A DNA stretch of 64,000 bases. It comes from Methanobrevibacter sp. TLL-48-HuF1. Lineage in GTDB: Archaea > Methanobacteriota > Methanobacteria > Methanobacteriales > Methanobacteriaceae. This document shows positions 1-64,000 of this stretch, one piece after another (within the stretch, counting starts at the first letter, position 1; the number at the start of each line of letters is the position of its first letter). Below the pieces are notes generated by a model that saw nothing but the letters and a program-made list of their open reading frames with translations, did no database searches and had not been told where the DNA came from. The translations under genes and the position numbers were made by a program. The stretch lies in NCBI RefSeq assembly GCF_023617305.1, contig NZ_CP081485.1, forward strand, positions 858,501-922,500. The letters run 5' to 3'.

Positions 1-751
1 CAATAACTGCACTACCAGTAGTGACTTCATCTTCAGCTTTGAAATCATATTCACCATAGGAACATGCCCTACATACTGCAGAAATAGCATCAACTGGACA
101 AGCCCTTTTACATACAAGACAGTATACACATTTGTCTTTGTCAATTACGATAGATTCTTGACCGGTAGTGTTATCTACTACAATTGCTTCTGCAGGACAT
201 AATTCTTGACAGATTCCACAGTAAACACAGTCATCATCACTTACACTAATTTCACCAGATACTAAGTTTTGACGTTCTGGCAATTTTCTCATGACAGTAA
301 TTGCATCTTGAGGACATGCAGTTTCACATCTTTTACAGTAGATACATTTGTCGTCATCGATTTTAGAATAGGAGTTGTAATGAGGATATGCTTCAATTTC
401 ACTAATTGGAACATCATCAATAGTTAAAACTAATGCATCTATTGGACATAATCCACTACACATACCACATAAAACACATTTATTTTCATCAATGCTGATT
501 TTTTGAACATCAAATTCAGCATGGAAATTTTGTGCTATTTTTTCATGACCACTGAAATAGACATCGTTGGAACGTCTGTGACGAGCATCGATAGCAATTG
601 GATTTAAAGTAATTGCTTCAACAGGACAAGTAGATTCACAAACTCCACATCCAAGACAAATCTGATCATTAAAAGACAACTTTCTTACTTCTTCAGCTGC
701 CCTTGTAATAGCAAAGTTATTGTCTATAGCTTCTTTTTTATTTTTAATCAT
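1..751 (-). CDS. fwdF: Polyferredoxin FwdF, tungsten formylmethanofuran dehydrogenase subunit F (partial, 3' end outside window)
   Basis: The reading frame runs off the left edge, leaving about 250 codons of the N-terminal part. I count five complete CxxCxxCxxxCP [4Fe-4S] motifs, the first at C32/C35/C38/C42 (CLGCGVC), then CVLCGMC, CIYCKRC, CVYCGIC and CVYCLVC. FwdF is the electron-supplying polyferredoxin of the tungsten formylmethanofuran dehydrogenase, which catalyses the first CO2-reducing step of methanogenesis in the cytoplasm. The ATG at 751 sits three bases after the fwdH stop codon and has a GGAGAT Shine-Dalgarno, so the pair is co-translated. The assignment to FwdF rather than another methanogen polyferredoxin (EhaP/Q, MvhB) rests on the cluster spacing, the fwdH partner and the neighbouring pterin-cofactor genes. 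The remaining fwd genes should lie to the left of the window. Confidence 0.75.
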   Translation of the reverse strand, partial: MIKNKKEAIDNNFAITRAAEEVRKLSFNDQICLGCGVCESTCPVEAITLNPIAIDARHRRSNDVYFSGHEKIAQNFHAEFDVQKISIDENKCVLCGMCSGLCPIDALVLTIDDVPISEIEAYPHYNSYSKIDDDKCIYCKRCETACPQDAITVMRKLPERQNLVSGEISVSDDDCVYCGICQELCPAEAIVVDNTTGQESIVIDKDKCVYCLVCKRACPVDAISAVCRACSYGEYDFKAEDEVTTGSAVI

Positions 752-753
752 TA

Positions 754-1203
754 TTAAATCTCCAAAATTTTAATAGAATTCGTTGGGCACTCATCTTTAC
801 ATAGCTGACAACCGCAACATTGTATGGAGTCTACATGTGCTTTTAACGATTCTAATTTAATAGCTTTCATAGAACACATGCTTACACATAAGCCACAACC
901 GATACATGAATCTGCAACAACTGCCTCAAATTCCCTATCATTACAAATAGAAACAATTTTACGGCTTTGTTCAGGTTCATCAAATATTGCACTGGTCATT
1001 TTTAAGAAATCTCTAGGAGTCAGATCAGTGATAGTTTTGGCAACGTCTATAGAATTCCAAGATAAATTACTGCCATTTAAATAATGGGATACTGTAGACC
1101 TATCAATACCTAATTCATTAGCTATTGCTTGTTGGCTTTCACCTTGCTCTTTTAGCTTCACTGCAGCTAAATATTTCAAACCAGATGCAATATGTTTTGG
1201 CAT
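754..1203 (-). CDS. fwdH: FwdH-like protein: N-terminal helix-turn-helix fused to a 2[4Fe-4S] ferredoxin domain
   Basis: About 149 residues. The N-terminal third reads as a helix-turn-helix (QQAIANELGIDRSTVSHYL, about residues 23-45). The C-terminal third holds two cluster motifs, CIGCGLCVSMCS and CCGCQLCKDECP; the last Cys of the first motif is followed by Ser rather than Pro. I chose the ATG at 1203 because GGTGGT lies at the right distance upstream; an in-frame ATG at 1215 would place that Shine-Dalgarno inside the gene. It is the first gene of a minus-strand operon and ends just before fwdF, matching the fwdHF order I recall for Methanothermobacter. It could be an auxiliary ferredoxin subunit, a redox-sensing DNA-binding regulator of the operon, or both; the sequence supports the domains but not the choice. 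Confidence 0.68.
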   Translation of the reverse strand: MPKHIASGLKYLAAVKLKEQGESQQAIANELGIDRSTVSHYLNGSNLSWNSIDVAKTITDLTPRDFLKMTSAIFDEPEQSRKIVSICNDREFEAVVADSCIGCGLCVSMCSMKAIKLESLKAHVDSIQCCGCQLCKDECPTNSIKILEI

Positions 1204-1601
1204 ATAAACCACCATGTGTAATGATATAAACTTTTGTTTATTATTAATATATACTTGTCTACTAGAAGCAAGGCGAAAGTAATATATATGACTGTGCTAA
1301 TACTACAACAAAAAAATTAGTTAAAAAGATTATAACAATTTAATTTAAAAAATAAGTGATTTAAATAGTTATATTCCTACAAAAATTATCCTAATAATTT
1401 AATTTAAGATATAAAGGTTAAAATACGATTTGAAAAAAAGTAATATCGGATATTTTTATTGAAAAAATAATAAAAAAATAAAAAAATGTATTACTAAATC
1501 TATAAAAAATTAAGGAAAAACTAAAATTTAAGAGAATGTGGAGTAACTACACATCTATTATAATAACTAGATAATACATAATAATAAGTAGAGGTTTTAC
1601 T
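1204..1601. other. Divergent intergenic region fwdH / mobB-like gene
   Basis: Nearly 400 bp of very AT-rich DNA between divergent Mo/W-related units. The left end holds the fwd TATA box. The right end holds the GAGGT ribosome-binding site of the plus-strand gene. The middle, about 1320-1540, shows only A/T runs and no open frame or RNA gene that I can support. A shared Mo- or W-responsive operator would be expected here, but no convincing dyad is visible. Confidence 0.5.
1243..1257 (-). promoter_or_regulatory. Candidate TATA box for the fwdH-fwdF operon
   Basis: Read on the minus strand, GTATATATTAAT is preceded by CAA. It lies about 40 bp upstream of the chosen fwdH start, which predicts a short leader of roughly 20 nt with the GGTGGT ribosome-binding site in it. 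Confidence 0.5.
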
Positions 1602-2651
1602 ATGAAAATCGTATCTGTAGTAGGTAGAAAAAATACTGGAAAAACTTCCCTAACTGTAAAGATTATTGAAGAACTTACCAGAAGAGGATATAATGTAGCA
1701 TCTATAAAGCATTCCCATCATGAAATGGAAATGGACCGGGAACATACCGATACCTGGAGACATAAGCTGGCAGGATCAAATGTTGTTGTGGGAATCGGGT
1801 CTACATCATTTTTTAATGTAAGGGATATTTTAGAACTAAACAGATTACTGTTTTTAATTAAATTTATGGACAATGTCGATTTTGTAGTTATTGAAGGATT
1901 TAAAAGCTACAACTATCCAAAAATAGTAACATCCCTTGATGTAGTTGATGAATACACAATAGCTGAAGTGGACTCATTTTCAATAACTCCCGAAGGTGTG
2001 TCCGATCTAGTAGATACTGTTGAAGAAAAAGGCCATGATATTGTTGATACCCTCTTTTTAGATGAATGCGGATTTAATGATGGAGACGCAATAGCTAAAG
2101 AAATCAGAAAAGGAACTGTAAAAACCGAAGACCTGGACAAAGTTAATACTTTTATGTCAATTGATAACACGGTTATCGGTTTAAATGAATTCGTTAGCGA
2201 TTTTATCAAAAAAACAGTGCTTGGAATAATAAAAACATTGCATATCGAAGAGTATGGAGTAAAAGATATTAATAAAGTCGAACTAATAATAAACAATGAA
2301 GATAACATTGATTTAAACCCAAAAGTGGAAGCTAATGTTCTAATTAACAATAAAGAAATTAGTTTAAATCATCATACCAACAACTTCGTTGCAAACTCAG
2401 TATTTGGAATGATTAATTCCCTAAACACTGATGAAGATGCAAGAATTGCACAGGTAGATATTTCTAAAATAAATCAGGAAAATCTTAAAGAAAGTGAAGC
2501 TAGACTCACAGTAAACAATAAAGATGTTGAGATTAATGCATTTGTAAAGGGCATCCTAAAGGAAACAATTTATGGTATGATTAAATCATTGAAACTTGGA
2601 GAACTAGACATCAATGAAATCGAAACTATTAATATAACTGTTAAAAAATGA
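1602..2651 (+). CDS. mobB: MobB-like molybdopterin-guanine dinucleotide protein with a C-terminal triple repeat
   Basis: 349 residues. The first ~160 match MobB, the GTP-binding partner that helps MobA attach GMP to molybdopterin: P-loop GRKNTGKTS at residues 8-16, then a basic SIKHSHH segment and [11 protein letters not shown]. MobB proteins are normally about 170 residues. The remaining half is made of three related ~54-residue repeats (about 180-233, 238-291 and 296-349), each with a pattern like 'INN..I.LN.FV......G.I.SL'. I do not recognise this repeat. The gene stops four bases before moaA, so the two are co-transcribed; this supports a pterin-cofactor role for Fwd and Fdh. The ATG at 1602 has a GAGGT ribosome-binding site. 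Function of the C-terminal half: unknown. Confidence 0.8.
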
Positions 2652-2655
2652 TTTT

Positions 2656-3585
2656 ATGAGTATAGAAGCTATCAAAGACAAATATGAACGACCAATACTT
2701 TCATTAAGAATTACAATAACAAACAAATGTAATGAAAATTGTTTATACTGCCACCATGATGGGATGGATGATTCTCAAGAGGAAATGAATGCAGATGAAA
2801 TTTACAGAATCTGTAAAATAGCTAAGAATATTGGTGTTAGAAAAATAAGGCTTTCCGGTGGAGAGCCTTTAATAAGAAAAGACATCGTTGAAATTGTAAG
2901 TAAAATAGCCAGTCTTGATTTTGATGACATATCCATTACTTCAAATGGAACATTATTTGGAAAATATGCAAAAGATCTAAAAGAAGCTGGATTAAATAGG
3001 GTAAATATCAGTTTAGATACTTTAAATCCTGAAACTTACAAAAAAGTTACCACTAAAAATCTGCTTGAATCAGCAAAAAACGGAATTCTGAAAGCTGTTG
3101 AAGTTGGCCTTTATCCTGTTAAAATCAATATGGTTTTAATGAAAGGAATAAATGAAAACGAAGTGGATGACATGTTTGAATTTTGTAAAAAACATGGAAT
3201 CATACTTCAGCTTATTGAATTAATGGACAGTGAAAACTGTGACGATGAAAAATTCAGCAGAGATTATCATTATAATTTAGATCCCATCAATGAAAAGTTG
3301 CTTTCCATATGTGATGAAGTCAAAACACGTGAATTTATGCAAAACCGTAAAAAATACTTCATAGACGGCGGAGAAATTGAAGTAGTAAAACCTATTGAAA
3401 ACAGCGACTTTTGTGCAAATTGTACCAGATTAAGAATAACCCCTGACGGAAAAATAAAGCCATGCTTACTTAGAAATGACAATCTGGTAGAATTAATATC
3501 ACATATAAGAAATAATGAATCAGATTCTCAACTAAAAGAAGTTTTCATTAAAGGCATTAACAAAAGAGAGCCTTATAACAATTAA
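2656..3585 (+). CDS. moaA: GTP 3',8-cyclase MoaA (radical SAM, molybdopterin biosynthesis)
   Basis: 309 residues. MoaA converts GTP to 3',8-cyclo-7,8-dihydro-GTP, the first step of molybdopterin synthesis. The radical SAM cluster motif is C25-x3-C29-x2-C32 (CNENCLYC), followed by LSGGEPL. The second, substrate-side [4Fe-4S] cluster ligands are C253, C256 and C270 (CANCTRLR...KPCLL). Length fits archaeal MoaA. The protein ends in EPYNN rather than the Gly-Gly tail that is functionally important in many bacterial MoaA proteins. It lies four bases downstream of the mobB-like gene and is followed closely by the IS1182-like element, so its own terminator may have been displaced. Confidence 0.92.
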
Positions 3586-3630
3586 AAGCTATTTTTAAAC
3601 AGAAGATTTTTATCTTCTAAAATTAATTTT

Positions 3631-3648
3631 GAGGATGTGACGCAAAAT
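3631..3648. repeat. Left terminal inverted repeat of the IS1182-like element
   Basis: Begins GAGGATGTGACGCAAAAT and matches the reverse complement of 5336-5353 with two mismatches. Confidence 0.85.
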
Positions 3649-3697
3649 TTTTAGTTGAATTTTGTGTTTCTGATTTTTTATAATTTTTTTTCTTATT

Positions 3698-5233
3698 TTA
3701 GTTGTTTTTTGTGTTTATTTCATTGTATATTCTTTTTAGGTTGTGTCCGATTGTATATAGTTTGAATTCTGTGTTTGTGTTTTTTATTCCTGTTGTTGTG
3801 AATTCATGGAGTTTCATATTTTGTTTTATGTGTGCAAATGGTAGTTCTGCTGTTTTTGATCGTTTTTTGTAGATTTTTTGTGCCCAGTCTGTTTCCATTT
3901 TCCGTTGCATTCTGATTTTGGAAGGGTTTCCATAGTCTTGGATTGTTCTGTAGTTCTTTTTCTTGCAGCAGATTTCTTTCATGATGCAGTTTTTGCATTC
4001 GTTTGTCCAGTAGGTTATTCTTTGTTTGTTTTTGTATTCGTATGTTCTTCTTCGATATAAACTTTCTCCCAAAGGGCAGATATAGGTTTCAATTTCTGCA
4101 TCGTAGCAGAAATTGTCTTTTTGGAATGGTTTTTCCCATAGATTATATTTTTTTTCTTTTCTTGAGAGTTTTCTGGTGGATATGTATCCGTCTAAGCCTT
4201 TTTCTTCAAGATATGTTGTGTTTTCATCTGTTGAATATCCATTATCGGCACTGAATTGGAAATTGGAGGGCAATTCATCATAAATTCTGGTTAAATTGTT
4301 TTCTAATTGTTCTATTGATGGAATCAGCTCGAAATGGTCGGTTGGATTTTGTGTAATGTATGAAGATAGGATTATTCCTTTGTATTCGTCCACGATGATT
4401 TGTGCGTTGTAATCCCATTCCCATTTGCCTTTTTTATTCATCATTAAGCGAGCATCTGGGTCGTTAATGCTTATTACATCTTTTGGTGATTCTTTTACTT
4501 TTTCTTCGAGTTCGTTGAGTTTTTTTAAAACTTTTTCTGGATTTTTTTCTGCTTGTTTTAAAAGATTTAAACTTGAAGAACGCAATTTATCTTTGTTTCT
4601 ATTATTTTTAGAAGATTCTTGAATTTCTTTTACTGTTTCTTTGAATTTTTCTTTGTCTGTTAATGATTCTGGAACTGAATTTCCAGATTCATCTCCGAGT
4701 TCCTCATCTTCTTGTTGATCAAGTTCAATACTTTTTTTGAAGTGTTCTTTCATGATTTTGATTTGGTTTTCATCGATTAATTTATTAATTGATGTTTTTG
4801 CTTTGATTTTAGTTCCATCCAAGCTCAAATGATGTATTTTTATTAAATCATTTTCCTTTGCAATTTTGATCGTTGTTTTAAATGCTTCGTCGATTAAATC
4901 AGTATAATCGACTTTAAATCGTGCAATTGTCCGATATGATGGTTTTTCCATTGCTGCAAGATACATATATGCAATGTCAGTTCTTGTTTTTCTCTCTATT
5001 TCTCTTGAAGACAATCCACCATCAAATACGCTCATTAAAATGAGCCTGAGCAATAATTCTCGAGGATAAGCAGATTCACCAGGCTTTCCACGAAATTCCT
5101 GGTTTGCTTTTGAACAATCAATTAAATCAACCACATTTTTAATAAAATAGCACGGATGATCTTCAGGAATCAAATTTCGCAAGTCCATAGGGACCAACAT
5201 AGTCTGATTAATATTATCATCTTTTAAAACCAT
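3698..5233 (-). CDS. IS1182-family transposase
   Basis: 511 residues from the ATG at 5233. An in-frame ATG at 5248 would add five residues, but neither start has a strong ribosome-binding site. The N-terminus (LVPMDLRNLIPEDHPCYFI) and following segment are typical of the IS1182 N-terminal domain. The DDE domain includes HHLSLDGTKIKAK, SADNGYST and FAHIKQNM. A Cys-rich insert lies near the C-terminus (CPLG, CKNC, CCKK), as in many IS1182 transposases. The frame is uninterrupted from end to end, so the element may still be mobile. It is transcribed toward moaA. Confidence 0.9.
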   Translation of the reverse strand: MVLKDDNINQTMLVPMDLRNLIPEDHPCYFIKNVVDLIDCSKANQEFRGKPGESAYPRELLLRLILMSVFDGGLSSREIERKTRTDIAYMYLAAMEKPSYRTIARFKVDYTDLIDEAFKTTIKIAKENDLIKIHHLSLDGTKIKAKTSINKLIDENQIKIMKEHFKKSIELDQQEDEELGDESGNSVPESLTDKEKFKETVKEIQESSKNNRNKDKLRSSSLNLLKQAEKNPEKVLKKLNELEEKVKESPKDVISINDPDARLMMNKKGKWEWDYNAQIIVDEYKGIILSSYITQNPTDHFELIPSIEQLENNLTRIYDELPSNFQFSADNGYSTDENTTYLEEKGLDGYISTRKLSRKEKKYNLWEKPFQKDNFCYDAEIETYICPLGESLYRRRTYEYKNKQRITYWTNECKNCIMKEICCKKKNYRTIQDYGNPSKIRMQRKMETDWAQKIYKKRSKTAELPFAHIKQNMKLHEFTTTGIKNTNTEFKLYTIGHNLKRIYNEINTKNN

Positions 5234-5335
5234 GAATAAAACAACCATAAATATTAATATCTATAATAAAAGATTATACTTCATAGTATATAAAATTAAA
5301 GAAAAATTAGTCAATTAAAATTAGAAAAAAATGTG

Positions 5336-5353
5336 ATTTCGTGTCACATCCTC
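5336..5353. repeat. Right terminal inverted repeat of the IS1182-like element
   Basis: Its reverse complement begins GAGGATGTGACACGAAAT and pairs with 3631-3648, 16 of 18 positions matching. Confidence 0.85.
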
Positions 5354-5359
5354 ATTTTT

Positions 5360-5395
5360 TAAAAAAAAGAGGTAAATAGAGTAAAAACTCTATTT
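5360..5395 (-). terminator. Terminator hairpin of the fdhCAB operon
   Basis: A 9-bp stem (AAATAGAGT / ACTCTATTT, 5374-5382 and 5387-5395) with a 4-nt loop contains the fdhB stop codon. On the minus strand it is followed by a T-rich run reaching the IS boundary. Confidence 0.65.
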
Positions 5396-6595
5396 CCAGT
5401 TATCTTTTGGTTTGTGTTCAGTGAATGGAATTGGTTCCCCGTTATCAAATCCAGGGAGATATCCATATACATCACGGATTTTGTTGTTTACTGTACTCCA
5501 TACTTTAGCTACAGGTATTTCACAAGGACAAACTTCAGTACATTGACCACAGTTAGTACAGGAATCTACCATGTGCACCATACGAGTTAAGTGGAAGAAT
5601 GGTGCTGCAGGAGTGTATCCGCCAGGTACCCATTCAGGACCTTCAGCTTCAAGACAGCAGTCATCACAGAAACATAATGGACATGCTTCACGACAACCAT
5701 AACATTTCATACATTTAGAGAATTCGTCTTCATATTCTTTGAATACTTCGATGATATCTCCAGAAGTACCTGCATAATCTGCTTCTTTTTTCTTTGCAGA
5801 TGCAGAGAGCATGAAATTATTAATTTTGTCTCTTATTGCAATTCCTTTTTCGAGTGGTTCTTCAACAGCGATTAAATCAGCTTCAATCACATCATTAAGA
5901 ATATCTGCACCTTTATCAGAGAATACTTCAACAAAAGTAGCTTTTCCTGCTAAAGGACCGATTACTCCCCAGTTACCTAATGCTAAATCTGCGTTACTTG
6001 GTATTTTTAAATCACATCTTTGACAGTTTTCTCTTCTACCCATACCGTCTTCTTCTAAATCTTCAATACCGAAACCTTTTTCCCCTTCTGCAGTTTCCAT
6101 AATGAGTTTACCTTTTGCGATTTCTTCTTTAATTACGTCACTAGGATCTAACTCATAAACATCTCTAATCATTTGCATAGTTGGTACAGGAGGTAATGTT
6201 CCACCACAGTTTACTCCAATCATTATGACGTTGTCTTCGATGATTTTGCCCTTTTTCATTAATTCTCTTATAGACATTGCGTCACAAGGTTTACAGGTAA
6301 CTGCTATTTTCATATCTCTGCAACCGTCTAAGTATTTGTATATGAAACTAGCTAAGTTTACAGTACCACAGTGAATTGAACCTGCAGTTTTAATAACTTC
6401 TTCAGGATCAGTTATAAGGCATGGAACTGCGTCATACAAATCAAATCCTTCTTTTACAGCTACAATACCATCAACAACATTGCTTTCTAAAAGATGTTTC
6501 ATGATAGTTGTAACTACTCCTCCGTATTCACCTTTTTCTTTAATACCTTCGTTGTTAGAGTATGCATAATACATGTCGCTATTTTTTACAGCCAT
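5390..6595 (-). CDS. fdhB: F420-reducing formate dehydrogenase beta subunit FdhB
   Basis: 401 residues. FdhB carries FAD and passes electrons from FdhA to coenzyme F420. Two ferredoxin-type motifs are visible at C295/C298/C301/C305 ([12 protein letters not shown]) and C346/C349/C352/C356 ([12 protein letters not shown]), with a further Cys cluster CFCDDCC just after the first. The FrhB/FdhB-type N-terminal domain is present ([13 protein letters not shown] near residue 25, CKPCDAM near 101, GRRENCQRC near 186). It is the last gene of the minus-strand fdhC-fdhA-fdhB operon, six bases after fdhA. Formate is a main electron donor for gut Methanobrevibacter, and this subunit couples it to F420-dependent steps. 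Confidence 0.95.
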
Positions 6596-6601
6596 TTAAA
6601 T

Positions 6602-8659
6602 CTACTCCTCAATTTTTTCTACTTTAATAGCACAAGCTTTTAACTCTACCATTTTACATTTTGGATCAAAAGAATCAGAGTTAGTTAACATGTTAGCTGC
6701 ACATTCAGTAAAGTGCATAGGTATGTTTACAATACCTTTCTTAATGTCATCAGTTACTCTTGCAGGAATTTCAATTTCCCCTCTTCTGGAGCTAGCTTTA
6801 ACTATTTCATTATTGAGAATTCCTAATTCTTTAGCATCTTCTGTATTGATTTCTATAAATCCAGTTTTAACTTCGTTGTCTAAAGTTTTACATCTTCTAG
6901 TCATAGCTGCGTGATAGTGGAATAAAACCCTAGTAGTAGTTAATAACAATGGATATTCTTCATCAGGAACTTCTACAGGACCTCTGTGTTCTAATGCTTG
7001 GAAAATACCTAATCCATCAGGATGTGCAAATTTATCTTTGTGCATTAATGGTTGACATGGGTCATCAACAGATGGACATGGCCAGTGAAGAGCTTCAGGG
7101 GTGTCTAATCTTTCACGGTTCATACCAGCAAAGATTGGAGCACATTCTCTGATTTCTTCAAAGATTTCTTCAGCAGATTCATAATGGAATTTTTCTCTTG
7201 GAACTCCCATTCTAACTGCGATTTCTTCCATAATTTTCCAATCTAACATTGCGCCTTCAGGTGGTTCTTGAGCTTTGTGTAAACATTGTACTCTTCTTTC
7301 ACCGTTGGTGAATGTTCCTTCTTGTTCACCCCAACCTGCTGCAGGTAAAACAACATCAGCACATTGTGCAGTATCAGTCATGAATAATTCTTGAACAATT
7401 AACATGTCTAAGTTAGCTAATGCTTCTTTAGTATGTTTGATATCTGCATCAGAAAGTACTGGGTCTTCTCCATGGATGTATAATACTTTTAAGTCACCAG
7501 CATGAGCTGCATTCATCATTTCCACTAAGGTTAAACCTGGTTTTGCAGGAAGGTTTGTTCCATAGTATTCGTTGAACCAGTCAGTAGTTTCTTGATCTGC
7601 TACTTTTCTGTAACCTACATAATCTGAAGGTAATGCACCCATATCACAAGCACCTTGTACGTTGTTTTGTCCTCTTAATGGGTTTACACCAGTACCTTCT
7701 CTTCCGATGTTACCGGTTAACATAGCTAAGTTAGCAGTAGACATTACGTTATCTGCACCGTGAGAGTGTTCAGTAATACCTAATGAGTAAACAATAGCTG
7801 CTTTATCAGCTTTAGCATATTCAATAGCTAATTCTTCTATGACTTCTGGTGCAATGTGAGTGATTTCAGATACAGTTTCAAGGTCGTATTTTTGTACTGT
7901 TTCTTTAAGTTCATCGAAACCTTTTGTTCTGTTTTTAATAAATTCGTCATCTTGTAAGCCATTATCAATAATAACTTTAATCATACCATTCATTAATGCT
8001 ACGTCAGTACCTGTTTTGAATTGTACATATTCATCAGCTATTTTAGCAGTTGGAGTGTATCTTGGATCTAAAACAACTAATTTAGCACCATTTTTTTGAG
8101 CTTGGATTAATTTACGACCAAACAATGGGTGTGCTTCCATGTTGTTTGAACCAATACAGAATATGTAGTCTGCTTCTTTAATACTGTCGAATCCGTTGGT
8201 CATAGCACCTGAACCAAAGGTGGTAGCAAGACCAGCTACAGTAGGTCCGTGACAAATACGTGCACAGTGGTCAACGTTTTGAGTACCACAAGCTACCCTA
8301 GCTAATTTTTGAGTAATGTAAATGTTTTCGTTTGGTGAACGAGCACATGCATAGAATCCAACTTTATTTGGATCATCATCAGATACTTCTTTAAGTTTAT
8401 TAGCAACTAAATCTAAAGCTTCATCCCAAGAAGCTTCCCTAAATTCTCCATTTTCTTTGATTAATGGAGTTGTTAATCTATCTTCCCTATTAATAAATTC
8501 ATACCCAAAGTTACCTTTTGGACATACTTTTCCTTCATTTACTGGGTGTCTTTTATATGGTTCGACACCTACAATTTTATCATCCTTTACAACGAAGTTA
8601 AGTCCACATCCAGTACCACAGTATGGACAAATTGTTGGGACATATTTTATCTCAACCAT
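6602..8659 (-). CDS. fdhA: F420-reducing formate dehydrogenase alpha (catalytic) subunit FdhA
   Basis: 685 residues. FdhA oxidises formate at a bis-pterin Mo or W centre. The N-terminal [4Fe-4S] ligands are C11, C14, C18 and C46 (CPYCGTGC...VCPKGN). The metal ligand is Cys136 in [14 protein letters not shown], so this is the cysteine and not the selenocysteine form. Downstream signatures such as [16 protein letters not shown] and the C-terminal molybdopterin-dinucleotide-binding domain ([13 protein letters not shown]) are intact. GGAGAT precedes the ATG at 8659. It lies between fdhC and fdhB. A hairpin and a possible second TATA-like element (TTTATATTAATT on the minus strand) lie between fdhC and fdhA. 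Confidence 0.96.
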
Positions 8660-8699
8660 TTTATAATCTCCAAATAATTTATTTAAATTAATATAAATT

Positions 8700-8724
8700 A
8701 ATAAGAAGCATGAAGCTTCTTATT
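8700..8724 (-). promoter_or_regulatory. Stem-loop between fdhC and fdhA
   Basis: Perfect 10-bp stem (AATAAGAAGC / GCTTCTTATT) with a 5-nt loop, inside the 86-bp fdhC-fdhA gap. There is no clean T-run directly after it, so an attenuator or mRNA-processing/stability element fits better than a full terminator. Confidence 0.5.
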
Positions 8725-8745
8725 TATTTTAATTCCGTTCTACCT

Positions 8746-9534
8746 CTAACTTGCATCTTTAAGGTAAGTTATATAATAAATACAACCTACAAATATTGCT
8801 GCACCAATTATGTTTCCAATAGTTACTGGAATAAGATTTCCAAAGATAGTTGCCCAGTTTACACCTTCAGCACCTAAGAACATACCTAATGGAATAAAGA
8901 ACATGTTTGCAACACTGTGCTCGAATCCGATGGTTACGAACGCCATAATTGGGAACCATATACCAAAGATTTTACCGATGATATCATCAGATGCTAATGC
9001 TAAGTATACAGCTAAACAAACAAGCCAGTTACAACCGATACCTCTAATGAGTGCTACATCCCATGATAATCCGACTTTTGTAACGGCAACTTTAGTAGCT
9101 CCTGCAGCAATTACCGGATCAGTAGCAATACCGCTCATATATGCTAATACATAAGCAACAAATAAAGCACCAACAAAGTTGAAAATCCAACTGATAACCC
9201 AGTTTTTACAAAGACCACCAACAGATGCTTTACCATCTAAAACACCCATAACCATGTACATTACATTACCAGTGAACAATTCAGATCCTGCAAGTACAAC
9301 AAGCATCAAACCAACAGGGAACACTGCACCAAAGACAAATTTAGATAATCCGAGAGGACAACCTGCTGCAAGCATTCCTGCATTTGCAACTTCAGCTAAC
9401 AATCCACCAAATGCAATATATGCACCTGCTAAGAAGGATAACAATATTACATTAAGAACATTTGCGGAACTTTTTGTTCCACCTATTGAAGACACAGTTT
9501 TTGCTGTATCTACAGGACTTTTAAAAGAACTCAT
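8746..9534 (-). CDS. fdhC: Formate transporter FdhC (FNT family)
   Basis: 262 residues from the ATG at 9534, chosen because GAGGTTG lies seven bases upstream; an in-frame ATG at 9564 has no such site. FNT proteins are pentameric channels for formate or nitrite with six helices. Family signatures are visible: [54 protein letters not shown] and [13 protein letters not shown], the last containing the conserved central-pore His. It is the first gene of fdhCAB, so uptake and oxidation of formate are encoded together. Confidence 0.95.
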
Positions 9535-9555
9535 TAATATCAACCTCATATTTAA

Positions 9556-9573
9556 TTTTTCCAAAGGGAAAAA
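9556..9573 (-). promoter_or_regulatory. Leader hairpin upstream of fdhC
   Basis: A 7-bp stem (TTTTTCC / GGAAAAA, 9556-9562 and 9567-9573) with a 4-nt loop lies about 20 bp upstream of the fdhC start codon, in the predicted leader. Confidence 0.3.
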
Positions 9574-9640
9574 ATTTATAATACATATGAAAATCTCCCT
9601 TAAATTCTAATTCATAGTATTATGACTATAAGTATGTAAA

Positions 9641-9656
9641 TTAATATAAAAAGGAT
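9641..9656 (-). promoter_or_regulatory. Candidate fdhCAB promoter (TATA box)
   Basis: On the minus strand, ATCC is followed by TTTTTATATTAA, a good archaeal TATA element. Transcription would start near 9618, giving a leader of about 85 nt that contains the small hairpin near 9565. Confidence 0.55.
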
Positions 9657-10068
9657 TTGTTATCTAGCTTAAAAAGTAATCTTTAAATATATCTACCGAC
9701 AAAATGTATATATAATGATAAATCATGATAAACTCATTTCATATCGTGAAAAATCTCTTTTTTTACAAAATTATACATTAAACTACTTATAAACATTGCA
9801 TTAAATTTTATAAAAGTTATTTATTAAAAATAATGAAAAATACATCCTTTTTAGTATTTATACAAAATATAACATAAGATTCATAAAAATATTCTAAAAA
9901 AATAAACTTCGTTATATCTAACAATTTTTGTAAAGCCTAAAATCATATGATAAACATCAAATAAATCTTTAGAAAAAATAAATTAAAAGAAAACAAAAAT
10001 AAAAAATATTTATCAAACTACGACAATAAAAAACAAATATAAAAAAGAAAAATTAAAAAAAGGTGATT
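9657..10068. other. Non-coding spacer between fdhC promoter and the DUF2149 gene
   Basis: About 410 bp of very AT-rich sequence. The right end (10020-10068) is rich in A runs that read as T runs on the minus strand, and so probably terminates the DUF2149 unit. No gene or RNA could be supported in the rest. Confidence 0.5.
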
Positions 10069-10377
10069 TTAACCCGATACTAATACTAACTTACCAGTAG
10101 TTGGATCTTCATACACTTTACCCACTTCACTGTATCCGCTATCTTCCATACCCCCGGAATCAGTGTAATTCTGTTCAAAAGTATCAGCACTGGAAACATC
10201 CTGAGTAGCAGGTGTTTGAGATATTAATTCCGGATTTGCAGACAATGCCATAATAGCAAAAATTAAAAATCCAAGTGCCAGAACCAGCATTGCATCAGAC
10301 AAGTTAGATAAACCACTCATCGGATCGTCATCTAAAGATTCACTAATTCTACGTCTTTTTCTAAGCATAATACTCAC
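10069..10377 (-). CDS. DUF2149-family membrane protein, ExbD/TolR-like topology
   Basis: 102 residues from a GTG at 10377 that overlaps the TGA of the upstream channel gene (GTGA), suggesting translational coupling; an ATG three codons on is the alternative. The layout is a very basic N-terminus (RKRRR), one transmembrane helix at about residues 29-47 and an acidic extracellular tail. Asp28 stands immediately before the helix in SDAMLVLALGF. This resembles the FIDxxLVLL segment of ExbD/TolR, where the Asp carries protons. I recall DUF2149 as a methanogen family next to ExbB-like genes. An ExbD-equivalent role is inference. The short tail lacks the folded periplasmic domain of ExbD. Confidence 0.75.
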   Translation of the reverse strand: MSIMLRKRRRISESLDDDPMSGLSNLSDAMLVLALGFLIFAIMALSANPELISQTPATQDVSSADTFEQNYTDSGGMEDSGYSEVGKVYEDPTTGKLVLVSG

Positions 10378-11015
10378 TTCTTATTTAAAGTTTCCAATTC
10401 TGCTTCAGCAATAGTTTCAAGAACTATTAAATCTGATTCATACCATTGTTTTTTAAATTTAGATACCAAATAAGCAAGTGCTCCAATAACCAGACCAGTA
10501 ACAGTAGTATCAAATGCAACAGTTAATGCTTCAGCTAATGTAACAATATCTCCTGAACCTAATGCTGCCAAACCAGGACCTAACGGAATTAAAGTACCTA
10601 AAAGACCTAAAATAGGACCTACTCTTACAAGAACATCTGTCTTATTAGTACTTTTAATTAATTTAGTTTCTTCTGCTGAAATCAATTCACTAGCTAATGC
10701 TTTTCTGGCTTCACATCCGATATCATGATTATTAGCTATTTTAATAAGTACATTTTTTTGAAAATCAAATAAATTGCTTTCTTCTATATGTTTTTCAATT
10801 TCGCTATGAGACTGTGAAAATGAAACATTCCTTATTAAACATTCCAATTCTTCAGAGCTGATTGGTTTTCTTGAAATACGTTCATTAATAAGCCCGCCAA
10901 TACATAATATAACAACAACTAAAAAGACCACAATCAAAATCATTACCGGAGTCAGTAAGCTTTCAGACACTATATGAATAAATGAAGATAATGTTTCAGT
11001 TCCTTGAATTATCAT
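10374..11015 (-). CDS. MotA/TolQ/ExbB-type proton channel protein
   Basis: 213 residues. ExbB/TolQ proteins form a pentamer that uses the proton (or sodium) gradient, with ExbD/TolR, to do mechanical work. TM1 is about residues 19-42 and is followed by a cytoplasmic helical stretch. TM2 (about 131-151) and TM3 (about 165-188) include GPILGLLGTLIPLGPGLAAL and LAEALTVAFDTTVTGLVIGAL, which match the family signature closely. Upstream DUF2162 and downstream DUF2149 genes are 11 bp away and overlapping, so the three form an operon. In a pseudomurein-walled archaeon with no outer membrane the load driven by this motor is unknown. Confidence 0.88.
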   Translation of the reverse strand: MIIQGTETLSSFIHIVSESLLTPVMILIVVFLVVVILCIGGLINERISRKPISSEELECLIRNVSFSQSHSEIEKHIEESNLFDFQKNVLIKIANNHDIGCEARKALASELISAEETKLIKSTNKTDVLVRVGPILGLLGTLIPLGPGLAALGSGDIVTLAEALTVAFDTTVTGLVIGALAYLVSKFKKQWYESDLIVLETIAEAELETLNKK

Positions 11016-11026
11016 AAATTACCTCA

Positions 11027-11686
11027 CTATCTTTTTTTCAATTGTTTATCATTATAATACAATCCCACAATCAAAATAAAAATCATTAAAATAATAACAT
11101 ATACCAGCTGATAAGTAGGAGTCAAAATCAGATAAGCACTAAACATATTATAGTCCAAACCTTTGACAGACCAGTAAGTTAATCCTAAAATAAAAATTAA
11201 AATTGATTCTAAAATCATAAACTCCCCAACAATAAGGGAATACTCTCTTTTTGCATAAAACAATAATTTAGAAAGCTGATAAACTACAAACATTATTATA
11301 ACTAAAAATAAAGTTAATAATAAGCTATTAAATATTGAAAATCCATCAATATGAGCATCAATACATAATATAGATATGTAAAATAACACAGCAGTTATCA
11401 AAGTAACTTCTTTTAGATTATTCTCCTTTTTTAAATAAATCCATGTTAAAACAAATAAAACAGCAGCCATTACCACAAACAGATATCCGAAATTACCTGC
11501 TAAAAAAGATAAACTATCTTTAAAATAGCCTGAAATACTGTTAACACCAATCAATAAAATTCCTGATAAAAGTGAAATAAGAATTGCCTTTGAATTATTA
11601 ATTTTAAAATTTCCTAAAAAAAGACCCATATTCACTGCAAATAATGCAACAAATATTAATAAATATCCCTCAAACAAACTTAACAT
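11027..11686 (-). CDS. Polytopic membrane protein, probable DUF2162 family
   Basis: 219 residues and about seven hydrophobic helices: 4-24, 32-52, 58-84, 92-112, 115-142, 150-172 and 185-210 by eye. Charged loops are short, and the C-terminus is basic (NDKQLKKR). I assign DUF2162 from the topology and from the linkage with ExbB-like and DUF2149 genes that I recall in methanogens; no catalytic motif is visible. It is the first gene of the three-gene operon and has its own TATA box. It could be a transporter or a channel scaffold coupled to the ExbB/DUF2149 pair. Confidence 0.6.
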   Translation of the reverse strand: MLSLFEGYLLIFVALFAVNMGLFLGNFKINNSKAILISLLSGILLIGVNSISGYFKDSLSFLAGNFGYLFVVMAAVLFVLTWIYLKKENNLKEVTLITAVLFYISILCIDAHIDGFSIFNSLLLTLFLVIIMFVVYQLSKLLFYAKREYSLIVGEFMILESILIFILGLTYWSVKGLDYNMFSAYLILTPTYQLVYVIILMIFILIVGLYYNDKQLKKR

Positions 11687-11734
11687 TTCAACAGCTCATT
11701 AACTCTTTATTATGAGTAATAATATTTACTACCT

Positions 11735-11746
11735 GAATATATAAAC
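11735..11746 (-). promoter_or_regulatory. Candidate TATA box of the DUF2162-ExbB-DUF2149 operon
   Basis: GTTTATATATTC on the minus strand, about 50 bp upstream of the ATG at 11686. A T-rich terminator of the preceding beta-helix gene lies just upstream (11762-11790), so the operon looks separately transcribed. Confidence 0.5.
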
Positions 11747-11789
11747 ATATCGTTAAGTTTTTTAAAAAAAGTAAAAAGAAGAAAAATGA

Positions 11790-13748
11790 TTATTTGCCAT
11801 TTTTCTTTTCAATCATTGATTTTATATCATTTCTATAATACAACGCAATGACAGCTATTATCAGTAATATTAAAATACCTATTCCTGCAATCTTTACAAC
11901 TTCCTCATCAATATCTATAACTTTTGCAACAGACTGAGATGAACTTGCAGATGTGGAAGCAGAAGCACTGTCACTAGCACTAGATTCACTTGCAGATGCA
12001 GAACTTTGAGCAGATGCTGCTGAAGCAGAATTAGCTTCAGACACACTTAAAGAACCATCACCAGATCCTCCACTGCCAGAAGCAGTTGCAGAACCTTGAC
12101 CTTGTTGTGTGTTAGATGAAGTTCCATTACCCTGACTGCCAGTATTTGGATTTGCTGGACTGTCTGGATTTGTAGGTTTAAAATCAGCAGGAGGAACAGG
12201 ATAAGTTGGTTTAATATATTGCTCATAATCGGACAGTTTATAAGTTTCCTGACCAGATATGCCATAATAACCAAATTTTACATTACCATTTCCATTATTG
12301 ACATGTATAAGACCTTTTCCATTACTGATTATTGAGTATCCCCAATTTTTTCCATCATTCAATGAAGTTTTCCACGGAATAGCAGTAGTAATTCTTTCAT
12401 CTACAGATACAAGTATAGAACTTTTATCAACTTGCTTAACATTAAAACCTAATAATTTGGTTTTTATTCTACTACAGATTTTAACAAATGACTCTTTGCT
12501 TCCATCAGTAAGTACAGGACCCATTTTAAAAGCAGGATAATTATCATTTTCCCTGCCTAAAATATTAAACTCCTTATTAAGTCCAATAAAATTATATCCA
12601 ACACCCATCAATCCGTCTTCACCAGATCTTACATAATTTTCACCAACATTAAGACCTACATCATTACTGTGAATTGCATTGTTGGTAATATATAACTCAG
12701 AATCTCCTTTACAGTCAATATTGATTCCCTTATAATTATTTGAAATATTATTATCCGTTATGGTTGTGTAAGGCCCTGATCCATGAAGATTTATTCCATA
12801 TTCTTTGTTGTATGATATTTGATTATGTTCAACAGTTGTATATTCTACACCTTTATCAAAATAAATACCATATCCTCCTTTAGTAATACAATTAGAGTAG
12901 ATAACAGTATTAGTTGAATCTTTAAGATAAATACCAAAACTGTTTGAATTAGAAATTAAATTTCCAACAATATTTGCTTTATCTGTATCAATTACACTAA
13001 TGCCACACTTACTATTAATTATATCATTATTAAGAATGGTAACATTATTAGTTCCCTTTAACAAAATTCCTTCAGAACCACCTTTAACAATTAAGTTATA
13101 AATAACTGTCCCTGCAGCTTTTGATGATTTAATTGTGAAAACTGGATTTTTAGAATTTCCATTTAAAGTAGATTTAACTGAACTATAAATATTAACCGGA
13201 TTTTTAGATATTGTTAATGATATATTTTCATAGTTTTTACCCGCAAAAATTATATTTTCCCCTGCATTTGCAGAATCAATGATTTTTTGAATTTCAATAT
13301 TGGACAATCCTTCTGGAATAATAGTTCCTTTAACATCAGACACATAAACATAATTGTAATGAGTTAAAATTCTATCGTAAGAATCTGTAAAACTAGTAGA
13401 AATAACATATGTTCCCTGATTTAATCGTATATCCAAACTTGCAACACCATGATTATCAGTTACTTTATTGTATTTGACTCCATTAATATCAAAGATGACT
13501 GTTTTATTAAAAACTGGAGTTCCATCATCATAAATAAGTGTAGCATTATAAGATTCACCTTTAGAAAATACGGACACATCAGAAGTATTTAATTGAACAT
13601 ACTCTATTTCTATATTATGCAATACTTCATTTCCTGTCTGAGATGAATTAGATACATCAGCAGCAGTATTATTAACATCTTCAGCAGATACAATATTTAT
13701 TGCTAAGAACAATATTAAAATTGAAATGAAAAACACTTTTTTAACTAT
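11790..13748 (-). CDS. Membrane-anchored surface protein: Ig-like module + NosD-type beta-helix + Ser/Ala linker + C-terminal TM
   Basis: About 652 residues. In order: a signal peptide (VKKVFFISILILFL...SA); one Ig-like module with the INGVKY signature (about 50-145); a right-handed parallel beta-helix with PbH1/NosD-type repeats (about 155-395); a further domain to about 520; a low-complexity Ser/Ala-rich linker; and a transmembrane helix at about residues 616-633 of the GTG form with a basic cytosolic tail (KKNGK). So it is held in the membrane, unlike the other ALPs here. Start choice: a GGGGGTG Shine-Dalgarno lies five bases before an in-frame ATA at 13748; the first standard start is a GTG at 13736, too far from it and lacking the basic n-region. 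It lies next to the ExbB/DUF2149 operon. Confidence 0.8.
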   Translation of the reverse strand: MVKKVFFISILILFLAINIVSAEDVNNTAADVSNSSQTGNEVLHNIEIEYVQLNTSDVSVFSKGESYNATLIYDDGTPVFNKTVIFDINGVKYNKVTDNHGVASLDIRLNQGTYVISTSFTDSYDRILTHYNYVYVSDVKGTIIPEGLSNIEIQKIIDSANAGENIIFAGKNYENISLTISKNPVNIYSSVKSTLNGNSKNPVFTIKSSKAAGTVIYNLIVKGGSEGILLKGTNNVTILNNDIINSKCGISVIDTDKANIVGNLISNSNSFGIYLKDSTNTVIYSNCITKGGYGIYFDKGVEYTTVEHNQISYNKEYGINLHGSGPYTTITDNNISNNYKGINIDCKGDSELYITNNAIHSNDVGLNVGENYVRSGEDGLMGVGYNFIGLNKEFNILGRENDNYPAFKMGPVLTDGSKESFVKICSRIKTKLLGFNVKQVDKSSILVSVDERITTAIPWKTSLNDGKNWGYSIISNGKGLIHVNNGNGNVKFGYYGISGQETYKLSDYEQYIKPTYPVPPADFKPTNPDSPANPNTGSQGNGTSSNTQQGQGSATASGSGGSGDGSLSVSEANSASAASAQSSASASESSASDSASASTSASSSQSVAKVIDIDEEVVKIAGIGILILLIIAVIALYYRNDIKSMIEKKNGK

Positions 13749-14131
13749 ATTTTCACCCCCTTTTTAAACTACTCACCTAATTACAGAATGAAAATTGTAA
13801 TTACATACTTGATTATATCGACAGGTACTATAAATAAGTATGTAATTTAATTATTACATAATATTGTAATCTAAATTTTACACCATATTATAAAAATGAC
13901 ATATTTTTTATTCAAAAATTAAATGAAAATCTGAAAAATTTTTATAAAATAATTAAAAAAATGAACTAATACTTATAATAAAAATAACTATTGCTGAAAG
14001 AATAAAGAAAAACTGTTATATACTAAATAAAAACATAATTAAAATTACTAATAATACCTTAATGATAGTCATTTCTTATTTTATCGTTAGATGTTATTAG
14101 CTAATTTATAACTTTATGGAGAGAAATAAAG
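13749..14131. other. Divergent intergenic region between the anchored surface protein and the first ALP
   Basis: It holds the dyad at 13799-13847 near the left end, a plus-strand TATA-like TTATATAC near 14016, and the ALP ribosome-binding site GGAGAG at the right end. The remaining AT-rich sequence shows no gene. Confidence 0.5.
13799..13847. promoter_or_regulatory. Dyad repeat flanking a putative promoter
   Basis: Perfect 12-bp inverted repeat (AATTACATACTT at 13799-13810, AAGTATGTAATT at 13836-13847) with a 25-bp spacer holding a minus-strand TATA-like ATTTATAGT. It lies 50-100 bp upstream of the anchored beta-helix gene, and so is a candidate operator for it. Confidence 0.4.
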
Positions 14132-16456
14132 ATGAAAATTAACAATAAGATATTGGTATCCTTATTAATCGTTCTTATTGCTGCTATTTCACTTTCCGCT
14201 GTTTCAGCTGCAGAAGATGTTGATACTAATGCAGTATCTGCTCCTGCTGAAGTTGAAGCTTTAGAAATATCTAGCATTGATATGAGTGGTGTAATAAGTG
14301 AACCTGCTGCACCTGCTGCAAATAATACTGTTTGGAATGTAAATTCAACAGCTACTGCTGCAGATGTACAAAAAATAATTGATAATTCAAAAAGTGGAGA
14401 TACAATTAACTTCACTAAAGATGCTGTTTACAACTGGCATAGTGCTAACAAATCTGAAGTGCTTAACGCTATAACTATTCCACATGCTTTGATTATTGAA
14501 GGAAACAATGCTACTATCGACTGTGATAACGGATTTACTGCTGATAGTAAATTAACATCCATTGATGGAACAACTTTCCAAAATATTAACTTCAATATAA
14601 ATCAAAAAAATAAAATTAACGGTCGTGGAATTGAATTAATCAACATTAATAATGTTAAAATTATTAACTGTTCTTTCGAAAACGGTCATTCCGGAATATA
14701 CACTGGTACCTGTTCCAATATTACAGTTATCGGATGTTCATTTATGGGAACTACTGATATAAAAACCATTGGTAAAAAAGAAAAAGGTACCAAAGGAATA
14801 AATATTATGGGTGGATCCAACCACATTTTAATAAACAATTACTTTGGAAAAGATTTACTTGACGGAGTATCTATTGCAAGTGGTGCTCAAAACAACTTCC
14901 AATTTATTAACAATACTTTCGTAAATAACTGGTATGGTGTATTCTACGGAGGAGGAGTAAGAGGAGTTGTTGTTGAAGGTAACACTTTCATAAACAACAA
15001 AATCTATGATTTAGGTCTTGTTAAAGCTGCTGGTGAAACTAAAATAAACAACAACACTTTCATTAACGGATATTATTCTGTAAAAGTAGATGAAAACACA
15101 ACACTCAGTGGAACTTGTACTCCTATTTACATAGAACAAGGTAACACCGCACACGGTGCTCCAAGTACCATTGAAACTATTACTATTACCAACAACATAT
15201 TTGAAGCTTATAACGATACTAACCCTTACACCATCGATGCAGTCTATGTTCAAAGTAAAGGAGGTCCTTTACTCCCTATCGGAACCATAACTGTTACTAA
15301 CAACACTTATGAAGAAGGAATTACTCCAGTAACTTTCATGGACAATTCATGGAAAGGTGAAAACAATACTTACATTATTGGACCTGCAACTTTAGACACT
15401 TTAGTAAAAGCACCAACTACTGCAATAACTGTTGGTGACTCAATCACTATGCAATTAGCTACTAAAAACGGTATTACTATTCCTAATGCAAAAGTTACTA
15501 TTACTGCTAAAAACGGAAATATGAACAAAACTATTGAAACTACCACTGATGCATTTGGTTTATTTACTGTTGAAGGATTAGGTAACGGAAACTGGACTTT
15601 AGATATTGCTTATGCAGGAACCACCACAAGTACCAACGGATACTTATATGGTGCATCCAAAACTACAATAAAAGCAACTGTAGCTGGTAAAACCGCTTTA
15701 ACTATTAAAAATACTACCATCATTAAAGGCGGAAAACTTATTTACACCTTAACTGATGCAAATGGTAAACCTATTGAAAATGTAACTGTTACATTAAACA
15801 TAAACGGAAGAGATTACACTAAAATAACTAATGAAAACGGTACTGTAAGTATGGGTATTAACCTCCAACCTAAAGATTATTTAGTTACTGCAACCTGTAA
15901 AGTTGGAAATGATACTATCACATCTAAAGATGTTATTACTGTAACCTCAAACATCATTACTAAAGATATTACATTATACTACAAAAACGGTACTTCCTTT
16001 GAAGCTACTATTTTAGATGCTAACGGAAAAGCTGTTGGAAAAGGAATAAATGTAACTTTCAACATCAACGGTGTATTCTACACCAGAACTACTGATGAAA
16101 ATGGTACTGCAAAATTAGGTATTAAATTATTACCTAAAGATTACATTATTACTACCATTTACGGCGGTATCCAAATATCCAACAAAGTTACTGTACTTCC
16201 AACTTTAATAACTAGCGACTTAAACATGACTTATGGTCAAAACAAAACTTTCGTTGCAAAAACTTTAGACGGTCAAGGTAAAGCATTAGCTAACCAAAAT
16301 GTAACATTCAATATAAACGGTGTATTTTACAACAAAGTCACCAATGAGACAGGTGAAGCTGCTTTAACCATTAGATTAATGGCTGGAGAATACATCATTA
16401 CTTCTATATGGGATGAATACCAAGTTGGTAACAACGTAACTGTTTTAAAAGCATAA
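14132..16456 (+). CDS. Adhesin-like protein (ALP 1): beta-helix followed by Ig-like modules
   Basis: 774 residues. An N-terminal signal peptide (MKINNKILVSLLIVLIAAIS, cleaved near VSAAE) is followed by a right-handed beta-helix at about residues 70-420 with many N-rich turns (NNTF, NNYF). An Ig-like domain spans about 420-515, and three ~86-residue modules of the INGRDY/INGVFY type reach the C-terminus. There is no transmembrane helix and no obvious sorting signal. The last module contains ANQNVTFNINGVFY and RLMAGEYIITS, shared with most ALPs here. ALPs of gut Methanobrevibacter are thought to contact host glycans or bacterial partners. ALP 1 is closest to ALP 2; both carry NIMGGSN and DGVSIASG in the helix. 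A short hairpin-T terminator follows. Confidence 0.85.
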   Translation: MKINNKILVSLLIVLIAAISLSAVSAAEDVDTNAVSAPAEVEALEISSIDMSGVISEPAAPAANNTVWNVNSTATAADVQKIIDNSKSGDTINFTKDAVYNWHSANKSEVLNAITIPHALIIEGNNATIDCDNGFTADSKLTSIDGTTFQNINFNINQKNKINGRGIELININNVKIINCSFENGHSGIYTGTCSNITVIGCSFMGTTDIKTIGKKEKGTKGINIMGGSNHILINNYFGKDLLDGVSIASGAQNNFQFINNTFVNNWYGVFYGGGVRGVVVEGNTFINNKIYDLGLVKAAGETKINNNTFINGYYSVKVDENTTLSGTCTPIYIEQGNTAHGAPSTIETITITNNIFEAYNDTNPYTIDAVYVQSKGGPLLPIGTITVTNNTYEEGITPVTFMDNSWKGENNTYIIGPATLDTLVKAPTTAITVGDSITMQLATKNGITIPNAKVTITAKNGNMNKTIETTTDAFGLFTVEGLGNGNWTLDIAYAGTTTSTNGYLYGASKTTIKATVAGKTALTIKNTTIIKGGKLIYTLTDANGKPIENVTVTLNINGRDYTKITNENGTVSMGINLQPKDYLVTATCKVGNDTITSKDVITVTSNIITKDITLYYKNGTSFEATILDANGKAVGKGINVTFNINGVFYTRTTDENGTAKLGIKLLPKDYIITTIYGGIQISNKVTVLPTLITSDLNMTYGQNKTFVAKTLDGQGKALANQNVTFNINGVFYNKVTNETGEAALTIRLMAGEYIITSIWDEYQVGNNVTVLKA

Positions 16457-16469
16457 TTTTACATTAAAC

Positions 16470-16507
16470 TAGAGGTTTTATAACCTCTACCTATTTTTCT
16501 TTTTTTA
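16470..16507 (+). terminator. Hairpin terminator after ALP 1
   Basis: 8-bp stem TAGAGGTT / AACCTCTA with a 4-nt loop, followed by a T-rich tail. Confidence 0.7.
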
Positions 16508-16619
16508 AAAACATTCATTTTAATTAATTAACTACTTTTCAAAAATTATTCGAAATAAAAATATTTATACATCGAAAATAATAGGTTATCATATAAATTA
16601 ATTAAAATGGAGAAATGAT

Positions 16620-18908
16620 ATGAAAATTAATAAGATAATTTTATCATTATTAATTGGATTTATTGTTGCAGTATCAATATCTAACGTGTCTGCAATAGAT
16701 GAAAATGATACTTCAATAATATCTACTTCTGCAGATGAATCTGCAATAGCTAATGAAATTGTAGAACCAGTAAATAATGATATTAAAAATACAACCATTC
16801 ACAATATAGACCCAAAAACAAATATCACAGAACTTAATAAATACATTAAAGAAAATGTAAGTGCTGGAGATACTCTTAATTTCACTAAAAATGGAGTTTA
16901 TAACTTTACAAGTTTAGATGGAATTGTTGTAGACAAAAATATTATTGTTCAAGGAAACAATGCTACATTTTATGCTCTTCAAGGATTCCAAATATATAGT
17001 AAAACCGGAACAATTGATGGCACTCAAATATACAATTTAAATTTTATTATGACCAATGAAACTGCAAAATGGAATGGTCGTGGAATAGAAATCCGTAACG
17101 GTGCAAATATTATTGTTGAAAACTGTACTTTCCTAAATGGAAATTCTGGAGTTTATTTATCCGCAACACTTGGAAATATAACAGTCCGCAACTGTAGATT
17201 TAATGGAACAACAGACATTTCATCTATTGGAAAAAACAAAGAAACCGGAACTAAAGCTATAAACATTATGGGCGGATCAAATATTTTAGTTGAAAACAAT
17301 TTCTTTGGTTCACAATGTCTTGACGGAGTATCAATAGCTTCCGGGGGTCAAAATGTAAATGTAAGAAACAATACTTTTGTAAATAACTGGTACGGAGTAT
17401 TTTATGGCGGTGGAGTTGGAAATGTTAACACTACCAACAACACATTCATAGACATAATTAAAATAGCTATTGACTTTAAAAAAGCAGCAGGAACAAGTAT
17501 TGTATCCGATAACATTTTTAAATTAGCTGCTAATAATATTGGTCTTTACATTGAACAGGGTAATACCGCACACGGATCACCAAGTAATATTGAAACTATT
17601 ACAGTTACAAACAATAAATTTACCGCATTAGACCAAGATAATCCAATCACCCCATACACTATTCAGGCAGTTAGAATTGGCAGTGCAAATGGAGCACTAC
17701 TTCCAGTAGGTACTATAACTATTGCAAATAACACTTATCAAACAGGTATTAAAGTATTGACCTTTATGGACAAATCATGGATAGAAAATGAAACCTCCGG
17801 AGATTATATTATTTTACCTGCAAGTTTAGACAGTAAATTTATTGGAGCTTCAAATAAAACTGTTGAATCTGGTTCCTATTATAGAGTGCAATTAACTGGA
17901 GAAAACGGAATTGTTTTACCTAATCAAAATGTCAAAATATCCATTATATTTGATGAAGAAGTTATAGATACAATCAATACTAAAACTAATGATTTTGGTA
18001 TTATCGATATTCCGTTAAACTACGATGAAGGCAAATATACTTTAAAATTAACTTATAATGGAACCGATAAAATAATAGGCAGCTATTACTTCAACAAAGT
18101 TGATCAGGAAATTAAAAATATTATAATAAAAAGTAATGCAAAAACTACCTTAACTTTAGAAAAAGACAGCATATACTTTGGCGGAGAACTAAAATACATA
18201 TTAAAAGATAAAAAAGGCAATGGCATTGCTGATGCAAATATAACAATTAACATTAATGGTAAAGATTACATCAGAACCACAGATTCTAACGGAAATGCAT
18301 TTATGAAATTAAAACTCCAACCTAAAACCTACACAATTACTGCAAAATATGCTGGAGACAAAGTTAATCCAAATGCAAGTACTATTAATCAAGTTAAAGT
18401 AAATTCAATTATCTTAACACAGGATGTTGTAAAATACTTTAAAAATGGAACTCAATTTAATGCAAAATTAGTAGATAGTGATGGAAATCCAGTAGCTAAT
18501 AAAATAATTAATTTCAACATTAACGGAGTATTTTACCATAAAGAAACAAACAAAGAAGGTATTGCAACATTGAATATTAATTTACGTCCTAATACATACA
18601 TCATAACTTCTGAATACGATAACTGTTTTGTATCTAACAATGTTACTGTAAAAACAACATTAGTAACTAATGACTTGACCAAAGTTTATTTAGGACCTGA
18701 AAGTTTCAATGCAACTGTTCTTGATGGTCAGGGAAAAGCATTAGCAAACCAAAATGTAACATTCAATATTAATGGTGTATTCTACACTAAAACAACTAAT
18801 TCAAATGGTATAGCCAGTTTATCCATCAGATTAATGGCTGGAGAATATATCATAACCTCCATTTATGACGGTTATGCAACTTCCAATAAAGTCACTGTTA
18901 AAGCTTAG
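16620..18908 (+). CDS. Adhesin-like protein (ALP 2), paralogue of ALP 1
   Basis: 762 residues: a signal peptide (MKINKIILSLLIGFIVAVS...SA), a beta-helix at about 75-405, an Ig-like domain at about 410-500, then three NGxxY modules (INGKDY, INGVFYH, INGVFYT). The order and several helix motifs (NIMGGSN, DGVSIASGGQN, NNWYGVFYGGGV) repeat those of ALP 1, so the two come from a tandem duplication. The helix of ALP 2 lacks some ALP 1 insertions. The C-terminus again ends in the RLMAGEYIITS module. GGAGAAATGAT precedes the ATG. Predicted to be exported; how it is held at the wall is not evident. Confidence 0.85.
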   Translation: MKINKIILSLLIGFIVAVSISNVSAIDENDTSIISTSADESAIANEIVEPVNNDIKNTTIHNIDPKTNITELNKYIKENVSAGDTLNFTKNGVYNFTSLDGIVVDKNIIVQGNNATFYALQGFQIYSKTGTIDGTQIYNLNFIMTNETAKWNGRGIEIRNGANIIVENCTFLNGNSGVYLSATLGNITVRNCRFNGTTDISSIGKNKETGTKAINIMGGSNILVENNFFGSQCLDGVSIASGGQNVNVRNNTFVNNWYGVFYGGGVGNVNTTNNTFIDIIKIAIDFKKAAGTSIVSDNIFKLAANNIGLYIEQGNTAHGSPSNIETITVTNNKFTALDQDNPITPYTIQAVRIGSANGALLPVGTITIANNTYQTGIKVLTFMDKSWIENETSGDYIILPASLDSKFIGASNKTVESGSYYRVQLTGENGIVLPNQNVKISIIFDEEVIDTINTKTNDFGIIDIPLNYDEGKYTLKLTYNGTDKIIGSYYFNKVDQEIKNIIIKSNAKTTLTLEKDSIYFGGELKYILKDKKGNGIADANITININGKDYIRTTDSNGNAFMKLKLQPKTYTITAKYAGDKVNPNASTINQVKVNSIILTQDVVKYFKNGTQFNAKLVDSDGNPVANKIINFNINGVFYHKETNKEGIATLNINLRPNTYIITSEYDNCFVSNNVTVKTTLVTNDLTKVYLGPESFNATVLDGQGKALANQNVTFNINGVFYTKTTNSNGIASLSIRLMAGEYIITSIYDGYATSNKVTVKA

Positions 18909-18938
18909 AGGTATTAATACCTCCTTTTCTTATTTTTT
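18908..18938 (+). terminator. Hairpin terminator after ALP 2
   Basis: Palindrome GAGGTATTAATACCTC starting at the last base of the TAG stop, followed by TTTTCTTATTTTTTT. Confidence 0.7.
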
Positions 18939-19028
18939 TAATTAACTTCATATTTAAAAGACAACAATTAAATAACAATAGATATGATATTTATTATTAA
19001 TCATATCGTGAAATATGAGGTAAATAAT

Positions 19029-21524
19029 ATGGATAAAAAAATAATATTAATTTTAATAAGTGTTTTCATGTTATTTGCATTTGCACAAGGCATTAGTGCT
19101 GCAGATATAGACAACAGTACTGATGTAATAAGCCAAGCAGAAACACATGAAGTACTAGGAACTAAATATGTTGTTGATGGTTCTGCAGAAAATCAAATGA
19201 ACAATCCAACAATACAAACTGCAATAGATAATGCAAAAGATGGTGACACTATAGAAATTACTGGAAAAAACTATGAACACTGTCATTTTGTTGTAGATAA
19301 AAAATTAAATATCATTAGTAATGTAGGAACAACAATGTCTACATGTCCAAGTAATATTAAAGGATCAAATGGTGTTGGAATATTCTACTTTAGTCCAGAG
19401 GCATCAGGATCTGTTCTTTCAGGATTTACTTTTGTAAACAATGCTGCTAAAAACGGAGAAGTCGACCCATATGCAGTTTATATTGAAGGTGCAAAAGACA
19501 TTCAAATAACCAATAATACTATAGACCAAGTATCCAACGGTCCTGGAATATACTTAAAAGATGCTTCAAATATTTTAATTAACAATAACAATATCCAATA
19601 TTCCAAAAATGGGATATTAATCGAAAATAGTAATAAAATTACTATAACTGACAATAATATTGAAAATAATAAAAACTCCGGAATTTATGTTGGTGAAAAT
19701 AACAAGAATATCAACATAATGAACAATAACATTGTAGGAAATAATTGGAAAGGAATTGTTGTTAATTCTGCAAACAATGTAAACATCATAAGCAATGTAA
19801 TAATGGCAAACAGAGATAATTCCGTTCAGGCAAGAGCAAATAACGGAGCAGGAATATACGTCGATTGTACAGTAGACAGCTTGAAAATAAATGGTAATTA
19901 CATTTTTGAAAATGGAAATTACGGAGTATTTGATACTTATAAAACTAAAAAAAGTTTTGAAGACAATTACAAAGCACAAGAAATTAACTTCAATATTTTT
20001 GTTGGTCATAAAACAAGAGGAGTATTTGCACAGCAAAATGAAGGTGGTGACACTGGAATCATTTATGTTGGAAGCAATGTATATTCATTTGAACAGCTTT
20101 GTCCAAGTACATACTATGAACCTGGAGTATTGAAAGAGGGTCAAAGAGATATGATATTTGGAGAAATGACCAAAATATCAAAAGGAGTATACAAAATAAG
20201 CCTTATTAGAAAAGATACCGGCGAAGTAGCAAAATGTTTAAGTGTTGGAAATGTAACTTTCTTCTTAAATAAAGAAGGTACTGACAGCAGCATAAAACCG
20301 GGAGACATTTACCAAATTGTACCAATAATAAACGGAACTGCTACTGTAAACTTTAAAAATGCTACATTTAAACCAAGCCAAAATGTATTGATTGCTCTTG
20401 GACCAGGATATGGTGCAATAAGCCAATCCAATAGTTCAACAAGACCATGTGCATATTATACCATACCTGATTCTGACATTCCATCAAATGACACTAAAGA
20501 CAGTGATTTAATTCTTCAAAATGCAAGTATTTACTATGGTGGAAAATTAAGCTACATTTTAAAAGACAATGGTGCTGCAATTGTAAATGCTACTGTCTCC
20601 ATTACAGTCAATGGTAAAACCTACAATAAAAGCACTAATAAAGATGGAATTGCATCTATGAACATTAAATTAATTTCCAATAAACAGTACAACGTAACTG
20701 CAGTTTATGCTGGAGATGATGACTACAATGGAGCTGCCTTAAACAGTACAATAACCGTAATTCCAACAATTACTGCTGAAGATGTTGAAAAAATCTTTAG
20801 AAACAAAACCCAATACTATCCAAAACTCACAGACAGTAATGGAAAAGCATTAAAAGACACTAACGTAACTATGAACATAAACGGAGTATTCTACACAAAA
20901 ACCACTAATGATAAAGGAATAGCTACCCAAACTATTAACTTAAACCCTGGAAAATACATTATTACAAGTACCAACACAGCAACCGGCGAATCTATATCCA
21001 ACACAATTCTTGTAAAACCAAACATGGATCAGAATAAGAATATTGTTAAATATTTCAAGAATGATACACAATATAGCGTAAGGGCTCTTGACGAACAAGG
21101 AAACCCATTAGCTAAGCAAAATGTAACCTTTAACATCAACGGAGTATTCTACACAAAAACAACCAATGATGAAGGAATAGCTACCCAAAACATCAACCTA
21201 AACCCTGGAACATACATAATAACCGCAATGTACAAAGACTGCTTTGTTTCAAACAACATTACCGTATTGCCTACCTTAACTGCACATGACTTAAACAAAA
21301 CATTTAGTGAATCTAAAGAATTTGTTGCAAAAGTTGTTGACGGTCAAGGAAAAGAATTAGCTAACCAAAATGTAACATTTAACATCAATGGTGTATTCTA
21401 CAACAAAGTAACTGATGTTAATGGTGATGCTAAATTAAATATCCGTTTAATGGCCGGAGAATATATTATTACCTCCATGTATAACGGATATGCAACTTCA
21501 AACAAAGTTACTGTTAAAGCTTAG
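19029..21524 (+). CDS. Adhesin-like protein (ALP 3): beta-helix, spacer domain, four Ig-like modules
   Basis: 831 residues from the ATG at 19029, which has GAGGT nine bases upstream; an in-frame start at 18984 would precede the ribosome-binding site. Signal peptide KKIILILISVFMLFAFAQG is followed by the beta-helix (about 35-330). A spacer domain then ends at YTIPDSDIPS (about 476), and four modules reach the C-terminus, the last with RLMAGEYIITS. Two of the modules are nearly identical in DNA to modules of ALP 4. Signal peptides of ALP 3 and ALP 4 are also alike (FMLFAFAQG, FILFAFLQG), which marks them as a second paralogue pair in this tandem array. Confidence 0.85.
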   Translation: MDKKIILILISVFMLFAFAQGISAADIDNSTDVISQAETHEVLGTKYVVDGSAENQMNNPTIQTAIDNAKDGDTIEITGKNYEHCHFVVDKKLNIISNVGTTMSTCPSNIKGSNGVGIFYFSPEASGSVLSGFTFVNNAAKNGEVDPYAVYIEGAKDIQITNNTIDQVSNGPGIYLKDASNILINNNNIQYSKNGILIENSNKITITDNNIENNKNSGIYVGENNKNINIMNNNIVGNNWKGIVVNSANNVNIISNVIMANRDNSVQARANNGAGIYVDCTVDSLKINGNYIFENGNYGVFDTYKTKKSFEDNYKAQEINFNIFVGHKTRGVFAQQNEGGDTGIIYVGSNVYSFEQLCPSTYYEPGVLKEGQRDMIFGEMTKISKGVYKISLIRKDTGEVAKCLSVGNVTFFLNKEGTDSSIKPGDIYQIVPIINGTATVNFKNATFKPSQNVLIALGPGYGAISQSNSSTRPCAYYTIPDSDIPSNDTKDSDLILQNASIYYGGKLSYILKDNGAAIVNATVSITVNGKTYNKSTNKDGIASMNIKLISNKQYNVTAVYAGDDDYNGAALNSTITVIPTITAEDVEKIFRNKTQYYPKLTDSNGKALKDTNVTMNINGVFYTKTTNDKGIATQTINLNPGKYIITSTNTATGESISNTILVKPNMDQNKNIVKYFKNDTQYSVRALDEQGNPLAKQNVTFNINGVFYTKTTNDEGIATQNINLNPGTYIITAMYKDCFVSNNITVLPTLTAHDLNKTFSESKEFVAKVVDGQGKELANQNVTFNINGVFYNKVTDVNGDAKLNIRLMAGEYIITSMYNGYATSNKVTVKA
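20753..20931 (+). repeat. Near-identical tract shared with ALP 4 (copy A)
   Basis: 179 bp that match 22208-22386 at all but two positions by eye, inside the Ig-like modules. A second identical stretch of about 45 bp near 21225 matches one near 22680. Confidence 0.8.
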
Positions 21525-21556
21525 AGGTATTTTACTACCTCATTTCTTATTTTTTT
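21524..21556 (+). terminator. Hairpin terminator after ALP 3
   Basis: GAGGTA / TACCTC stem with a 6-nt loop beginning at the stop codon, then a T-rich tail. Confidence 0.65.
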
Positions 21557-21644
21557 AAATCTGTTTTTCTAAAAACCAATGGAAAATCCTATATAACAAT
21601 AGTTTATAATATTATTATAAAATAGTTATATGAGGTAATAAAAT

Positions 21645-24293
21645 ATGAAAAATAAAAGCACATTGCTAATTTTATTAAGTATTTTCATATTATTTGCATT
21701 TTTACAAGGTGTTACGGCTCTAGATGACAACAGCACCAATGCAAATAGTAATGAAGTACTTTTTGCTGATAATAATCAGATAATTCAAAACAGTGATGAA
21801 GTAAGTTTAGATTCTGAAACTTCATTAACATATAATGATGCTTCCTCTGGTTCAAATATTGAATCATCATCAAAAATACCAATAGCAGATGAAAATGGAG
21901 TTCTTTTTAATGACAAATCAGATAATATTCCAATGGATCATTCTCCAAATCATTCTTCATTAAGATTGCAAAATGATACTGTTTACTATGGAAACCAAGC
22001 ACAATACCTATTAAAGGATATTAGTGGGAATCCACTAGCTAATGCTAAAGTTACAATTTCAATTAATGGCATGGATTATGAAAAAACCACAGACAATAAT
22101 GGAATAGCTAAATTAACAATTAAATTAATTTCCAATAAAAAATACAACATAACAGCCAGTTACAAAGGAGATTCACAAATCCCTGCAATGACTTCCAGAA
22201 ATGTATTAACCGTAATCCCAACAATTACTGCTGAAGATGTTGAAAAAATCTTTAGAAACAAAACCCAATACTATCCAAAACTCACAGACAGTAACGGAAA
22301 AGCATTAAAAGACACTAACGTAACTATGAACATAAACGGAGTATTCTACACAAAAACCACTAATGATAAAGGAATAGCTACCCAAAACATCAATCTAAAC
22401 CCGGGAAAATACATAATAACAAGTACCAACACAGCAACCGGCGAATCTATTTCAAATACAATTATTGTAAAAGCAAACATGGATCAAAATAAAGAGTTAG
22501 TCAAATATTTCAGGAATGATACACAGTATAACATAAGAGCTCTTGACGAACAGGGAAATCCAATAGCCAAGCAAAATGTAACATTCAACATAAACGGAGT
22601 ATTCTACACAAAAACCACTAATGATAAAGGAATAGCTACCCAAAACATCAATCTAAACCCAGGGAAATACATAATAACAGCAATGTACAAAGACTGCTTT
22701 GTTTCAAACAACATTACCGTATTGCCTGTCTTAACTACAAGTGATTTAACAAAATACTTCGGAATTCCTGCTTCATTAAATTCAAAATTAGTTGATGGAC
22801 AAGGTAATCCACTAGCTAATCAAAGTGTAACCTATAATATCAATGGAGTATTCTACAATAAAACTACTGATGCAAATGGAATAGCTAAATTAAATATTAG
22901 CTTAAATCCAGGAGAATATATTGCAACCATTACATACAAATCAGCTTTTGCAAGTGCTAAAGTTACTGTTTTAAATACCAGAACAGTTGAAGAAAATGCT
23001 ACAAACAGTGAAATTCAAAATATTATAGACTCTGTTGGCAGCAAAGGCGCTGTTAAATTCTTAGGTAAAGTTTACAACAACATTTCATTAGACATTACAA
23101 AAAGCATTATTCTCACAAGTGATGTTAACACTACATTAAATGGAAAATTAAATACCTGTGTTTTAAACATTAAAGCAGATGATGTTTTGGTTAAAAACTT
23201 AAATATTAATGGAAACAATGGGTCTGGAATCATAGTCAATAATGTTAAAAATACAGTCATTGAAAATAATAACATTAACAACTTATTAAACCAAAGTAAT
23301 ATGGACAACTATAATTCTGGTAAAACATTACTGCCTAGAAAAGGTATTGCACTTTTAAACTCCAAAAACACTACTGTTGAAAACAATAATATTCAATATT
23401 ATTACAATGGAATTTACTTAAACGGTGCCAAATACACCTCTATCCAAAAGAACACAATAACTAAAAACAATTTCGGTGTTGAATTTGACAAAGATGCTTC
23501 AAACACATTGATTAATAACAATAACATTATTGAAAATATCGGATTCAATACAATGGTGATGATTGAAGGTCCTTACGGATACGGAATAAGTATGAGGCAT
23601 TCCGGAGTAAATGTAACTGTAACCAACAATAGAATCAATAACAACTATATGGGAGTATTTATCGATGCTAAAAACTGTAGCGGAATTGTAATTACAGGAA
23701 ATGAAATTTCAAACAGTACTATTGAAGGTTTAACTGTAAATGAAAACTACACTTATGCACCGGGAGCTGTTCTTATTGTAGAAAACAATGCTATTTACAA
23801 TAATGCTAAAGGACCAAGTCAAATAATTCTTGGAGAAGTCAGTGCTAACCCTAATGGAATTTACGGACCTGGTGAATGGAACGATACATTAAAATTACAG
23901 TTAGGGCCTAACTGGTATGGAACAAACAAATACACAACCTGGGGACTAAATCAGACAGGTCCAGGAACAATTTGTCCGAGAATCCATACTACTTTAATCC
24001 CATACAACATAACCTGTATTTCTCCAGGAAAATACGAAGTAACTTTCTATAATAATAGTAGTATAGCTAGCAAACTTCCTGATTTAACAACATACTTTGT
24101 ATTAAACTACAACACCGATAAAGAAAAAGTGGTAGAAGTTGTTGCACACCAAGGAAAAGCTACATTTGAGTTTTCAGCTAAAAATTACAATGAAACAAAC
24201 AACATTATAGAAGGATTTTCAGTATTTGATCCAAATAGGCCAAAATCAGTAATATACACATATAATGTGCCGGAAAGTGAAATTCCAAAATAG
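21645..24293 (+). CDS. Adhesin-like protein (ALP 4) with permuted order: Ig-like modules first, beta-helix last
   Basis: 882 residues. A signal peptide (LLILLSIFILFAFLQGVTA) and a Ser/Asn-rich stretch are followed by four Ig-like modules (about 104-445, INGMDY then INGVFY). Then come the beta-helix (about 445-720) and a final domain ending in YTYNVPESEIPK. This reverses the order of ALPs 1-3. The closing motif matches YTIPDSDIPS, which in ALP 3 is the junction between spacer domain and modules; so ALP 4 stops at a domain border. It has neither the terminal RLMAGEYIITS module nor a transmembrane helix, so it may be released or held by another partner. The TGAGGT ribosome-binding site and hairpin terminator are intact, arguing against truncation by a recent frameshift. 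Confidence 0.85.
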   Translation: MKNKSTLLILLSIFILFAFLQGVTALDDNSTNANSNEVLFADNNQIIQNSDEVSLDSETSLTYNDASSGSNIESSSKIPIADENGVLFNDKSDNIPMDHSPNHSSLRLQNDTVYYGNQAQYLLKDISGNPLANAKVTISINGMDYEKTTDNNGIAKLTIKLISNKKYNITASYKGDSQIPAMTSRNVLTVIPTITAEDVEKIFRNKTQYYPKLTDSNGKALKDTNVTMNINGVFYTKTTNDKGIATQNINLNPGKYIITSTNTATGESISNTIIVKANMDQNKELVKYFRNDTQYNIRALDEQGNPIAKQNVTFNINGVFYTKTTNDKGIATQNINLNPGKYIITAMYKDCFVSNNITVLPVLTTSDLTKYFGIPASLNSKLVDGQGNPLANQSVTYNINGVFYNKTTDANGIAKLNISLNPGEYIATITYKSAFASAKVTVLNTRTVEENATNSEIQNIIDSVGSKGAVKFLGKVYNNISLDITKSIILTSDVNTTLNGKLNTCVLNIKADDVLVKNLNINGNNGSGIIVNNVKNTVIENNNINNLLNQSNMDNYNSGKTLLPRKGIALLNSKNTTVENNNIQYYYNGIYLNGAKYTSIQKNTITKNNFGVEFDKDASNTLINNNNIIENIGFNTMVMIEGPYGYGISMRHSGVNVTVTNNRINNNYMGVFIDAKNCSGIVITGNEISNSTIEGLTVNENYTYAPGAVLIVENNAIYNNAKGPSQIILGEVSANPNGIYGPGEWNDTLKLQLGPNWYGTNKYTTWGLNQTGPGTICPRIHTTLIPYNITCISPGKYEVTFYNNSSIASKLPDLTTYFVLNYNTDKEKVVEVVAHQGKATFEFSAKNYNETNNIIEGFSVFDPNRPKSVIYTYNVPESEIPK
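22208..22386 (+). repeat. Near-identical tract shared with ALP 3 (copy B)
   Basis: Counterpart of 20753-20931, two differences in 179 bp. Confidence 0.8.
22329..22677 (+). repeat. Tandem near-identical module segments inside ALP 4
   Basis: A 91-bp segment at 22329-22419 recurs at 22587-22677 with two differences. The offset is 258 bp, one 86-residue module. Confidence 0.8.
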
Positions 24294-24325
24294 ATAGTAT
24301 TTATTTACTATCTAACTTTTTTTAT
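24291..24325 (+). terminator. Hairpin terminator of ALP 4
   Basis: 9-bp stem TAGATAGTA / TACTATCTA whose first three bases are the stop codon, with a T-rich tail. Confidence 0.7.
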
Positions 24326-24327
24326 TT

Positions 24328-24358
24328 AAAAAAATAGTAAGATGCCACAAAATGTGGC
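24328..24358 (-). terminator. Hairpin terminator of the FmdE/ABC unit
   Basis: GCCACAAAATGTGGC (24344-24358) on the minus strand is followed by ATCTTACTATTTTTTT. It lies back to back with the ALP 4 terminator. Confidence 0.65.
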
Positions 24359-24362
24359 TTAA

Positions 24363-24941
24363 TTATTCATCATCTTCAATTATTTCATAGTAAGAACCTT
24401 CTGCACATGAAATACAGATAGGTTTTCCGCCTCTTACCAAATGACGTCCGTCAGTTACTTTTTCACCACAGACAGAACACCATGCAGAAGTGTGAGGTTT
24501 GCCCGGCATTTGAGATGGAGTTAATTCTACTTTAACTTTTTCTACATTAAATAATTCTTCAGGAGGAGTGACTCTGAAACGATGAATCATTTCTTCTCTT
24601 GTTTCTTTAGATTTGTTTTGTTTATTTGCATCAGCGTCAGATACCCTTAAAGCTTCACCAGTATCCATATTATAGAAAGTTACTGCAAATTTACCATAAT
24701 ACATTTGTTTTAATGAACGTTTACCCATGGAACATTTTGTAACAGCCTGAACTGCATCAGCCATACATCTGTCGATTTCTAAAAAGACAATTAAGTTTTT
24801 GTGTCTTTGATTTAATTCCATTCCCATTAAATCTAAACCATACATAGCTAATTTAGTTCCAATAGCTATTCCGCCACAAATTTCTCCGTGGAAATCGCCT
24901 GCTTTTGCTAACTGTTCATCATAGTCTTCTTCACTCATCAT
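24363..24941 (-). CDS. FmdE-family protein (formylmethanofuran dehydrogenase subunit E-like)
   Basis: 192 residues. The N-terminal domain begins with FHGEICGGIAIGTKLAMYGL and contains DRCMADAVQAVTKCSMGKRSL, both hallmarks of the FmdE family. The C-terminal zinc-ribbon-like part has CSVCGEK and CISCAEG. FmdE proteins accompany molybdenum or tungsten formylmethanofuran dehydrogenases but also occur alone with metal transporters; their exact role is not settled. Here it is the last gene of an ABC-importer operon, 11 bp after the ATPase gene, and only one gene set away from fdhD. GGTGAT precedes tandem ATG codons at 24941 and 24938. A role in Mo/W handling is inferred from this context. Confidence 0.85.
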   Translation of the reverse strand: MMSEEDYDEQLAKAGDFHGEICGGIAIGTKLAMYGLDLMGMELNQRHKNLIVFLEIDRCMADAVQAVTKCSMGKRSLKQMYYGKFAVTFYNMDTGEALRVSDADANKQNKSKETREEMIHRFRVTPPEELFNVEKVKVELTPSQMPGKPHTSAWCSVCGEKVTDGRHLVRGGKPICISCAEGSYYEIIEDDE

Positions 24942-24952
24942 TTTTTATCACC

Positions 24953-25756
24953 TTATAAATCTAATTTTAAGTTTGTTTTCATAGGTACACAAACTTTTCT
25001 ATTTTCATCTAATTCAATTAATTTAACATCAATAGAGTAAGCTTCTTTTAAGTTATCTTCAGTTACCACATCTTCAGGAGTTCCAAAATCAATGAATTTT
25101 TTATTTTTCATGATAGCTACTTTAGTAGAGCTTAAAAATGCATGATCCGGAAAATGTGATGACATTATAACAGACAGACCTGATTCAGCCAGCCTGTCAA
25201 TGATTTCCAGAAGCTTAATCTGATTACCAAAATCCAAATGAGATGTCGGTTCATCCAATATTAAAATATCAGGCTGCTGTGTAAGCACTCTGGCTAAAAA
25301 TACCAGCTGTCTTTCACCACCACTGAGATTGGTATATTCCTTATCTTTTAAATCATATATTCCCAATGTTTTTAATGATTTTACAGCTATTTTTTCATCT
25401 TCAGCTTTTGGAGATTGAGCTAAATTAAGATAAGGAGCTCTGCCCATCAGTACAACATCAAAAACTGTAAAGGGAAAAGACGGAATATGCGATTGTGGAA
25501 TATAACCAATATGTTTGGAAATCTGAGAAAAGGATAATGTTTTAATATTTTCACCATTAACTAAAATTTCACCGGAATCAGTATCATGCAATCCATTTAG
25601 ACATTTGATTAAAGTTGTTTTTCCTGTTCCGTTCGGTCCAAGAATACATAACACATCTCCTTTTTTTATGGAAAAACTAATATTTTCGAATATTAAATTA
25701 TCCTCATAAGAAAAGGATATATTGTTAACTTCCAATATTTTATCTTCTACGACCAT
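24953..25756 (-). CDS. ABC transporter ATPase, FecE/BtuD/MolC type
   Basis: 267 residues with all ATPase motifs: Walker A GPNGTGKTT, Q-loop YIPQSH, signature LSGGERQLV, Walker B ILILDEPTSHLD and a switch His in MSSHFPDHA. This subclass powers type II importers for iron-siderophores, cobalamin or molybdate/tungstate. It overlaps the end of the permease gene by about 10 bp and is followed by the FmdE gene. The AAGGGGT ribosome-binding site supports the ATG at 25756. The substrate cannot be read from the ATPase. Confidence 0.92.
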   Translation of the reverse strand: MVVEDKILEVNNISFSYEDNLIFENISFSIKKGDVLCILGPNGTGKTTLIKCLNGLHDTDSGEILVNGENIKTLSFSQISKHIGYIPQSHIPSFPFTVFDVVLMGRAPYLNLAQSPKAEDEKIAVKSLKTLGIYDLKDKEYTNLSGGERQLVFLARVLTQQPDILILDEPTSHLDFGNQIKLLEIIDRLAESGLSVIMSSHFPDHAFLSSTKVAIMKNKKFIDFGTPEDVVTEDNLKEAYSIDVKLIELDENRKVCVPMKTNLKLDL

Positions 25757-26760
25757 TCTGAATACCCCTTTCTAAGTAAATATAAGAATATTGGAACCCC
25801 AATAACTGCTGTTAAAATTCCTATAGGTATTTCAATTGAAATTACTGCTCTGGATATATTATCAATTAAAAGTAAGAAACTGGCTCCTAAACTTAAAGAA
25901 GCAGGAATAAGAATCTTATTGTCCGGACCTACAATCATTCTTGTCATGTGGGGAATAACCAAACCTAACCATCCAATAATTCCACTAACAGAAACTGCTG
26001 CTGAAGTAAGTAAAGTACAAGCAGCAATTACAATTAACCTGGTTCTTGAAGGATTTAAACCTAAAGCCTGTGCCTCTTCATCTCCCATAGACAATAAATT
26101 AATACGCCATCTAAGCAACATCAGAATAACCACACCAATAATTATCGGAACTGAAATCATAATTAATTTATCAACAGTAATGGAAGCCAGACTTCCCATT
26201 AACCAGTATACAATTTCAGGTAATTTGTCATCAGGATCAGCTATGAATTTAACTGCAGAAACTAACGCTCCGAAAAATGCTGAAATAGCTACTCCAGATA
26301 AAACTAAAACCAGTATTCCGCCGTTTTTATAAGATTTTGAAATTAAATATGTAACTGATACTGAAATTAAACCAAATACAAATGCAAATATTTGAGTTAC
26401 AACATTTAATCCGGAAAGTAAAATAGCCAGTGCCGCTCCAAAACCTGCACCATTAGACACTCCAAGTAAATCAGAAGACACTAATGGGTTTTTAAAGATT
26501 CCCTGAAATGCGGAACCTGCCATAGCTAATGCTGCCCCTACAACTAATGCTCCAATAATACGGGGGAGCCTTATTTCAAAAACAATTGTTGTAATAGTTT
26601 GAGAAACTTCCAGCTGCGGAAATATAGGACATAATATGGTTTTAATCACATCAACAGGATCAATCGGATATCTTCCAATTAAAAAAGATGCGAAAAAAAG
26701 AATTATAGGAAGGAACACTAAAAGCACAATGCCTAATATCTCCTTATTTTCCTTATTCAT
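25747..26760 (-). CDS. ABC transporter permease, FecCD/BtuC/MolB type
   Basis: 337 residues with about ten helices, typical of the FecCD family. The signatures AMAGSAFQGIFKNPLVSSDLLGVSNGAGFGAAL and WLGLVIPHMTR appear in part as LLGVSNGAGFG and GWLGLVIPH. The gene lies nine bases after the substrate-binding protein gene and overlaps the ATPase gene, so the three are one operon. With FmdE behind it and fdhD divergent in front, a MolB-like molybdate/tungstate permease is the favoured but unproven reading; iron or cobalamin remain possible. Confidence 0.92.
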   Translation of the reverse strand: MNKENKEILGIVLLVFLPIILFFASFLIGRYPIDPVDVIKTILCPIFPQLEVSQTITTIVFEIRLPRIIGALVVGAALAMAGSAFQGIFKNPLVSSDLLGVSNGAGFGAALAILLSGLNVVTQIFAFVFGLISVSVTYLISKSYKNGGILVLVLSGVAISAFFGALVSAVKFIADPDDKLPEIVYWLMGSLASITVDKLIMISVPIIIGVVILMLLRWRINLLSMGDEEAQALGLNPSRTRLIVIAACTLLTSAAVSVSGIIGWLGLVIPHMTRMIVGPDNKILIPASLSLGASFLLLIDNISRAVISIEIPIGILTAVIGVPIFLYLLRKGYSEWS

Positions 26761-26769
26761 ATAAATCCC

Positions 26770-27870
26770 TTACAGGTCTGACTCCTTAAGTCCGGAATCA
26801 AGTAATATTTGCTTAGCTTGCTCATCACTTAAATCAAAGTGATAAAATTCACTGTAAAACTCTTGAGTAGTGGAAACCATGTCTATATCCTGATACTGAT
26901 CTGGATAAATACATTTTGCCGTCCATGGAACACCAATAATCATATTTGCTCCAACCGGCCTGTCAAACCATTTAAACGGAGACTGCGGTGATAAATACAC
27001 ATCATGATTTTTAACTGCTGTAATACTTGCCCAGTTTGAATCATTATAAACTTTTCCGTAGAAATCAGGGTTTGTAGTGATAATAACATCAGGATTCCAT
27101 TTAATAATTTGTTCCATAGATACCTGAATACCTGCAGTAGTATTTCCCTGAGCTAAAGAATTAGCTACATTTTCCCCACCAACCAGATCAATCAACTGCC
27201 CATGAGTGGAATTGGAAGGATTTGTCTGAAGTCCGTCATTGCCCTGAGCATAATATACTGTTTTCTTATCAGTAATCTGGCCGGATTTCTGATGTACCAT
27301 GTCCAAATATTTGTCGTTGAAGTCTGTTAATTTCTTAGCATTGTCCTGTGCTCCCAAAACATCTCCAATAAAAGTTATTGACCCGTCAACTTTCTCAACA
27401 TCGGTAGTGTCATTAACTGCAACAACAGGAATTTCACCAAATTTATCCTGACGTTCCTGAACAGTAGCCAAATCTCCATCTCCACCTTCATCAATAGATT
27501 CAATAACCATATCCGGTTCAGAAGCTATAAATTCTTCATAACTACCATCCTGTGTTCCATACCATCCTCCAACAACAGGGAGATTTGCATATTGGGACGG
27601 AACATACTTAAGTTCATCATCATTCCACTGGAAATTAACTGCAGTTAACTTCTCCGGAGCAATCATATAAATTACAGTAGTCATTGGAGGGCTGGTAGCT
27701 ACAACATTTCCAACAGAAGCAGGTATCTGTACTGTTCTGCCAACCATATCAGTTATATTTTTAGATCCTACTGTTTCCACAGTAGAAGGAGTTAAAAATA
27801 AGTGAGCAGCAACTCCACATATAACTAAAACAGCTAAAATTAAAATAATAATCTTACTCTTCTTTTCCAT
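26770..27870 (-). CDS. ABC transporter substrate-binding protein (FecB/BtuF/MolA type)
   Basis: 366 residues from the ATG at 27870; an in-frame start at 27894 has no ribosome-binding site. The N-terminal hydrophobic segment (IIILILAVLVICGVAAHLFL) lacks a good lipobox, so it probably acts as an uncleaved membrane anchor. The two-lobed type III binding-protein fold is indicated by DMVGRTVQIPASVGNVVAT at the start and EQIIKWNPDVIITT near the middle. It feeds the downstream permease/ATPase. Proteins of this group bind ferric chelates, cobalamin or, as in Haemophilus MolA, molybdate/tungstate; the neighbouring fdhD and FmdE genes favour the last. The gene is divergent from fdhD with only about 100 bp between them. 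Confidence 0.88.
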   Translation of the reverse strand: MEKKSKIIILILAVLVICGVAAHLFLTPSTVETVGSKNITDMVGRTVQIPASVGNVVATSPPMTTVIYMIAPEKLTAVNFQWNDDELKYVPSQYANLPVVGGWYGTQDGSYEEFIASEPDMVIESIDEGGDGDLATVQERQDKFGEIPVVAVNDTTDVEKVDGSITFIGDVLGAQDNAKKLTDFNDKYLDMVHQKSGQITDKKTVYYAQGNDGLQTNPSNSTHGQLIDLVGGENVANSLAQGNTTAGIQVSMEQIIKWNPDVIITTNPDFYGKVYNDSNWASITAVKNHDVYLSPQSPFKWFDRPVGANMIIGVPWTAKCIYPDQYQDIDMVSTTQEFYSEFYHFDLSDEQAKQILLDSGLKESDL

Positions 27871-27971
27871 AAATATCACTAAACATTTAGTCAAATACTG
27901 ATATGAATTTATTTACTTAAATAAATAAATAATTTACTGAAAGTCATATTCAAAAATAAAGAAGGAATTAT

Positions 27972-28721
27972 ATGAAACAGATAATGGAAGAAAAAGCCCA
28001 AAATTATAAAAATGGAAAAATAACCGATGTTACAGAAAATGTTGTTAAGGATTCCACCATAACATTAACAATAAACAATAAAATCAAACGCAGCCTGTCT
28101 GCAATTGAAGATTCCCTTAAAGAATTTGCCGTCGGTTATCTATTTAATGAAAATATGGTAAAAACATTAGAAGACATAGAAAAAATCGAAATTGACGGAA
28201 ACAAGATTAATGTAGAAATTAATGATACTCTGCTTAAAACAAAAGAAACTGTTTTGTGTTCTGATTCTGCAGGGGGCTGGAGAAGTAAAATAAACAATAT
28301 TGAACCTGTAACTTCCAATTTTCAGGTAAAATCTGATGAGCTAATTGAGAGAATTGAAGAGCTGAAAAATAATGCACAAATCTGGCAGGCAACTGGAGGA
28401 ACACATGTGGCAGGAATTGTTTATAAAGACAATTTCATTGTAAAAGAAGATGTAAGCAGACATGTAGCTGTAGATAAAGTAATTGGATATGGAATATTAC
28501 ATGATTATGATTTAAGCAACTGTTATGTAATTTACAGTGGCAGAATGCCTGCAGATATGGTAATAAAAATAGTCAGAGCTGGAATACCTGTACTTGCATC
28601 AAATGCTGCTCCAGCATATTCAGGATGTGAAACAGCTAAAAAAGGAAATGTAACTCTTGTTGGATTTTTAAGAGGTCAGAGATTTAATGTTTACAACAAT
28701 AAAAATAGAATAATATTCTAG
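27972..28721 (+). CDS. fdhD: Formate dehydrogenase sulfurtransferase FdhD
   Basis: 249 residues. FdhD passes sulfur from a desulfurase to the pterin-bound metal and is needed to make formate dehydrogenase active. Signatures are clear: ATGGTHVAGI, EDVSRHVAVDKVIGYG, SGRMPADMVIKIVRAGIPV and SNAAPAYSGCETAKK. The CxxC sulfur-transfer loop of E. coli FdhD appears here as C96-S-D-S99, with only one Cys. The gene is divergent from the ABC importer, sharing a ~100-bp control region, and so may respond to the same signal. It lies well away from fdhCAB. It converges on hxlB with eight bases between stop codons. Confidence 0.92.
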   Translation: MKQIMEEKAQNYKNGKITDVTENVVKDSTITLTINNKIKRSLSAIEDSLKEFAVGYLFNENMVKTLEDIEKIEIDGNKINVEINDTLLKTKETVLCSDSAGGWRSKINNIEPVTSNFQVKSDELIERIEELKNNAQIWQATGGTHVAGIVYKDNFIVKEDVSRHVAVDKVIGYGILHDYDLSNCYVIYSGRMPADMVIKIVRAGIPVLASNAAPAYSGCETAKKGNVTLVGFLRGQRFNVYNNKNRIIF

Positions 28722-28729
28722 AGTTAAAA

Positions 28730-29320
28730 TTACTCTAAAACAGTGTGTCTTGATTTCAAATCGCTTTCTGTCTGATGCATTTTTTCCATTAGCTCAGAAA
28801 CAATTGCATCTAAAAATACTAAAGTAGTTAACTCAAAAGCAGTACCTAAAGGAGTTAAAGAAGTATAATTTCCATATATCTGACGTTTCATATAATTTTG
28901 ATCATCTACTTCCTTTTTAGTTCTTCCTTTAACAAGCAAATAACCGTCAGCTAACTGACCAAGAGTTGATTCAGGATATGAAGTAACAGCCAATACTTTA
29001 GATCCTCTATTTTTTGCAATTCTGGCTGCAGACACAATAGTATTAGTTTCTCCAGAACCGGAAATAGCTATAATACAGTCATCATCATAAATAGCTGGAG
29101 AAATAGTTTCACCAACCACATAAGAACTAATTCCCAAATGCATTAATCTCATTGCAAAAGCTTTAGCTGCAAGACCTGATCTTCCTGCACCAGTTACAAA
29201 AACATTTTTTGAAGTCATTATAATATCTTCAAATTCATTGATAGCATCTTCATCTAAAAATTCTTCAGCACAAACAATATTATCTAAAATAGCTTTAATT
29301 GAACTTTTCATCAATTCCAT
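28730..29320 (-). CDS. hxlB: 6-phospho-3-hexuloisomerase (SIS domain)
   Basis: About 196 residues. The enzyme interconverts hexulose 6-phosphate and fructose 6-phosphate; in archaea the ribulose monophosphate route run backwards supplies ribose phosphate. The SIS fold is shown by NVFVTGAGRSGLAAKAFAM and CIIAISGSGETNTIV, and LTPLGTAFELTTLVFLD near the end is typical of HxlB. I prefer the ATG at 29320; a TTG at 29329 would add three residues but has no spacing for a ribosome-binding site. No hexulose-phosphate synthase partner is visible in the window. It is divergent from the regulator gene at 29394. Confidence 0.88.
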   Translation of the reverse strand: MELMKSSIKAILDNIVCAEEFLDEDAINEFEDIIMTSKNVFVTGAGRSGLAAKAFAMRLMHLGISSYVVGETISPAIYDDDCIIAISGSGETNTIVSAARIAKNRGSKVLAVTSYPESTLGQLADGYLLVKGRTKKEVDDQNYMKRQIYGNYTSLTPLGTAFELTTLVFLDAIVSELMEKMHQTESDLKSRHTVLE

Positions 29321-29368
29321 TCTATCCAATTCCCAAAATATATTATCAAATCAATATTATTAATTATG

Positions 29369-29381
29369 ATTACAACTTTAT
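29369..29381. promoter_or_regulatory. Palindromic TATA element between hxlB and the regulator gene
   Basis: CTTTATATATAAT reads as a TATA box on both strands in a gap of about 70 bp. For the plus-strand gene it lies only ~20 bp before the ATG, which predicts an essentially leaderless transcript. Confidence 0.45.
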
Positions 29382-29393
29382 ATATAATTAATT

Positions 29394-30263
29394 ATGAAAC
29401 TCAAAAGCAAAGGCATCATCAATTTAGACATAAACGGTGAGATTTATGACTATAAATTATATCAAAGTCTGAATTCATTAGCCAAAACAGGGTCTCAGCG
29501 AAAATCAGCTAAAGAATTAAATATATCACATACGGTTTTTAATAGAAGATTGCTCAAAGCTGAAGACAAGTTAGGAGTTAAAATTACTCGAAAACAGGGA
29601 AATGGTACTTTATTAACTCCTGCAGGCAAATCCTTACTTGAAGAGTATAAAAAATACCTGATTCAAATAGATAAAACTTCTGAAATCAATATCTGCGGCG
29701 GCCATATCAGTACAGGGCTTTTGGAAAGTATTGATGCTCCTTTTAATGCCAATATATACAGCAGCAATGATGAAGATGCATTTAAACTAGCTAAAAGAGG
29801 AGTTGTGGATTTATTAACATTAGATGATCCATTAATAGCTTTTGAGAGAGATTTAAATATGGTTCCAATAGCTTATGATTATCTGGTTTTAATATCCAGT
29901 CCAGATTCCAAACCCATTAAAAGTATTCATGAACTGGAAGGACTGGATTTTGTAAATGTTCAGGGTTCCGCTCAAAGACTGGCCTGGAATACATTAGAAC
30001 ATTATGATATCGATTATAACATTAAAACAAAAGTAAATTCACAATTTGATGCATTTAAAATAGTCAGAAATTCTGAAAATTTATATAGTTTTTTAAATGC
30101 CAGTTATTTCAAAGGAAATGACATCTTAAAGTTTGATACAAGACATATCATCAGTTTAATAAAAGTAAATGATGAAAAAGAAGAACTGGACCAATTCATA
30201 AAATATTTATTAACTGATGGACAAACAGCTATTAAAAATCAGGGATTTATCCCAATGGATTAA
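29394..30263 (+). CDS. LysR/ModE-like transcriptional regulator with a substrate-binding-type effector domain
   Basis: 289 residues. A winged helix-turn-helix lies at about residues 23-75 (GSQRKSAKELNISHTVFNRRL...LGVKI...LLTPAGK), close to LysR and ModE N-termini. It is followed by a periplasmic-binding-protein-like effector domain (VPIAYDYLVLISSP, VNVQGSAQRLAWN). No ribosome-binding site is seen, fitting a leaderless mRNA from the adjacent TATA element. It lies beside Mo/W genes (importer, FmdE, fdhD), so an oxyanion- or pterin-responsive role is attractive, but the effector cannot be identified from sequence; hxlB, its divergent neighbour, is another candidate target. Confidence 0.78.
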   Translation: MKLKSKGIINLDINGEIYDYKLYQSLNSLAKTGSQRKSAKELNISHTVFNRRLLKAEDKLGVKITRKQGNGTLLTPAGKSLLEEYKKYLIQIDKTSEINICGGHISTGLLESIDAPFNANIYSSNDEDAFKLAKRGVVDLLTLDDPLIAFERDLNMVPIAYDYLVLISSPDSKPIKSIHELEGLDFVNVQGSAQRLAWNTLEHYDIDYNIKTKVNSQFDAFKIVRNSENLYSFLNASYFKGNDILKFDTRHIISLIKVNDEKEELDQFIKYLLTDGQTAIKNQGFIPMD

Positions 30264-30273
30264 AAGTTTTCAA

Positions 30274-30281
30274 ATGCCCTA
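30274..30281. repeat. Target-site duplication, left copy
   Basis: ATGCCCTA immediately before the left inverted repeat; identical to 31640-31647. Confidence 0.9.
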
Positions 30282-31639
30282 GGCTCTGTCAAGGACTTTG
30301 GTGATTTGAATTTTTAATTTTTAATTTCAAAAAATTTTTTAAATGCTTTTTTGGGTTTTATTTTTTAAAATAAGATAGTAAATTTAATATATTAAGTGGA
30401 GCTAATATATTAATATGAATAAAGACAATACAAAAGCTCCATGTTCTATATTGGAGGATAAACAACTTAAACTTTTCGATTTTTTTGAAGAATTTTCTGA
30501 ATATGAATCTTATGGGGAGAAATTAAGCAATGGATGTTTAAATTCGGATGATAATTTAATTAGGCTTACTAAACATGGTAATTTTTATTTTAAATATAAA
30601 TATGCATTTTGTCCTGATTGTTATTCCTCAAATGTTGTTAAAAATGGGAATTATGTTCGTAAATTGTATTTTTTAAATGTTGGAGAACAAAAATGTATTA
30701 TTCAGAAATATAAATGTAAAAAATGTGGTAAAATTTTTTATACTGATATTAAATCTATTGTTGATGAAAATTGCAATATTACAAAGCCTGTAATAGAATA
30801 TATCAATGAAATATACTCTGTTTCTGGAAATAGTATTTATAAAATTCAGTATATGCTCAAAAGATTCTTCAATGTAGATATTTCACATCAAAGTATTGAA
30901 TCTTGCATAATATCTGATGAAAATGATGATATAAGTGTGAATGAATCTTATTCTGGATATTATTTGTTTGATAGTCTTTGGACTAAAATTAACGGTGTTT
31001 GGAACTATTTTTTAGTCTTATTTGATGTTAAATTGAATTCTGTTGTTTCTATGGATCTGGTGGAATCAGAGGATATTGGAACTATATATAAGTTTTTAGA
31101 TGATTCCCTACGTAATCAGCCTAAGATTTGTATTGTATCTGATTTAAAAGATGAGTATCATCCAGCAATTGAAAAAGTTGGGGTTAGACATCAATTCTGT
31201 ATGTTTCACACAAAACAAAAGATAAACAGGAACATTAGAGAGGATAAAAAAAGAAATAATTATTCTGATGAAGAATTGGAATACTTAAATTATTGTAAAC
31301 AATTAGTTTTTGATGTTTTAGATGCTAATGATTTAGAATCTGCTAAAAAAGGTAGAGATTATCTTATTAGTATACAAAACAATTTGCCGAAAGTTATTTT
31401 TAATTTATTGTGGTTTTTCATCATTCCTTACTTTAAAACAATAACATTTCATCTTGAAAATAGTAATGTTCCAACTACAAGTAATAAAATTGAAAATTTC
31501 TTTCAAAAAGTTTTCCCTAAGCATATTAAAAAAACATTAAGAACTTTTGAAGGAGCTAGGACAAGATTTTCTCTCAAAACCAAATACTGGGTGCAGAGAA
31601 ACTTCCGAGGCATTCATCACCAAAGTTATTGACAGTGCC
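30282..31639 (+). mobile_element. ISM1-like insertion sequence, complete, with perfect 8-bp target duplication
   Basis: The element is 1,358 bp with ~24-bp terminal inverted repeats (30282-30305 and 31616-31639; 21 of 24 positions match). Both ends share GGCxCTGTCAA and ACTTTGGTGAT. ATGCCCTA flanks it on both sides. M. smithii ISM1 is known for ~29-bp inverted repeats and 8-bp duplications but is shorter (about 1.18 kb), so this is a relative or group member rather than ISM1 itself. It landed 18 bp past the regulator stop codon and breaks no gene. Confidence 0.88.
30415..31632 (+). CDS. DDE transposase of the ISM1-like element
   Basis: 405 residues. An N-terminal zinc ribbon (CPDCYSSNVVKNG ... 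CKKCGKIFYTD) is followed by a DDE core: D in YYLFDSLWTK, D in CIVSDLKDEYHP and E in TSNKIENFFQK. A CMFHTKQ motif follows the second Asp, as in MULE-type and related transposases. The frame is intact; its stop codon lies inside the right inverted repeat, so the repeat encodes the last residues. There is no obvious Shine-Dalgarno directly before the ATG. Together with the perfect target duplication this suggests a recent insertion. Confidence 0.88.
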   Translation: MNKDNTKAPCSILEDKQLKLFDFFEEFSEYESYGEKLSNGCLNSDDNLIRLTKHGNFYFKYKYAFCPDCYSSNVVKNGNYVRKLYFLNVGEQKCIIQKYKCKKCGKIFYTDIKSIVDENCNITKPVIEYINEIYSVSGNSIYKIQYMLKRFFNVDISHQSIESCIISDENDDISVNESYSGYYLFDSLWTKINGVWNYFLVLFDVKLNSVVSMDLVESEDIGTIYKFLDDSLRNQPKICIVSDLKDEYHPAIEKVGVRHQFCMFHTKQKINRNIREDKKRNNYSDEELEYLNYCKQLVFDVLDANDLESAKKGRDYLISIQNNLPKVIFNLLWFFIIPYFKTITFHLENSNVPTTSNKIENFFQKVFPKHIKKTLRTFEGARTRFSLKTKYWVQRNFRGIHHQSY

Positions 31640-31647
31640 ATGCCCTA
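31640..31647. repeat. Target-site duplication, right copy
   Basis: ATGCCCTA directly after the right inverted repeat. Confidence 0.9.
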
Positions 31648-31783
31648 AGGAAATAAAAATTTAATTAAACATACAAAAGTTATTTTTGTATTTATACTGA
31701 AAAATTTATACCAAATTAACCAAAAATTTTTTAAAAATCATAAAATAAACAATAAATAGACTAATAAAAAAGGAGAAAATAAT

Positions 31784-32698
31784 ATGGCAAAAAACAGAGA
31801 TTTACTATCTATTGGACATTCTGCATTAGATTATATCATTAGAGTACCAGAGTTTCCTAAAGCTAATTTTTCAGCACCAATAAACGATATGAAAACATTT
31901 AATGGAGGTGCTGCGGCTAATGTTGCACTTGTTGGAGCCAATTTAGGTTTAAAAACATCACTTGTTTCTGCAGTAGGTGGAGACTTTAAAAAATCCAATT
32001 ATTATGAAATAATGGAAAGTTTAGATGTAGATACCGATTCATTAATTATAGTTCCAGGAGAAACTAGTCCTACAGCATTTGTTTTAACTGATGAAAATGA
32101 TGATCAAATTAGCTATTTCTACTGGGGAGCTGCTAAAGAATTTGCATCAAGTAAAGTACCTAAAAATGCAATATCCAATGTACAGGCCGTTCATTTAGCT
32201 ACTGGTGATCCTCACTTTAACTGGAAATGCAGTGAAGAAGCAAAAAGACAGGAGTTACTTGTTTCTTTTGACCCTGGTCAGGATCTTGGAATGTACGATA
32301 CAGATAAATTAAGAGACGTTATTACAAATACTACCATCCTTTTTGGAAACCATTACGAAATTGAAAGAATATTGGAATCATTAGAAGTGGATTTAGATGG
32401 ATTAAGAGAAATTGGTCCTAAAATCATTGTAAAAACCTGCGGAGCTAATGGAAGTGAAATCTATTCAAACAATGATAAAATCAAAGTTGATGCCATTGTT
32501 CGTGAAGCTGTAGATCCTACCGGAGCTGGAGATTCCTATAGAGCTGGATTTTTATCAAGATTCCTAAATGGGGAATCACTTGAACAATCTGCCAAATTTG
32601 CATCATCAGTATCTTCTTTTATTGTAGAAGAACAAGGATGTCAAACCAACATGCCTACTTTTGATGATGCATTTGACAGAATGAGTGAATTTTATTAA
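31784..32698 (+). CDS. PfkB-family sugar/nucleoside kinase
   Basis: 304 residues. Ribokinase-fold signatures: FNGGAAANVALVGANLGL near residue 39 and the catalytic/anion-hole motif DPTGAGDSYRAGF near 247, whose Asp is the base. It resembles the archaeal branch that includes the Methanocaldococcus nucleoside kinase MJ0406, so a nucleoside such as inosine or cytidine is more likely than ribose, but the substrate is not fixed by the motifs. AAGGAGAAAATAAT precedes the ATG. It stands alone, 137 bp after the ISM1-like element, and is followed by thiC after 184 bp. Confidence 0.88.
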   Translation: MAKNRDLLSIGHSALDYIIRVPEFPKANFSAPINDMKTFNGGAAANVALVGANLGLKTSLVSAVGGDFKKSNYYEIMESLDVDTDSLIIVPGETSPTAFVLTDENDDQISYFYWGAAKEFASSKVPKNAISNVQAVHLATGDPHFNWKCSEEAKRQELLVSFDPGQDLGMYDTDKLRDVITNTTILFGNHYEIERILESLEVDLDGLREIGPKIIVKTCGANGSEIYSNNDKIKVDAIVREAVDPTGAGDSYRAGFLSRFLNGESLEQSAKFASSVSSFIVEEQGCQTNMPTFDDAFDRMSEFY

Positions 32699-32882
32699 TC
32701 ACTCTTTTTACTTATTTTTTTAAAATAAACTTTACACATATCAACTTTTTTTGAATTAAACTCAATCATATTAATTTAAATACTATTACAGTAAAAGAGA
32801 ATAGTATCAATCAAAAATGATAAGTTTTTAAAACTTATTTGATAATTTTAAAAATTATTTGACTAAATTAATGTGATGACCT

Positions 32883-34181
32883 ATGACACAGATAATGGAT
32901 GCAAAAAAAGGTATTTTAACTGATGAAATGAAACACGTAGCTGCAAGGGAAAATGTTTCTGAAGAATTCATTTTAAAATCAGTAGCTAACGGAACAATAG
33001 TAATTCCGTCTAATGTAAACAGAGACATCGAAGCTTCAGGTATTGGTGCAGGACTTAGAACAAAAGTAAACGCAACCGTTGGAACTTCAACTGATATTGT
33101 TGACTTTGATGAAGAAGTTAAAAAAGCACAAATTGCAATTGACCATGGTGCAGACTGTTTAATGGAATTGAGTATTGGTGGAGATTTAGATGTAATCAGA
33201 AGAAGAGTTCTTGATATGTCTCCATTACCAGTAGGTTCAGTGCCAGTTTATCAGGCAGCTATTGAAAGAATCAGAAAAGACGGTTCCGTAATTTATATGG
33301 AAGAAGAAGATTTATTCAAAACCATCGAAAAACAGGCAAAAGACGGTATTGACTTCATGGCAATTCACAGCAGCATCAACATCGAAACTCTAACCAGACT
33401 CAAAAGACAGGGCCGTGTAACCGGACTTGTATCCCGTGGAGGATCATTTATGTCCGGATGGATTGTTGAAAACGAAAAAGAAAATCCCCTATACTCAAAC
33501 TTTGACTATGTTTTAGAAATTGCTAAAGAACATGATGTTGTTCTTTCACTTGCAAATGGTATGAGAGCAGGATCAATTGCCGATTCAACAGACAGGGCTC
33601 AAATCCAAGAACTGATTATTTTAGGAGAATTAATCGACAGATCCCGTGAAGCAGGAGTACAATGTATGATTGAAGGCCCCGGACACATTCCAATTAACGA
33701 AATTCCAACAAATGTTATGATCCAGAAGAAAATGTGTTCCAATGCTCCTTTCTATATGCTCGGACCTATTGTATGTGATGTAGCGCCAGGTTATGACCAC
33801 ATAGTATCTGCAATTGGTGCAGCATCTTCTGCAAAAGCAGGAGCAGATTTCATCTGTTATGTAACTCCTGCAGAACACCTTGCTCTTCCAGACCCTAATG
33901 ATGTAAAAGAAGGAGTAATTGCAACAAAAATAGGAGCATATGCCGGTGATTTAGCAACTGGTACAATCGACGGTTCACAAGATTTAGCTATGGCTGAAGC
34001 TCGTAAAAAACTTGATTGGGAAGCACAATATGCATGTGCAATGTTTCCGGATGTTGCACGTGCAAAAAGAGACCAAAGACCTCCTGAAGATTCAGATGCA
34101 TGTACCATGTGTGGAAATTACTGTGCAGTAAAAATAGTAAACGAATGGTTGGACAAATCTGACAGCGATATTTTAAAATAG
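32883..34181 (+). CDS. thiC: Phosphomethylpyrimidine synthase ThiC
   Basis: 432 residues. ThiC is a radical SAM enzyme that rearranges aminoimidazole ribotide into the thiamine pyrimidine. The C-terminal cluster motif is C-x2-C-x4-C (CTMCGNYC), as required. Other signatures: [43 protein letters not shown] and [14 protein letters not shown]. Length fits the short archaeal/anaerobe form lacking the long N-terminal domain of bacterial ThiC. The start has GTGATGACCT just before ATG. The 184-bp leader region has no recognisable TPP riboswitch; an AT-rich hairpin (AAGTTTTTAAAACTT) is all I see. Confidence 0.96.
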
Positions 34182-34207
34182 ATTTTCATATCTATTTTTC
34201 TTTTTTA
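34176..34207 (+). terminator. Hairpin terminator of thiC
   Basis: 8-bp stem AAATAGAT / ATCTATTT around the stop codon, followed by TTCTTTTTT. Confidence 0.65.
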
Positions 34208-34229
34208 AGAGAAATTTAATAATATATAA

Positions 34230-34261
34230 AAAAAGAAAGTAAGAGAATTGAGAATTCTCTT
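34230..34261 (-). terminator. Hairpin terminator of the giant ALP 5 gene
   Basis: AGAGAATT / AATTCTCT (34242-34249, 34253-34260) with a 3-nt loop; on the minus strand followed by CTTACTTTCTTTTTTT. Confidence 0.65.
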
Positions 34262-37200
34262 TAAGGACTGATTTTTATTGTGTTTCCTGTTTGGAAGTCA
34301 TTCCAGTAGGAAGTTATAATGTATTCACCAGCCATTAATCTGATTCCTAAGCTTGCAATACCATCTTTATTAGTAACTTTGTGATAGAAGACACCATTTA
34401 CGTTAAATGATACATTTTGGTTAGCTAATGGTTTACCTTGACCATCTAAAGTTAAAGCAGTAAAATTGCTGCCGTCAAGGTACTTCATAGAGAGATCTTT
34501 AGTTACTAAAGTTGGCATGACAGTTATGTTGTTAGCTCTTTCTTCACCGGTTGCCGGGTTGTAAGCTGTTATAACATATGATTTTGGATCTAATCTGATG
34601 CCTAAACCAGCTGTACCGTTTTCATCAGTTACGCGGGTGTAGAACACACCGTTAATGTTGAATTTAACAGTTGTGTTTGCTAATGCTTTTCCGTTGCTGT
34701 CTAAGAATTTAGCTACATATTTTGTTCCGTTACAGAAGTATAATGTAGTGTCGTTTCCAAAGACAGTGTTTTTAATAGTTACTGTTGCATTAGCTGTTGC
34801 TTTATCATGGTCTTTGGTTCCGTTAAATACAGCATTTACTTTGTATTCGTTAGGAACTAATCCGATACCCATGGAAGCTGTACCGTTTTTATCAGTTGTT
34901 TTAGCATAAACTTTGCCGTTTACTGTGAAGTAAACAGTTGCGTTAGCTATTGGGTTTCCAAATGCGTCAACAAGTTTAGCTGTGAGATTTTGAGCACCTT
35001 TGAAGTATTTTACAACATCGTCCATTGTTAAGGTGGTTTTAGTGTTTTTATTAACTGTTATTGTTCCGTTAACTATCATGGAGTCGTATTTAGCATCTCC
35101 TGTGTAGAAGGTTACTACTTTGTAGGTTCCTTCATCTAAACCAGGAATAATAACTTTAGCAGTACCGTTAGTGACTGATCCTTTGTAATCTGTACCGTTT
35201 ATTGTTACAACTACACTACCGGTTCCGTCTTTAGGAGTAATAACAGTAATTGTAGCATTTTCACCTTTAATAATATCTGCAATATCAACAGTCATATTAT
35301 AATCAGACACTTTAGAAACAGTAAATTTAGTAGTATTTTCACTTGATAAGTATTTATTATCACCTAAATAAACTGCTTTTACATCATAAGTTCCATTAGC
35401 TAAACCAGCTACTTTAATAGAAGCCATACCATATTTAGTTGTTACATTATAAGATTTACCACTAATGTTTACAGTTACATTTCCAGTAGCATCATCAGGA
35501 ACAGCTATATTAATAACAGCCTCATCACCCACTTTAATATCACTAACAGCAACATTTACAAAAGAACCTACTTTAGAAACAGTGAATTTAGTAGTATTTT
35601 CACTTGATAAGTATTTATTATCACCTAAATAAACTGCTTTTACATCATAATCATTAGCAGCTAAGTTAGAAATAGTTAAGACACCTTTTTCATCAACAAT
35701 AGCTACATTATAAGATTTACCATTAACAACAACAGTAGCTACACCTAAAACTACATTAGGAACAGCAATGTTAATAACAGCATCTTCACCAAATTTGATA
35801 TTATTAGCTGTGACATTTACAGCTGAAGGCATTTTAGCAACAGTTAAAGTAGTACTGTTTTCACCTTCAGTATATTTGTAATTTCCATCATATTTAGCTG
35901 TAATTGGATAAGAATTAGCTACCAAATTAGATAAAGTTAAAGAACCTTTACCATTATTGATAAGAACAGTATAAGATTTACCGTCAATAGTTACAGTAAC
36001 TAAACCTGTAACATCCTCAGGAACAGCTATATTAATAACAGCATCTTCACCAACTTTAATATTATTTACTGAAAGGATTACTGTTGAATTCCATTTACTT
36101 ACATTGAATGATGTTTTATTTTCACTAGGCAAATACCTAATATCTCCAGCAAAATTAGCCACCACATCATAAGTTCCAAAAGCTAAACCCTCAATATTTA
36201 ATTTAGCAATACCCCTTTCAATAGCGACAGTGTAATTTTTATTATTAACTGTAAAAATTACATTACCTGCAGCATTAGACGGTAATTTAGCTATAATTTC
36301 AGAACTGTCATCGACATTGATATTTTTAGCCTCAACAGTCATATTAGGATTTGTTTTAGCAGGATTTAATACATACAAATGACCATCATTTGATGTGAAA
36401 TAAATACTTCCATCTTTATCCATTGCAGGACTTCCTGTTATACGACCACCATATCCAAAAGACCACATTAAAGTTCCATTTTTATCTAAAGCAGATAATG
36501 AACTTGCAGAACTTGCAGTAAAACAATAAACTACGCCTTCTGCATCAACTAACATATGATTTGGCTTTAAACTAGAGTTTACTAAAGAAATATCTCCTGT
36601 TAATTGATTAAACTTGTAGATTCCCTTATATGTAGACACATATAAAACATTATTTATATTATCCAAAGCCCAAGATTTTACTGAATCTGGCAAGGTAGTA
36701 TTCCACAAAACCCCATTAGAAGTAAGGGCATAAATTGCCTTTGGATTACCAGAATATGAAAAAACAACATTACCATTACTAAGAGGGCGTACCTTATTCT
36801 CACCAACACCTGCATAATTAGCAAGTACAACTCCAGATGTTGAATTAACACAATAAAGTCCCTTATCTGAATTAATCCATATATTTCCTTGTTTATCCAT
36901 AATAGGAGCAGAATTTAAAGGAGAAACATCAAGAAGAGATTTGTAAGAATAATCATAACCCCCATCAGAACTATAATGAGTGCTATTATAATATTTAACA
37001 ATAGGTACAAAACCTCCATCATATTCGTATTCACCTGCAACATAAATATTACCATCTTCACCTATCATAGGTTCATATACACTAGAAGCTTGGAAAATAT
37101 TTGCACCAGTAGCTGTTCCAGTAGTTGCATTTAATACAACTAATTTATTACCTTTAACTGGTGCGATAAGATAACCTTTACTATCTAAAGCTAAACCTCT

Positions 37201-38877
37201 AACATTATATGCCTGAATATTCCACTTTAGATTACCATTTTTATAAAATGCCCATATTTTATCACCTCCCAAAACATAAAAATCACCATTTTCATCAATG
37301 ACTGGAGATGCATAATAATTACCTGACGGAGCTGTACCTATAGTATAATTCCAAACATAACCTACCTCTTTTAAACCCACATATGGAGAATTTTTTGAAT
37401 TTTGAGCATCATAACCAGTCATTGCCCATTGATTTTCAATAACTGCACGATCAGAATCTGCAACAATTGGTTGATTAAATTTAATTTCACTAATGCATAA
37501 TGTATTTAATAGATTAAAATTAGTAGATACAACTGTATTATCAGCTACACCAATAGTCTGAGGACTATTAATAAATGTATTATTCACAAATAGATAATTT
37601 CCAGAAGAAATAAATACTGTGTCATTGGTTGTTTTTGTATGGTTTATAAAAGTATTATTATAAACTTGTAAGTATGGAACTCCACCGATTGTTTCATTAT
37701 CATGATAATCAGAATTATATGCACAGATAGCTTGCCCAATTACAGCACTGTTGTGAACAAAATTAGAACCGTGTACATTTAAATATCCTCCATTTAATAC
37801 AGAAATCGCTCCTCCACGACCAAGAGTAGTTGTAGATTCATTAGTGAAATCACCGCAAAGATTGTTATTATCATTAAAATTACAATTCTCAATTGTTACA
37901 TTGTATGTAGAAATATAGTTATATGCACCTATTGCTCCTCCACCATTATTAGTAGTACAATTATTATCTGTAAAAGTAGAATTATACACTTCTAATTTAC
38001 TGTAAGAATATAAAGCTCCACCATTCCATCCTGCAGTATTACTAATGAATTCAGAATTTAAAATACGAGTATATGCATTGCAATGAGTATGAATTGCACC
38101 TGCCCAAAATCTAGCAGAATTACCAGTAAATTTAGAATTAGTTACATTTAAAATACCACAATTGTTAATAGCTCCAGGAGCATAAGTAGCAATATTATTT
38201 ATAAAATTACAGTTTTCAACATTCATACGAACATTATTTACACTTTGTTGATTATAATTAGTTATAACACCAAAAGAACTAGTACAATTAGTAAAAGTAC
38301 AATCTGTAATATCCATAAATCCATTTGTATTATAAACTACAGATTTATGATTAGAACCTACAGTAATATTAGTAAAAGTACAATTTTCCAATTTACTATT
38401 CCCACTTAATTGAATAAGCATATCACAATTACTATCTTTAAAATTCACATTTTTAAAAGTAATATCATAATCACCATTGCTTAAAAATGGAATTAAATTA
38501 GGATTATTAACTGTAAAATAACTATTTTCAGATCCAATTATAATAACATTATTATTAAAAGTGATTTGGGAATCTGCAACAAATTCCTTGTCATTCAAAT
38601 GAAGTATAAAATTGTCTGAACCTTCAACACAGCAATCATATAACTCATCCCAACTGTCTACATTTCTTTCATCAATACTTCTCAAAACATTTCCATTATT
38701 TTGATTTATTTCAACATTATCATTCGATGCATCATTACTTAGTAAAACAGACCCATCATCTACATCAGAATAACTAATTTCAGTAGTAGAATTGTCATTT
38801 AAATCCGTAGCACTAACTGCACCAATACTAAATACCAATAATAAAAAAATAAACATTATCCTTTTAGTATTTAACAA
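34261..38877 (-). CDS. Giant adhesin-like protein (ALP 5): beta-helix, PQQ-type beta-propeller, Ig-like repeats
   Basis: 1,538 residues from the TTG at 38877; GGAGG sits eight bases upstream, and an in-frame TTG at 38892 would put that site inside the gene. In order: a signal peptide (MFIFLLLVFSIGAVSA); a beta-helix with NCTFTN/NSKFTGN repeats (about 95-470); a PQQ-like beta-propeller (about 482-840; motifs SPVIDENGDFYV, APIMDKQGNIWI, SPAMDKDGSIYF); five ~87-residue Ig-like repeats; and three NGxxY modules ending in RLMAGEYIITSYWNDF. There is no transmembrane segment. The propeller may bind a ligand or simply act as a spacer. Its C-terminal ~90 residues nearly match those of the divergent ALP 6. 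Confidence 0.86.
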   Translation of the reverse strand: MLNTKRIMFIFLLLVFSIGAVSATDLNDNSTTEISYSDVDDGSVLLSNDASNDNVEINQNNGNVLRSIDERNVDSWDELYDCCVEGSDNFILHLNDKEFVADSQITFNNNVIIIGSENSYFTVNNPNLIPFLSNGDYDITFKNVNFKDSNCDMLIQLSGNSKLENCTFTNITVGSNHKSVVYNTNGFMDITDCTFTNCTSSFGVITNYNQQSVNNVRMNVENCNFINNIATYAPGAINNCGILNVTNSKFTGNSARFWAGAIHTHCNAYTRILNSEFISNTAGWNGGALYSYSKLEVYNSTFTDNNCTTNNGGGAIGAYNYISTYNVTIENCNFNDNNNLCGDFTNESTTTLGRGGAISVLNGGYLNVHGSNFVHNSAVIGQAICAYNSDYHDNETIGGVPYLQVYNNTFINHTKTTNDTVFISSGNYLFVNNTFINSPQTIGVADNTVVSTNFNLLNTLCISEIKFNQPIVADSDRAVIENQWAMTGYDAQNSKNSPYVGLKEVGYVWNYTIGTAPSGNYYASPVIDENGDFYVLGGDKIWAFYKNGNLKWNIQAYNVRGLALDSKGYLIAPVKGNKLVVLNATTGTATGANIFQASSVYEPMIGEDGNIYVAGEYEYDGGFVPIVKYYNSTHYSSDGGYDYSYKSLLDVSPLNSAPIMDKQGNIWINSDKGLYCVNSTSGVVLANYAGVGENKVRPLSNGNVVFSYSGNPKAIYALTSNGVLWNTTLPDSVKSWALDNINNVLYVSTYKGIYKFNQLTGDISLVNSSLKPNHMLVDAEGVVYCFTASSASSLSALDKNGTLMWSFGYGGRITGSPAMDKDGSIYFTSNDGHLYVLNPAKTNPNMTVEAKNINVDDSSEIIAKLPSNAAGNVIFTVNNKNYTVAIERGIAKLNIEGLAFGTYDVVANFAGDIRYLPSENKTSFNVSKWNSTVILSVNNIKVGEDAVINIAVPEDVTGLVTVTIDGKSYTVLINNGKGSLTLSNLVANSYPITAKYDGNYKYTEGENSTTLTVAKMPSAVNVTANNIKFGEDAVINIAVPNVVLGVATVVVNGKSYNVAIVDEKGVLTISNLAANDYDVKAVYLGDNKYLSSENTTKFTVSKVGSFVNVAVSDIKVGDEAVINIAVPDDATGNVTVNISGKSYNVTTKYGMASIKVAGLANGTYDVKAVYLGDNKYLSSENTTKFTVSKVSDYNMTVDIADIIKGENATITVITPKDGTGSVVVTINGTDYKGSVTNGTAKVIIPGLDEGTYKVVTFYTGDAKYDSMIVNGTITVNKNTKTTLTMDDVVKYFKGAQNLTAKLVDAFGNPIANATVYFTVNGKVYAKTTDKNGTASMGIGLVPNEYKVNAVFNGTKDHDKATANATVTIKNTVFGNDTTLYFCNGTKYVAKFLDSNGKALANTTVKFNINGVFYTRVTDENGTAGLGIRLDPKSYVITAYNPATGEERANNITVMPTLVTKDLSMKYLDGSNFTALTLDGQGKPLANQNVSFNVNGVFYHKVTNKDGIASLGIRLMAGEYIITSYWNDFQTGNTIKISP
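35309..35389. repeat. Direct repeat within ALP 5 (copy 1)
   Basis: 81 bp, one difference from 35570-35650. The offset of 261 bp equals one 87-residue Ig-like repeat. Confidence 0.85.
35570..35650. repeat. Direct repeat within ALP 5 (copy 2)
   Basis: Counterpart of 35309-35389. Confidence 0.85.
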
Positions 38878-39184
38878 TTTAATTTCCTCCAATTAATTAT
38901 TAAAACAAATTAACATAGATTTAAAATCTCCACAAAAACAATATACAAATATTACATTATAAAAATTAAAGTTAACTTGTTCATATAAACAATATAATAT
39001 TCATTATACTTAAATATATTTAGAAACATATCCTAATCAATATTAGAAATTAAAATTATTCATTCAATAAATTTATTAAATAATTGAATAATTTTCGAAA
39101 ATTATTATAAAACAATACATATTGCATAAAAATCAATAAGATTATATTACTTACTTAATAACATATAAGTAACTTGGTGATTAT
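38878..39184. other. Divergent control region between two giant ALP genes
   Basis: About 300 bp. Ribosome-binding sites lie at both ends (GGAGG for the left gene, GGTGAT for the right). It contains several AT-rich palindromes, for example AATTTTCGAAAATT near 39090 and TTACTTA...TAAGTAA near 39150. TATA-like sequences are too frequent to single one out. No gene is visible. Confidence 0.45.
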
Positions 39185-42100
39185 ATGAAATTAAAACCTA
39201 TATTTATTGCAATATTTTTTATTTGTGCAATTTTTTCACTAGCTAATGTTAGTGCACAAGATTCAAATAACCTGAATTCTAGTGAAATACAAGATACAGA
39301 TAATATTGAAACTTTTACACTAAATGGCGAAAATACAGTTAATTATAATGAAAACTATATTAATAACAGACCTTCTACAAATAGCAATGATGAATATGTA
39401 GATACTCCAAATAATATGAATCTTAGCATAAATGTTGAAACTATCCAAAGTGATAATACTACAATTAAAGTTAATTTTGAAGGAAAACTCTTATGCGGAG
39501 AAAGTTATTTTAAAAACCAGTCAATATATGTTTTTGAAAATAATAAATTAATCCAATCAATTCCAATATCAAGCCTTGATGTTCCAAAATATCAACATTC
39601 TCCTAATATTTACTCTTTAAATACCAGCATTTCCTACCAAATTTCAGATAATAGTCAATTAAGAGTGCAATTTCTTAAATCGGATTCAAATACATTAATA
39701 TTTCAGAAATTACACAAAGTAACTTACACTAATTTAACAACAGATTCAATTATTATTGACAATAACTTCTACTCTGATAATTCATGGGTCAATTCTATTG
39801 AATCCATTCAAAAAGCTCTAGATTTAGTTAAAACTAATGGGACAATTTATATTTCAAATATTAATATAATAGCTAATAAAACTTTAGTTATTAATAAATC
39901 TGTTACAATAATCGGGAACAACACTACTTTTAATGGCATTGGAAACTCCAATATGTTTCAAATAGCTCAAAATACCCAGGTTAATCTTATCAATTTAACT
40001 TTTACCAATACCACTAGTTATCTTATTAAAAATAATGGAATAACTAATATTTTTAATTCTACATTTAAAGATATTGACGGGAAGGCAATTAAAAATGTAG
40101 GAAACTTAAAATTAATAAATACGACTTTTGAAAATATTAATCCCAATTATAAAAATCCACAAGCGATTTATTCTGTAAATTATGATGACACCGGAATAAT
40201 TTATAACAATGGAAATTTACAAATTAATGACGGCCATTTTAACAATATTTATCTTCCAAAACAAGTGAAAATTGGTAACAAATCCATGATTGAAGAAGGT
40301 TTAATATATAATTTAGAAAAGGGATGCGCAACAATTTCCAACACTCAATTTAACAATATAAATACAAGAGCAATTAAAAATATAGGTAATTTAAAAATAA
40401 TAAACAGCACTTTTGAAAATATAACCTCAAATGGTCTATGTATAACTATCAACTCTACAACACCACAAAATTTAGGAAATAATATTATTTACCAATCATA
40501 TACTGGAAAACGAGAAAATTCATTAGATGGAAGCGGAATATTTAATTCAAACAACTTAATCATTGAAAATTCAATATTTAACAATATTAAATCTACAAGT
40601 ACACTTTATAATTTAGGAATTGGAAATATTAACAACACCACATTCATAAATATTACTGCAGTTAATGTTAATGGCGGATCACTATACAACAAAGGAACTT
40701 TAAATATTACAAACCTGTTAATAAAAAATTCTACTGCACAGACTGGTGGTGGAATATATAATATAGGCAGTTTAAATCTTTTAAATAGTACAATAACATT
40801 ATCTGGTTCAAAATCTGTTGGAGGAGCTATTGGAAATGCAGGTAATTTAACTATAAATAATACAATACTCGACAACAATGGCTTTAACACATATCTTCAA
40901 AATGGAAACCCGGGTAATGCAATATATAACTATGAAACTGGAAATTGTATTATAACAAACTCCATAATTAAGAACAACATTATAAACCCAATTATTAGTT
41001 ATTTAACTGTTTATTATGGTGCAGTATACAATGAAGGAACATTATCAATAACAAAAAGTATTTTTGATAACAATAACGGTCATCAACCTCCTATTGCAAT
41101 AACTTACTTATCAGGAACCTTCAATATTTACAATACTGGAAAATTAGAATCCACTTACAATTTATTTACCAATACCAATCACATATATGTAGATAAAAAT
41201 GCAGTAAACTACGGAGAACCATTAAATTTTATATTTAATACTGGGCGCGCATTTGTTAATTATAATTACTTCTCTACAAATAGTAACCCTTATCCAGAGG
41301 ATGCCAGCTGTATTGTAAATGATTATTTTATTTTCCAATTTGAACCAGAGTACCAATCTTTACAAATCGGAGAAATTTCCCCTATTAAAATAAGTTTAAA
41401 ATTAGCTAATGGAAAAGTATTTACAGATTATAACTTACTTCCGGATATGAATGTTACATTTACCACTATAATTGATGGAAAAGAAGTAAATATAACTAAA
41501 CCTTTAATAAATGGAACCACCGTATTAGAATATAATTACACTTCTCAAAAAGGCCAATACAAAGTTTATGCTAATTTAGGAGGACACACAGAAGAAATAA
41601 TTCTTGATGTTGGAAAAGAAACTTCAAAAATAGATGTGGATTTCAATAACAACATTATCTACGGTGAAGATGCAATATTTAAAATTAAAGTAAACGGAAA
41701 CTACACACACATCCCAACTGGAAATGTAACAGTCATTATTAACGATAAAAAATATTCCATAAACTTAACTAATGGATTAGCTAATTTAACACTCACTAAT
41801 TTAACACCTGGAACTTATAGTATTAAAATAATTTACGAAGGCGACTCAGATTATGCTAAAGTCTTCTATTACTGCAATTATACTGTAAATAAACATCCAA
41901 CTACATTAAATATTACTGCACCTGAAGTTAAAATCGGGCAAAACGGAGAACTAATTATAAATCTTGAACCTGAAGGTTCCCAAACACAAGGTTACTTTTA
42001 CATCAATGGAGAACTTAAACAAATAATTTACATTTATGCCGGAAAAACTACAATTCCACTTAAAAACTTTGCTGTTGGAGAATATAACCTTACAGTTGTT

Positions 42101-45028
42101 TTATGGGATTCAAAATACTATGAAAGCAGCAATGCAAGTACAATTTTTAAAGTAAGTAAATTTAACACTAATTTAACAATAAATGTAGATGATGTTAAAG
42201 CTGGAGAAGATGCAACAGCTACAATAACTGTAAATCCAAGCAATCTTCGCGGAGAAGCTATACTCTGTGTAAATGGCATAAATACTACAATATTTTTAAA
42301 ATCAGAAGTAACAAACATTACACTACACAATTTAACTAGCGGAAGTTATAATGTAACTGTTTATTATCCCGGAGACTCCAAATACGCCCCATCAACTGCA
42401 ACAACAACATTTAAAGTTCTAAGAGATTCATGCAATCTAACTGTAAATATTACATATAACAATGATTTAACCGGAATCATCAATGTAAAAACTAATCCCA
42501 ACACCTGTACCGGCGAAGTTGGAGTTTATATCAATAAAGAATTCTATAAATTAACTCTCACAAACGGAACAGCTGTATTTAATGTTAATTTCACAAAAGG
42601 AAGCAATTACATTTATGTTTTATACCTTGGAGATAAACAGTTTGAATCTGCAAGCTGGAATACCACAATAAACATAACAAGCATTGATTTTATATTAACT
42701 GGTGAGAATTTAACAATCAAAGAGCAGGATAACTCAATATATCACTTTAATTTAACAGACAAACAAGGAAATCCTTACACCTATACAAAAGTTGAAATAA
42801 ACATAGATAACAAAAATTACACAGTAATGACAAATTCTAAAGGTTTAGGTTATCTTAATTTAAATTTAAAAGCAGGAGAATATATCCTTAAAGCAACATT
42901 CAATGGAATTACAGCCAAAAACAAAATTATTGTAAAACCAGCAGATTTAAATATTGACATTAAAGACATTTTAGCCGGAGAAACTGAAGTAATTACTGTT
43001 AAATTACCTGCCAATGCAACAGGAACTATATTATTTGTTATAGATGGTAAAACTTACAGTAAAACATTGAAAAATGGAACTGCAAGTGTTGAAATAGCTA
43101 ATTTAACCTTAGGAAAACATACATTAAAAGTAATTTACTCAGGAGATTCCAACTATACCAATAACACAAAAGAAGTTGAATTCAATATTAAAAACTCATT
43201 ATCCTCCATTACAATCAATACAATTAAAGACAGTATCTATGGTGAATCCATTACTATAACAGCCAACATTACAAGCGGTGCAAATGGAAACGTTACTTTT
43301 ACTATTGACCATGACTCAAAAACTGTTGAAATAGTAAACGGAGTAGCCAAAGTTACATTCAATAAAGTCAATGCAGGAAATAAAAATGTTAAAGCAACCT
43401 ACAACGGAAACAATATTTACCAAGGCTCCTCTGACACCAAAGAATTTAAAATAGCTAAAGCACCTTCAAATATAAACATTATAACTTCAGAAATCATAGA
43501 AGGCCAAAATATTAGAATATATGCAGTAGTAAATGATGATGCTACAGGTAATGTTACATTTAGAATTTTAGGATTATATTCACCAAGAAATAAAACCATC
43601 AGCAACGGTAATGCATCATGGTTAATTTCACCATTAACAAGTGGATCATACACCATAAATGCATATTATAATGGAGATAATAATTATTTAAGTTCCAATA
43701 CAACTAAAATACTTGTAATCAATCAAACAAGAAGTATATTGAAAGTTAATGTTGAAATAGGTGAAAATGAAATAATATTTAGTGCAACTCTTAAAACAGA
43801 AGATGGAAGACCAATTACAGGTAATGTAACTTTAGAGCTTAATAAAGAGTTCTATAAAATAGTAATAACTGATGGTGTTGGTTTTAGAAGCTTTGATAAA
43901 CTTCCAGAGGGCAAATACACATATTCTGCAACATATAAAGGAACTGATAAAATTTCTCGAGCTACTGACAACGGAACTTTTGAAATCAAATCTGTTGAGT
44001 ATAATGTTATTTTAAATGCTCCTGATGTTAAAATGATTTATCATGACGGTACAAGATTTATAGCTACTTTAACTGATAAACAGGGAAATCCTATAAGAGA
44101 TGCTGCAATTGAAATAACAATTAACGGAAAAACCTATACTAAAACAACAGATGAAAAAGGTGTTGTAAGTTTAGGATTGAGCTTGGACAGTGGAATATAC
44201 ACAGTAACTGTTAACTTTAAAGGATTATTAAACTATACTCCGATAACCAGGCAGGCGAAAGTTACTATTGAACCGACAGTTAAAGGATTGGACGTTGTTA
44301 AAATGTTTAGAAACAATACTCAGTATTATGCTATATTTACTGATTCACAGGGAAATCCTCTTAAAAACAAAGATATTCAGTTTAATATCAATGGTGTCTT
44401 TTACACTAAAACCACCAATGATAAAGGAATAGCTATGATGGGTATTAACTTAAATCCCGGCAAATATGTTATAACAGCAATTAACCTTGTTACTGGTGAG
44501 CAGTCAGGTAATAATATTACTGTAAAATCACTGATTGTTCAAAATGATTTAACTAAATACTATTTGAATGCTTCCAGATTCCAGACAACCATCTACAACA
44601 AGGACGGATCATTAGCTGCAAACAAGGAAGTAACCTTTAACATCAACGGTGTATTCTACCACAAAAAAACAGATGAAAACGGTATTGCAAGCCTGGGAAT
44701 CTCTTTAAGACCTGGAGAATACATAATAACCACAATGGTTGACGGATTAAGTATAGGAAACAAAGTCAATGTATTGCCGACATTAATTACTAAAAACTTA
44801 AACATGAAATACCTGGACGGAAGCAGCTTCACTGCACAAACATTAGACGGTCAAGGCAAACCAATAGCTAACCAAAATGTATCATTTAATGTAAACGGAG
44901 TATTTTACCACAAACTCACAGACAATAACGGTATTGCCAAATTAGGAATCAGACTGATGGCCGGTGAATACATCATAACTTCCTACTGGAACGACTTCCA
45001 AACAGGAAACACAATAAAAATATCTTAA
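39185..45028 (+). CDS. Giant adhesin-like protein (ALP 6): beta-helix plus many Ig-like repeats
   Basis: 1,947 residues, the largest gene here. Signal peptide MKLKPIFIAIFFICAIFSLA(NVSA), a unique Asn-rich region to about 190, then a beta-helix to about 700 (repeated LKIINSTFENI, LNITN, LTINNT). About ten Ig-like repeats of ~85-90 residues span 715-1605, and four NGxxY modules (INGKTY, INGVFYT, INGVFYH, VNGVFYH) reach the end. The last one has RLMAGEYIITSYWNDFQ, almost the same as ALP 5. There is no transmembrane helix and no pseudomurein-binding repeat that I can recognise. GGTGATTAT precedes the ATG. It is predicted to be a long fibre-like surface protein with the helix exposed and the C-terminal modules wall-proximal; that orientation is inference. 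Confidence 0.86.
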   Translation: MKLKPIFIAIFFICAIFSLANVSAQDSNNLNSSEIQDTDNIETFTLNGENTVNYNENYINNRPSTNSNDEYVDTPNNMNLSINVETIQSDNTTIKVNFEGKLLCGESYFKNQSIYVFENNKLIQSIPISSLDVPKYQHSPNIYSLNTSISYQISDNSQLRVQFLKSDSNTLIFQKLHKVTYTNLTTDSIIIDNNFYSDNSWVNSIESIQKALDLVKTNGTIYISNINIIANKTLVINKSVTIIGNNTTFNGIGNSNMFQIAQNTQVNLINLTFTNTTSYLIKNNGITNIFNSTFKDIDGKAIKNVGNLKLINTTFENINPNYKNPQAIYSVNYDDTGIIYNNGNLQINDGHFNNIYLPKQVKIGNKSMIEEGLIYNLEKGCATISNTQFNNINTRAIKNIGNLKIINSTFENITSNGLCITINSTTPQNLGNNIIYQSYTGKRENSLDGSGIFNSNNLIIENSIFNNIKSTSTLYNLGIGNINNTTFINITAVNVNGGSLYNKGTLNITNLLIKNSTAQTGGGIYNIGSLNLLNSTITLSGSKSVGGAIGNAGNLTINNTILDNNGFNTYLQNGNPGNAIYNYETGNCIITNSIIKNNIINPIISYLTVYYGAVYNEGTLSITKSIFDNNNGHQPPIAITYLSGTFNIYNTGKLESTYNLFTNTNHIYVDKNAVNYGEPLNFIFNTGRAFVNYNYFSTNSNPYPEDASCIVNDYFIFQFEPEYQSLQIGEISPIKISLKLANGKVFTDYNLLPDMNVTFTTIIDGKEVNITKPLINGTTVLEYNYTSQKGQYKVYANLGGHTEEIILDVGKETSKIDVDFNNNIIYGEDAIFKIKVNGNYTHIPTGNVTVIINDKKYSINLTNGLANLTLTNLTPGTYSIKIIYEGDSDYAKVFYYCNYTVNKHPTTLNITAPEVKIGQNGELIINLEPEGSQTQGYFYINGELKQIIYIYAGKTTIPLKNFAVGEYNLTVVLWDSKYYESSNASTIFKVSKFNTNLTINVDDVKAGEDATATITVNPSNLRGEAILCVNGINTTIFLKSEVTNITLHNLTSGSYNVTVYYPGDSKYAPSTATTTFKVLRDSCNLTVNITYNNDLTGIINVKTNPNTCTGEVGVYINKEFYKLTLTNGTAVFNVNFTKGSNYIYVLYLGDKQFESASWNTTINITSIDFILTGENLTIKEQDNSIYHFNLTDKQGNPYTYTKVEINIDNKNYTVMTNSKGLGYLNLNLKAGEYILKATFNGITAKNKIIVKPADLNIDIKDILAGETEVITVKLPANATGTILFVIDGKTYSKTLKNGTASVEIANLTLGKHTLKVIYSGDSNYTNNTKEVEFNIKNSLSSITINTIKDSIYGESITITANITSGANGNVTFTIDHDSKTVEIVNGVAKVTFNKVNAGNKNVKATYNGNNIYQGSSDTKEFKIAKAPSNINIITSEIIEGQNIRIYAVVNDDATGNVTFRILGLYSPRNKTISNGNASWLISPLTSGSYTINAYYNGDNNYLSSNTTKILVINQTRSILKVNVEIGENEIIFSATLKTEDGRPITGNVTLELNKEFYKIVITDGVGFRSFDKLPEGKYTYSATYKGTDKISRATDNGTFEIKSVEYNVILNAPDVKMIYHDGTRFIATLTDKQGNPIRDAAIEITINGKTYTKTTDEKGVVSLGLSLDSGIYTVTVNFKGLLNYTPITRQAKVTIEPTVKGLDVVKMFRNNTQYYAIFTDSQGNPLKNKDIQFNINGVFYTKTTNDKGIAMMGINLNPGKYVITAINLVTGEQSGNNITVKSLIVQNDLTKYYLNASRFQTTIYNKDGSLAANKEVTFNINGVFYHKKTDENGIASLGISLRPGEYIITTMVDGLSIGNKVNVLPTLITKNLNMKYLDGSSFTAQTLDGQGKPIANQNVSFNVNGVFYHKLTDNNGIAKLGIRLMAGEYIITSYWNDFQTGNTIKIS

Positions 45029-45060
45029 GAGATTAAATAACTAATCTCTTTTACATTTTT
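45027..45060 (+). terminator. Hairpin terminator of ALP 6
   Basis: AAGAGATTA / TAATCTCTT with a 6-nt loop starting at the stop codon, then TTACATTTTTT. Confidence 0.7.
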
Positions 45061-45265
45061 TAAAATTCATTATTATTTTTTCTTCATAACATGCACAAAC
45101 ATGTTATTTTACTTTTTACTATAAAATTTTCAATAAAAATACAATTTAAAAAAAGACTAAAAAAACTTTCCATAACTGCCTTTTTTAAACAATCTTTTTA
45201 TATTAATAACAAGAAATATTAATTGTATAACTTATTTTTTATGATTATAAATTATCGGTGATGTA

Positions 45266-46849
45266 ATGAAACATTGGATTGAAAATATAGCTGAGGAATT
45301 AAGTAAAAGAGATACTGATAAACATGTAATTGCAAGTGGGACCTCAATATCAGGTTCTATTCATATTGGAAACTCCTGCGATGTATTTATAGCTAATGCA
45401 ATCGGAAAAAAATTAAGAGAATTAGGAAAAGAAGCTCAAACTATTTGGATTGCTGATGATCATGACCCCCTTAGAAAAGTTCCATACCCATTACCTGAAA
45501 ATTATGACAAATATCTTGGAATGCCTTACTCAACAATTCCATGTCCTGACGGATGTTGTGACAACTTTGTAGAACACTTTGAAAAACCATTTTTAGGAGT
45601 TATGGATTCATACGGCATTGAAATAGAACATAAATCAGGATTTGAAATGTATAAAAGCGGAATCTACAATGACTACATAAGAACCGCTCTTGAAAATGTA
45701 GACAGAATCAAAGAAATCTTCAATCAATACAGAAGAGAACCTCTAGCAGATGACTGGTTACCATACAATCCGATTTGTGAAGAATGTGGAAGAGTAAATA
45801 CCACCTATGCATATGATTTTGATGGAGATATCATTAAATACAGATGTGACTGCGGTCATGAAGGTGAAATGGATATCAAATCCGGAAACGGAAAACTTAC
45901 ATGGAGAGTGGAATGGGCAGCAAGGTGGAAAATATTTAATGTTACCTGCGAACCATTCGGGAAAGACCATGCAGCCAGTGGAGGTTCCTATGATGTAAGT
46001 AGCATTATTTCAAAAGAAATATTTGACTATGAAGCACCATACCCAGTTCCTTACGAATGGATTACTTTAGATGGAGAAGCTATGAGTAAATCTCATGGAG
46101 TATTTTTCACACCGGAACAATGGTTAGCTATCGGACCTGCTGAAAGTCTCAATTATTACTTATTCAGAAGCAAACCTATGAAAGCTAAAGATTTTTCACC
46201 TAAAATGTCATTTTTAGACTTCATGGATCAGTTTGATAAAGTAGAAAAAGTATTTTACGATGAAGAAGAAGCACCATCTGAAAAAGAAGGTAAAAAATTC
46301 AAAAAAATCTATGAAATAGCTCAAATAAATGAAGGCAGTCCTTTACCATTCAGACCACATTACAGATTCTTAGTTAATGCTTACCAAATAGCTGGAAATA
46401 ACTTGGAAAAAATATTTACAATTCTTAAAAACAATTCCCAGTTAACAAAAAGCTTTAAGGATAAAGAATTCGGAGATTTAAATGAAACTGAATTAAAACA
46501 ATTCCAGGAACGTGTTGACAATGTAGTTAACTGGTTAGACAACTATGCTCCTAAATTTGTAAAATTCCAAGTTCAAGAGAAAAGTGTTCCAAAATTACCA
46601 TTAACTGATGAACAAACACAATTCTTAAGTGATTTAGCTGATTTAATGGAATCAAAAGAATTTAACAAAGCAGAAGATTTACATGATGCAATGTATGAAA
46701 TTCTTGAAGGCCAAGGATTAAAACCTCAAAAAGGATTCCAGGCTATTTATAAAATGATTTTAGGTCAAAAACAAGGTCCAAGAGCAGCATCATTCTTACT
46801 ATCTCTTGATAAAGATTTTGTTGTTAAAAGATTAAGGCAAGAAGCTTAA
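45266..46849 (+). CDS. lysS: Lysyl-tRNA synthetase, class I (archaeal type)
   Basis: 527 residues. Class I LysRS charges tRNA-Lys in many archaea in place of the class II enzyme. The class I motifs are HIGN at residues 33-36 ([11 protein letters not shown]) and AMSKSHG, the KMSKS equivalent. Zinc-type Cys pairs CEECG and CDCGHEG lie in the middle. GGTGATGTA precedes the ATG. The gene converges on the deaminase gene and overlaps it by four bases, both stop codons sharing TTAA. Confidence 0.95.
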
Positions 46850-47322
46850 AAATCACAAACATTAGTAGAATTCCCTACTTTGGATAATTCATTTTTCCAA
46901 GATTCAGGGTTTTCTTCTACATATTTTTCAAACAATTTTTTACACTCCAAATTATTTAAAACCGTTATTTCTACACCATTTTTCTCAAGCAAACATTCTG
47001 CACCCATTAATGTTGTATTTTCACCAATTACAACTTTCGGAATATCATATAACAATATAGCTCCAGAACACATCGGGCAGGGAGAAAGAGTTGTGTATAA
47101 TATGGATTGAAGATAATCCTCATGATTTAAACGGCCGGCATTTTCAATAGCATCCATTTCTGCATGCAAAATTACAGAATCGTTTTGAATTAGCCTGTTA
47201 TGGCCGCGAGAAATAATTTTTCCATCTTTAACTAAAACAGCTCCGATTGGAATGCCTCCTTCAGCTAAAGATTTTTCAGCTTCCTTTAAAGCTTCATTTA
47301 TAAAATAAGTATCATTATGCAT
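46846..47322 (-). CDS. Cytosine deaminase-like zinc deaminase (yeast Fcy1 type)
   Basis: 158 residues. The CDA-fold zinc site is complete: HAEMDAIEN supplies His and the catalytic Glu, and SPCPMCSGA the two Cys ligands. The surrounding sequence ([37 protein letters not shown] and a C-terminus with NPESWKNE) is closer to yeast cytosine deaminase than to tRNA adenosine deaminase TadA or to bacterial amidohydrolase-type CodA. The likely reaction is cytosine to uracil, giving pyrimidine salvage. The ATG at 47322 has no Shine-Dalgarno and follows the T-run of the upstream gene's terminator. It converges on lysS. Confidence 0.82.
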
Positions 47323-47324
47323 AA

Positions 47325-47357
47325 TAAAAAAAATGGGATGATGATTTAATCATCATC
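47325..47357 (-). terminator. Hairpin terminator of the coiled-coil gene
   Basis: GATGATGATT / AATCATCATC (47337-47357) covers the stop codon, with a run of eight T after CCA on the minus strand. Confidence 0.65.
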
Positions 47358-48104
47358 AATTGAGACTTTTTTATTGGAAAGTCTGTCTAAAAATCCTCTA
47401 TTAGCTTGTTTTTCTAAAGTTTTTTTAAGTTTGGAAACTTGTCCTTTTAAATCATCAATAGTTTTTTGTGAATCGTTATGTAATTTATCGTAACTACTTT
47501 GCTTACCTTTAAGTTCTGCAGTAAGTGACTTAATTTCTTCATTAAGCTTATTCATTTCGCCTTTAACTTTAGCATCAACTTCTTCCTTATAATTTCCCAT
47601 TTCAATAACTTGTTTTCTTAAATCATCAATTTCAGATTTAAGATTAGGGACTAACTCTTTAAGTTTATCTAATTCAGAAGTTTTTTCAGTTAATTTAGAA
47701 TGTAAATCCTGATTTTCAGCTTTTATTTTATCAACTTTATCTGCATCAACATCATCCAATTTAGCTTTGAAATCAGCTACTTTAGCTTCTGCATCTTTTT
47801 TAATATCATCAATTTCAGATTCAAGCTTTTCAGCTCTTACTTTATTAATTGCATCTTCAGCACCAATTTTTGTTAATTTTTCGCTTAAATCTGCATTAAT
47901 ATCTAATTGATCATAATATTTCCTAGTAGTTTTTTCTAATGCTTCAGTTAATTCATTTTTAATTTTCTTTAACTCTGCATTTTCTTTTTTAAGATTAGGA
48001 ATAATTTCATTAGTTAAATAATTAAGTTCACTAGACTGATTATCTAATTTTTGATCTTTTTCTTTTAATTGGCTTTCAAATTCAGTTACGTTTTCTTCAG
48101 ACAC
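47346..48104 (-). CDS. Long coiled-coil protein of unknown function
   Basis: 252 residues from the GTG at 48104, which follows GGTGATATA; an in-frame ATG at 48119 overlaps that site. Almost the whole length is heptad-rich, charged sequence (runs of K, E, D, L), from about residue 10 to 235. The short tail RGFLDRLSNKKVSIDDD is the only non-coiled part. There is no signal peptide or membrane helix, so it should be cytoplasmic. I do not recognise a family. It lies divergent from polC with a ~195-bp gap, so a role in chromosome or division structure is possible, but only position hints at this. Confidence 0.75.
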   Translation of the reverse strand: MSEENVTEFESQLKEKDQKLDNQSSELNYLTNEIIPNLKKENAELKKIKNELTEALEKTTRKYYDQLDINADLSEKLTKIGAEDAINKVRAEKLESEIDDIKKDAEAKVADFKAKLDDVDADKVDKIKAENQDLHSKLTEKTSELDKLKELVPNLKSEIDDLRKQVIEMGNYKEEVDAKVKGEMNKLNEEIKSLTAELKGKQSSYDKLHNDSQKTIDDLKGQVSKLKKTLEKQANRGFLDRLSNKKVSIDDD

Positions 48105-48299
48105 TATATCACCATACAAGCAATAATAATCTTTTCTAAATTTATGTTCAACAACAAGTATACAAAAATAAATATATTACTATTAAATTATTTAAATCTT
48201 TATCAACTACAGATGAAAATTTTTGTGCCTCCCCAATGATTAAATAAGTAGCAAAACATACATTATACTAACAGATTTTAAAAACTCATGGAGATAAAC

Positions 48300-51200
48300 A
48301 TGGACTATTTTGATAGATTAGAAGCAGATACTAAAGTATTATATAAAATAGCTAATGAAGCAAGGTCTAAAGGACTTGATGTTGAAACAAAAAGTGAAGT
48401 TCCTTTAGCAAAGGATTTAGCTGAAAGAGTTGAAGGGCTTGTTGGTCCTGAAGGTGTTGCTAAACGTATTAAAGAATTAGAACAAGATATTACCAGAGAA
48501 GAAGTAGCTTTTGAAATAGCTGCAGAAATAGCATCTGGAAAATTTGAGCTTACAAAAGAAAAAGCAAATTATAATGAAGAGCAAAGGTGCGACCAGGCTC
48601 TCAGGACTGCACTAGCTATTCTTACAGAAGGAGTCGTAGCTGCTCCATTGGAAGGTATTTCCCAGGTAAAAATTAAACAGAATTTCGATTCTACAAAATA
48701 TATTGCAGTTTATTTTGCAGGACCTATCAGAAGTGCAGGAGGAACTGCAGCAGCATTAGCTGTTTTGCTTGGAGATAAAATTAAAGAAGCTATAGGTATT
48801 GATGATTTTAAACCTGTTGATGATGAAATTGAACGTTATGTAGAAGAAGTGGAACTTTATGAATCAGAAGTTACCAACCTGCAATACTCACCAACACCGG
48901 AAGAGGTAAGATTTGCAGCTAACCATATACCAGTAGAAGTTACTGGAGAACAAACTGATCAGGTTGAAGTATCTCACAGAGATTTGGAACGTGTTGAAAC
49001 CAATAATATTAGGGGAGGAGCTCTTTTAGCTATGGTTGAAGGAGTTATTCAGAAATCCAAAAAGATTTTAAAAATCTCTAAAAAACTTAAACTGGATAGC
49101 TGGGGTTGGCTTTCCGAATATTCAAAACCAAAAAATGATGACAAAAAATCTGATGATGACAGCACAGATTTAGTAACTGAACCAAAATATATTCAGGATA
49201 TTATTGGCGGAAGGCCTGTTTTAGGTTATCCTTCTGAAAAAGGAGGTTTCCGTTTAAGGTATGGCCGTTCCAGAAACACAGGACTTGCAACTATGGGGGT
49301 CCATCCTGCAACAATGGCATTGCTTGATTTTTTAGCTGTCGGAACACAGCTTAAAATTGAATATCCTGGAAAAGGTAACTGTGTTGTTCCGGTAGACTCC
49401 ATTGAAGGACCTATTGTAAAACTTAAAAACGGAGATGTTGTAAAAATAGATAAAATCAAACAGGCAAAAGAACTTAAAAATCAGGTTACAGAAATCCTGT
49501 TTTTAGGAGATATGCTTGTTGCATTTGGAGAATTTTTAAGAAACAACCAACCATTAATGCCTTCAGGATGGTGTGAAGAATGGTGGATTGGTCTGCTTCA
49601 AAAAAGCGACAAATTTGATAGCACGGATGAAACTTTAGATTTACATCATCTGGAATATGATTATATTCCTGCTGCTGAAGCTTTTAAGTTATCTGAAGAA
49701 TATAATATACCTCTACATCCAAAATACACCTACTGCTATAATGATGTAACAATAAATGATTTAAACTCAATGATTGATGTGATTCTGGAAAATAAATCCA
49801 AATATTCACAAGAAAACGGACTTACTATTGATTTGGATTACAGAAAAAGAGTACTGGAAATTATAGGTGTTCCCCACACTGTAAAAGATGGAAAAATAAC
49901 AATAGACAAAGACCACAGCTATGCTTTAATAAATACATTAGTAAATCATGTTCCTGTTAAAGAACATACTATAGAAGCTTTAAATGAAGTTTCACCAGTT
50001 GAAATTAAAAACAAAGCTCCTGCATATATTGGTACCCGTGTAGGAAGACCTGAAAAATCCAAAGAAAGATTAATGAGGCCTGCACCACACGGATTATTCC
50101 CAATTGGCAATTATGGTGGAAGCAGAAGATTAGTAGCTACTGCAGCTAAAAAAGGTAATATCAAAGTAGATTTAGCTAGAAGAAAATGTACTCAATGTAA
50201 AATTAGTTCATTCCAGTCTATCTGCCCTCACTGTGGAGCTCCAACAGAAATCAGCCCACATAGTGTAAAAAACATAAACCTTTCAGCTATGCTTAAAAAA
50301 GCATCTGACAATGTAAAAGTAAGAAAAGTTGATGAAATGAAAGGTGTTGTAGGTATGATTTCTGAATCCAAGTTACCTGAACCTCTTGAAAAAGGAATAC
50401 TTAGATCCAAAAACGAAGTATTTACATTTAAAGATGGAACCATCCGTCATGATTCAACAGACTTGCCTTTAACTCATTTTATACCAAAAGAAATTGGAGT
50501 TACTGTTGAAAAACTTCTGAAAATGGGTTATACTAAAGACTGCTATGGAAATCCAATTGAAAATGATGAGCAGATTATAGAGCTTAGAGTGCAGGATATT
50601 GTTATTTCCAATAACTGTGCAGACTATCTTGTCCGTACCGCCAATTTCATTGATGATGAACTTGAAAGATATTATGGAATGGAAAAATTCTATAATGTTA
50701 AGGAAAAATCTGACTTGATTGGACATTTAGTGGCAGGTCTTGCTCCCCACACTTCTGCAGGAGTATTAGGCAGGATTGTTGGATTTACAAAAGCATTATG
50801 CTGTTATGCACATCCTTATTTCCACTCTGCAAAACGTAGAAATTGTGATAGTGATGAAGATGCAGTAATGCTGCTTCTAGATGCATTAATCAACTTCTCA
50901 AAATCATACCTTCCAAATACAAGAGGAGGAAGTATGGATGCTCCGTTAGTTCTATCTTCAAGAATTGATCCTGAAGAAATAGATGACGAATCCCACAATC
51001 TGGATATTTTTGAAAGATTCCCTGTTGAGTTTTATGAAAAAACTTATGAACCATTAAAACCTGCTGAAGTTTTAGAATACATTGACAATGTGGAAATGCA
51101 TTTAGGAACCCCGCAGCAATACGAAGGATTGATGTTTTCCCACCACACATCAAGTATCCATGCTGGACCTACAGTATGTCTTTATAAAAGACTTCCTTCA

Positions 51201-51593
51201 ATGAGGGAAAAAGTAGAAGCTCAAATTGCACTGGCTGAAAATATCAGAGCGGTAGATCAAAGGGGAGTTGTGGAAAAAGTTTTATCTTCCCACTTTTTAC
51301 CGGATATTATGGGAAATTCAAGGGCATTTTCCAAACAAAAAGTAAGATGTACAAAATGCGGTTCAAAATACAGAAGAATGCCACTTACCGGAAAATGCAA
51401 ATGTGGTGGAAATTTAATACTTTCAGTTTCTAAAGGTTCAGTAACTAAATATCTTGAGATATCGCAGGATTTGGTAAATAGATACCCTGTGTCTCATTAT
51501 TTAAGACAGCGTTTAGAAATTCAAGAGTTTGGAATTCATTCGCTTTTTGAAAGTGATAAATCCAAACAAAGTTCTTTAGATGTTTTCTTCTAA
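48300..51593 (+). CDS. polC: DNA polymerase II (PolD) large subunit DP2
   Basis: About 1,097 residues from the ATG at 48300, which has GGAGAT four bases upstream; an in-frame ATG at 48288 would precede the site. PolD is the main replicative polymerase of euryarchaea; DP2 holds the polymerase active site. Signatures include FAGPIRSAGGTAAALAVLL near the N-terminus, the long central block KGNIKVDLARRKC, and NCDSDEDAVMLLLDALINF with catalytic Asp residues. Zinc motifs are CTQCKISSFQSICPHCG and, near the C-terminus, CTKCGSKYRRM...CKCGG. The DP1 partner is not in the window. No intein interrupts it, though inteins are common at this locus in archaea. Confidence 0.96.
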   Translation: MDYFDRLEADTKVLYKIANEARSKGLDVETKSEVPLAKDLAERVEGLVGPEGVAKRIKELEQDITREEVAFEIAAEIASGKFELTKEKANYNEEQRCDQALRTALAILTEGVVAAPLEGISQVKIKQNFDSTKYIAVYFAGPIRSAGGTAAALAVLLGDKIKEAIGIDDFKPVDDEIERYVEEVELYESEVTNLQYSPTPEEVRFAANHIPVEVTGEQTDQVEVSHRDLERVETNNIRGGALLAMVEGVIQKSKKILKISKKLKLDSWGWLSEYSKPKNDDKKSDDDSTDLVTEPKYIQDIIGGRPVLGYPSEKGGFRLRYGRSRNTGLATMGVHPATMALLDFLAVGTQLKIEYPGKGNCVVPVDSIEGPIVKLKNGDVVKIDKIKQAKELKNQVTEILFLGDMLVAFGEFLRNNQPLMPSGWCEEWWIGLLQKSDKFDSTDETLDLHHLEYDYIPAAEAFKLSEEYNIPLHPKYTYCYNDVTINDLNSMIDVILENKSKYSQENGLTIDLDYRKRVLEIIGVPHTVKDGKITIDKDHSYALINTLVNHVPVKEHTIEALNEVSPVEIKNKAPAYIGTRVGRPEKSKERLMRPAPHGLFPIGNYGGSRRLVATAAKKGNIKVDLARRKCTQCKISSFQSICPHCGAPTEISPHSVKNINLSAMLKKASDNVKVRKVDEMKGVVGMISESKLPEPLEKGILRSKNEVFTFKDGTIRHDSTDLPLTHFIPKEIGVTVEKLLKMGYTKDCYGNPIENDEQIIELRVQDIVISNNCADYLVRTANFIDDELERYYGMEKFYNVKEKSDLIGHLVAGLAPHTSAGVLGRIVGFTKALCCYAHPYFHSAKRRNCDSDEDAVMLLLDALINFSKSYLPNTRGGSMDAPLVLSSRIDPEEIDDESHNLDIFERFPVEFYEKTYEPLKPAEVLEYIDNVEMHLGTPQQYEGLMFSHHTSSIHAGPTVCLYKRLPSMREKVEAQIALAENIRAVDQRGVVEKVLSSHFLPDIMGNSRAFSKQKVRCTKCGSKYRRMPLTGKCKCGGNLILSVSKGSVTKYLEISQDLVNRYPVSHYLRQRLEIQEFGIHSLFESDKSKQSSLDVFF

Positions 51594-51676
51594 AGAACAT
51601 CAATACTTTTTAATTGCTCTTGCAGTTTAATATAATATTTAAAAATTCATGAATAATTTTAACTGAAGCATATATC

Positions 51677-51694
51677 GTTCGTATCAAAACGAAC
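51677..51694. promoter_or_regulatory. Dyad operator candidate abutting the nrdD TATA box
   Basis: GTTCGT (51677-51682) and ACGAAC (51689-51694) form a perfect inverted repeat with a 6-bp spacer. The TATA-like ATAATATATA starts at the next base. A regulator bound here would cover the BRE position. Confidence 0.5.
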
Positions 51695-51704
51695 ATAATA
51701 TATA
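51695..51704 (+). promoter_or_regulatory. Candidate nrdD TATA box
   Basis: ATAATATATA about 75 bp upstream of the start codon; transcription would begin near 51728. Confidence 0.5.
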
Positions 51705-51731
51705 CAAGTAACAATATACAATTAATACAAC

Positions 51732-51749
51732 TGAGAGAAAACTCTCTCA
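51732..51749 (+). promoter_or_regulatory. Leader hairpin of nrdD
   Basis: TGAGAGA / TCTCTCA, 7-bp stem with a 4-nt loop, close to the predicted mRNA 5' end and upstream of GGATGGTGAC. Confidence 0.4.
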
Positions 51750-51775
51750 TCAAAATTTATAGGATGGTGACATAT

Positions 51776-54094
51776 ATGGAAAAGACTTCTGAAATAATGA
51801 AAGAACTTGCTAACTCCAAGAAAATCAACGTTGAAAAAAACAACGGTATTAAAGAAAGATTTAGCTATGAAAAATTATTAAAATCATTAGTAATGGTTGA
51901 AACCCCTTTCTTTGAATCTGATAAAATTGTGGCTCAGGTTGTTTCCTCACTTTATGACGGCATTAAAACCAAAGAAATTAAAAAAATCGTATATGAATGT
52001 TTGGAAGATATTGACGGTGAAATAGCTAACAAATATTTAGCCAGCACCCAATTAAAAGTACGTACTTCCAGAGATACTATTGAAGCATTTGATTTATCCA
52101 AAATCGCAAATACTTTAATTGAAGAAACCGGTGCATCTCAGGAAACTGCATTTGAAATAGCTACTGAAGTTTGGAAAGAACTTAAAAAATTAAATGTTGA
52201 ATACTTAACTGCACCAATGATCAGGGAAATGGTAAACACCAAACTTGTAGAATATGGATTAGAAGACCTAAGAAGCCGTTACACTCGTTTAGGTATCCCT
52301 GTATACAACATCACTTCATTAATTGAAAACGGTAACAGAGATAATGCAAACATGATTCATAATCCTGAAAGTATCCACAAGCATGTAGCTGATGAAGCAT
52401 TAAAACAATATGCTCTTTTGCAAATGCTCCCATCACATTTAGCTGATGCACACATGTCTGGAGACATTCATATTCACGATTTGGAATTCTTTGCAGGAAG
52501 ACCTCTAAACTGTATGCAACATGATATAAGGACCTTCATCAGATACGGGCTTAAAGTAGACGGAACTGGAGATCATACCTCTGTTGCAGGTGCTCCAAAC
52601 CATATGGAAACTTTAATGAACCATACTGGAGAAATTATGCTTGCATCACAACAGAATATGTCCGGAGGGCAAGCTATGTCCTTATGGAACGTATTTGTAG
52701 CACCATTTGCAAGAGGAAGAACCTATGAAGAAATCAAACAATCTGTTCAAATGCTTATTTATAATTTAAATATGGCTTACGCAGCTAGAGGTTCCCAAGT
52801 ACCGTTTACAAGTATGGTTTTAGAATTCGGAGTTCCAAAGTTCTTACAGGATGTAACTGCATACGGTCCAAAAGGAGAAGTAGTAGGAACTTATGGTGAT
52901 TTTGAAGAAGAAACAAGATTAATCCAAAGAGCATTTACCGAAACATTGCTTGCAGGAGACCAAGAAGGAAAACCTCATCTTTTCCCGAATACTATTTACA
53001 CACTTCGTGAAGAAACATTAAAAGGAGATTACGAAGAAGACTTACATTTAGTCCATGAATTATCTGCAAAATACGGATCATCCTATTTTATCAATATGTT
53101 GCCTGATTACAGAGGTAAAATGGCGAATTACATGGGATGCAGAACTTGTTTACAAGATAATTGGACTGGTGATTGGGAACAAGACTGTTTAAGAACAGGT
53201 AACCTTGCATATGTAACTTTAAACCTCCCAAGAATCGGATACCAATCCAAAGACGAATCCCAAGTATTTGAGTACTTAGATGAATACATGGATTTAGCTG
53301 CAGAAACATTAATGCTCAGAAGAGAACAAGGATTAAAATGTTTAAATGACTTCCATATATTACCTTTCCTTAAACAAAAAGTTGGAGAAGACAGTTATTA
53401 CAGAATCCAAAATTCAACATTATCCTTTGGTTTTGTTGGTCTTAACGAAATGTTATTATCATTATTTGGAAACGGTATCGAAGATAAAGATGCAAACAAA
53501 TTTGGTGTCAAATGTATTGAATACTTAAATGAAAGAGCTGACAAATTAAAAGAGGAAACCGGTCTCAGATGGTCTGTTTTACAAACTCCTGCAGAATCCA
53601 CCGCATACAGATTTGCAACTCTTGATAAAGAGCAATTCGGAGATCAAGCTATCGTACAAGGTGACGGAAGTGCTAATTACTACACTAACTCCTCACATGT
53701 TCCGGTAAACACAGATGTATCCCTTATTGACAAAATAAAAATCGAAGAACAATACCACAGTCTAACTCCTGGCGGACATATCTTCCATGCATTTATGGGA
53801 GAATCATATTCCGATCCGGATTCATTAATGAGTTTAACTAACAAAATAGCTAAAAAATCAGATATTGGTTTCTGGGCTTACAGTTCTGCATTAAGTTTCT
53901 GTCTTAATTGTAAAACTTTAATGAAAGGTTTAAACAACAAATGCCCAACCTGTGGAGAAAGTGAAGATGTTGAATGGTATGACAGAATCACAGGATATGT
54001 ACAACAAGTAGGACGTGCAAAATCATCATCTGGTGGTTGGAACCCTGGAAAACGTCAAGAATTAATTGACAGAAGAAGATTTGAAGATGAATAA
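51776..54094 (+). CDS. nrdD: Anaerobic (class III) ribonucleoside-triphosphate reductase NrdD
   Basis: 772 residues from the ATG at 51776, chosen because GGATGGTGAC precedes it. NrdD makes deoxynucleotides under anoxia using a glycyl radical. The first ~145 residues contain ATP-cone-type sequence (KIVYECLEDIDGE, LKVRTSRDTIEAFDLSKI), possibly two cones. The catalytic barrel follows (HIHDLEFFAGRPLNC, SGGQAMSLWN, GNLAYVTLNLPRIGYQS). The zinc site is CLNCKTLMK...CPTCG and the glycyl radical site is RITGYVQ with Gly740, followed by GWNPGKRQEL. The activase NrdG is not nearby. A dyad next to the TATA box suggests specific regulation. Confidence 0.95.
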   Translation: MEKTSEIMKELANSKKINVEKNNGIKERFSYEKLLKSLVMVETPFFESDKIVAQVVSSLYDGIKTKEIKKIVYECLEDIDGEIANKYLASTQLKVRTSRDTIEAFDLSKIANTLIEETGASQETAFEIATEVWKELKKLNVEYLTAPMIREMVNTKLVEYGLEDLRSRYTRLGIPVYNITSLIENGNRDNANMIHNPESIHKHVADEALKQYALLQMLPSHLADAHMSGDIHIHDLEFFAGRPLNCMQHDIRTFIRYGLKVDGTGDHTSVAGAPNHMETLMNHTGEIMLASQQNMSGGQAMSLWNVFVAPFARGRTYEEIKQSVQMLIYNLNMAYAARGSQVPFTSMVLEFGVPKFLQDVTAYGPKGEVVGTYGDFEEETRLIQRAFTETLLAGDQEGKPHLFPNTIYTLREETLKGDYEEDLHLVHELSAKYGSSYFINMLPDYRGKMANYMGCRTCLQDNWTGDWEQDCLRTGNLAYVTLNLPRIGYQSKDESQVFEYLDEYMDLAAETLMLRREQGLKCLNDFHILPFLKQKVGEDSYYRIQNSTLSFGFVGLNEMLLSLFGNGIEDKDANKFGVKCIEYLNERADKLKEETGLRWSVLQTPAESTAYRFATLDKEQFGDQAIVQGDGSANYYTNSSHVPVNTDVSLIDKIKIEEQYHSLTPGGHIFHAFMGESYSDPDSLMSLTNKIAKKSDIGFWAYSSALSFCLNCKTLMKGLNNKCPTCGESEDVEWYDRITGYVQQVGRAKSSSGGWNPGKRQELIDRRRFEDE

Positions 54095-54214
54095 TCTTCT
54101 TCCAAAAACCATCCTTTAAAAAAACCATCACACCATCCTATTTTTTATCAGAACCTTATTATATGAAATCTTCCAGAAATAATACATATTGTTTAAAAAT
54201 TAGGAGGAATTTCT

Positions 54215-54862
54215 ATAAATTTAAATATAAATTATTTTGAAAAGAAAATAATGTTAATCGCAATATTCTGTGTGGCTTTTGTTACAACAAATATTGTTAC
54301 TGTAAAAATTTTAGACTTAGGTTTCTGGGGACTTACAGTTCCATGCGGCGTAATAATTTATCCGTTAGTATTCATTCTTACATCAGTAATAGCTGATACA
54401 TATGGAGAATCAACAGCACAAAAAACTATTCTTTTTGGAGTAGTATGTAACTTGCTTTTCGTTGTTGTTTCAACAATTGCATTAATGCTGCCTGCAGCTG
54501 GTTTCTGGGAAGGACAGGACAGCTTTGTATACATATTTTCACAAACACCAAGAATGTTGATTGCATCTTTTATTTCATATATTATTGGTAACTTTGTAAA
54601 TGCTAAATTAACCCATATGATTAAAGAAAGATCCGAAGACGGAAATGTCGGATATAAATCTATTGGAGCTATTGCCATTGGTGAAATATTAGACAATACA
54701 ATATTCATATCATTAGCATTTGCATTTACTGTAAGTTGGGCAAATATTGCAATAATGATTCTTGTTCATTTCACTATAATGTTCATTTGGACATTTGTAG
54801 CACAACCTATCACAGTTAAAGTTACCAAATGGGCTAAAAAAGGTGAACCAATAACTGCTTAA
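54215..54862 (+). CDS. VUT/YhhQ-family membrane transporter (queuosine/archaeosine precursor type)
   Basis: About 215 residues with six or so helices. The YhhQ family imports 7-deazaguanine precursors of modified tRNA bases; in archaea that would serve archaeosine. Signatures: VTTNIVTVKILDLG, IYPLVFILTSVIADTYG and GEILDNTIFISLAF. The strong GGAGG at 54203-54207 is seven bases before an in-frame ATA at 54215, whereas the first ATG (54251) lies more than 40 bases after it and would cut off the usual short N-terminal segment (NLNINYFEKK). I therefore give the longer frame but mark the start as uncertain. It is a single gene with a hairpin terminator. Confidence 0.78.
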   Translation: MNLNINYFEKKIMLIAIFCVAFVTTNIVTVKILDLGFWGLTVPCGVIIYPLVFILTSVIADTYGESTAQKTILFGVVCNLLFVVVSTIALMLPAAGFWEGQDSFVYIFSQTPRMLIASFISYIIGNFVNAKLTHMIKERSEDGNVGYKSIGAIAIGEILDNTIFISLAFAFTVSWANIAIMILVHFTIMFIWTFVAQPITVKVTKWAKKGEPITA

Positions 54863-54865
54863 TTA

Positions 54866-54901
54866 AGAAAGATTACTTTAAATCTTTCTAACTCTTTTTT
54901 T
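54866..54901 (+). terminator. Hairpin terminator of the transporter gene
   Basis: AGAAAGATT / AATCTTTCT with a 6-nt loop, followed by ACTCTTTTTTT. Confidence 0.7.
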
Positions 54902-55048
54902 AATATCAATAGTAAACAATATATAGTTCATAAATCATACTAATAAACATAGTCTTATTAAAATTACAATTGGTGACATATTTAACTACTATTTTTTTAA
55001 ATTTCCTAACCAACATCCAATTGATAAAAAAGACTATTGAGGGATTTT

Positions 55049-56119
55049 ATGGCAACATTTAAAGGATTTGCAATGAAAAAACTAAATGAAACTGGTTGGG
55101 TTGAAAAAGAAGTCCCGGAATGTGGACCATTAGACGCAATTGTAAGACCAACATGTGTCTCTCCTTGTACTTCCGATATACATACCGTATGGGAAGGAGC
55201 TATCGGAGATAGAAAAGACATGGTCTTAGGTCATGAAGCAGTCGGTATTGTTGAAGAAGTTGGCAGCTTAGTGAAAAATATCAAAGTAGGAGACAAAGTA
55301 ATTGTACCTGCTATTACTCCAGACTGGGATGATGAAGCTGCCCAAAGAGGTTATCCTTCACAAACTACAGAACCATTAGGCGGATGGAAATTTTCAAATT
55401 TCAAAGACGGTGTTTTTGGAGAAAGATTCCATGTCAATTTAGCTGATGCTAACTTAGCCCTAATGCCTGAAGGATTAAGTGATGAAGCTGCAGTAATGCT
55501 TGTAGATATGTGGTCTACCGGTATGATGGGATCTGAAAATGCAAATATACCATTAGGAGGAAGTGTATTAGTAATTGGAATCGGTGCTGTAGGACTTTCA
55601 GCAATTGCCGGTGCTGCCCTTTTAGGTGCTGCAGATATTTACGCTGCAGGAACCCGTCCTATTTCAGTAAAAGTTGCTAAAGAATACGGAGCTACAGAAA
55701 TTATTAACTACAGAGAAGCTCCAATTGATGAACAGGTTAGAGAAGCTACAGACGGAGCAGGTGTTGACTCTGTAATTATTGCAGGAGGAAACTTAACAAA
55801 CACCTGGAAAGAAGCTGTAGCCAGTACAAAAGCCGGAGGAACAATATCAAATGTAAACTACTTAAGTGGAGCAGATGATGTTTTAATCCCTAGAGTAGAG
55901 TGGGGCTGTGGTATGTCTAATATAAATATCACAAACGGATTATGTCCTGGTGGACGTGTAAGAATGGAGAGATTAGCTCGCCTTGCACTTACAAACCGTG
56001 CAGACCCTGAACTCTTAGTTACCCACAGGTTTAAAGGTCTTGAAAAAATTGAAGATGCTTTATACCTGATGAAAGACAAACCAAAAGACTTGATTAAACC
56101 AATCGTAAAGATAGATTAA
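55049..56119 (+). CDS. adh: NADP-dependent secondary alcohol dehydrogenase (zinc MDR family)
   Basis: 356 residues from the ATG at 55049 after GAGGGATTTT. It resembles Thermoanaerobacter brockii/Clostridium beijerinckii ADH. Zinc ligands are Cys in CVSPCTSDIHTV, His in GHEAVG and Asp in DMWSTGMMGSE. The Rossmann GIGAVGLSAIAGA and the GTRPISVKVAKEYGA segment match the NADP-specific Gly-Ser/Thr-Arg pattern. In M. smithii such an enzyme could oxidise ethanol or 2-propanol made by gut bacteria, with electrons passed to F420 through an NADP reductase located elsewhere. A monooxygenase-fold gene follows after a hairpin. Confidence 0.92.
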   Translation: MATFKGFAMKKLNETGWVEKEVPECGPLDAIVRPTCVSPCTSDIHTVWEGAIGDRKDMVLGHEAVGIVEEVGSLVKNIKVGDKVIVPAITPDWDDEAAQRGYPSQTTEPLGGWKFSNFKDGVFGERFHVNLADANLALMPEGLSDEAAVMLVDMWSTGMMGSENANIPLGGSVLVIGIGAVGLSAIAGAALLGAADIYAAGTRPISVKVAKEYGATEIINYREAPIDEQVREATDGAGVDSVIIAGGNLTNTWKEAVASTKAGGTISNVNYLSGADDVLIPRVEWGCGMSNINITNGLCPGGRVRMERLARLALTNRADPELLVTHRFKGLEKIEDALYLMKDKPKDLIKPIVKID

Positions 56120-56150
56120 AGTAATGATTAATTTCATTACTTTTTCCTTT
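56118..56150 (+). terminator. Hairpin after adh, possibly a partial terminator
   Basis: AAAGTAATGA / TCATTACTTT with a 6-nt loop and a short TTTTCCTTTT tail, located between adh and the next gene, which are only 47 bp apart. Confidence 0.5.
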
Positions 56151-56166
56151 TAAAGGAGGATTGAAA

Positions 56167-56463
56167 ATGATAATCGTTCAGGCAAAAGCAATCCCTAAAG
56201 ATGAAACATCAAAAAACAGAATTATCAAAGCTGCTGAAAATTTAATTGAAAAGTCAAAATCAGAAAATGGAAATATTAACTATAACTTATATTCAAGTGT
56301 TCAAGAGGACACCTTACTTTTTGTAGAACAATGGGAAAATCTGGATATATTAAAAGCACACCTCCAAACAGAGCATTTTAATCAATTTGGAGCAGATATT
56401 GATGGTCTTTTAAAAGAAGATTTAGAAATTAATGTATTTACAGCAGAAAATATTGAACTTTAA
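56167..56463 (+). CDS. ABM/YgiN-type monooxygenase-fold protein
   Basis: 98 residues from the ATG at 56167, seven bases after a strong AAAGGAGG; a TTG at 56161 is too close to it. The dimeric ferredoxin-like fold of antibiotic-biosynthesis monooxygenases is suggested by IIVQAKAIPKDETSKNR at the start and LLFVEQWENLDILKAHLQTEHF in the middle. Members include quinol monooxygenase YgiN and many of unknown role. In a strict anaerobe an oxygenase role is doubtful, so it may handle quinone-like or reactive compounds. It follows adh closely and may be partly co-transcribed with it. Confidence 0.82.
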   Translation: MIIVQAKAIPKDETSKNRIIKAAENLIEKSKSENGNINYNLYSSVQEDTLLFVEQWENLDILKAHLQTEHFNQFGADIDGLLKEDLEINVFTAENIEL

Positions 56464-56657
56464 TGTGTTACTTCAAATCCAAAAAACTAAAAGTATATTA
56501 ATATCTTTATAGAAATAATTTAATATTATCAAATAAGTGATAATATTTTTATAATTTTTATATTCTGTGTTACTAGTATTATGGGCATTTTATACTAGGT
56601 AGCTGATAACATGGATTCATTTACCCAGTGCATTAATATATAAAAGAGGTTATTTAA

Positions 56658-56954
56658 ATGCAAAGATCAAGAGGATTTAGAAGTAAATCAAGAAGAAAAA
56701 TGACTAAAGTAGTAAGAGAAGGTAGGTCTAACCCAATTACCAACAGACTTCAAAAATTTGAAGAAGGAGACTTAGTTCACATTACTATCAACCCAAGTAT
56801 CCAAAAAGGTCAACCACATCCAAGATTCCATGGAAAAACTGGTAAAATCACTGATAAAAAAGGAAAAGCTTACATTGTTTCATTAACTGATGGAAACAAA
56901 GCAAAAGAATTAATTATCAGACCTGATCACTTAAAATTACAAACAAGCCAATAA
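56658..56954 (+). CDS. rpl21e: 50S ribosomal protein L21e
   Basis: 98 residues. It opens with the very basic [14 protein letters not shown] typical of archaeal/eukaryal L21e and contains [20 protein letters not shown], the SH3-like barrel core. AGAGGT precedes the ATG. It heads a conserved archaeal gene string: rpl21e, rpoF, DUF655, ksgA and a HemK-type methyltransferase. About 195 bp upstream is non-coding and presumably holds the promoter. Confidence 0.96.
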
Positions 56955-56964
56955 ACTGATAACT

Positions 56965-57309
56965 ATGATTGGGAAAAAAATAATTGAGAGCAAACCAATT
57001 CAAAGTGTAAAAGTTAAAGAAGCTCTCGAAGAATTTTCACAAGAAAATGAATTAAATTACGAACAAAATATCACTTTAAATCATCTTTCAAGATTTAAAA
57101 GATACTCTGTTGAAGACAGCGAAAAAATAATATCTGAACTTGAAGATAAAATTGGTTTAAGGCAAAAAGTAGCTGTTCGCATCGTTGATTTAATTCCACA
57201 AGATTTATCTGATTTAAGATTAATATTTGCTAAAGAAGCTACACACATTGAAAAAGAGCAAATGGAAGATATTCTTGAAATCTTAGATCAATATACCATC
57301 ATTGAATAG
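56965..57309 (+). CDS. rpoF: RNA polymerase subunit F (Rpo4/Rpb4)
   Basis: 114 residues. RpoF pairs with RpoE to form the stalk of archaeal RNA polymerase. The family pattern is visible: a short N-terminal strand (MIGKKIIESKPI), then an HRDC-like helical domain (LNHLSRFKRYSVEDSEKIISEL, VRIVDLIPQDLSDLRLIFAKE). It begins 10 bp after rpl21e with only a weak TGATAACT site, consistent with coupling. A hairpin terminator overlaps its stop codon. Confidence 0.94.
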   Translation: MIGKKIIESKPIQSVKVKEALEEFSQENELNYEQNITLNHLSRFKRYSVEDSEKIISELEDKIGLRQKVAVRIVDLIPQDLSDLRLIFAKEATHIEKEQMEDILEILDQYTIIE

Positions 57310-57340
57310 TTTTTAAACTATTCTTCTTTTTTTATTTTTA
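57304..57340 (+). terminator. Hairpin terminator of rpl21e-rpoF
   Basis: GAATAGTTT / AAACTATTC around the stop codon, followed by TTCTTTTTTTATTTTT. Confidence 0.7.
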
Positions 57341-57508
57341 AAAAATAATCACATCACTATTTTTAGATATGTTTATTTAAGTTAACAATTAAAACATATA
57401 ATTATAGTTTATTAAATTGGCAAATAAAACTTTAAGAAAAAATGAATTGTAAACTATTAAAACAATTAATATTTCCTTACTAACAATTAATCGTTAATGT
57501 AAGAAAAT

Positions 57509-57529
57509 TCCATCCTCCATGAGGACGGA
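57509..57529 (+). promoter_or_regulatory. GC-rich leader hairpin before the DUF655 gene
   Basis: TCCATCCTC / GAGGACGGA, nine positions with one mismatch and a CAT loop, standing out from very AT-rich surroundings about 25 bp before the start codon. Confidence 0.35.
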
Positions 57530-57553
57530 GTAATTCAAACGTGAAGTGATAAA

Positions 57554-58201
57554 ATGGAAACAAAAAACAAAAAACAAAAAATACCAGCAGCAACTGAAGA
57601 ACATGCTGTTATATTGGATTATCTTAGTTTAGGATATGTAAACTCAGATATGTCTAAATTTAAAGGTAAAGCTATTGCTCAAGCTATTGGTACCGACTAT
57701 TTCACTTTGCTAGAATTAGTTCCTAAAAGAGGAGTTGATTTAGAAATTCAAGACACAGTATATATTGGAAAAGGAAAAAGAGACCAAATATATAAAGTTC
57801 TTGGAAAATTAGACTATGAAAACTTAACTGCAACTAGCAGAATCGAGTTAGAATATAGTATACGCGAAATAGTTAATAATAACGAAGAAAAATTTGTTGA
57901 TTTCTTTAATACTGCAGGTGCAATTAGTACCCGACTTCACAAATTAGAATTGATTCCCGGAATTGGTAAAAAATATATGTGGGAAATTGTTGAAGCTAGA
58001 AAAGAAAAACCATTTGAAAGCTTTGAAGACATAACTACAAGAATACCTTCATTAAATAATCCTGCTGAAATGATTGTAAATAGAGTAAAACAAGAACTAG
58101 ATACAACAACAGCTAAAAAAGGTAAGAAAAAATATTACCTATTCACTCCAATTCCAAAAACTCAAAAGAAACACAGAAATAATAGGAATCAAAGAAAGTA
58201 A
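57554..58201 (+). CDS. DUF655 protein (COG1491), predicted nucleic-acid-binding
   Basis: 215 residues. An N-terminal OB-like region (AVILDYLSLGYV..., ELVPKRGVDLEIQDTVYIGKGKRDQI) is followed by helix-hairpin-helix sequence (LELIPGIGKKYMWEIVEARKEKPFESFEDI, of which GIGKKYMWEI is the hairpin) and a very basic tail (KKTQKKHRNNRNQRK-like). The family is archaea-wide and sits next to ksgA, so a ribosome-biogenesis role is inferred. AAGTGATAAA precedes the ATG. It abuts the ksgA frame. Confidence 0.88.
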   Translation: METKNKKQKIPAATEEHAVILDYLSLGYVNSDMSKFKGKAIAQAIGTDYFTLLELVPKRGVDLEIQDTVYIGKGKRDQIYKVLGKLDYENLTATSRIELEYSIREIVNNNEEKFVDFFNTAGAISTRLHKLELIPGIGKKYMWEIVEARKEKPFESFEDITTRIPSLNNPAEMIVNRVKQELDTTTAKKGKKKYYLFTPIPKTQKKHRNNRNQRK

Positions 58202-58210
58202 GTGATAACC

Positions 58211-59122
58211 TTGAATAGTGATGCTGCTTCCACTTCATTATCTAAAACAACAAAATCTATCCTTAATGAATATGGGATAAAATTAAATAAAAATCTCGGA
58301 CAAAACTATCTGATTGATAGAAATAAACGAGATCAGATTATCCAATTCGGTAATCTTACAAAAGATGATATTGTATTAGAAATAGGTCCTGGAATTGGCA
58401 CACTAACAATAGAACTTGCCAAACGAGTTAAAAAAGTAATAGCTATTGAACAAGATTCTAATATTTGCCAGATATTAGAAAATCGATTGAAAAACGAAAA
58501 TATAGATAATGTAGAATTAATCAATGATGATGCATTAAATGTGGACTTTCCAAAATTTAACAAAATCATCTCAAATCTACCTTATCAAATTTCATCACCA
58601 ATTACATTTAAATTTCTAAATTATGACTTCCAGCTAGCTATTTTAATGTACCAAAAAGAATTTGCCTCTAGAATGAATGGAAAAGTAGGAAGCAAAGATT
58701 ATTCCAGACTTTCAGCTATGTTATATTTTAAATGCGATGTTGATTTATTAGCTAGTGTAAGTGCTGAAAGTTTTATTCCAAAGCCAAAAGTTGATTCTGC
58801 AATTGTCAAATTAACTCCAAAACTTCCCGAATTAAACGGGCAATTAAAACACTTAAATATTAATGAAATAAATGAAAATGATTTTAAAACTTATTCCAAA
58901 TTTGTAAAAGCCCTGTTCCAGCATAGAAATAAAAAAGTTAAAAATGCTTTAATTGATTCCAGACACATTATATCTGATTTAGATAAAAAAGAAGTGAAAG
59001 CTAAATTAAATTCAATTAAACAAAATAAAATTGAAAAACTTTTATCTGAAAGAATAACTAATTTGACACCTGAAGAAATACTTTATCTTTCAATACACTT
59101 AAATTCTGCATTAAAGGAGTAA
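58211..59122 (+). CDS. ksgA: 16S rRNA adenine dimethyltransferase KsgA/Dim1
   Basis: About 303 residues from the TTG at 58211, which has GTGAT four bases upstream; a GTG at 58202 is the alternative, but it would lie inside that site. KsgA dimethylates two adjacent adenines near the 3' end of 16S rRNA. Motifs: NLGQNYLIDRN, the SAM site EIGPGIGTLT, IAIEQD and the catalytic NLPYQIS, then FIPKPKVDSAIV. The C-terminal helical domain is complete. It lies directly after the DUF655 gene and six bases before the methyltransferase gene. Confidence 0.95.
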   Translation: MNSDAASTSLSKTTKSILNEYGIKLNKNLGQNYLIDRNKRDQIIQFGNLTKDDIVLEIGPGIGTLTIELAKRVKKVIAIEQDSNICQILENRLKNENIDNVELINDDALNVDFPKFNKIISNLPYQISSPITFKFLNYDFQLAILMYQKEFASRMNGKVGSKDYSRLSAMLYFKCDVDLLASVSAESFIPKPKVDSAIVKLTPKLPELNGQLKHLNINEINENDFKTYSKFVKALFQHRNKKVKNALIDSRHIISDLDKKEVKAKLNSIKQNKIEKLLSERITNLTPEEILYLSIHLNSALKE

Positions 59123-59128
59123 TTTAAA

Positions 59129-59710
59129 ATGGATAATTTTATAATAGATACTGCTGAAACTGTTTACACTCCCGCTGAAGACAGCTATATGTTAGCTGAA
59201 AATCTTTTAATTAAAGATGGTCAAAGTGTCCTGGAAATTGGAACAGGATCTGGAATAGTAGCCATGTATGCTTCAAAACTAACCAGTAAAGTTACAGCTA
59301 CAGATATTAATTATGATGCATTAGAATTAGCTAGTAAGAATTTTAAAGCTAATAATATAGAAAATATTGAATTATTGTTCGGCAATCTATTTGAACCTGT
59401 AAAAGATAGAAAGTTCGATGTAATTTTATTTAATACTCCATATCTGCCTACTGAAAATGATGAAGTTCTTGATGATAATTTAAATTATGCATTTGATGGC
59501 GGATTAGATGGTAGAAAAGTCATCGATCTTTTTTTAAATGAAGTAAAAAATCACTTAAATGATGGTGGAATCGTCCAGCTAATTCAGTCTTCACTTTGCG
59601 GCAATGACAAAACATTAGATATTCTGGATAAACAGGGTTTTGTAGCAGAAATAGCTGTTAGTGAACACTTCTTTTTTGAAGATGTTGTGCTGATTAATGG
59701 TTATTTATAA
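59129..59710 (+). CDS. HemK/PrmC-like (archaeal Mtq2-type) methyltransferase
   Basis: 193 residues. A SAM-binding Rossmann core is clear (VLEIGTGSGIVAMYASK, ATDINYDALELASKNF). The motif after the fourth strand, usually NPPY in glutamine/adenine N-methyltransferases, reads NTPYLPT here. The length and ksgA neighbourhood match the archaeal HemK2/Mtq2 group, which methylates the GGQ motif of release factor aRF1, usually with a Trm112 partner. AAAGGAG precedes the ATG. Substrate by homology only. Confidence 0.88.
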   Translation: MDNFIIDTAETVYTPAEDSYMLAENLLIKDGQSVLEIGTGSGIVAMYASKLTSKVTATDINYDALELASKNFKANNIENIELLFGNLFEPVKDRKFDVILFNTPYLPTENDEVLDDNLNYAFDGGLDGRKVIDLFLNEVKNHLNDGGIVQLIQSSLCGNDKTLDILDKQGFVAEIAVSEHFFFEDVVLINGYL

Positions 59711-59741
59711 AAAAAGTAAAAGAGAAATTATTGAATTTCTC
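59707..59741 (-). terminator. Hairpin terminator of the lysA-dapF operon
   Basis: GAGAAATT / AATTTCTC (59722-59741) with a 4-nt loop; on the minus strand followed by TTTTACTTTTTTT. It overlaps the dapF stop codon. Confidence 0.65.
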
Positions 59742-60588
59742 CATCAAATACTAATTGAGCAGGACCTTCCATAAAAGCTCCTAATTCCCCTTCTTTTTCA
59801 TAGACATTAAATTTCAAGTCTCCACCAGGAAGATGCAATAAAACTTCACTATCAAAAAGACCTAATTTAAATCCTGAAATAGCTGTTGAAGTAGCTCCAG
59901 TTCCACAAGCTAGTGTAACTCCTGCTCCACGTTCCCAGGTAAGCATTTTTCCTTCATTTTTAGAAATCACTTCAACAAAATGAACATTGATTTTTTCAGG
60001 GAAAGCTTCATGTGTTTCAATAGCAGGACCATATTTGTCTATGTCAATTTCATCAATATTGTCAACGAAAATAATTGCATGAGGATTACCTACACTAATG
60101 GCTGTTGTATTGAATGTTGTATCTAATACTTCCAATGGAGAGTCTAAAAATTCTTCCATATCTGATGCCATTGGAATTTCAGGAGTTTTAAAAGTAGATG
60201 TTCCCATGTCAACCTTAAATAATGCCGGTTCATCATTTTCTAATGTAATTTCAATTGTTTTAATTCCGGATTTTGTTTCTACAGTCATTTTTTCCTGTTT
60301 TAAAATACCTTTTCTGTATACAAAATCACCAAAACATCTAATACCATTACCGCACATTTCAGCTTCGCTTCCATCAGGATTAAACATTCTGTACCCAATA
60401 TCAGCTACATCAGAAGGAGTTACAAATAATACTCCATCCCCACCTACACCGAAATGTCTGTGGCATAAAAACCTGCATGCTTCAGCTTTATCTGCTTCAG
60501 GTATTACTTCTCCAGCACTTTCATCAATTATCGGAAAATCATTACCGATTCCATGCATTTTAGAGAATTTTAATCCTTTTAAATCCAT
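59728..60588 (-). CDS. dapF: Diaminopimelate epimerase DapF
   Basis: 286 residues. DapF converts LL- to meso-diaminopimelate without a cofactor, using two Cys residues. Both are visible: EMCGNGIRCFGDF and TLACGTGATST. FSKMHGIGNDFP opens the protein and VGNPHAIIFVD is in the middle. It starts eight bases after lysA with GGTGAAAAG before the ATG. Lysine is needed both for protein and for the peptide bridges of pseudomurein. Confidence 0.96.
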   Translation of the reverse strand: MDLKGLKFSKMHGIGNDFPIIDESAGEVIPEADKAEACRFLCHRHFGVGGDGVLFVTPSDVADIGYRMFNPDGSEAEMCGNGIRCFGDFVYRKGILKQEKMTVETKSGIKTIEITLENDEPALFKVDMGTSTFKTPEIPMASDMEEFLDSPLEVLDTTFNTTAISVGNPHAIIFVDNIDEIDIDKYGPAIETHEAFPEKINVHFVEVISKNEGKMLTWERGAGVTLACGTGATSTAISGFKLGLFDSEVLLHLPGGDLKFNVYEKEGELGAFMEGPAQLVFDGEIQ

Positions 60589-60596
60589 CTTTTCAC

Positions 60597-61880
60597 CTAT
60601 TGCAAGTAATCAGGAATTATCTGTTTGTTGAATAAATCTTCAAAACTTTCTCTTTCACGGGTTAAGAAACATTCGCCATCTTTAACAAGAACTTCAGATG
60701 CTTTTGGTCTTGAATTGTAGTTTGAAGACATGGTAAATCCATATGCACCTGCATTAAGAATAGCTAATAAGTCCCCTTCTTCAACATCAGGCATTGGTCT
60801 GTCTCTTGCAAATAAATCTCCTGATTCACATACATTTCCTGCAATATCCACTTCCTGAGTGTTTGGTGCATCCATTTTATTAGCTACTACAATATGATGG
60901 TATGAATCATACATTGCAGGTCTGAGTAAGGTATGGAATCCTGAATCTACACCTAAAAATTTTCTGTAACTTTGTTTTACACTGTTTACACGAGTTAAAA
61001 GCACGCTTGCATCACCTACCAAATACCTTCCAGGTTCAAGATACATTGTTGGTTTACCTAAATCATGCTCTTCCAATTTAGATTTGAATAATTCAATGTT
61101 TTCTTTTGCAAACATATCAATATCTACAATGTTTTCTTCAGGAGTGTATGGAATTCCAACTCCTCCTCCGAAATCTATAAAATCAAAATCTACACCAGCT
61201 TCATCGTGAACTTTTCCTGCAATATCTATTGTTGATTCAATAGCTAATTTAAATGGTTCCGGATCTAAAATTCCTGAACCTATGTGGGAGTGCATACCTA
61301 CTGGAGTAAAACCTAAATCTTCTGCAAACTGATATACTTCTGCAGCTTCATTATCCATAATACCGAATTTACTCATTACTCCCCCTGTAATACAGTGATC
61401 ATGATGACCTGCACCAACCATCGGATTTACTCTAAATGATATTTTAAATCCTTCAGGATCAACAACTTCAGCTAATCTTTTTAATGCTGAAACTGAATCC
61501 AGGTTAAGAACTGCTCCTTGTTCAGCTACAAATTTTAATTCTTCAGTAGTTACATTGTTACCAGTGAACAATATCCTATCTCCAGAGAATCCTAATTTTT
61601 TAGAGGTGTATACTTCCCCAGGAGATACTGCATCAATACAGCATCCCTCACTTTCAAGAATTTTCATTACTGCTAAGTTAGTGTTGGCTTTACATGCATA
61701 ATATACTTTAAAATCAGGATAATATTTTGAAAAGGCATTGTAGAATCTGTTATAATTATTCCTTATTCTGTTTTCATCTATGACATAAGTAGGAGTTCCA
61801 AACTCCTCAGCAATGTCACATGCATCAGCACCACCAATATCCAAGTGGTTTTTATCATTAATTTTAATATTTAAATCCAT
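60597..61880 (-). CDS. lysA: Diaminopimelate decarboxylase LysA
   Basis: 427 residues. This PLP enzyme makes lysine from meso-diaminopimelate. Fold-type III signatures: [17 protein letters not shown] with the PLP Lys, [28 protein letters not shown] and, near the end, [11 protein letters not shown] and [14 protein letters not shown]. It is the first gene of the lysA-dapF operon. The ATG at 61880 is preceded by CAGGAG. Confidence 0.96.
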
Positions 61881-61968
61881 TTTGTAAAAACTCCTGTAAT
61901 TTAAATTATTAATATTAATTTTTATTAGATATTGTATTTAAAATTAAGGAAGGAAAAAAATTTTCCGC

Positions 61969-63045
61969 TTAATCATAACCTATATATTTGGCAGGAACTC
62001 CCATTTCAATCAAACCTAAAATAATGACACAGCATAAAAATGCCAGAACAAATGTCAGTATTACAATTCCAACAAAATTATCTAAAAATGAAATATCCAC
62101 AAATGTAGTTAATATAAGCAATAATGACTGGTTAAGCAAATAAACTCCGTAACATGCTCTACTAATTGTCATTACAGAATAATTGAACTTTTTGCTATTA
62201 TGAATTCTTTTTAGAATCCTGTTGTTCTGGAGCTTTGGATCATTTAAATATTTAATCATTACAAACACTCCTGCCGCCTGCAGGATAGCTACCACACTTA
62301 CATCTACATAGTTTTCTGTAAGGAAATTATAATGATGCAGGAATATTGTTTTCTGAATTCCATTTACAAATATATCAAAATTTATCATATAAGCTGTTGT
62401 TATTAAAAATATGATAAATCCAACTAAAATCAGCCATTTGGATTTTACATTGAATTTATGATTTTCCAAATAATATCCCAGAAACATGTAAAGGATAGGG
62501 CCTATGAAGAAAGTTAGATTAAAATAGGTTGGAGACCCGATATATGCAATTAGTTGATAGATAAGTGATGCAGATATTGCAAGGATAAGGAAATATTTTG
62601 CACCTTTTAATTTTGTTGACCTAACATAAGGGGAAAATATAGGTAAAGACAGGTAAAGCCCAAGTAACATCCATGCATACCAATGCTGAGTCATGAATTT
62701 AGATGCAAAATAAGCTACACATCCAAAGCTAAAGCTAAGCTTGCCTGCAGATGCCGTCATAAGTAAAGCCAGTAATGTATTCCAAATTAAAAAAGGAATG
62801 AAAATCCTTAGAAAATCCGTTTTAATAAATGTTTCAATATCTGAGTAATCCCTGTCAATCATTAACAAACCTAAAAGCATGAGAAATATTGGAACACCGA
62901 ATCCGAAAGTCGTAAAAACAACATATTCCTGTAAATTTCCTACACTTTTATACTTAAAAACCATAGCTACGTTTATTGCAATTAAGAAAAGTATACTGAC
63001 TGCCCTTAATTGATCAACATATATTATTCTTTCACCAATTTCCAT
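61969..63045 (-). CDS. Acyltransferase 3 family membrane protein
   Basis: 358 residues with about ten helices. The N-terminus ERIIYVDQLRAVSILFLIAIN carries the D-x-LR-A signature of the family (OafA-like), and QHWYAWMLLGLYLSLPIFSP matches a later family block. Such proteins O-acetylate cell-surface sugars using acetyl-CoA. GAGGGT precedes the ATG. Its neighbours are lysA and a Nudix gene, with no glycan operon in sight, so the target is unknown; surface glycan or pseudomurein acetylation is a guess. Confidence 0.85.
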   Translation of the reverse strand: MEIGERIIYVDQLRAVSILFLIAINVAMVFKYKSVGNLQEYVVFTTFGFGVPIFLMLLGLLMIDRDYSDIETFIKTDFLRIFIPFLIWNTLLALLMTASAGKLSFSFGCVAYFASKFMTQHWYAWMLLGLYLSLPIFSPYVRSTKLKGAKYFLILAISASLIYQLIAYIGSPTYFNLTFFIGPILYMFLGYYLENHKFNVKSKWLILVGFIIFLITTAYMINFDIFVNGIQKTIFLHHYNFLTENYVDVSVVAILQAAGVFVMIKYLNDPKLQNNRILKRIHNSKKFNYSVMTISRACYGVYLLNQSLLLILTTFVDISFLDNFVGIVILTFVLAFLCCVIILGLIEMGVPAKYIGYD

Positions 63046-63207
63046 TGAACTTTACCCTCTTTAAAGTTGAACTATTAACTAATAATTAGTTATAAAATTT
63101 AATATATTATAAACATTACTCTTGAAATGATACTAAAAATGAACATAACAGATAAATCAAAATAATTAAATATCACCGTGGCAAACAGTAAAGCAGGTGG
63201 ATTTAAA

Positions 63208-63612
63208 ATGGACAAACCATATGGACTTACAATGAGAGGAATCGTTAAAAACAAAGATAATGAAATATTAATACTTAGAAGACATCCAAAATCCAGAACA
63301 AACCCTCACAAATGGGAATTGCCCGGAGGAAAAGTAGATCCCGGAGAATTTTTCGACGAAGCATTAGTACGTGAAATAAAAGAAGAAACTAATTTAGATG
63401 GAGCAGTTGGTGACTTTTATGAAGCAATACAAGATGATTATGTCCATAAAAGAACTGTTCAAGTTATTATGTATTTAAAAAATATCACAGGAAATGTAGC
63501 TATCAGTGATGAACATGATGACTGGATGTGGGCTAATTTAGAAAAAATAAAAACATTGGAATTGTCAACAGCATTTGAGAAAGTTTTAAAAAAGAAAAAT
63601 TGGAAAATTTAA
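63208..63612 (+). CDS. Nudix hydrolase (MutT-like)
   Basis: 134 residues from the ATG at 63208, seven bases after GGTGG; a GTG at 63178 precedes the ribosome-binding site. The complete Nudix box GGKVDPGEFFDEALVREIKEE (G-x5-E-x7-REUxEE) is present, here in the order expected for a Mg-dependent pyrophosphatase. LRRHPKSRTNPHKWELPGG before it is typical of MutT/NudG-like enzymes. The substrate, probably a damaged or deoxy-NTP, cannot be told. It converges on argD with a 4-bp overlap. Confidence 0.9.
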   Translation: MDKPYGLTMRGIVKNKDNEILILRRHPKSRTNPHKWELPGGKVDPGEFFDEALVREIKEETNLDGAVGDFYEAIQDDYVHKRTVQVIMYLKNITGNVAISDEHDDWMWANLEKIKTLELSTAFEKVLKKKNWKI

Positions 63613-64000
63613 AGAGCTTTATCTAAAGCTTCAACAAATTTATCAATTTCATCTTCAGTAATTATGAGAGGGGGAACAAATCTTAATACATTGCCTGCAG
63701 TACAGTTAATTAAGAATCCCATTTCTCTTAATTTATCAACATAAGCAGCACCATTTTCAGACAATTCAACACCAATCATCAATCCGTGTCCCCTAACATC
63801 AACTATTTTATCGTGTTTTCCTTTTAATTCATTTAATTTATCTTTAAAGTAAGCTCCAACTTTTTTGGAGTTTTCCAATAAACCTTCATCCAGAATAGTA
63901 TCTAAAACAGAATTGGCTGCAGCACATACTAAAGGGCCACCGCCAAAAGTAGTTCCATGATCACCAGGTACAAAACCACTAGCTACTTTTTCAGTTGCAA
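63609..64000 (-). CDS. argD: Acetylornithine aminotransferase ArgD (partial, N-terminus outside window)
   Basis: Only the C-terminal ~130 residues are in the window; the frame is open to the right edge. It reads VPGDHGTTFGGGPLVCAAAN, the class III aminotransferase block after the PLP lysine, then VRGHGLMIGVEL and NVLRFVPPLIITEDEID. These are typical of ArgD, which makes N-acetylornithine for arginine synthesis; the related LysN/AstC group is less likely in a methanogen with dapF/lysA. It converges on the Nudix gene. Confidence 0.88.
   Translation of the reverse strand, partial: ATEKVASGFVPGDHGTTFGGGPLVCAAANSVLDTILDEGLLENSKKVGAYFKDKLNELKGKHDKIVDVRGHGLMIGVELSENGAAYVDKLREMGFLINCTAGNVLRFVPPLIITEDEIDKFVEALDKAL

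Follow-up and report, generated by a model that had tools for sequence, protein, structure and literature searches.

Bacterial ExbB-type motors are ion-driven and pull nutrients through the outer membrane, and they are understood as machines for outer-membrane work. The host of the genes described here, Methanobrevibacter sp. TLL-48-HuF1, is a methane-making archaeon of the gut and has no outer membrane. The window, i.e. the whole stretch of DNA that was analysed, comprises 64,000 nt of contig NZ_CP081485.1 (positions 858,501–922,500, forward strand). As in ExbB-ExbD-TonB and TolQ-TolR-TolA, an ExbB-fold channel is encoded together with a small partner that has an Asp at the beginning of its only helix. 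However, no homology to ExbD is detectable for this partner, a DUF2149 protein, which is also devoid of the ExbD outer domain, and the proposed load of the motor is a C-terminally anchored wall protein instead.

The hmu operon of Bacteroidota unites genes for CobN, ExbB and DUF2149 proteins, is induced by iron starvation and follows the order HmuS (CobN-like), HmuT (permease-like), HmuU (ExbB-like) and HmuV (DUF2149) (PMC10434189). No use is known for the HmuS/CobN homologues of archaea, whose hosts are devoid of complete hmu operons (PMC12583661). The window shares with hmu the adjacent ExbB and DUF2149 genes, located after the gene of a polytopic membrane protein. It differs from hmu in the single-membrane host, in the absence of a CobN partner and in the presence of a FecCD-type importer and an FmdE protein instead. 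A FecCD-type importer is also found in MolBCA of Haemophilus influenzae, in which MolA binds molybdate/tungstate (PMC4031551). The same make-up of FecCD permease, ATPase and Peripla_BP_2 SBP is present in the window, whereas the membrane anchor of the SBP, the FmdE partner and the linkage to an ExbB motor set the window system apart, and its ligand is putative.

Motor genes and their paralogues

The genes are located on the minus strand in the order beta-helix protein, DUF2162, ExbB and DUF2149 (window positions 13736–10069). The HmuU-like channel subunit of the ExbB/TolQ/MotA type (10374..11015) matched Pfam MotA_ExbB with 38.5 bits, compared to a cut-off of 22.9 (E 1.2e-9). Its AlphaFold model (pLDDT 87) yielded E. 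coli ExbB (5zfp/5sv0) as top Foldseek matches, with a probability of 1.00 and TM values of about 0.6–0.67. Domain and fold thus bear out the ExbB/TolQ-type channel named in an earlier, sequence-only reading of this DNA. Residues Thr141 and Thr170/171 were found to be invariant in 49 sequences.

The neighbouring polytopic membrane protein (11027..11686, minus strand) reached 28.5 bits with Pfam DUF2162, below the cut-off of 34.4 (E 1.2e-6), and can on sequence grounds be taken as a diverged family member. The CPCC motif is absent from it and present in its paralogue. Its seven-helix model (pLDDT 78.6) gave no significant match to PDB folds (best E 0.2), and an assignment of function from the fold was dropped; the gene position suggests a putative HmuT-like protein. 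The third gene encodes the HmuV-like one-helix DUF2149 protein (10069..10377, minus strand; Pfam DUF2149, E 2.2e-10, above cut-off). All four genes assigned in the sequence-only reading, including that of the beta-helix protein, are real, but the GTG start with a GTGA overlap proposed for DUF2149 is less likely than ATG, because nearly all relatives start at the ATG nine bases on (Met at the equivalent position in 97 of 102). The gene probably begins with the ATG at 10368, which makes the Asp residue 25 instead of 28. No riboswitches were detected near the operon at Rfam gathering thresholds.

The DUF2162-ExbB-DUF2149 module occurs in two copies in this genome, of which the window copy is referred to as type B and the paralogous form as type A. 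Relatives obtained in the genome scan belong almost only to the Methanobacteriaceae, and 84 of the 91 near-complete genomes in the phylum were found to have the inner-membrane part of hmu. The type A module matches the Bacteroidota hmu gene set. Like hmu, it often has a CobN/HmuS-like partner (about half of 99 loci), and FmdE surface proteins are also among its neighbours. Beside type B, none of the 37 loci showed a CobN/HmuS-like partner.

Importer genes and molybdenum/tungsten context

Four further genes on the same strand (27894–24363), overlooked in the earlier reading, belong to the same ancestral block. They encode a membrane-anchored, MolA-like SBP (26770..27894; Pfam Peripla_BP_2, E 3.5e-26), a FecCD-type permease (25747..26760; Pfam FecCD, E 1.7e-88), a FecE-type ATPase (24953..25756; Pfam ABC_tran, E 7.4e-34, and block position) and an FmdE-domain protein with a C-terminal zinc finger (24363..24941; Pfam FmdE, E 6.8e-28, and zf-dskA_traR). 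Most genes of the FmdE family are located next to genes for transporters of metal ions (PMC2954224). In 28 of 37 Methanobrevibacter loci, motor B comes directly after SBP-FecCD-FecE-FmdE, with FmdE directly upstream of DUF2162; in the window, the importer block is separated from the motor by adhesin-like genes. Comparison of 37 Methanobrevibacter genomes revealed both SBP and motor B in 23, the motor only in one, the SBP only in three and neither in ten (Fisher P 8e-6, for counts without correction for shared ancestry). One genome (G010) has kept motor and importer on different contigs. No motor was found in genomes G029 and G011, although both keep the importer, and the motor is therefore not essential for import.

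PDB comparison of the SBP yielded 4pag (E 1.9e-47), for which we know of no ligand, followed by 4ovk (E 4.4e-26), MolA (HI_1472, 3psa/3psh; E 8.7e-22) and BtuF (E 3.5e-5). MolA is the best-characterised of these relatives, and from this similarity the SBP may bind molybdate/tungstate.

The motor and importer genes of the window are flanked by fdhCAB, fdhD, moaA and mobB. Downstream of the motor on the minus strand are the genes of the formate transporter FdhC (8746..9564; Form_Nir_trans, E 8.4e-83), of FdhA, the alpha subunit of formate dehydrogenase, a Mo/W enzyme (6602..8659; NCBIfam Fdh-alpha, E 3.4e-284), and of the beta subunit FdhB (5390..6595), assigned from FrhB-type matches (F420-hydrogenase-beta similarity) and its place after fdhA. 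The plus strand carries the genes of the sulfurtransferase FdhD for formate dehydrogenase (27972..28721; NCBIfam fdhD_narQ, E 3e-61) and of the molybdenum cofactor biosynthesis proteins MobB (1602-2651; NCBIfam mobB, E 1.8e-32) and MoaA (2656-3585; NCBIfam moaA_archaeal, E 1.2e-115). Among the 37 loci, motor B is followed by fdhCAB in 11 and by modABC in four (ModA confirmed), while in most the genes downstream are unrelated to Mo. The motor genes are part of a probable locus for Mo/W import and formate dehydrogenase. Three copies of the element TTACATACTT are present in the window, all of them located before the beta-helix gene or fdhC; the element was dropped as a shared promoter motif, as it is not conserved in relatives.

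We put at about even probability that type B, with a make-up corresponding to HmuU-HmuV and probably HmuT, is an accessory, probably ion-driven energiser of the FecCD-type importer, the likely cargo being molybdate/tungstate or a different metal species that the formate dehydrogenase encoded alongside requires. Rather unlikely, but the leading alternative, is that the module serves uptake of iron, heme or corrinoids, as thought for hmuTUV in Bacteroidota, and that its Mo/W neighbourhood is accidental or stems from wider metal needs of formate metabolism. SBP, permease and ATPase do resemble the IsdE, BtuC/BtuF and heme/corrinoid ATPase models of NCBIfam, so that heme, cobamide or a siderophore may be the cargo instead, and both the iron-starvation response of the hmu gene set (PMC10434189) and the CobN/HmuS-like proteins adjoining paralogue modules point in this direction. 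However, no CobN gene turned up next to type B among the 37 loci, the SBP is by many orders of magnitude nearer to MolA than to BtuF or IsdE, and fdh, fdhD, moaA, mobB, modABC and FmdE recur around type B.

The surface beta-helix protein and a shared anchor

The gene upstream of DUF2162 (11790..13736, minus strand; Pfam Beta_helix, E 7.5e-20) encodes a surface protein with signal peptide, Ig-like domain, parallel beta-helix, Ser-rich linker, a juxtamembrane KVIDIDEE and a C-terminal transmembrane anchor. The intergenic gap to DUF2162 is 103 bases, and the gene therefore need not share the motor transcript. Beta-helix, Ig-like repeats and signal peptide are features in common with the adhesin-like proteins (ALPs) of Methanobrevibacter, but its four ALP neighbours have no such anchor. 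Hydropathy of its C-terminal segment was calculated to be 2.96, compared to at most 1.2 in the other window ORFs of at least 500 aa, confirming it as the sole C-terminally anchored ALP-like protein of the window. The anchor is its best-conserved region in nine of nine comparisons with homologues; identity to distant homologues is 44–62% for the anchor and 18–49% for the folded body.

The beta-helix gene is linked to the motor in relatives, as the sequence-only reading had supposed, and all orthologues above 200 bits are located directly upstream of it. This linkage is found in one clade (M. smithii-like) and three other genomes; one more distant homologue adjoins the motor at its opposite side, and another is located after the importer in a genome with the motor at a different place. 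As a general motor partner the protein did not hold up, the neighbour in 28 of the 37 loci being the importer instead.

Surface proteins beside type A modules share a 45-aa anchor of the form K-[AS]-Y-E-[VI]...TM...GY, here called the box anchor. It is present in 116 of the 136 genomes that encode DUF2149 and in one of the 16 that do not. This genome encodes 12 members of the family. Its matches in Pfam and NCBIfam were a generic LPXTG anchor and other marginal ones, and none provided a fitting name. The window beta-helix protein was not detected at E 0.1 with the KAYEV box-anchor profile from the paralogous systems, and was not accepted as a member of that family; its anchor is only a diverged form. 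The box anchor on wall proteins resembles the TonB-box arrangement, albeit as a putative analogy, and, judging from the relatives, motors of this kind may act on wall proteins that have a C-terminal anchor in common.

It appears unlikely that the motor serves surface architecture (handling of adhesins or remodelling of the wall) and that the importer is merely adjacent. The nearest motor neighbours in the M. smithii-like clade are surface proteins, many type A partners are wall proteins, and 12 box-anchor members are encoded in this genome. However, the commonest motor neighbour is the importer, not a surface protein, and the type A partners, which carry chelatase (CobN) or FmdE domains or sit with CbiM, point at metals. 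Of the surface processes that the motor had been proposed to energise, uptake matches the findings better than adhesin handling does.

The DUF2149 partner and proposed mode of action

The Asp singled out in the sequence-only reading is located at the start of the sole DUF2149 helix and is kept in all 102 distinct homologues aligned. In this respect the protein is ExbD-like, but homology to ExbD was dropped, as hhalign of the 102 DUF2149 sequences against 30 archaeal ExbD sequences yielded a probability of 1.9%. Only about 50 residues follow the helix, too few to accommodate an outer domain like that of ExbD. A canonical ExbB-ExbD pair is encoded elsewhere in the same genome. Of the earlier interpretation, the ExbB channel, the DUF2149 Asp and the linked, anchored beta-helix protein thus remain, without ExbD homology and a general beta-helix partner. 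The missing homology and the short outer part would also suit a DUF2149 assembly or anchoring factor and an ExbB scaffold with no ion-driven motor, but this is very unlikely given the retained ExbB fold with its invariant Thr residues and an Asp that is present without exception.

For type B as an importer energiser, ExbB would form a pentameric channel with the single DUF2149 helix inside, and ions crossing the invariant Asp would move DUF2149 and membrane-anchored partners, with DUF2162 as a possible further membrane partner. The force may be used outside the membrane, where wall or binding proteins would release their metal cargo or pass it to the importer. For the M. smithii-like clade, the likely load is the beta-helix protein, presumably coupled via its conserved juxtamembrane segment and helix.

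More tentatively, and with doubt prevailing, this can be extended to a TonB-like transduction without an outer membrane in single-membrane methanogens. ExbB and DUF2149 motors would drive a family of wall proteins, among them CobN/HmuS-like, FmdE and beta-helix members, that have in common a C-terminal juxtamembrane box with helix (K-[AS]-Y-E-[VI], some 30 residues including the transmembrane segment, GY) in motor-specific box versions. In this way, metals and metallo-cofactors would be stripped off or delivered across the pseudomurein wall.

Taken together, the inner-membrane part of hmu is widespread in methanogens and tied to distinct metal systems, in step with a shared wall-protein anchor. 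If this anchor is the coupling site, it would give a testable answer to what an ExbB motor drives without an outer membrane, and a way to approach the acquisition of Mo, W, Ni, Co or tetrapyrroles by gut methanogens. It would also be relevant to the working of the bacterial hmu motor, because the part that this motor has in common with archaea does not depend on an outer membrane.

The window operon and its paralogues

All four genes described in the sequence-only reading are present on the minus strand and have Pfam matches, namely those for the beta-helix protein (13736-11790, 648 aa), DUF2162 (11686-11027, score below the family cut-off), ExbB (11015-10374) and DUF2149 (10377-10069). In a fold comparison of the predicted ExbB model (pLDDT 87), the closest structures were those of E. 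coli ExbB. Among 49 homologues, the motifs GPxLGLxGTLIP (with Thr141) and AF[DN]TT (with Thr170/171) hardly vary or do not vary at all; from their position in the motifs, we take these threonines to correspond to the pore residues of E. coli ExbB. The Asp in N-L-[VS]-D-A-M-L-V of DUF2149, previously likened to the proton-carrying Asp of ExbD, is unreplaced in 102 of 102 distinct sequences. Homology of DUF2149 to ExbD was not supported by profile comparison with archaeal ExbD, so the earlier term "ExbD-like" applies to position alone. DUF2149 probably starts at the ATG at 10368; counted from there, the Asp is residue 25, and the GTGA overlap with ExbB described before disappears.

The source genome encodes two DUF2149 genes, three MotA_ExbB proteins and one ExbD. 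The paralogous type A module (38.5-40.2 kb) is preceded by a 997-aa surface protein, and a CobN-like protein of 1671 aa, with a signal peptide and a C-terminal anchor, is encoded nearby; the third ExbB is paired with the canonical ExbD at 1.408 Mb. DUF2149 scores in 60 Methanobrevibacter genomes form two classes, one of ~70-85 bits for type A and one of ~35-45 bits for type B, the window type. ExbB identity to the window copy is 69-95% for type B across the genus and 39-50% for type A. Transposase-like ORFs adjoin both motor loci of the source genome, near fdhB in the window (3698-5248) and, at the paralogue (locus L003, 3515-5026), between the genes for the CobN-like and the 997-aa protein. 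The sequence TTACATACTT has three occurrences in the window (9630-9639, 13801-13810, 13836-13845): one precedes fdhC, and the other two form an inverted pair in front of the beta-helix gene. It was not found conserved in relatives. In a variant seen at locus L224 (9884-15988) and at L201, L219 and L236, DUF2149 comes first in the module, before DUF2162 and ExbB, and a surface protein of ~1280 aa whose anchor differs (AYN[LD]...NAPVLII) follows. Six further loci (L213, L239, L241, L245, L248, L259) have no recognisable DUF2162; in these, ExbB is immediately preceded by the gene for a giant surface protein.

Type B motors and the importer

The order SBP, FecCD permease, FecE ATPase, FmdE, DUF2162, ExbB, DUF2149 was found in 28 of 37 type B loci (two of the 28 cut by a contig end). 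The four importer genes of the window (27894-24363) lie on the same strand as motor B, separated from it by four adhesin-like genes and the beta-helix gene; FmdE likewise lies beyond an adhesin block at L074 and L126. The simplest reading is that this block was inserted into an ancestral importer-motor block. By genome, 23 have both SBP and motor B, one the motor only (75% complete), three SBP only and ten neither (Fisher P 8e-6, a test that ignores shared ancestry). In one SBP-only genome, G007, the contig ends before the expected motor position; in G029 and G011, importer genes are present and no motor was found, hence motor B is accessory to the importer.

Downstream of motor B are fdhCAB (11/37 loci) or modABC (4/37); the window also encodes fdhD, moaA and mobB, and in G029, fdhAB comes immediately after the importer genes and FmdE. 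Of the PDB relatives of the window SBP, the best characterised one is MolA (E 8.7e-22), with BtuF far behind (E 3.5e-5). MolA is outscored by 4pag and 4ovk, for which we know of no ligand. FmdE-family genes mostly neighbour metal-ion transporter genes (PMC2954224). Mo/W is our best guess for the cargo of the type B importer. A LysR-like regulator next to fdhD (29394-30263) is a candidate Mo/W sensor; in relatives, it is again found beside the importer (L076, L079, L089, L121, L325, L326).

Anchored surface proteins

The proposed linkage of the beta-helix gene to the motor stands for its close orthologues (>200 bits, best 20 candidates per genome scored), found in 6 of 61 genomes and always directly upstream of motor B. 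In 8 of 37 type B loci, window included, a beta-helix gene lies directly upstream of DUF2162. Distant homologues lie directly downstream of DUF2149 (G004), on the contig of the motor at a distance of ~16 kb (G026) or directly after SBP-FecCD-FecE-FmdE, with motor B on another contig (G010); in G015, neither motor B nor SBP was found. That the gene takes different positions around one and the same system speaks for a functional link between the protein and this system. Its C-terminal 48 residues ([AV]K-x-[IL]-x-[IL]-acidic residues, TM, YY[RK]-x-D-[IV]) are the best conserved region in nine of nine comparisons, with 44-62% identity in distant homologues versus 18-49% for the folded body.

Large surface proteins beside type A modules, unrelated in domain content, share a C-terminal ending in which K-[AS]-Y-E-[VI] is followed by ~30 residues that contain a TM helix, by GY and by a basic tail; it is described by no Pfam or NCBIfam model. 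The anchor profile does not detect the window beta-helix protein, whose own anchor resembles this one by eye only. Twelve large surface proteins of the source genome carry the anchor, mostly away from motor genes (G000:C1 28202, 956117, 1253674, 1506212, 1758452 and seven others; L281, L305-L315). Across the phylum, the anchor co-occurs with DUF2149: of the 152 genomes compared, 136 have a DUF2149 match, and 116 of these also have a strong anchor match (E below 1e-6), versus 1 of the 16 without DUF2149 (Fisher P 2e-10, ignoring ancestry and completeness). The 16 include G032, whose type B motor is present, with DUF2149 reaching into a run of N; G020, G120, G148 and G157 are among the near-complete genomes with neither motor nor anchor. 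The motor occurs without a strong anchor match in 20 genomes, the anchor without the motor almost never. A TonB-box arrangement would give such a distribution. The ending may also be a generic anchor inherited alongside the motor.

Metal systems around type A modules

In the iron-regulated hmu operon of Bacteroidota, CobN-like HmuS is encoded with a putative permease (HmuT), an ExbB-like protein (HmuU) and a DUF2149 protein (HmuV) (PMC10434189; PMC13227078). It has been proposed that HmuU and HmuV energise the outer-membrane receptor and that HmuTUV transport heme through the inner membrane (PMC12583661; PMC13227078). For the HmuS/CobN homologues of archaea, no known use was reported (PMC12583661). 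CobN lies within five genes of the module in about half of 99 mostly type A archaeal loci (51, two by weak matches). Other such loci have CbiM, a Co/Ni transporter component, or a surface protein with FmdE domains as neighbour; thus, the module accompanies several metal systems.

At L263 (6905-10291), L187 (3635-7151) and L258 (77-3211), the DUF2162-ExbB-DUF2149 module follows CbiM and a small anchored protein in which AHG[VA]D comes right after the signal peptide. L263 and L187 additionally encode a small anchored protein with AHPGHG at this position, an N-terminus that may bind metal. Anchored surface proteins of ~970-1000 aa with FmdE domains, apparently outside the cell, adjoin type A modules at L097 (11826-14828) and L103 (16192-19098); the window FmdE protein has no signal peptide.

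Taken together, the question of what the motor drives, left open by the sequence-only reading, is narrowed: the motors probably drive metal uptake, with C-terminally anchored wall proteins as the probable load, and the window copy most likely serves the uptake of Mo/W.
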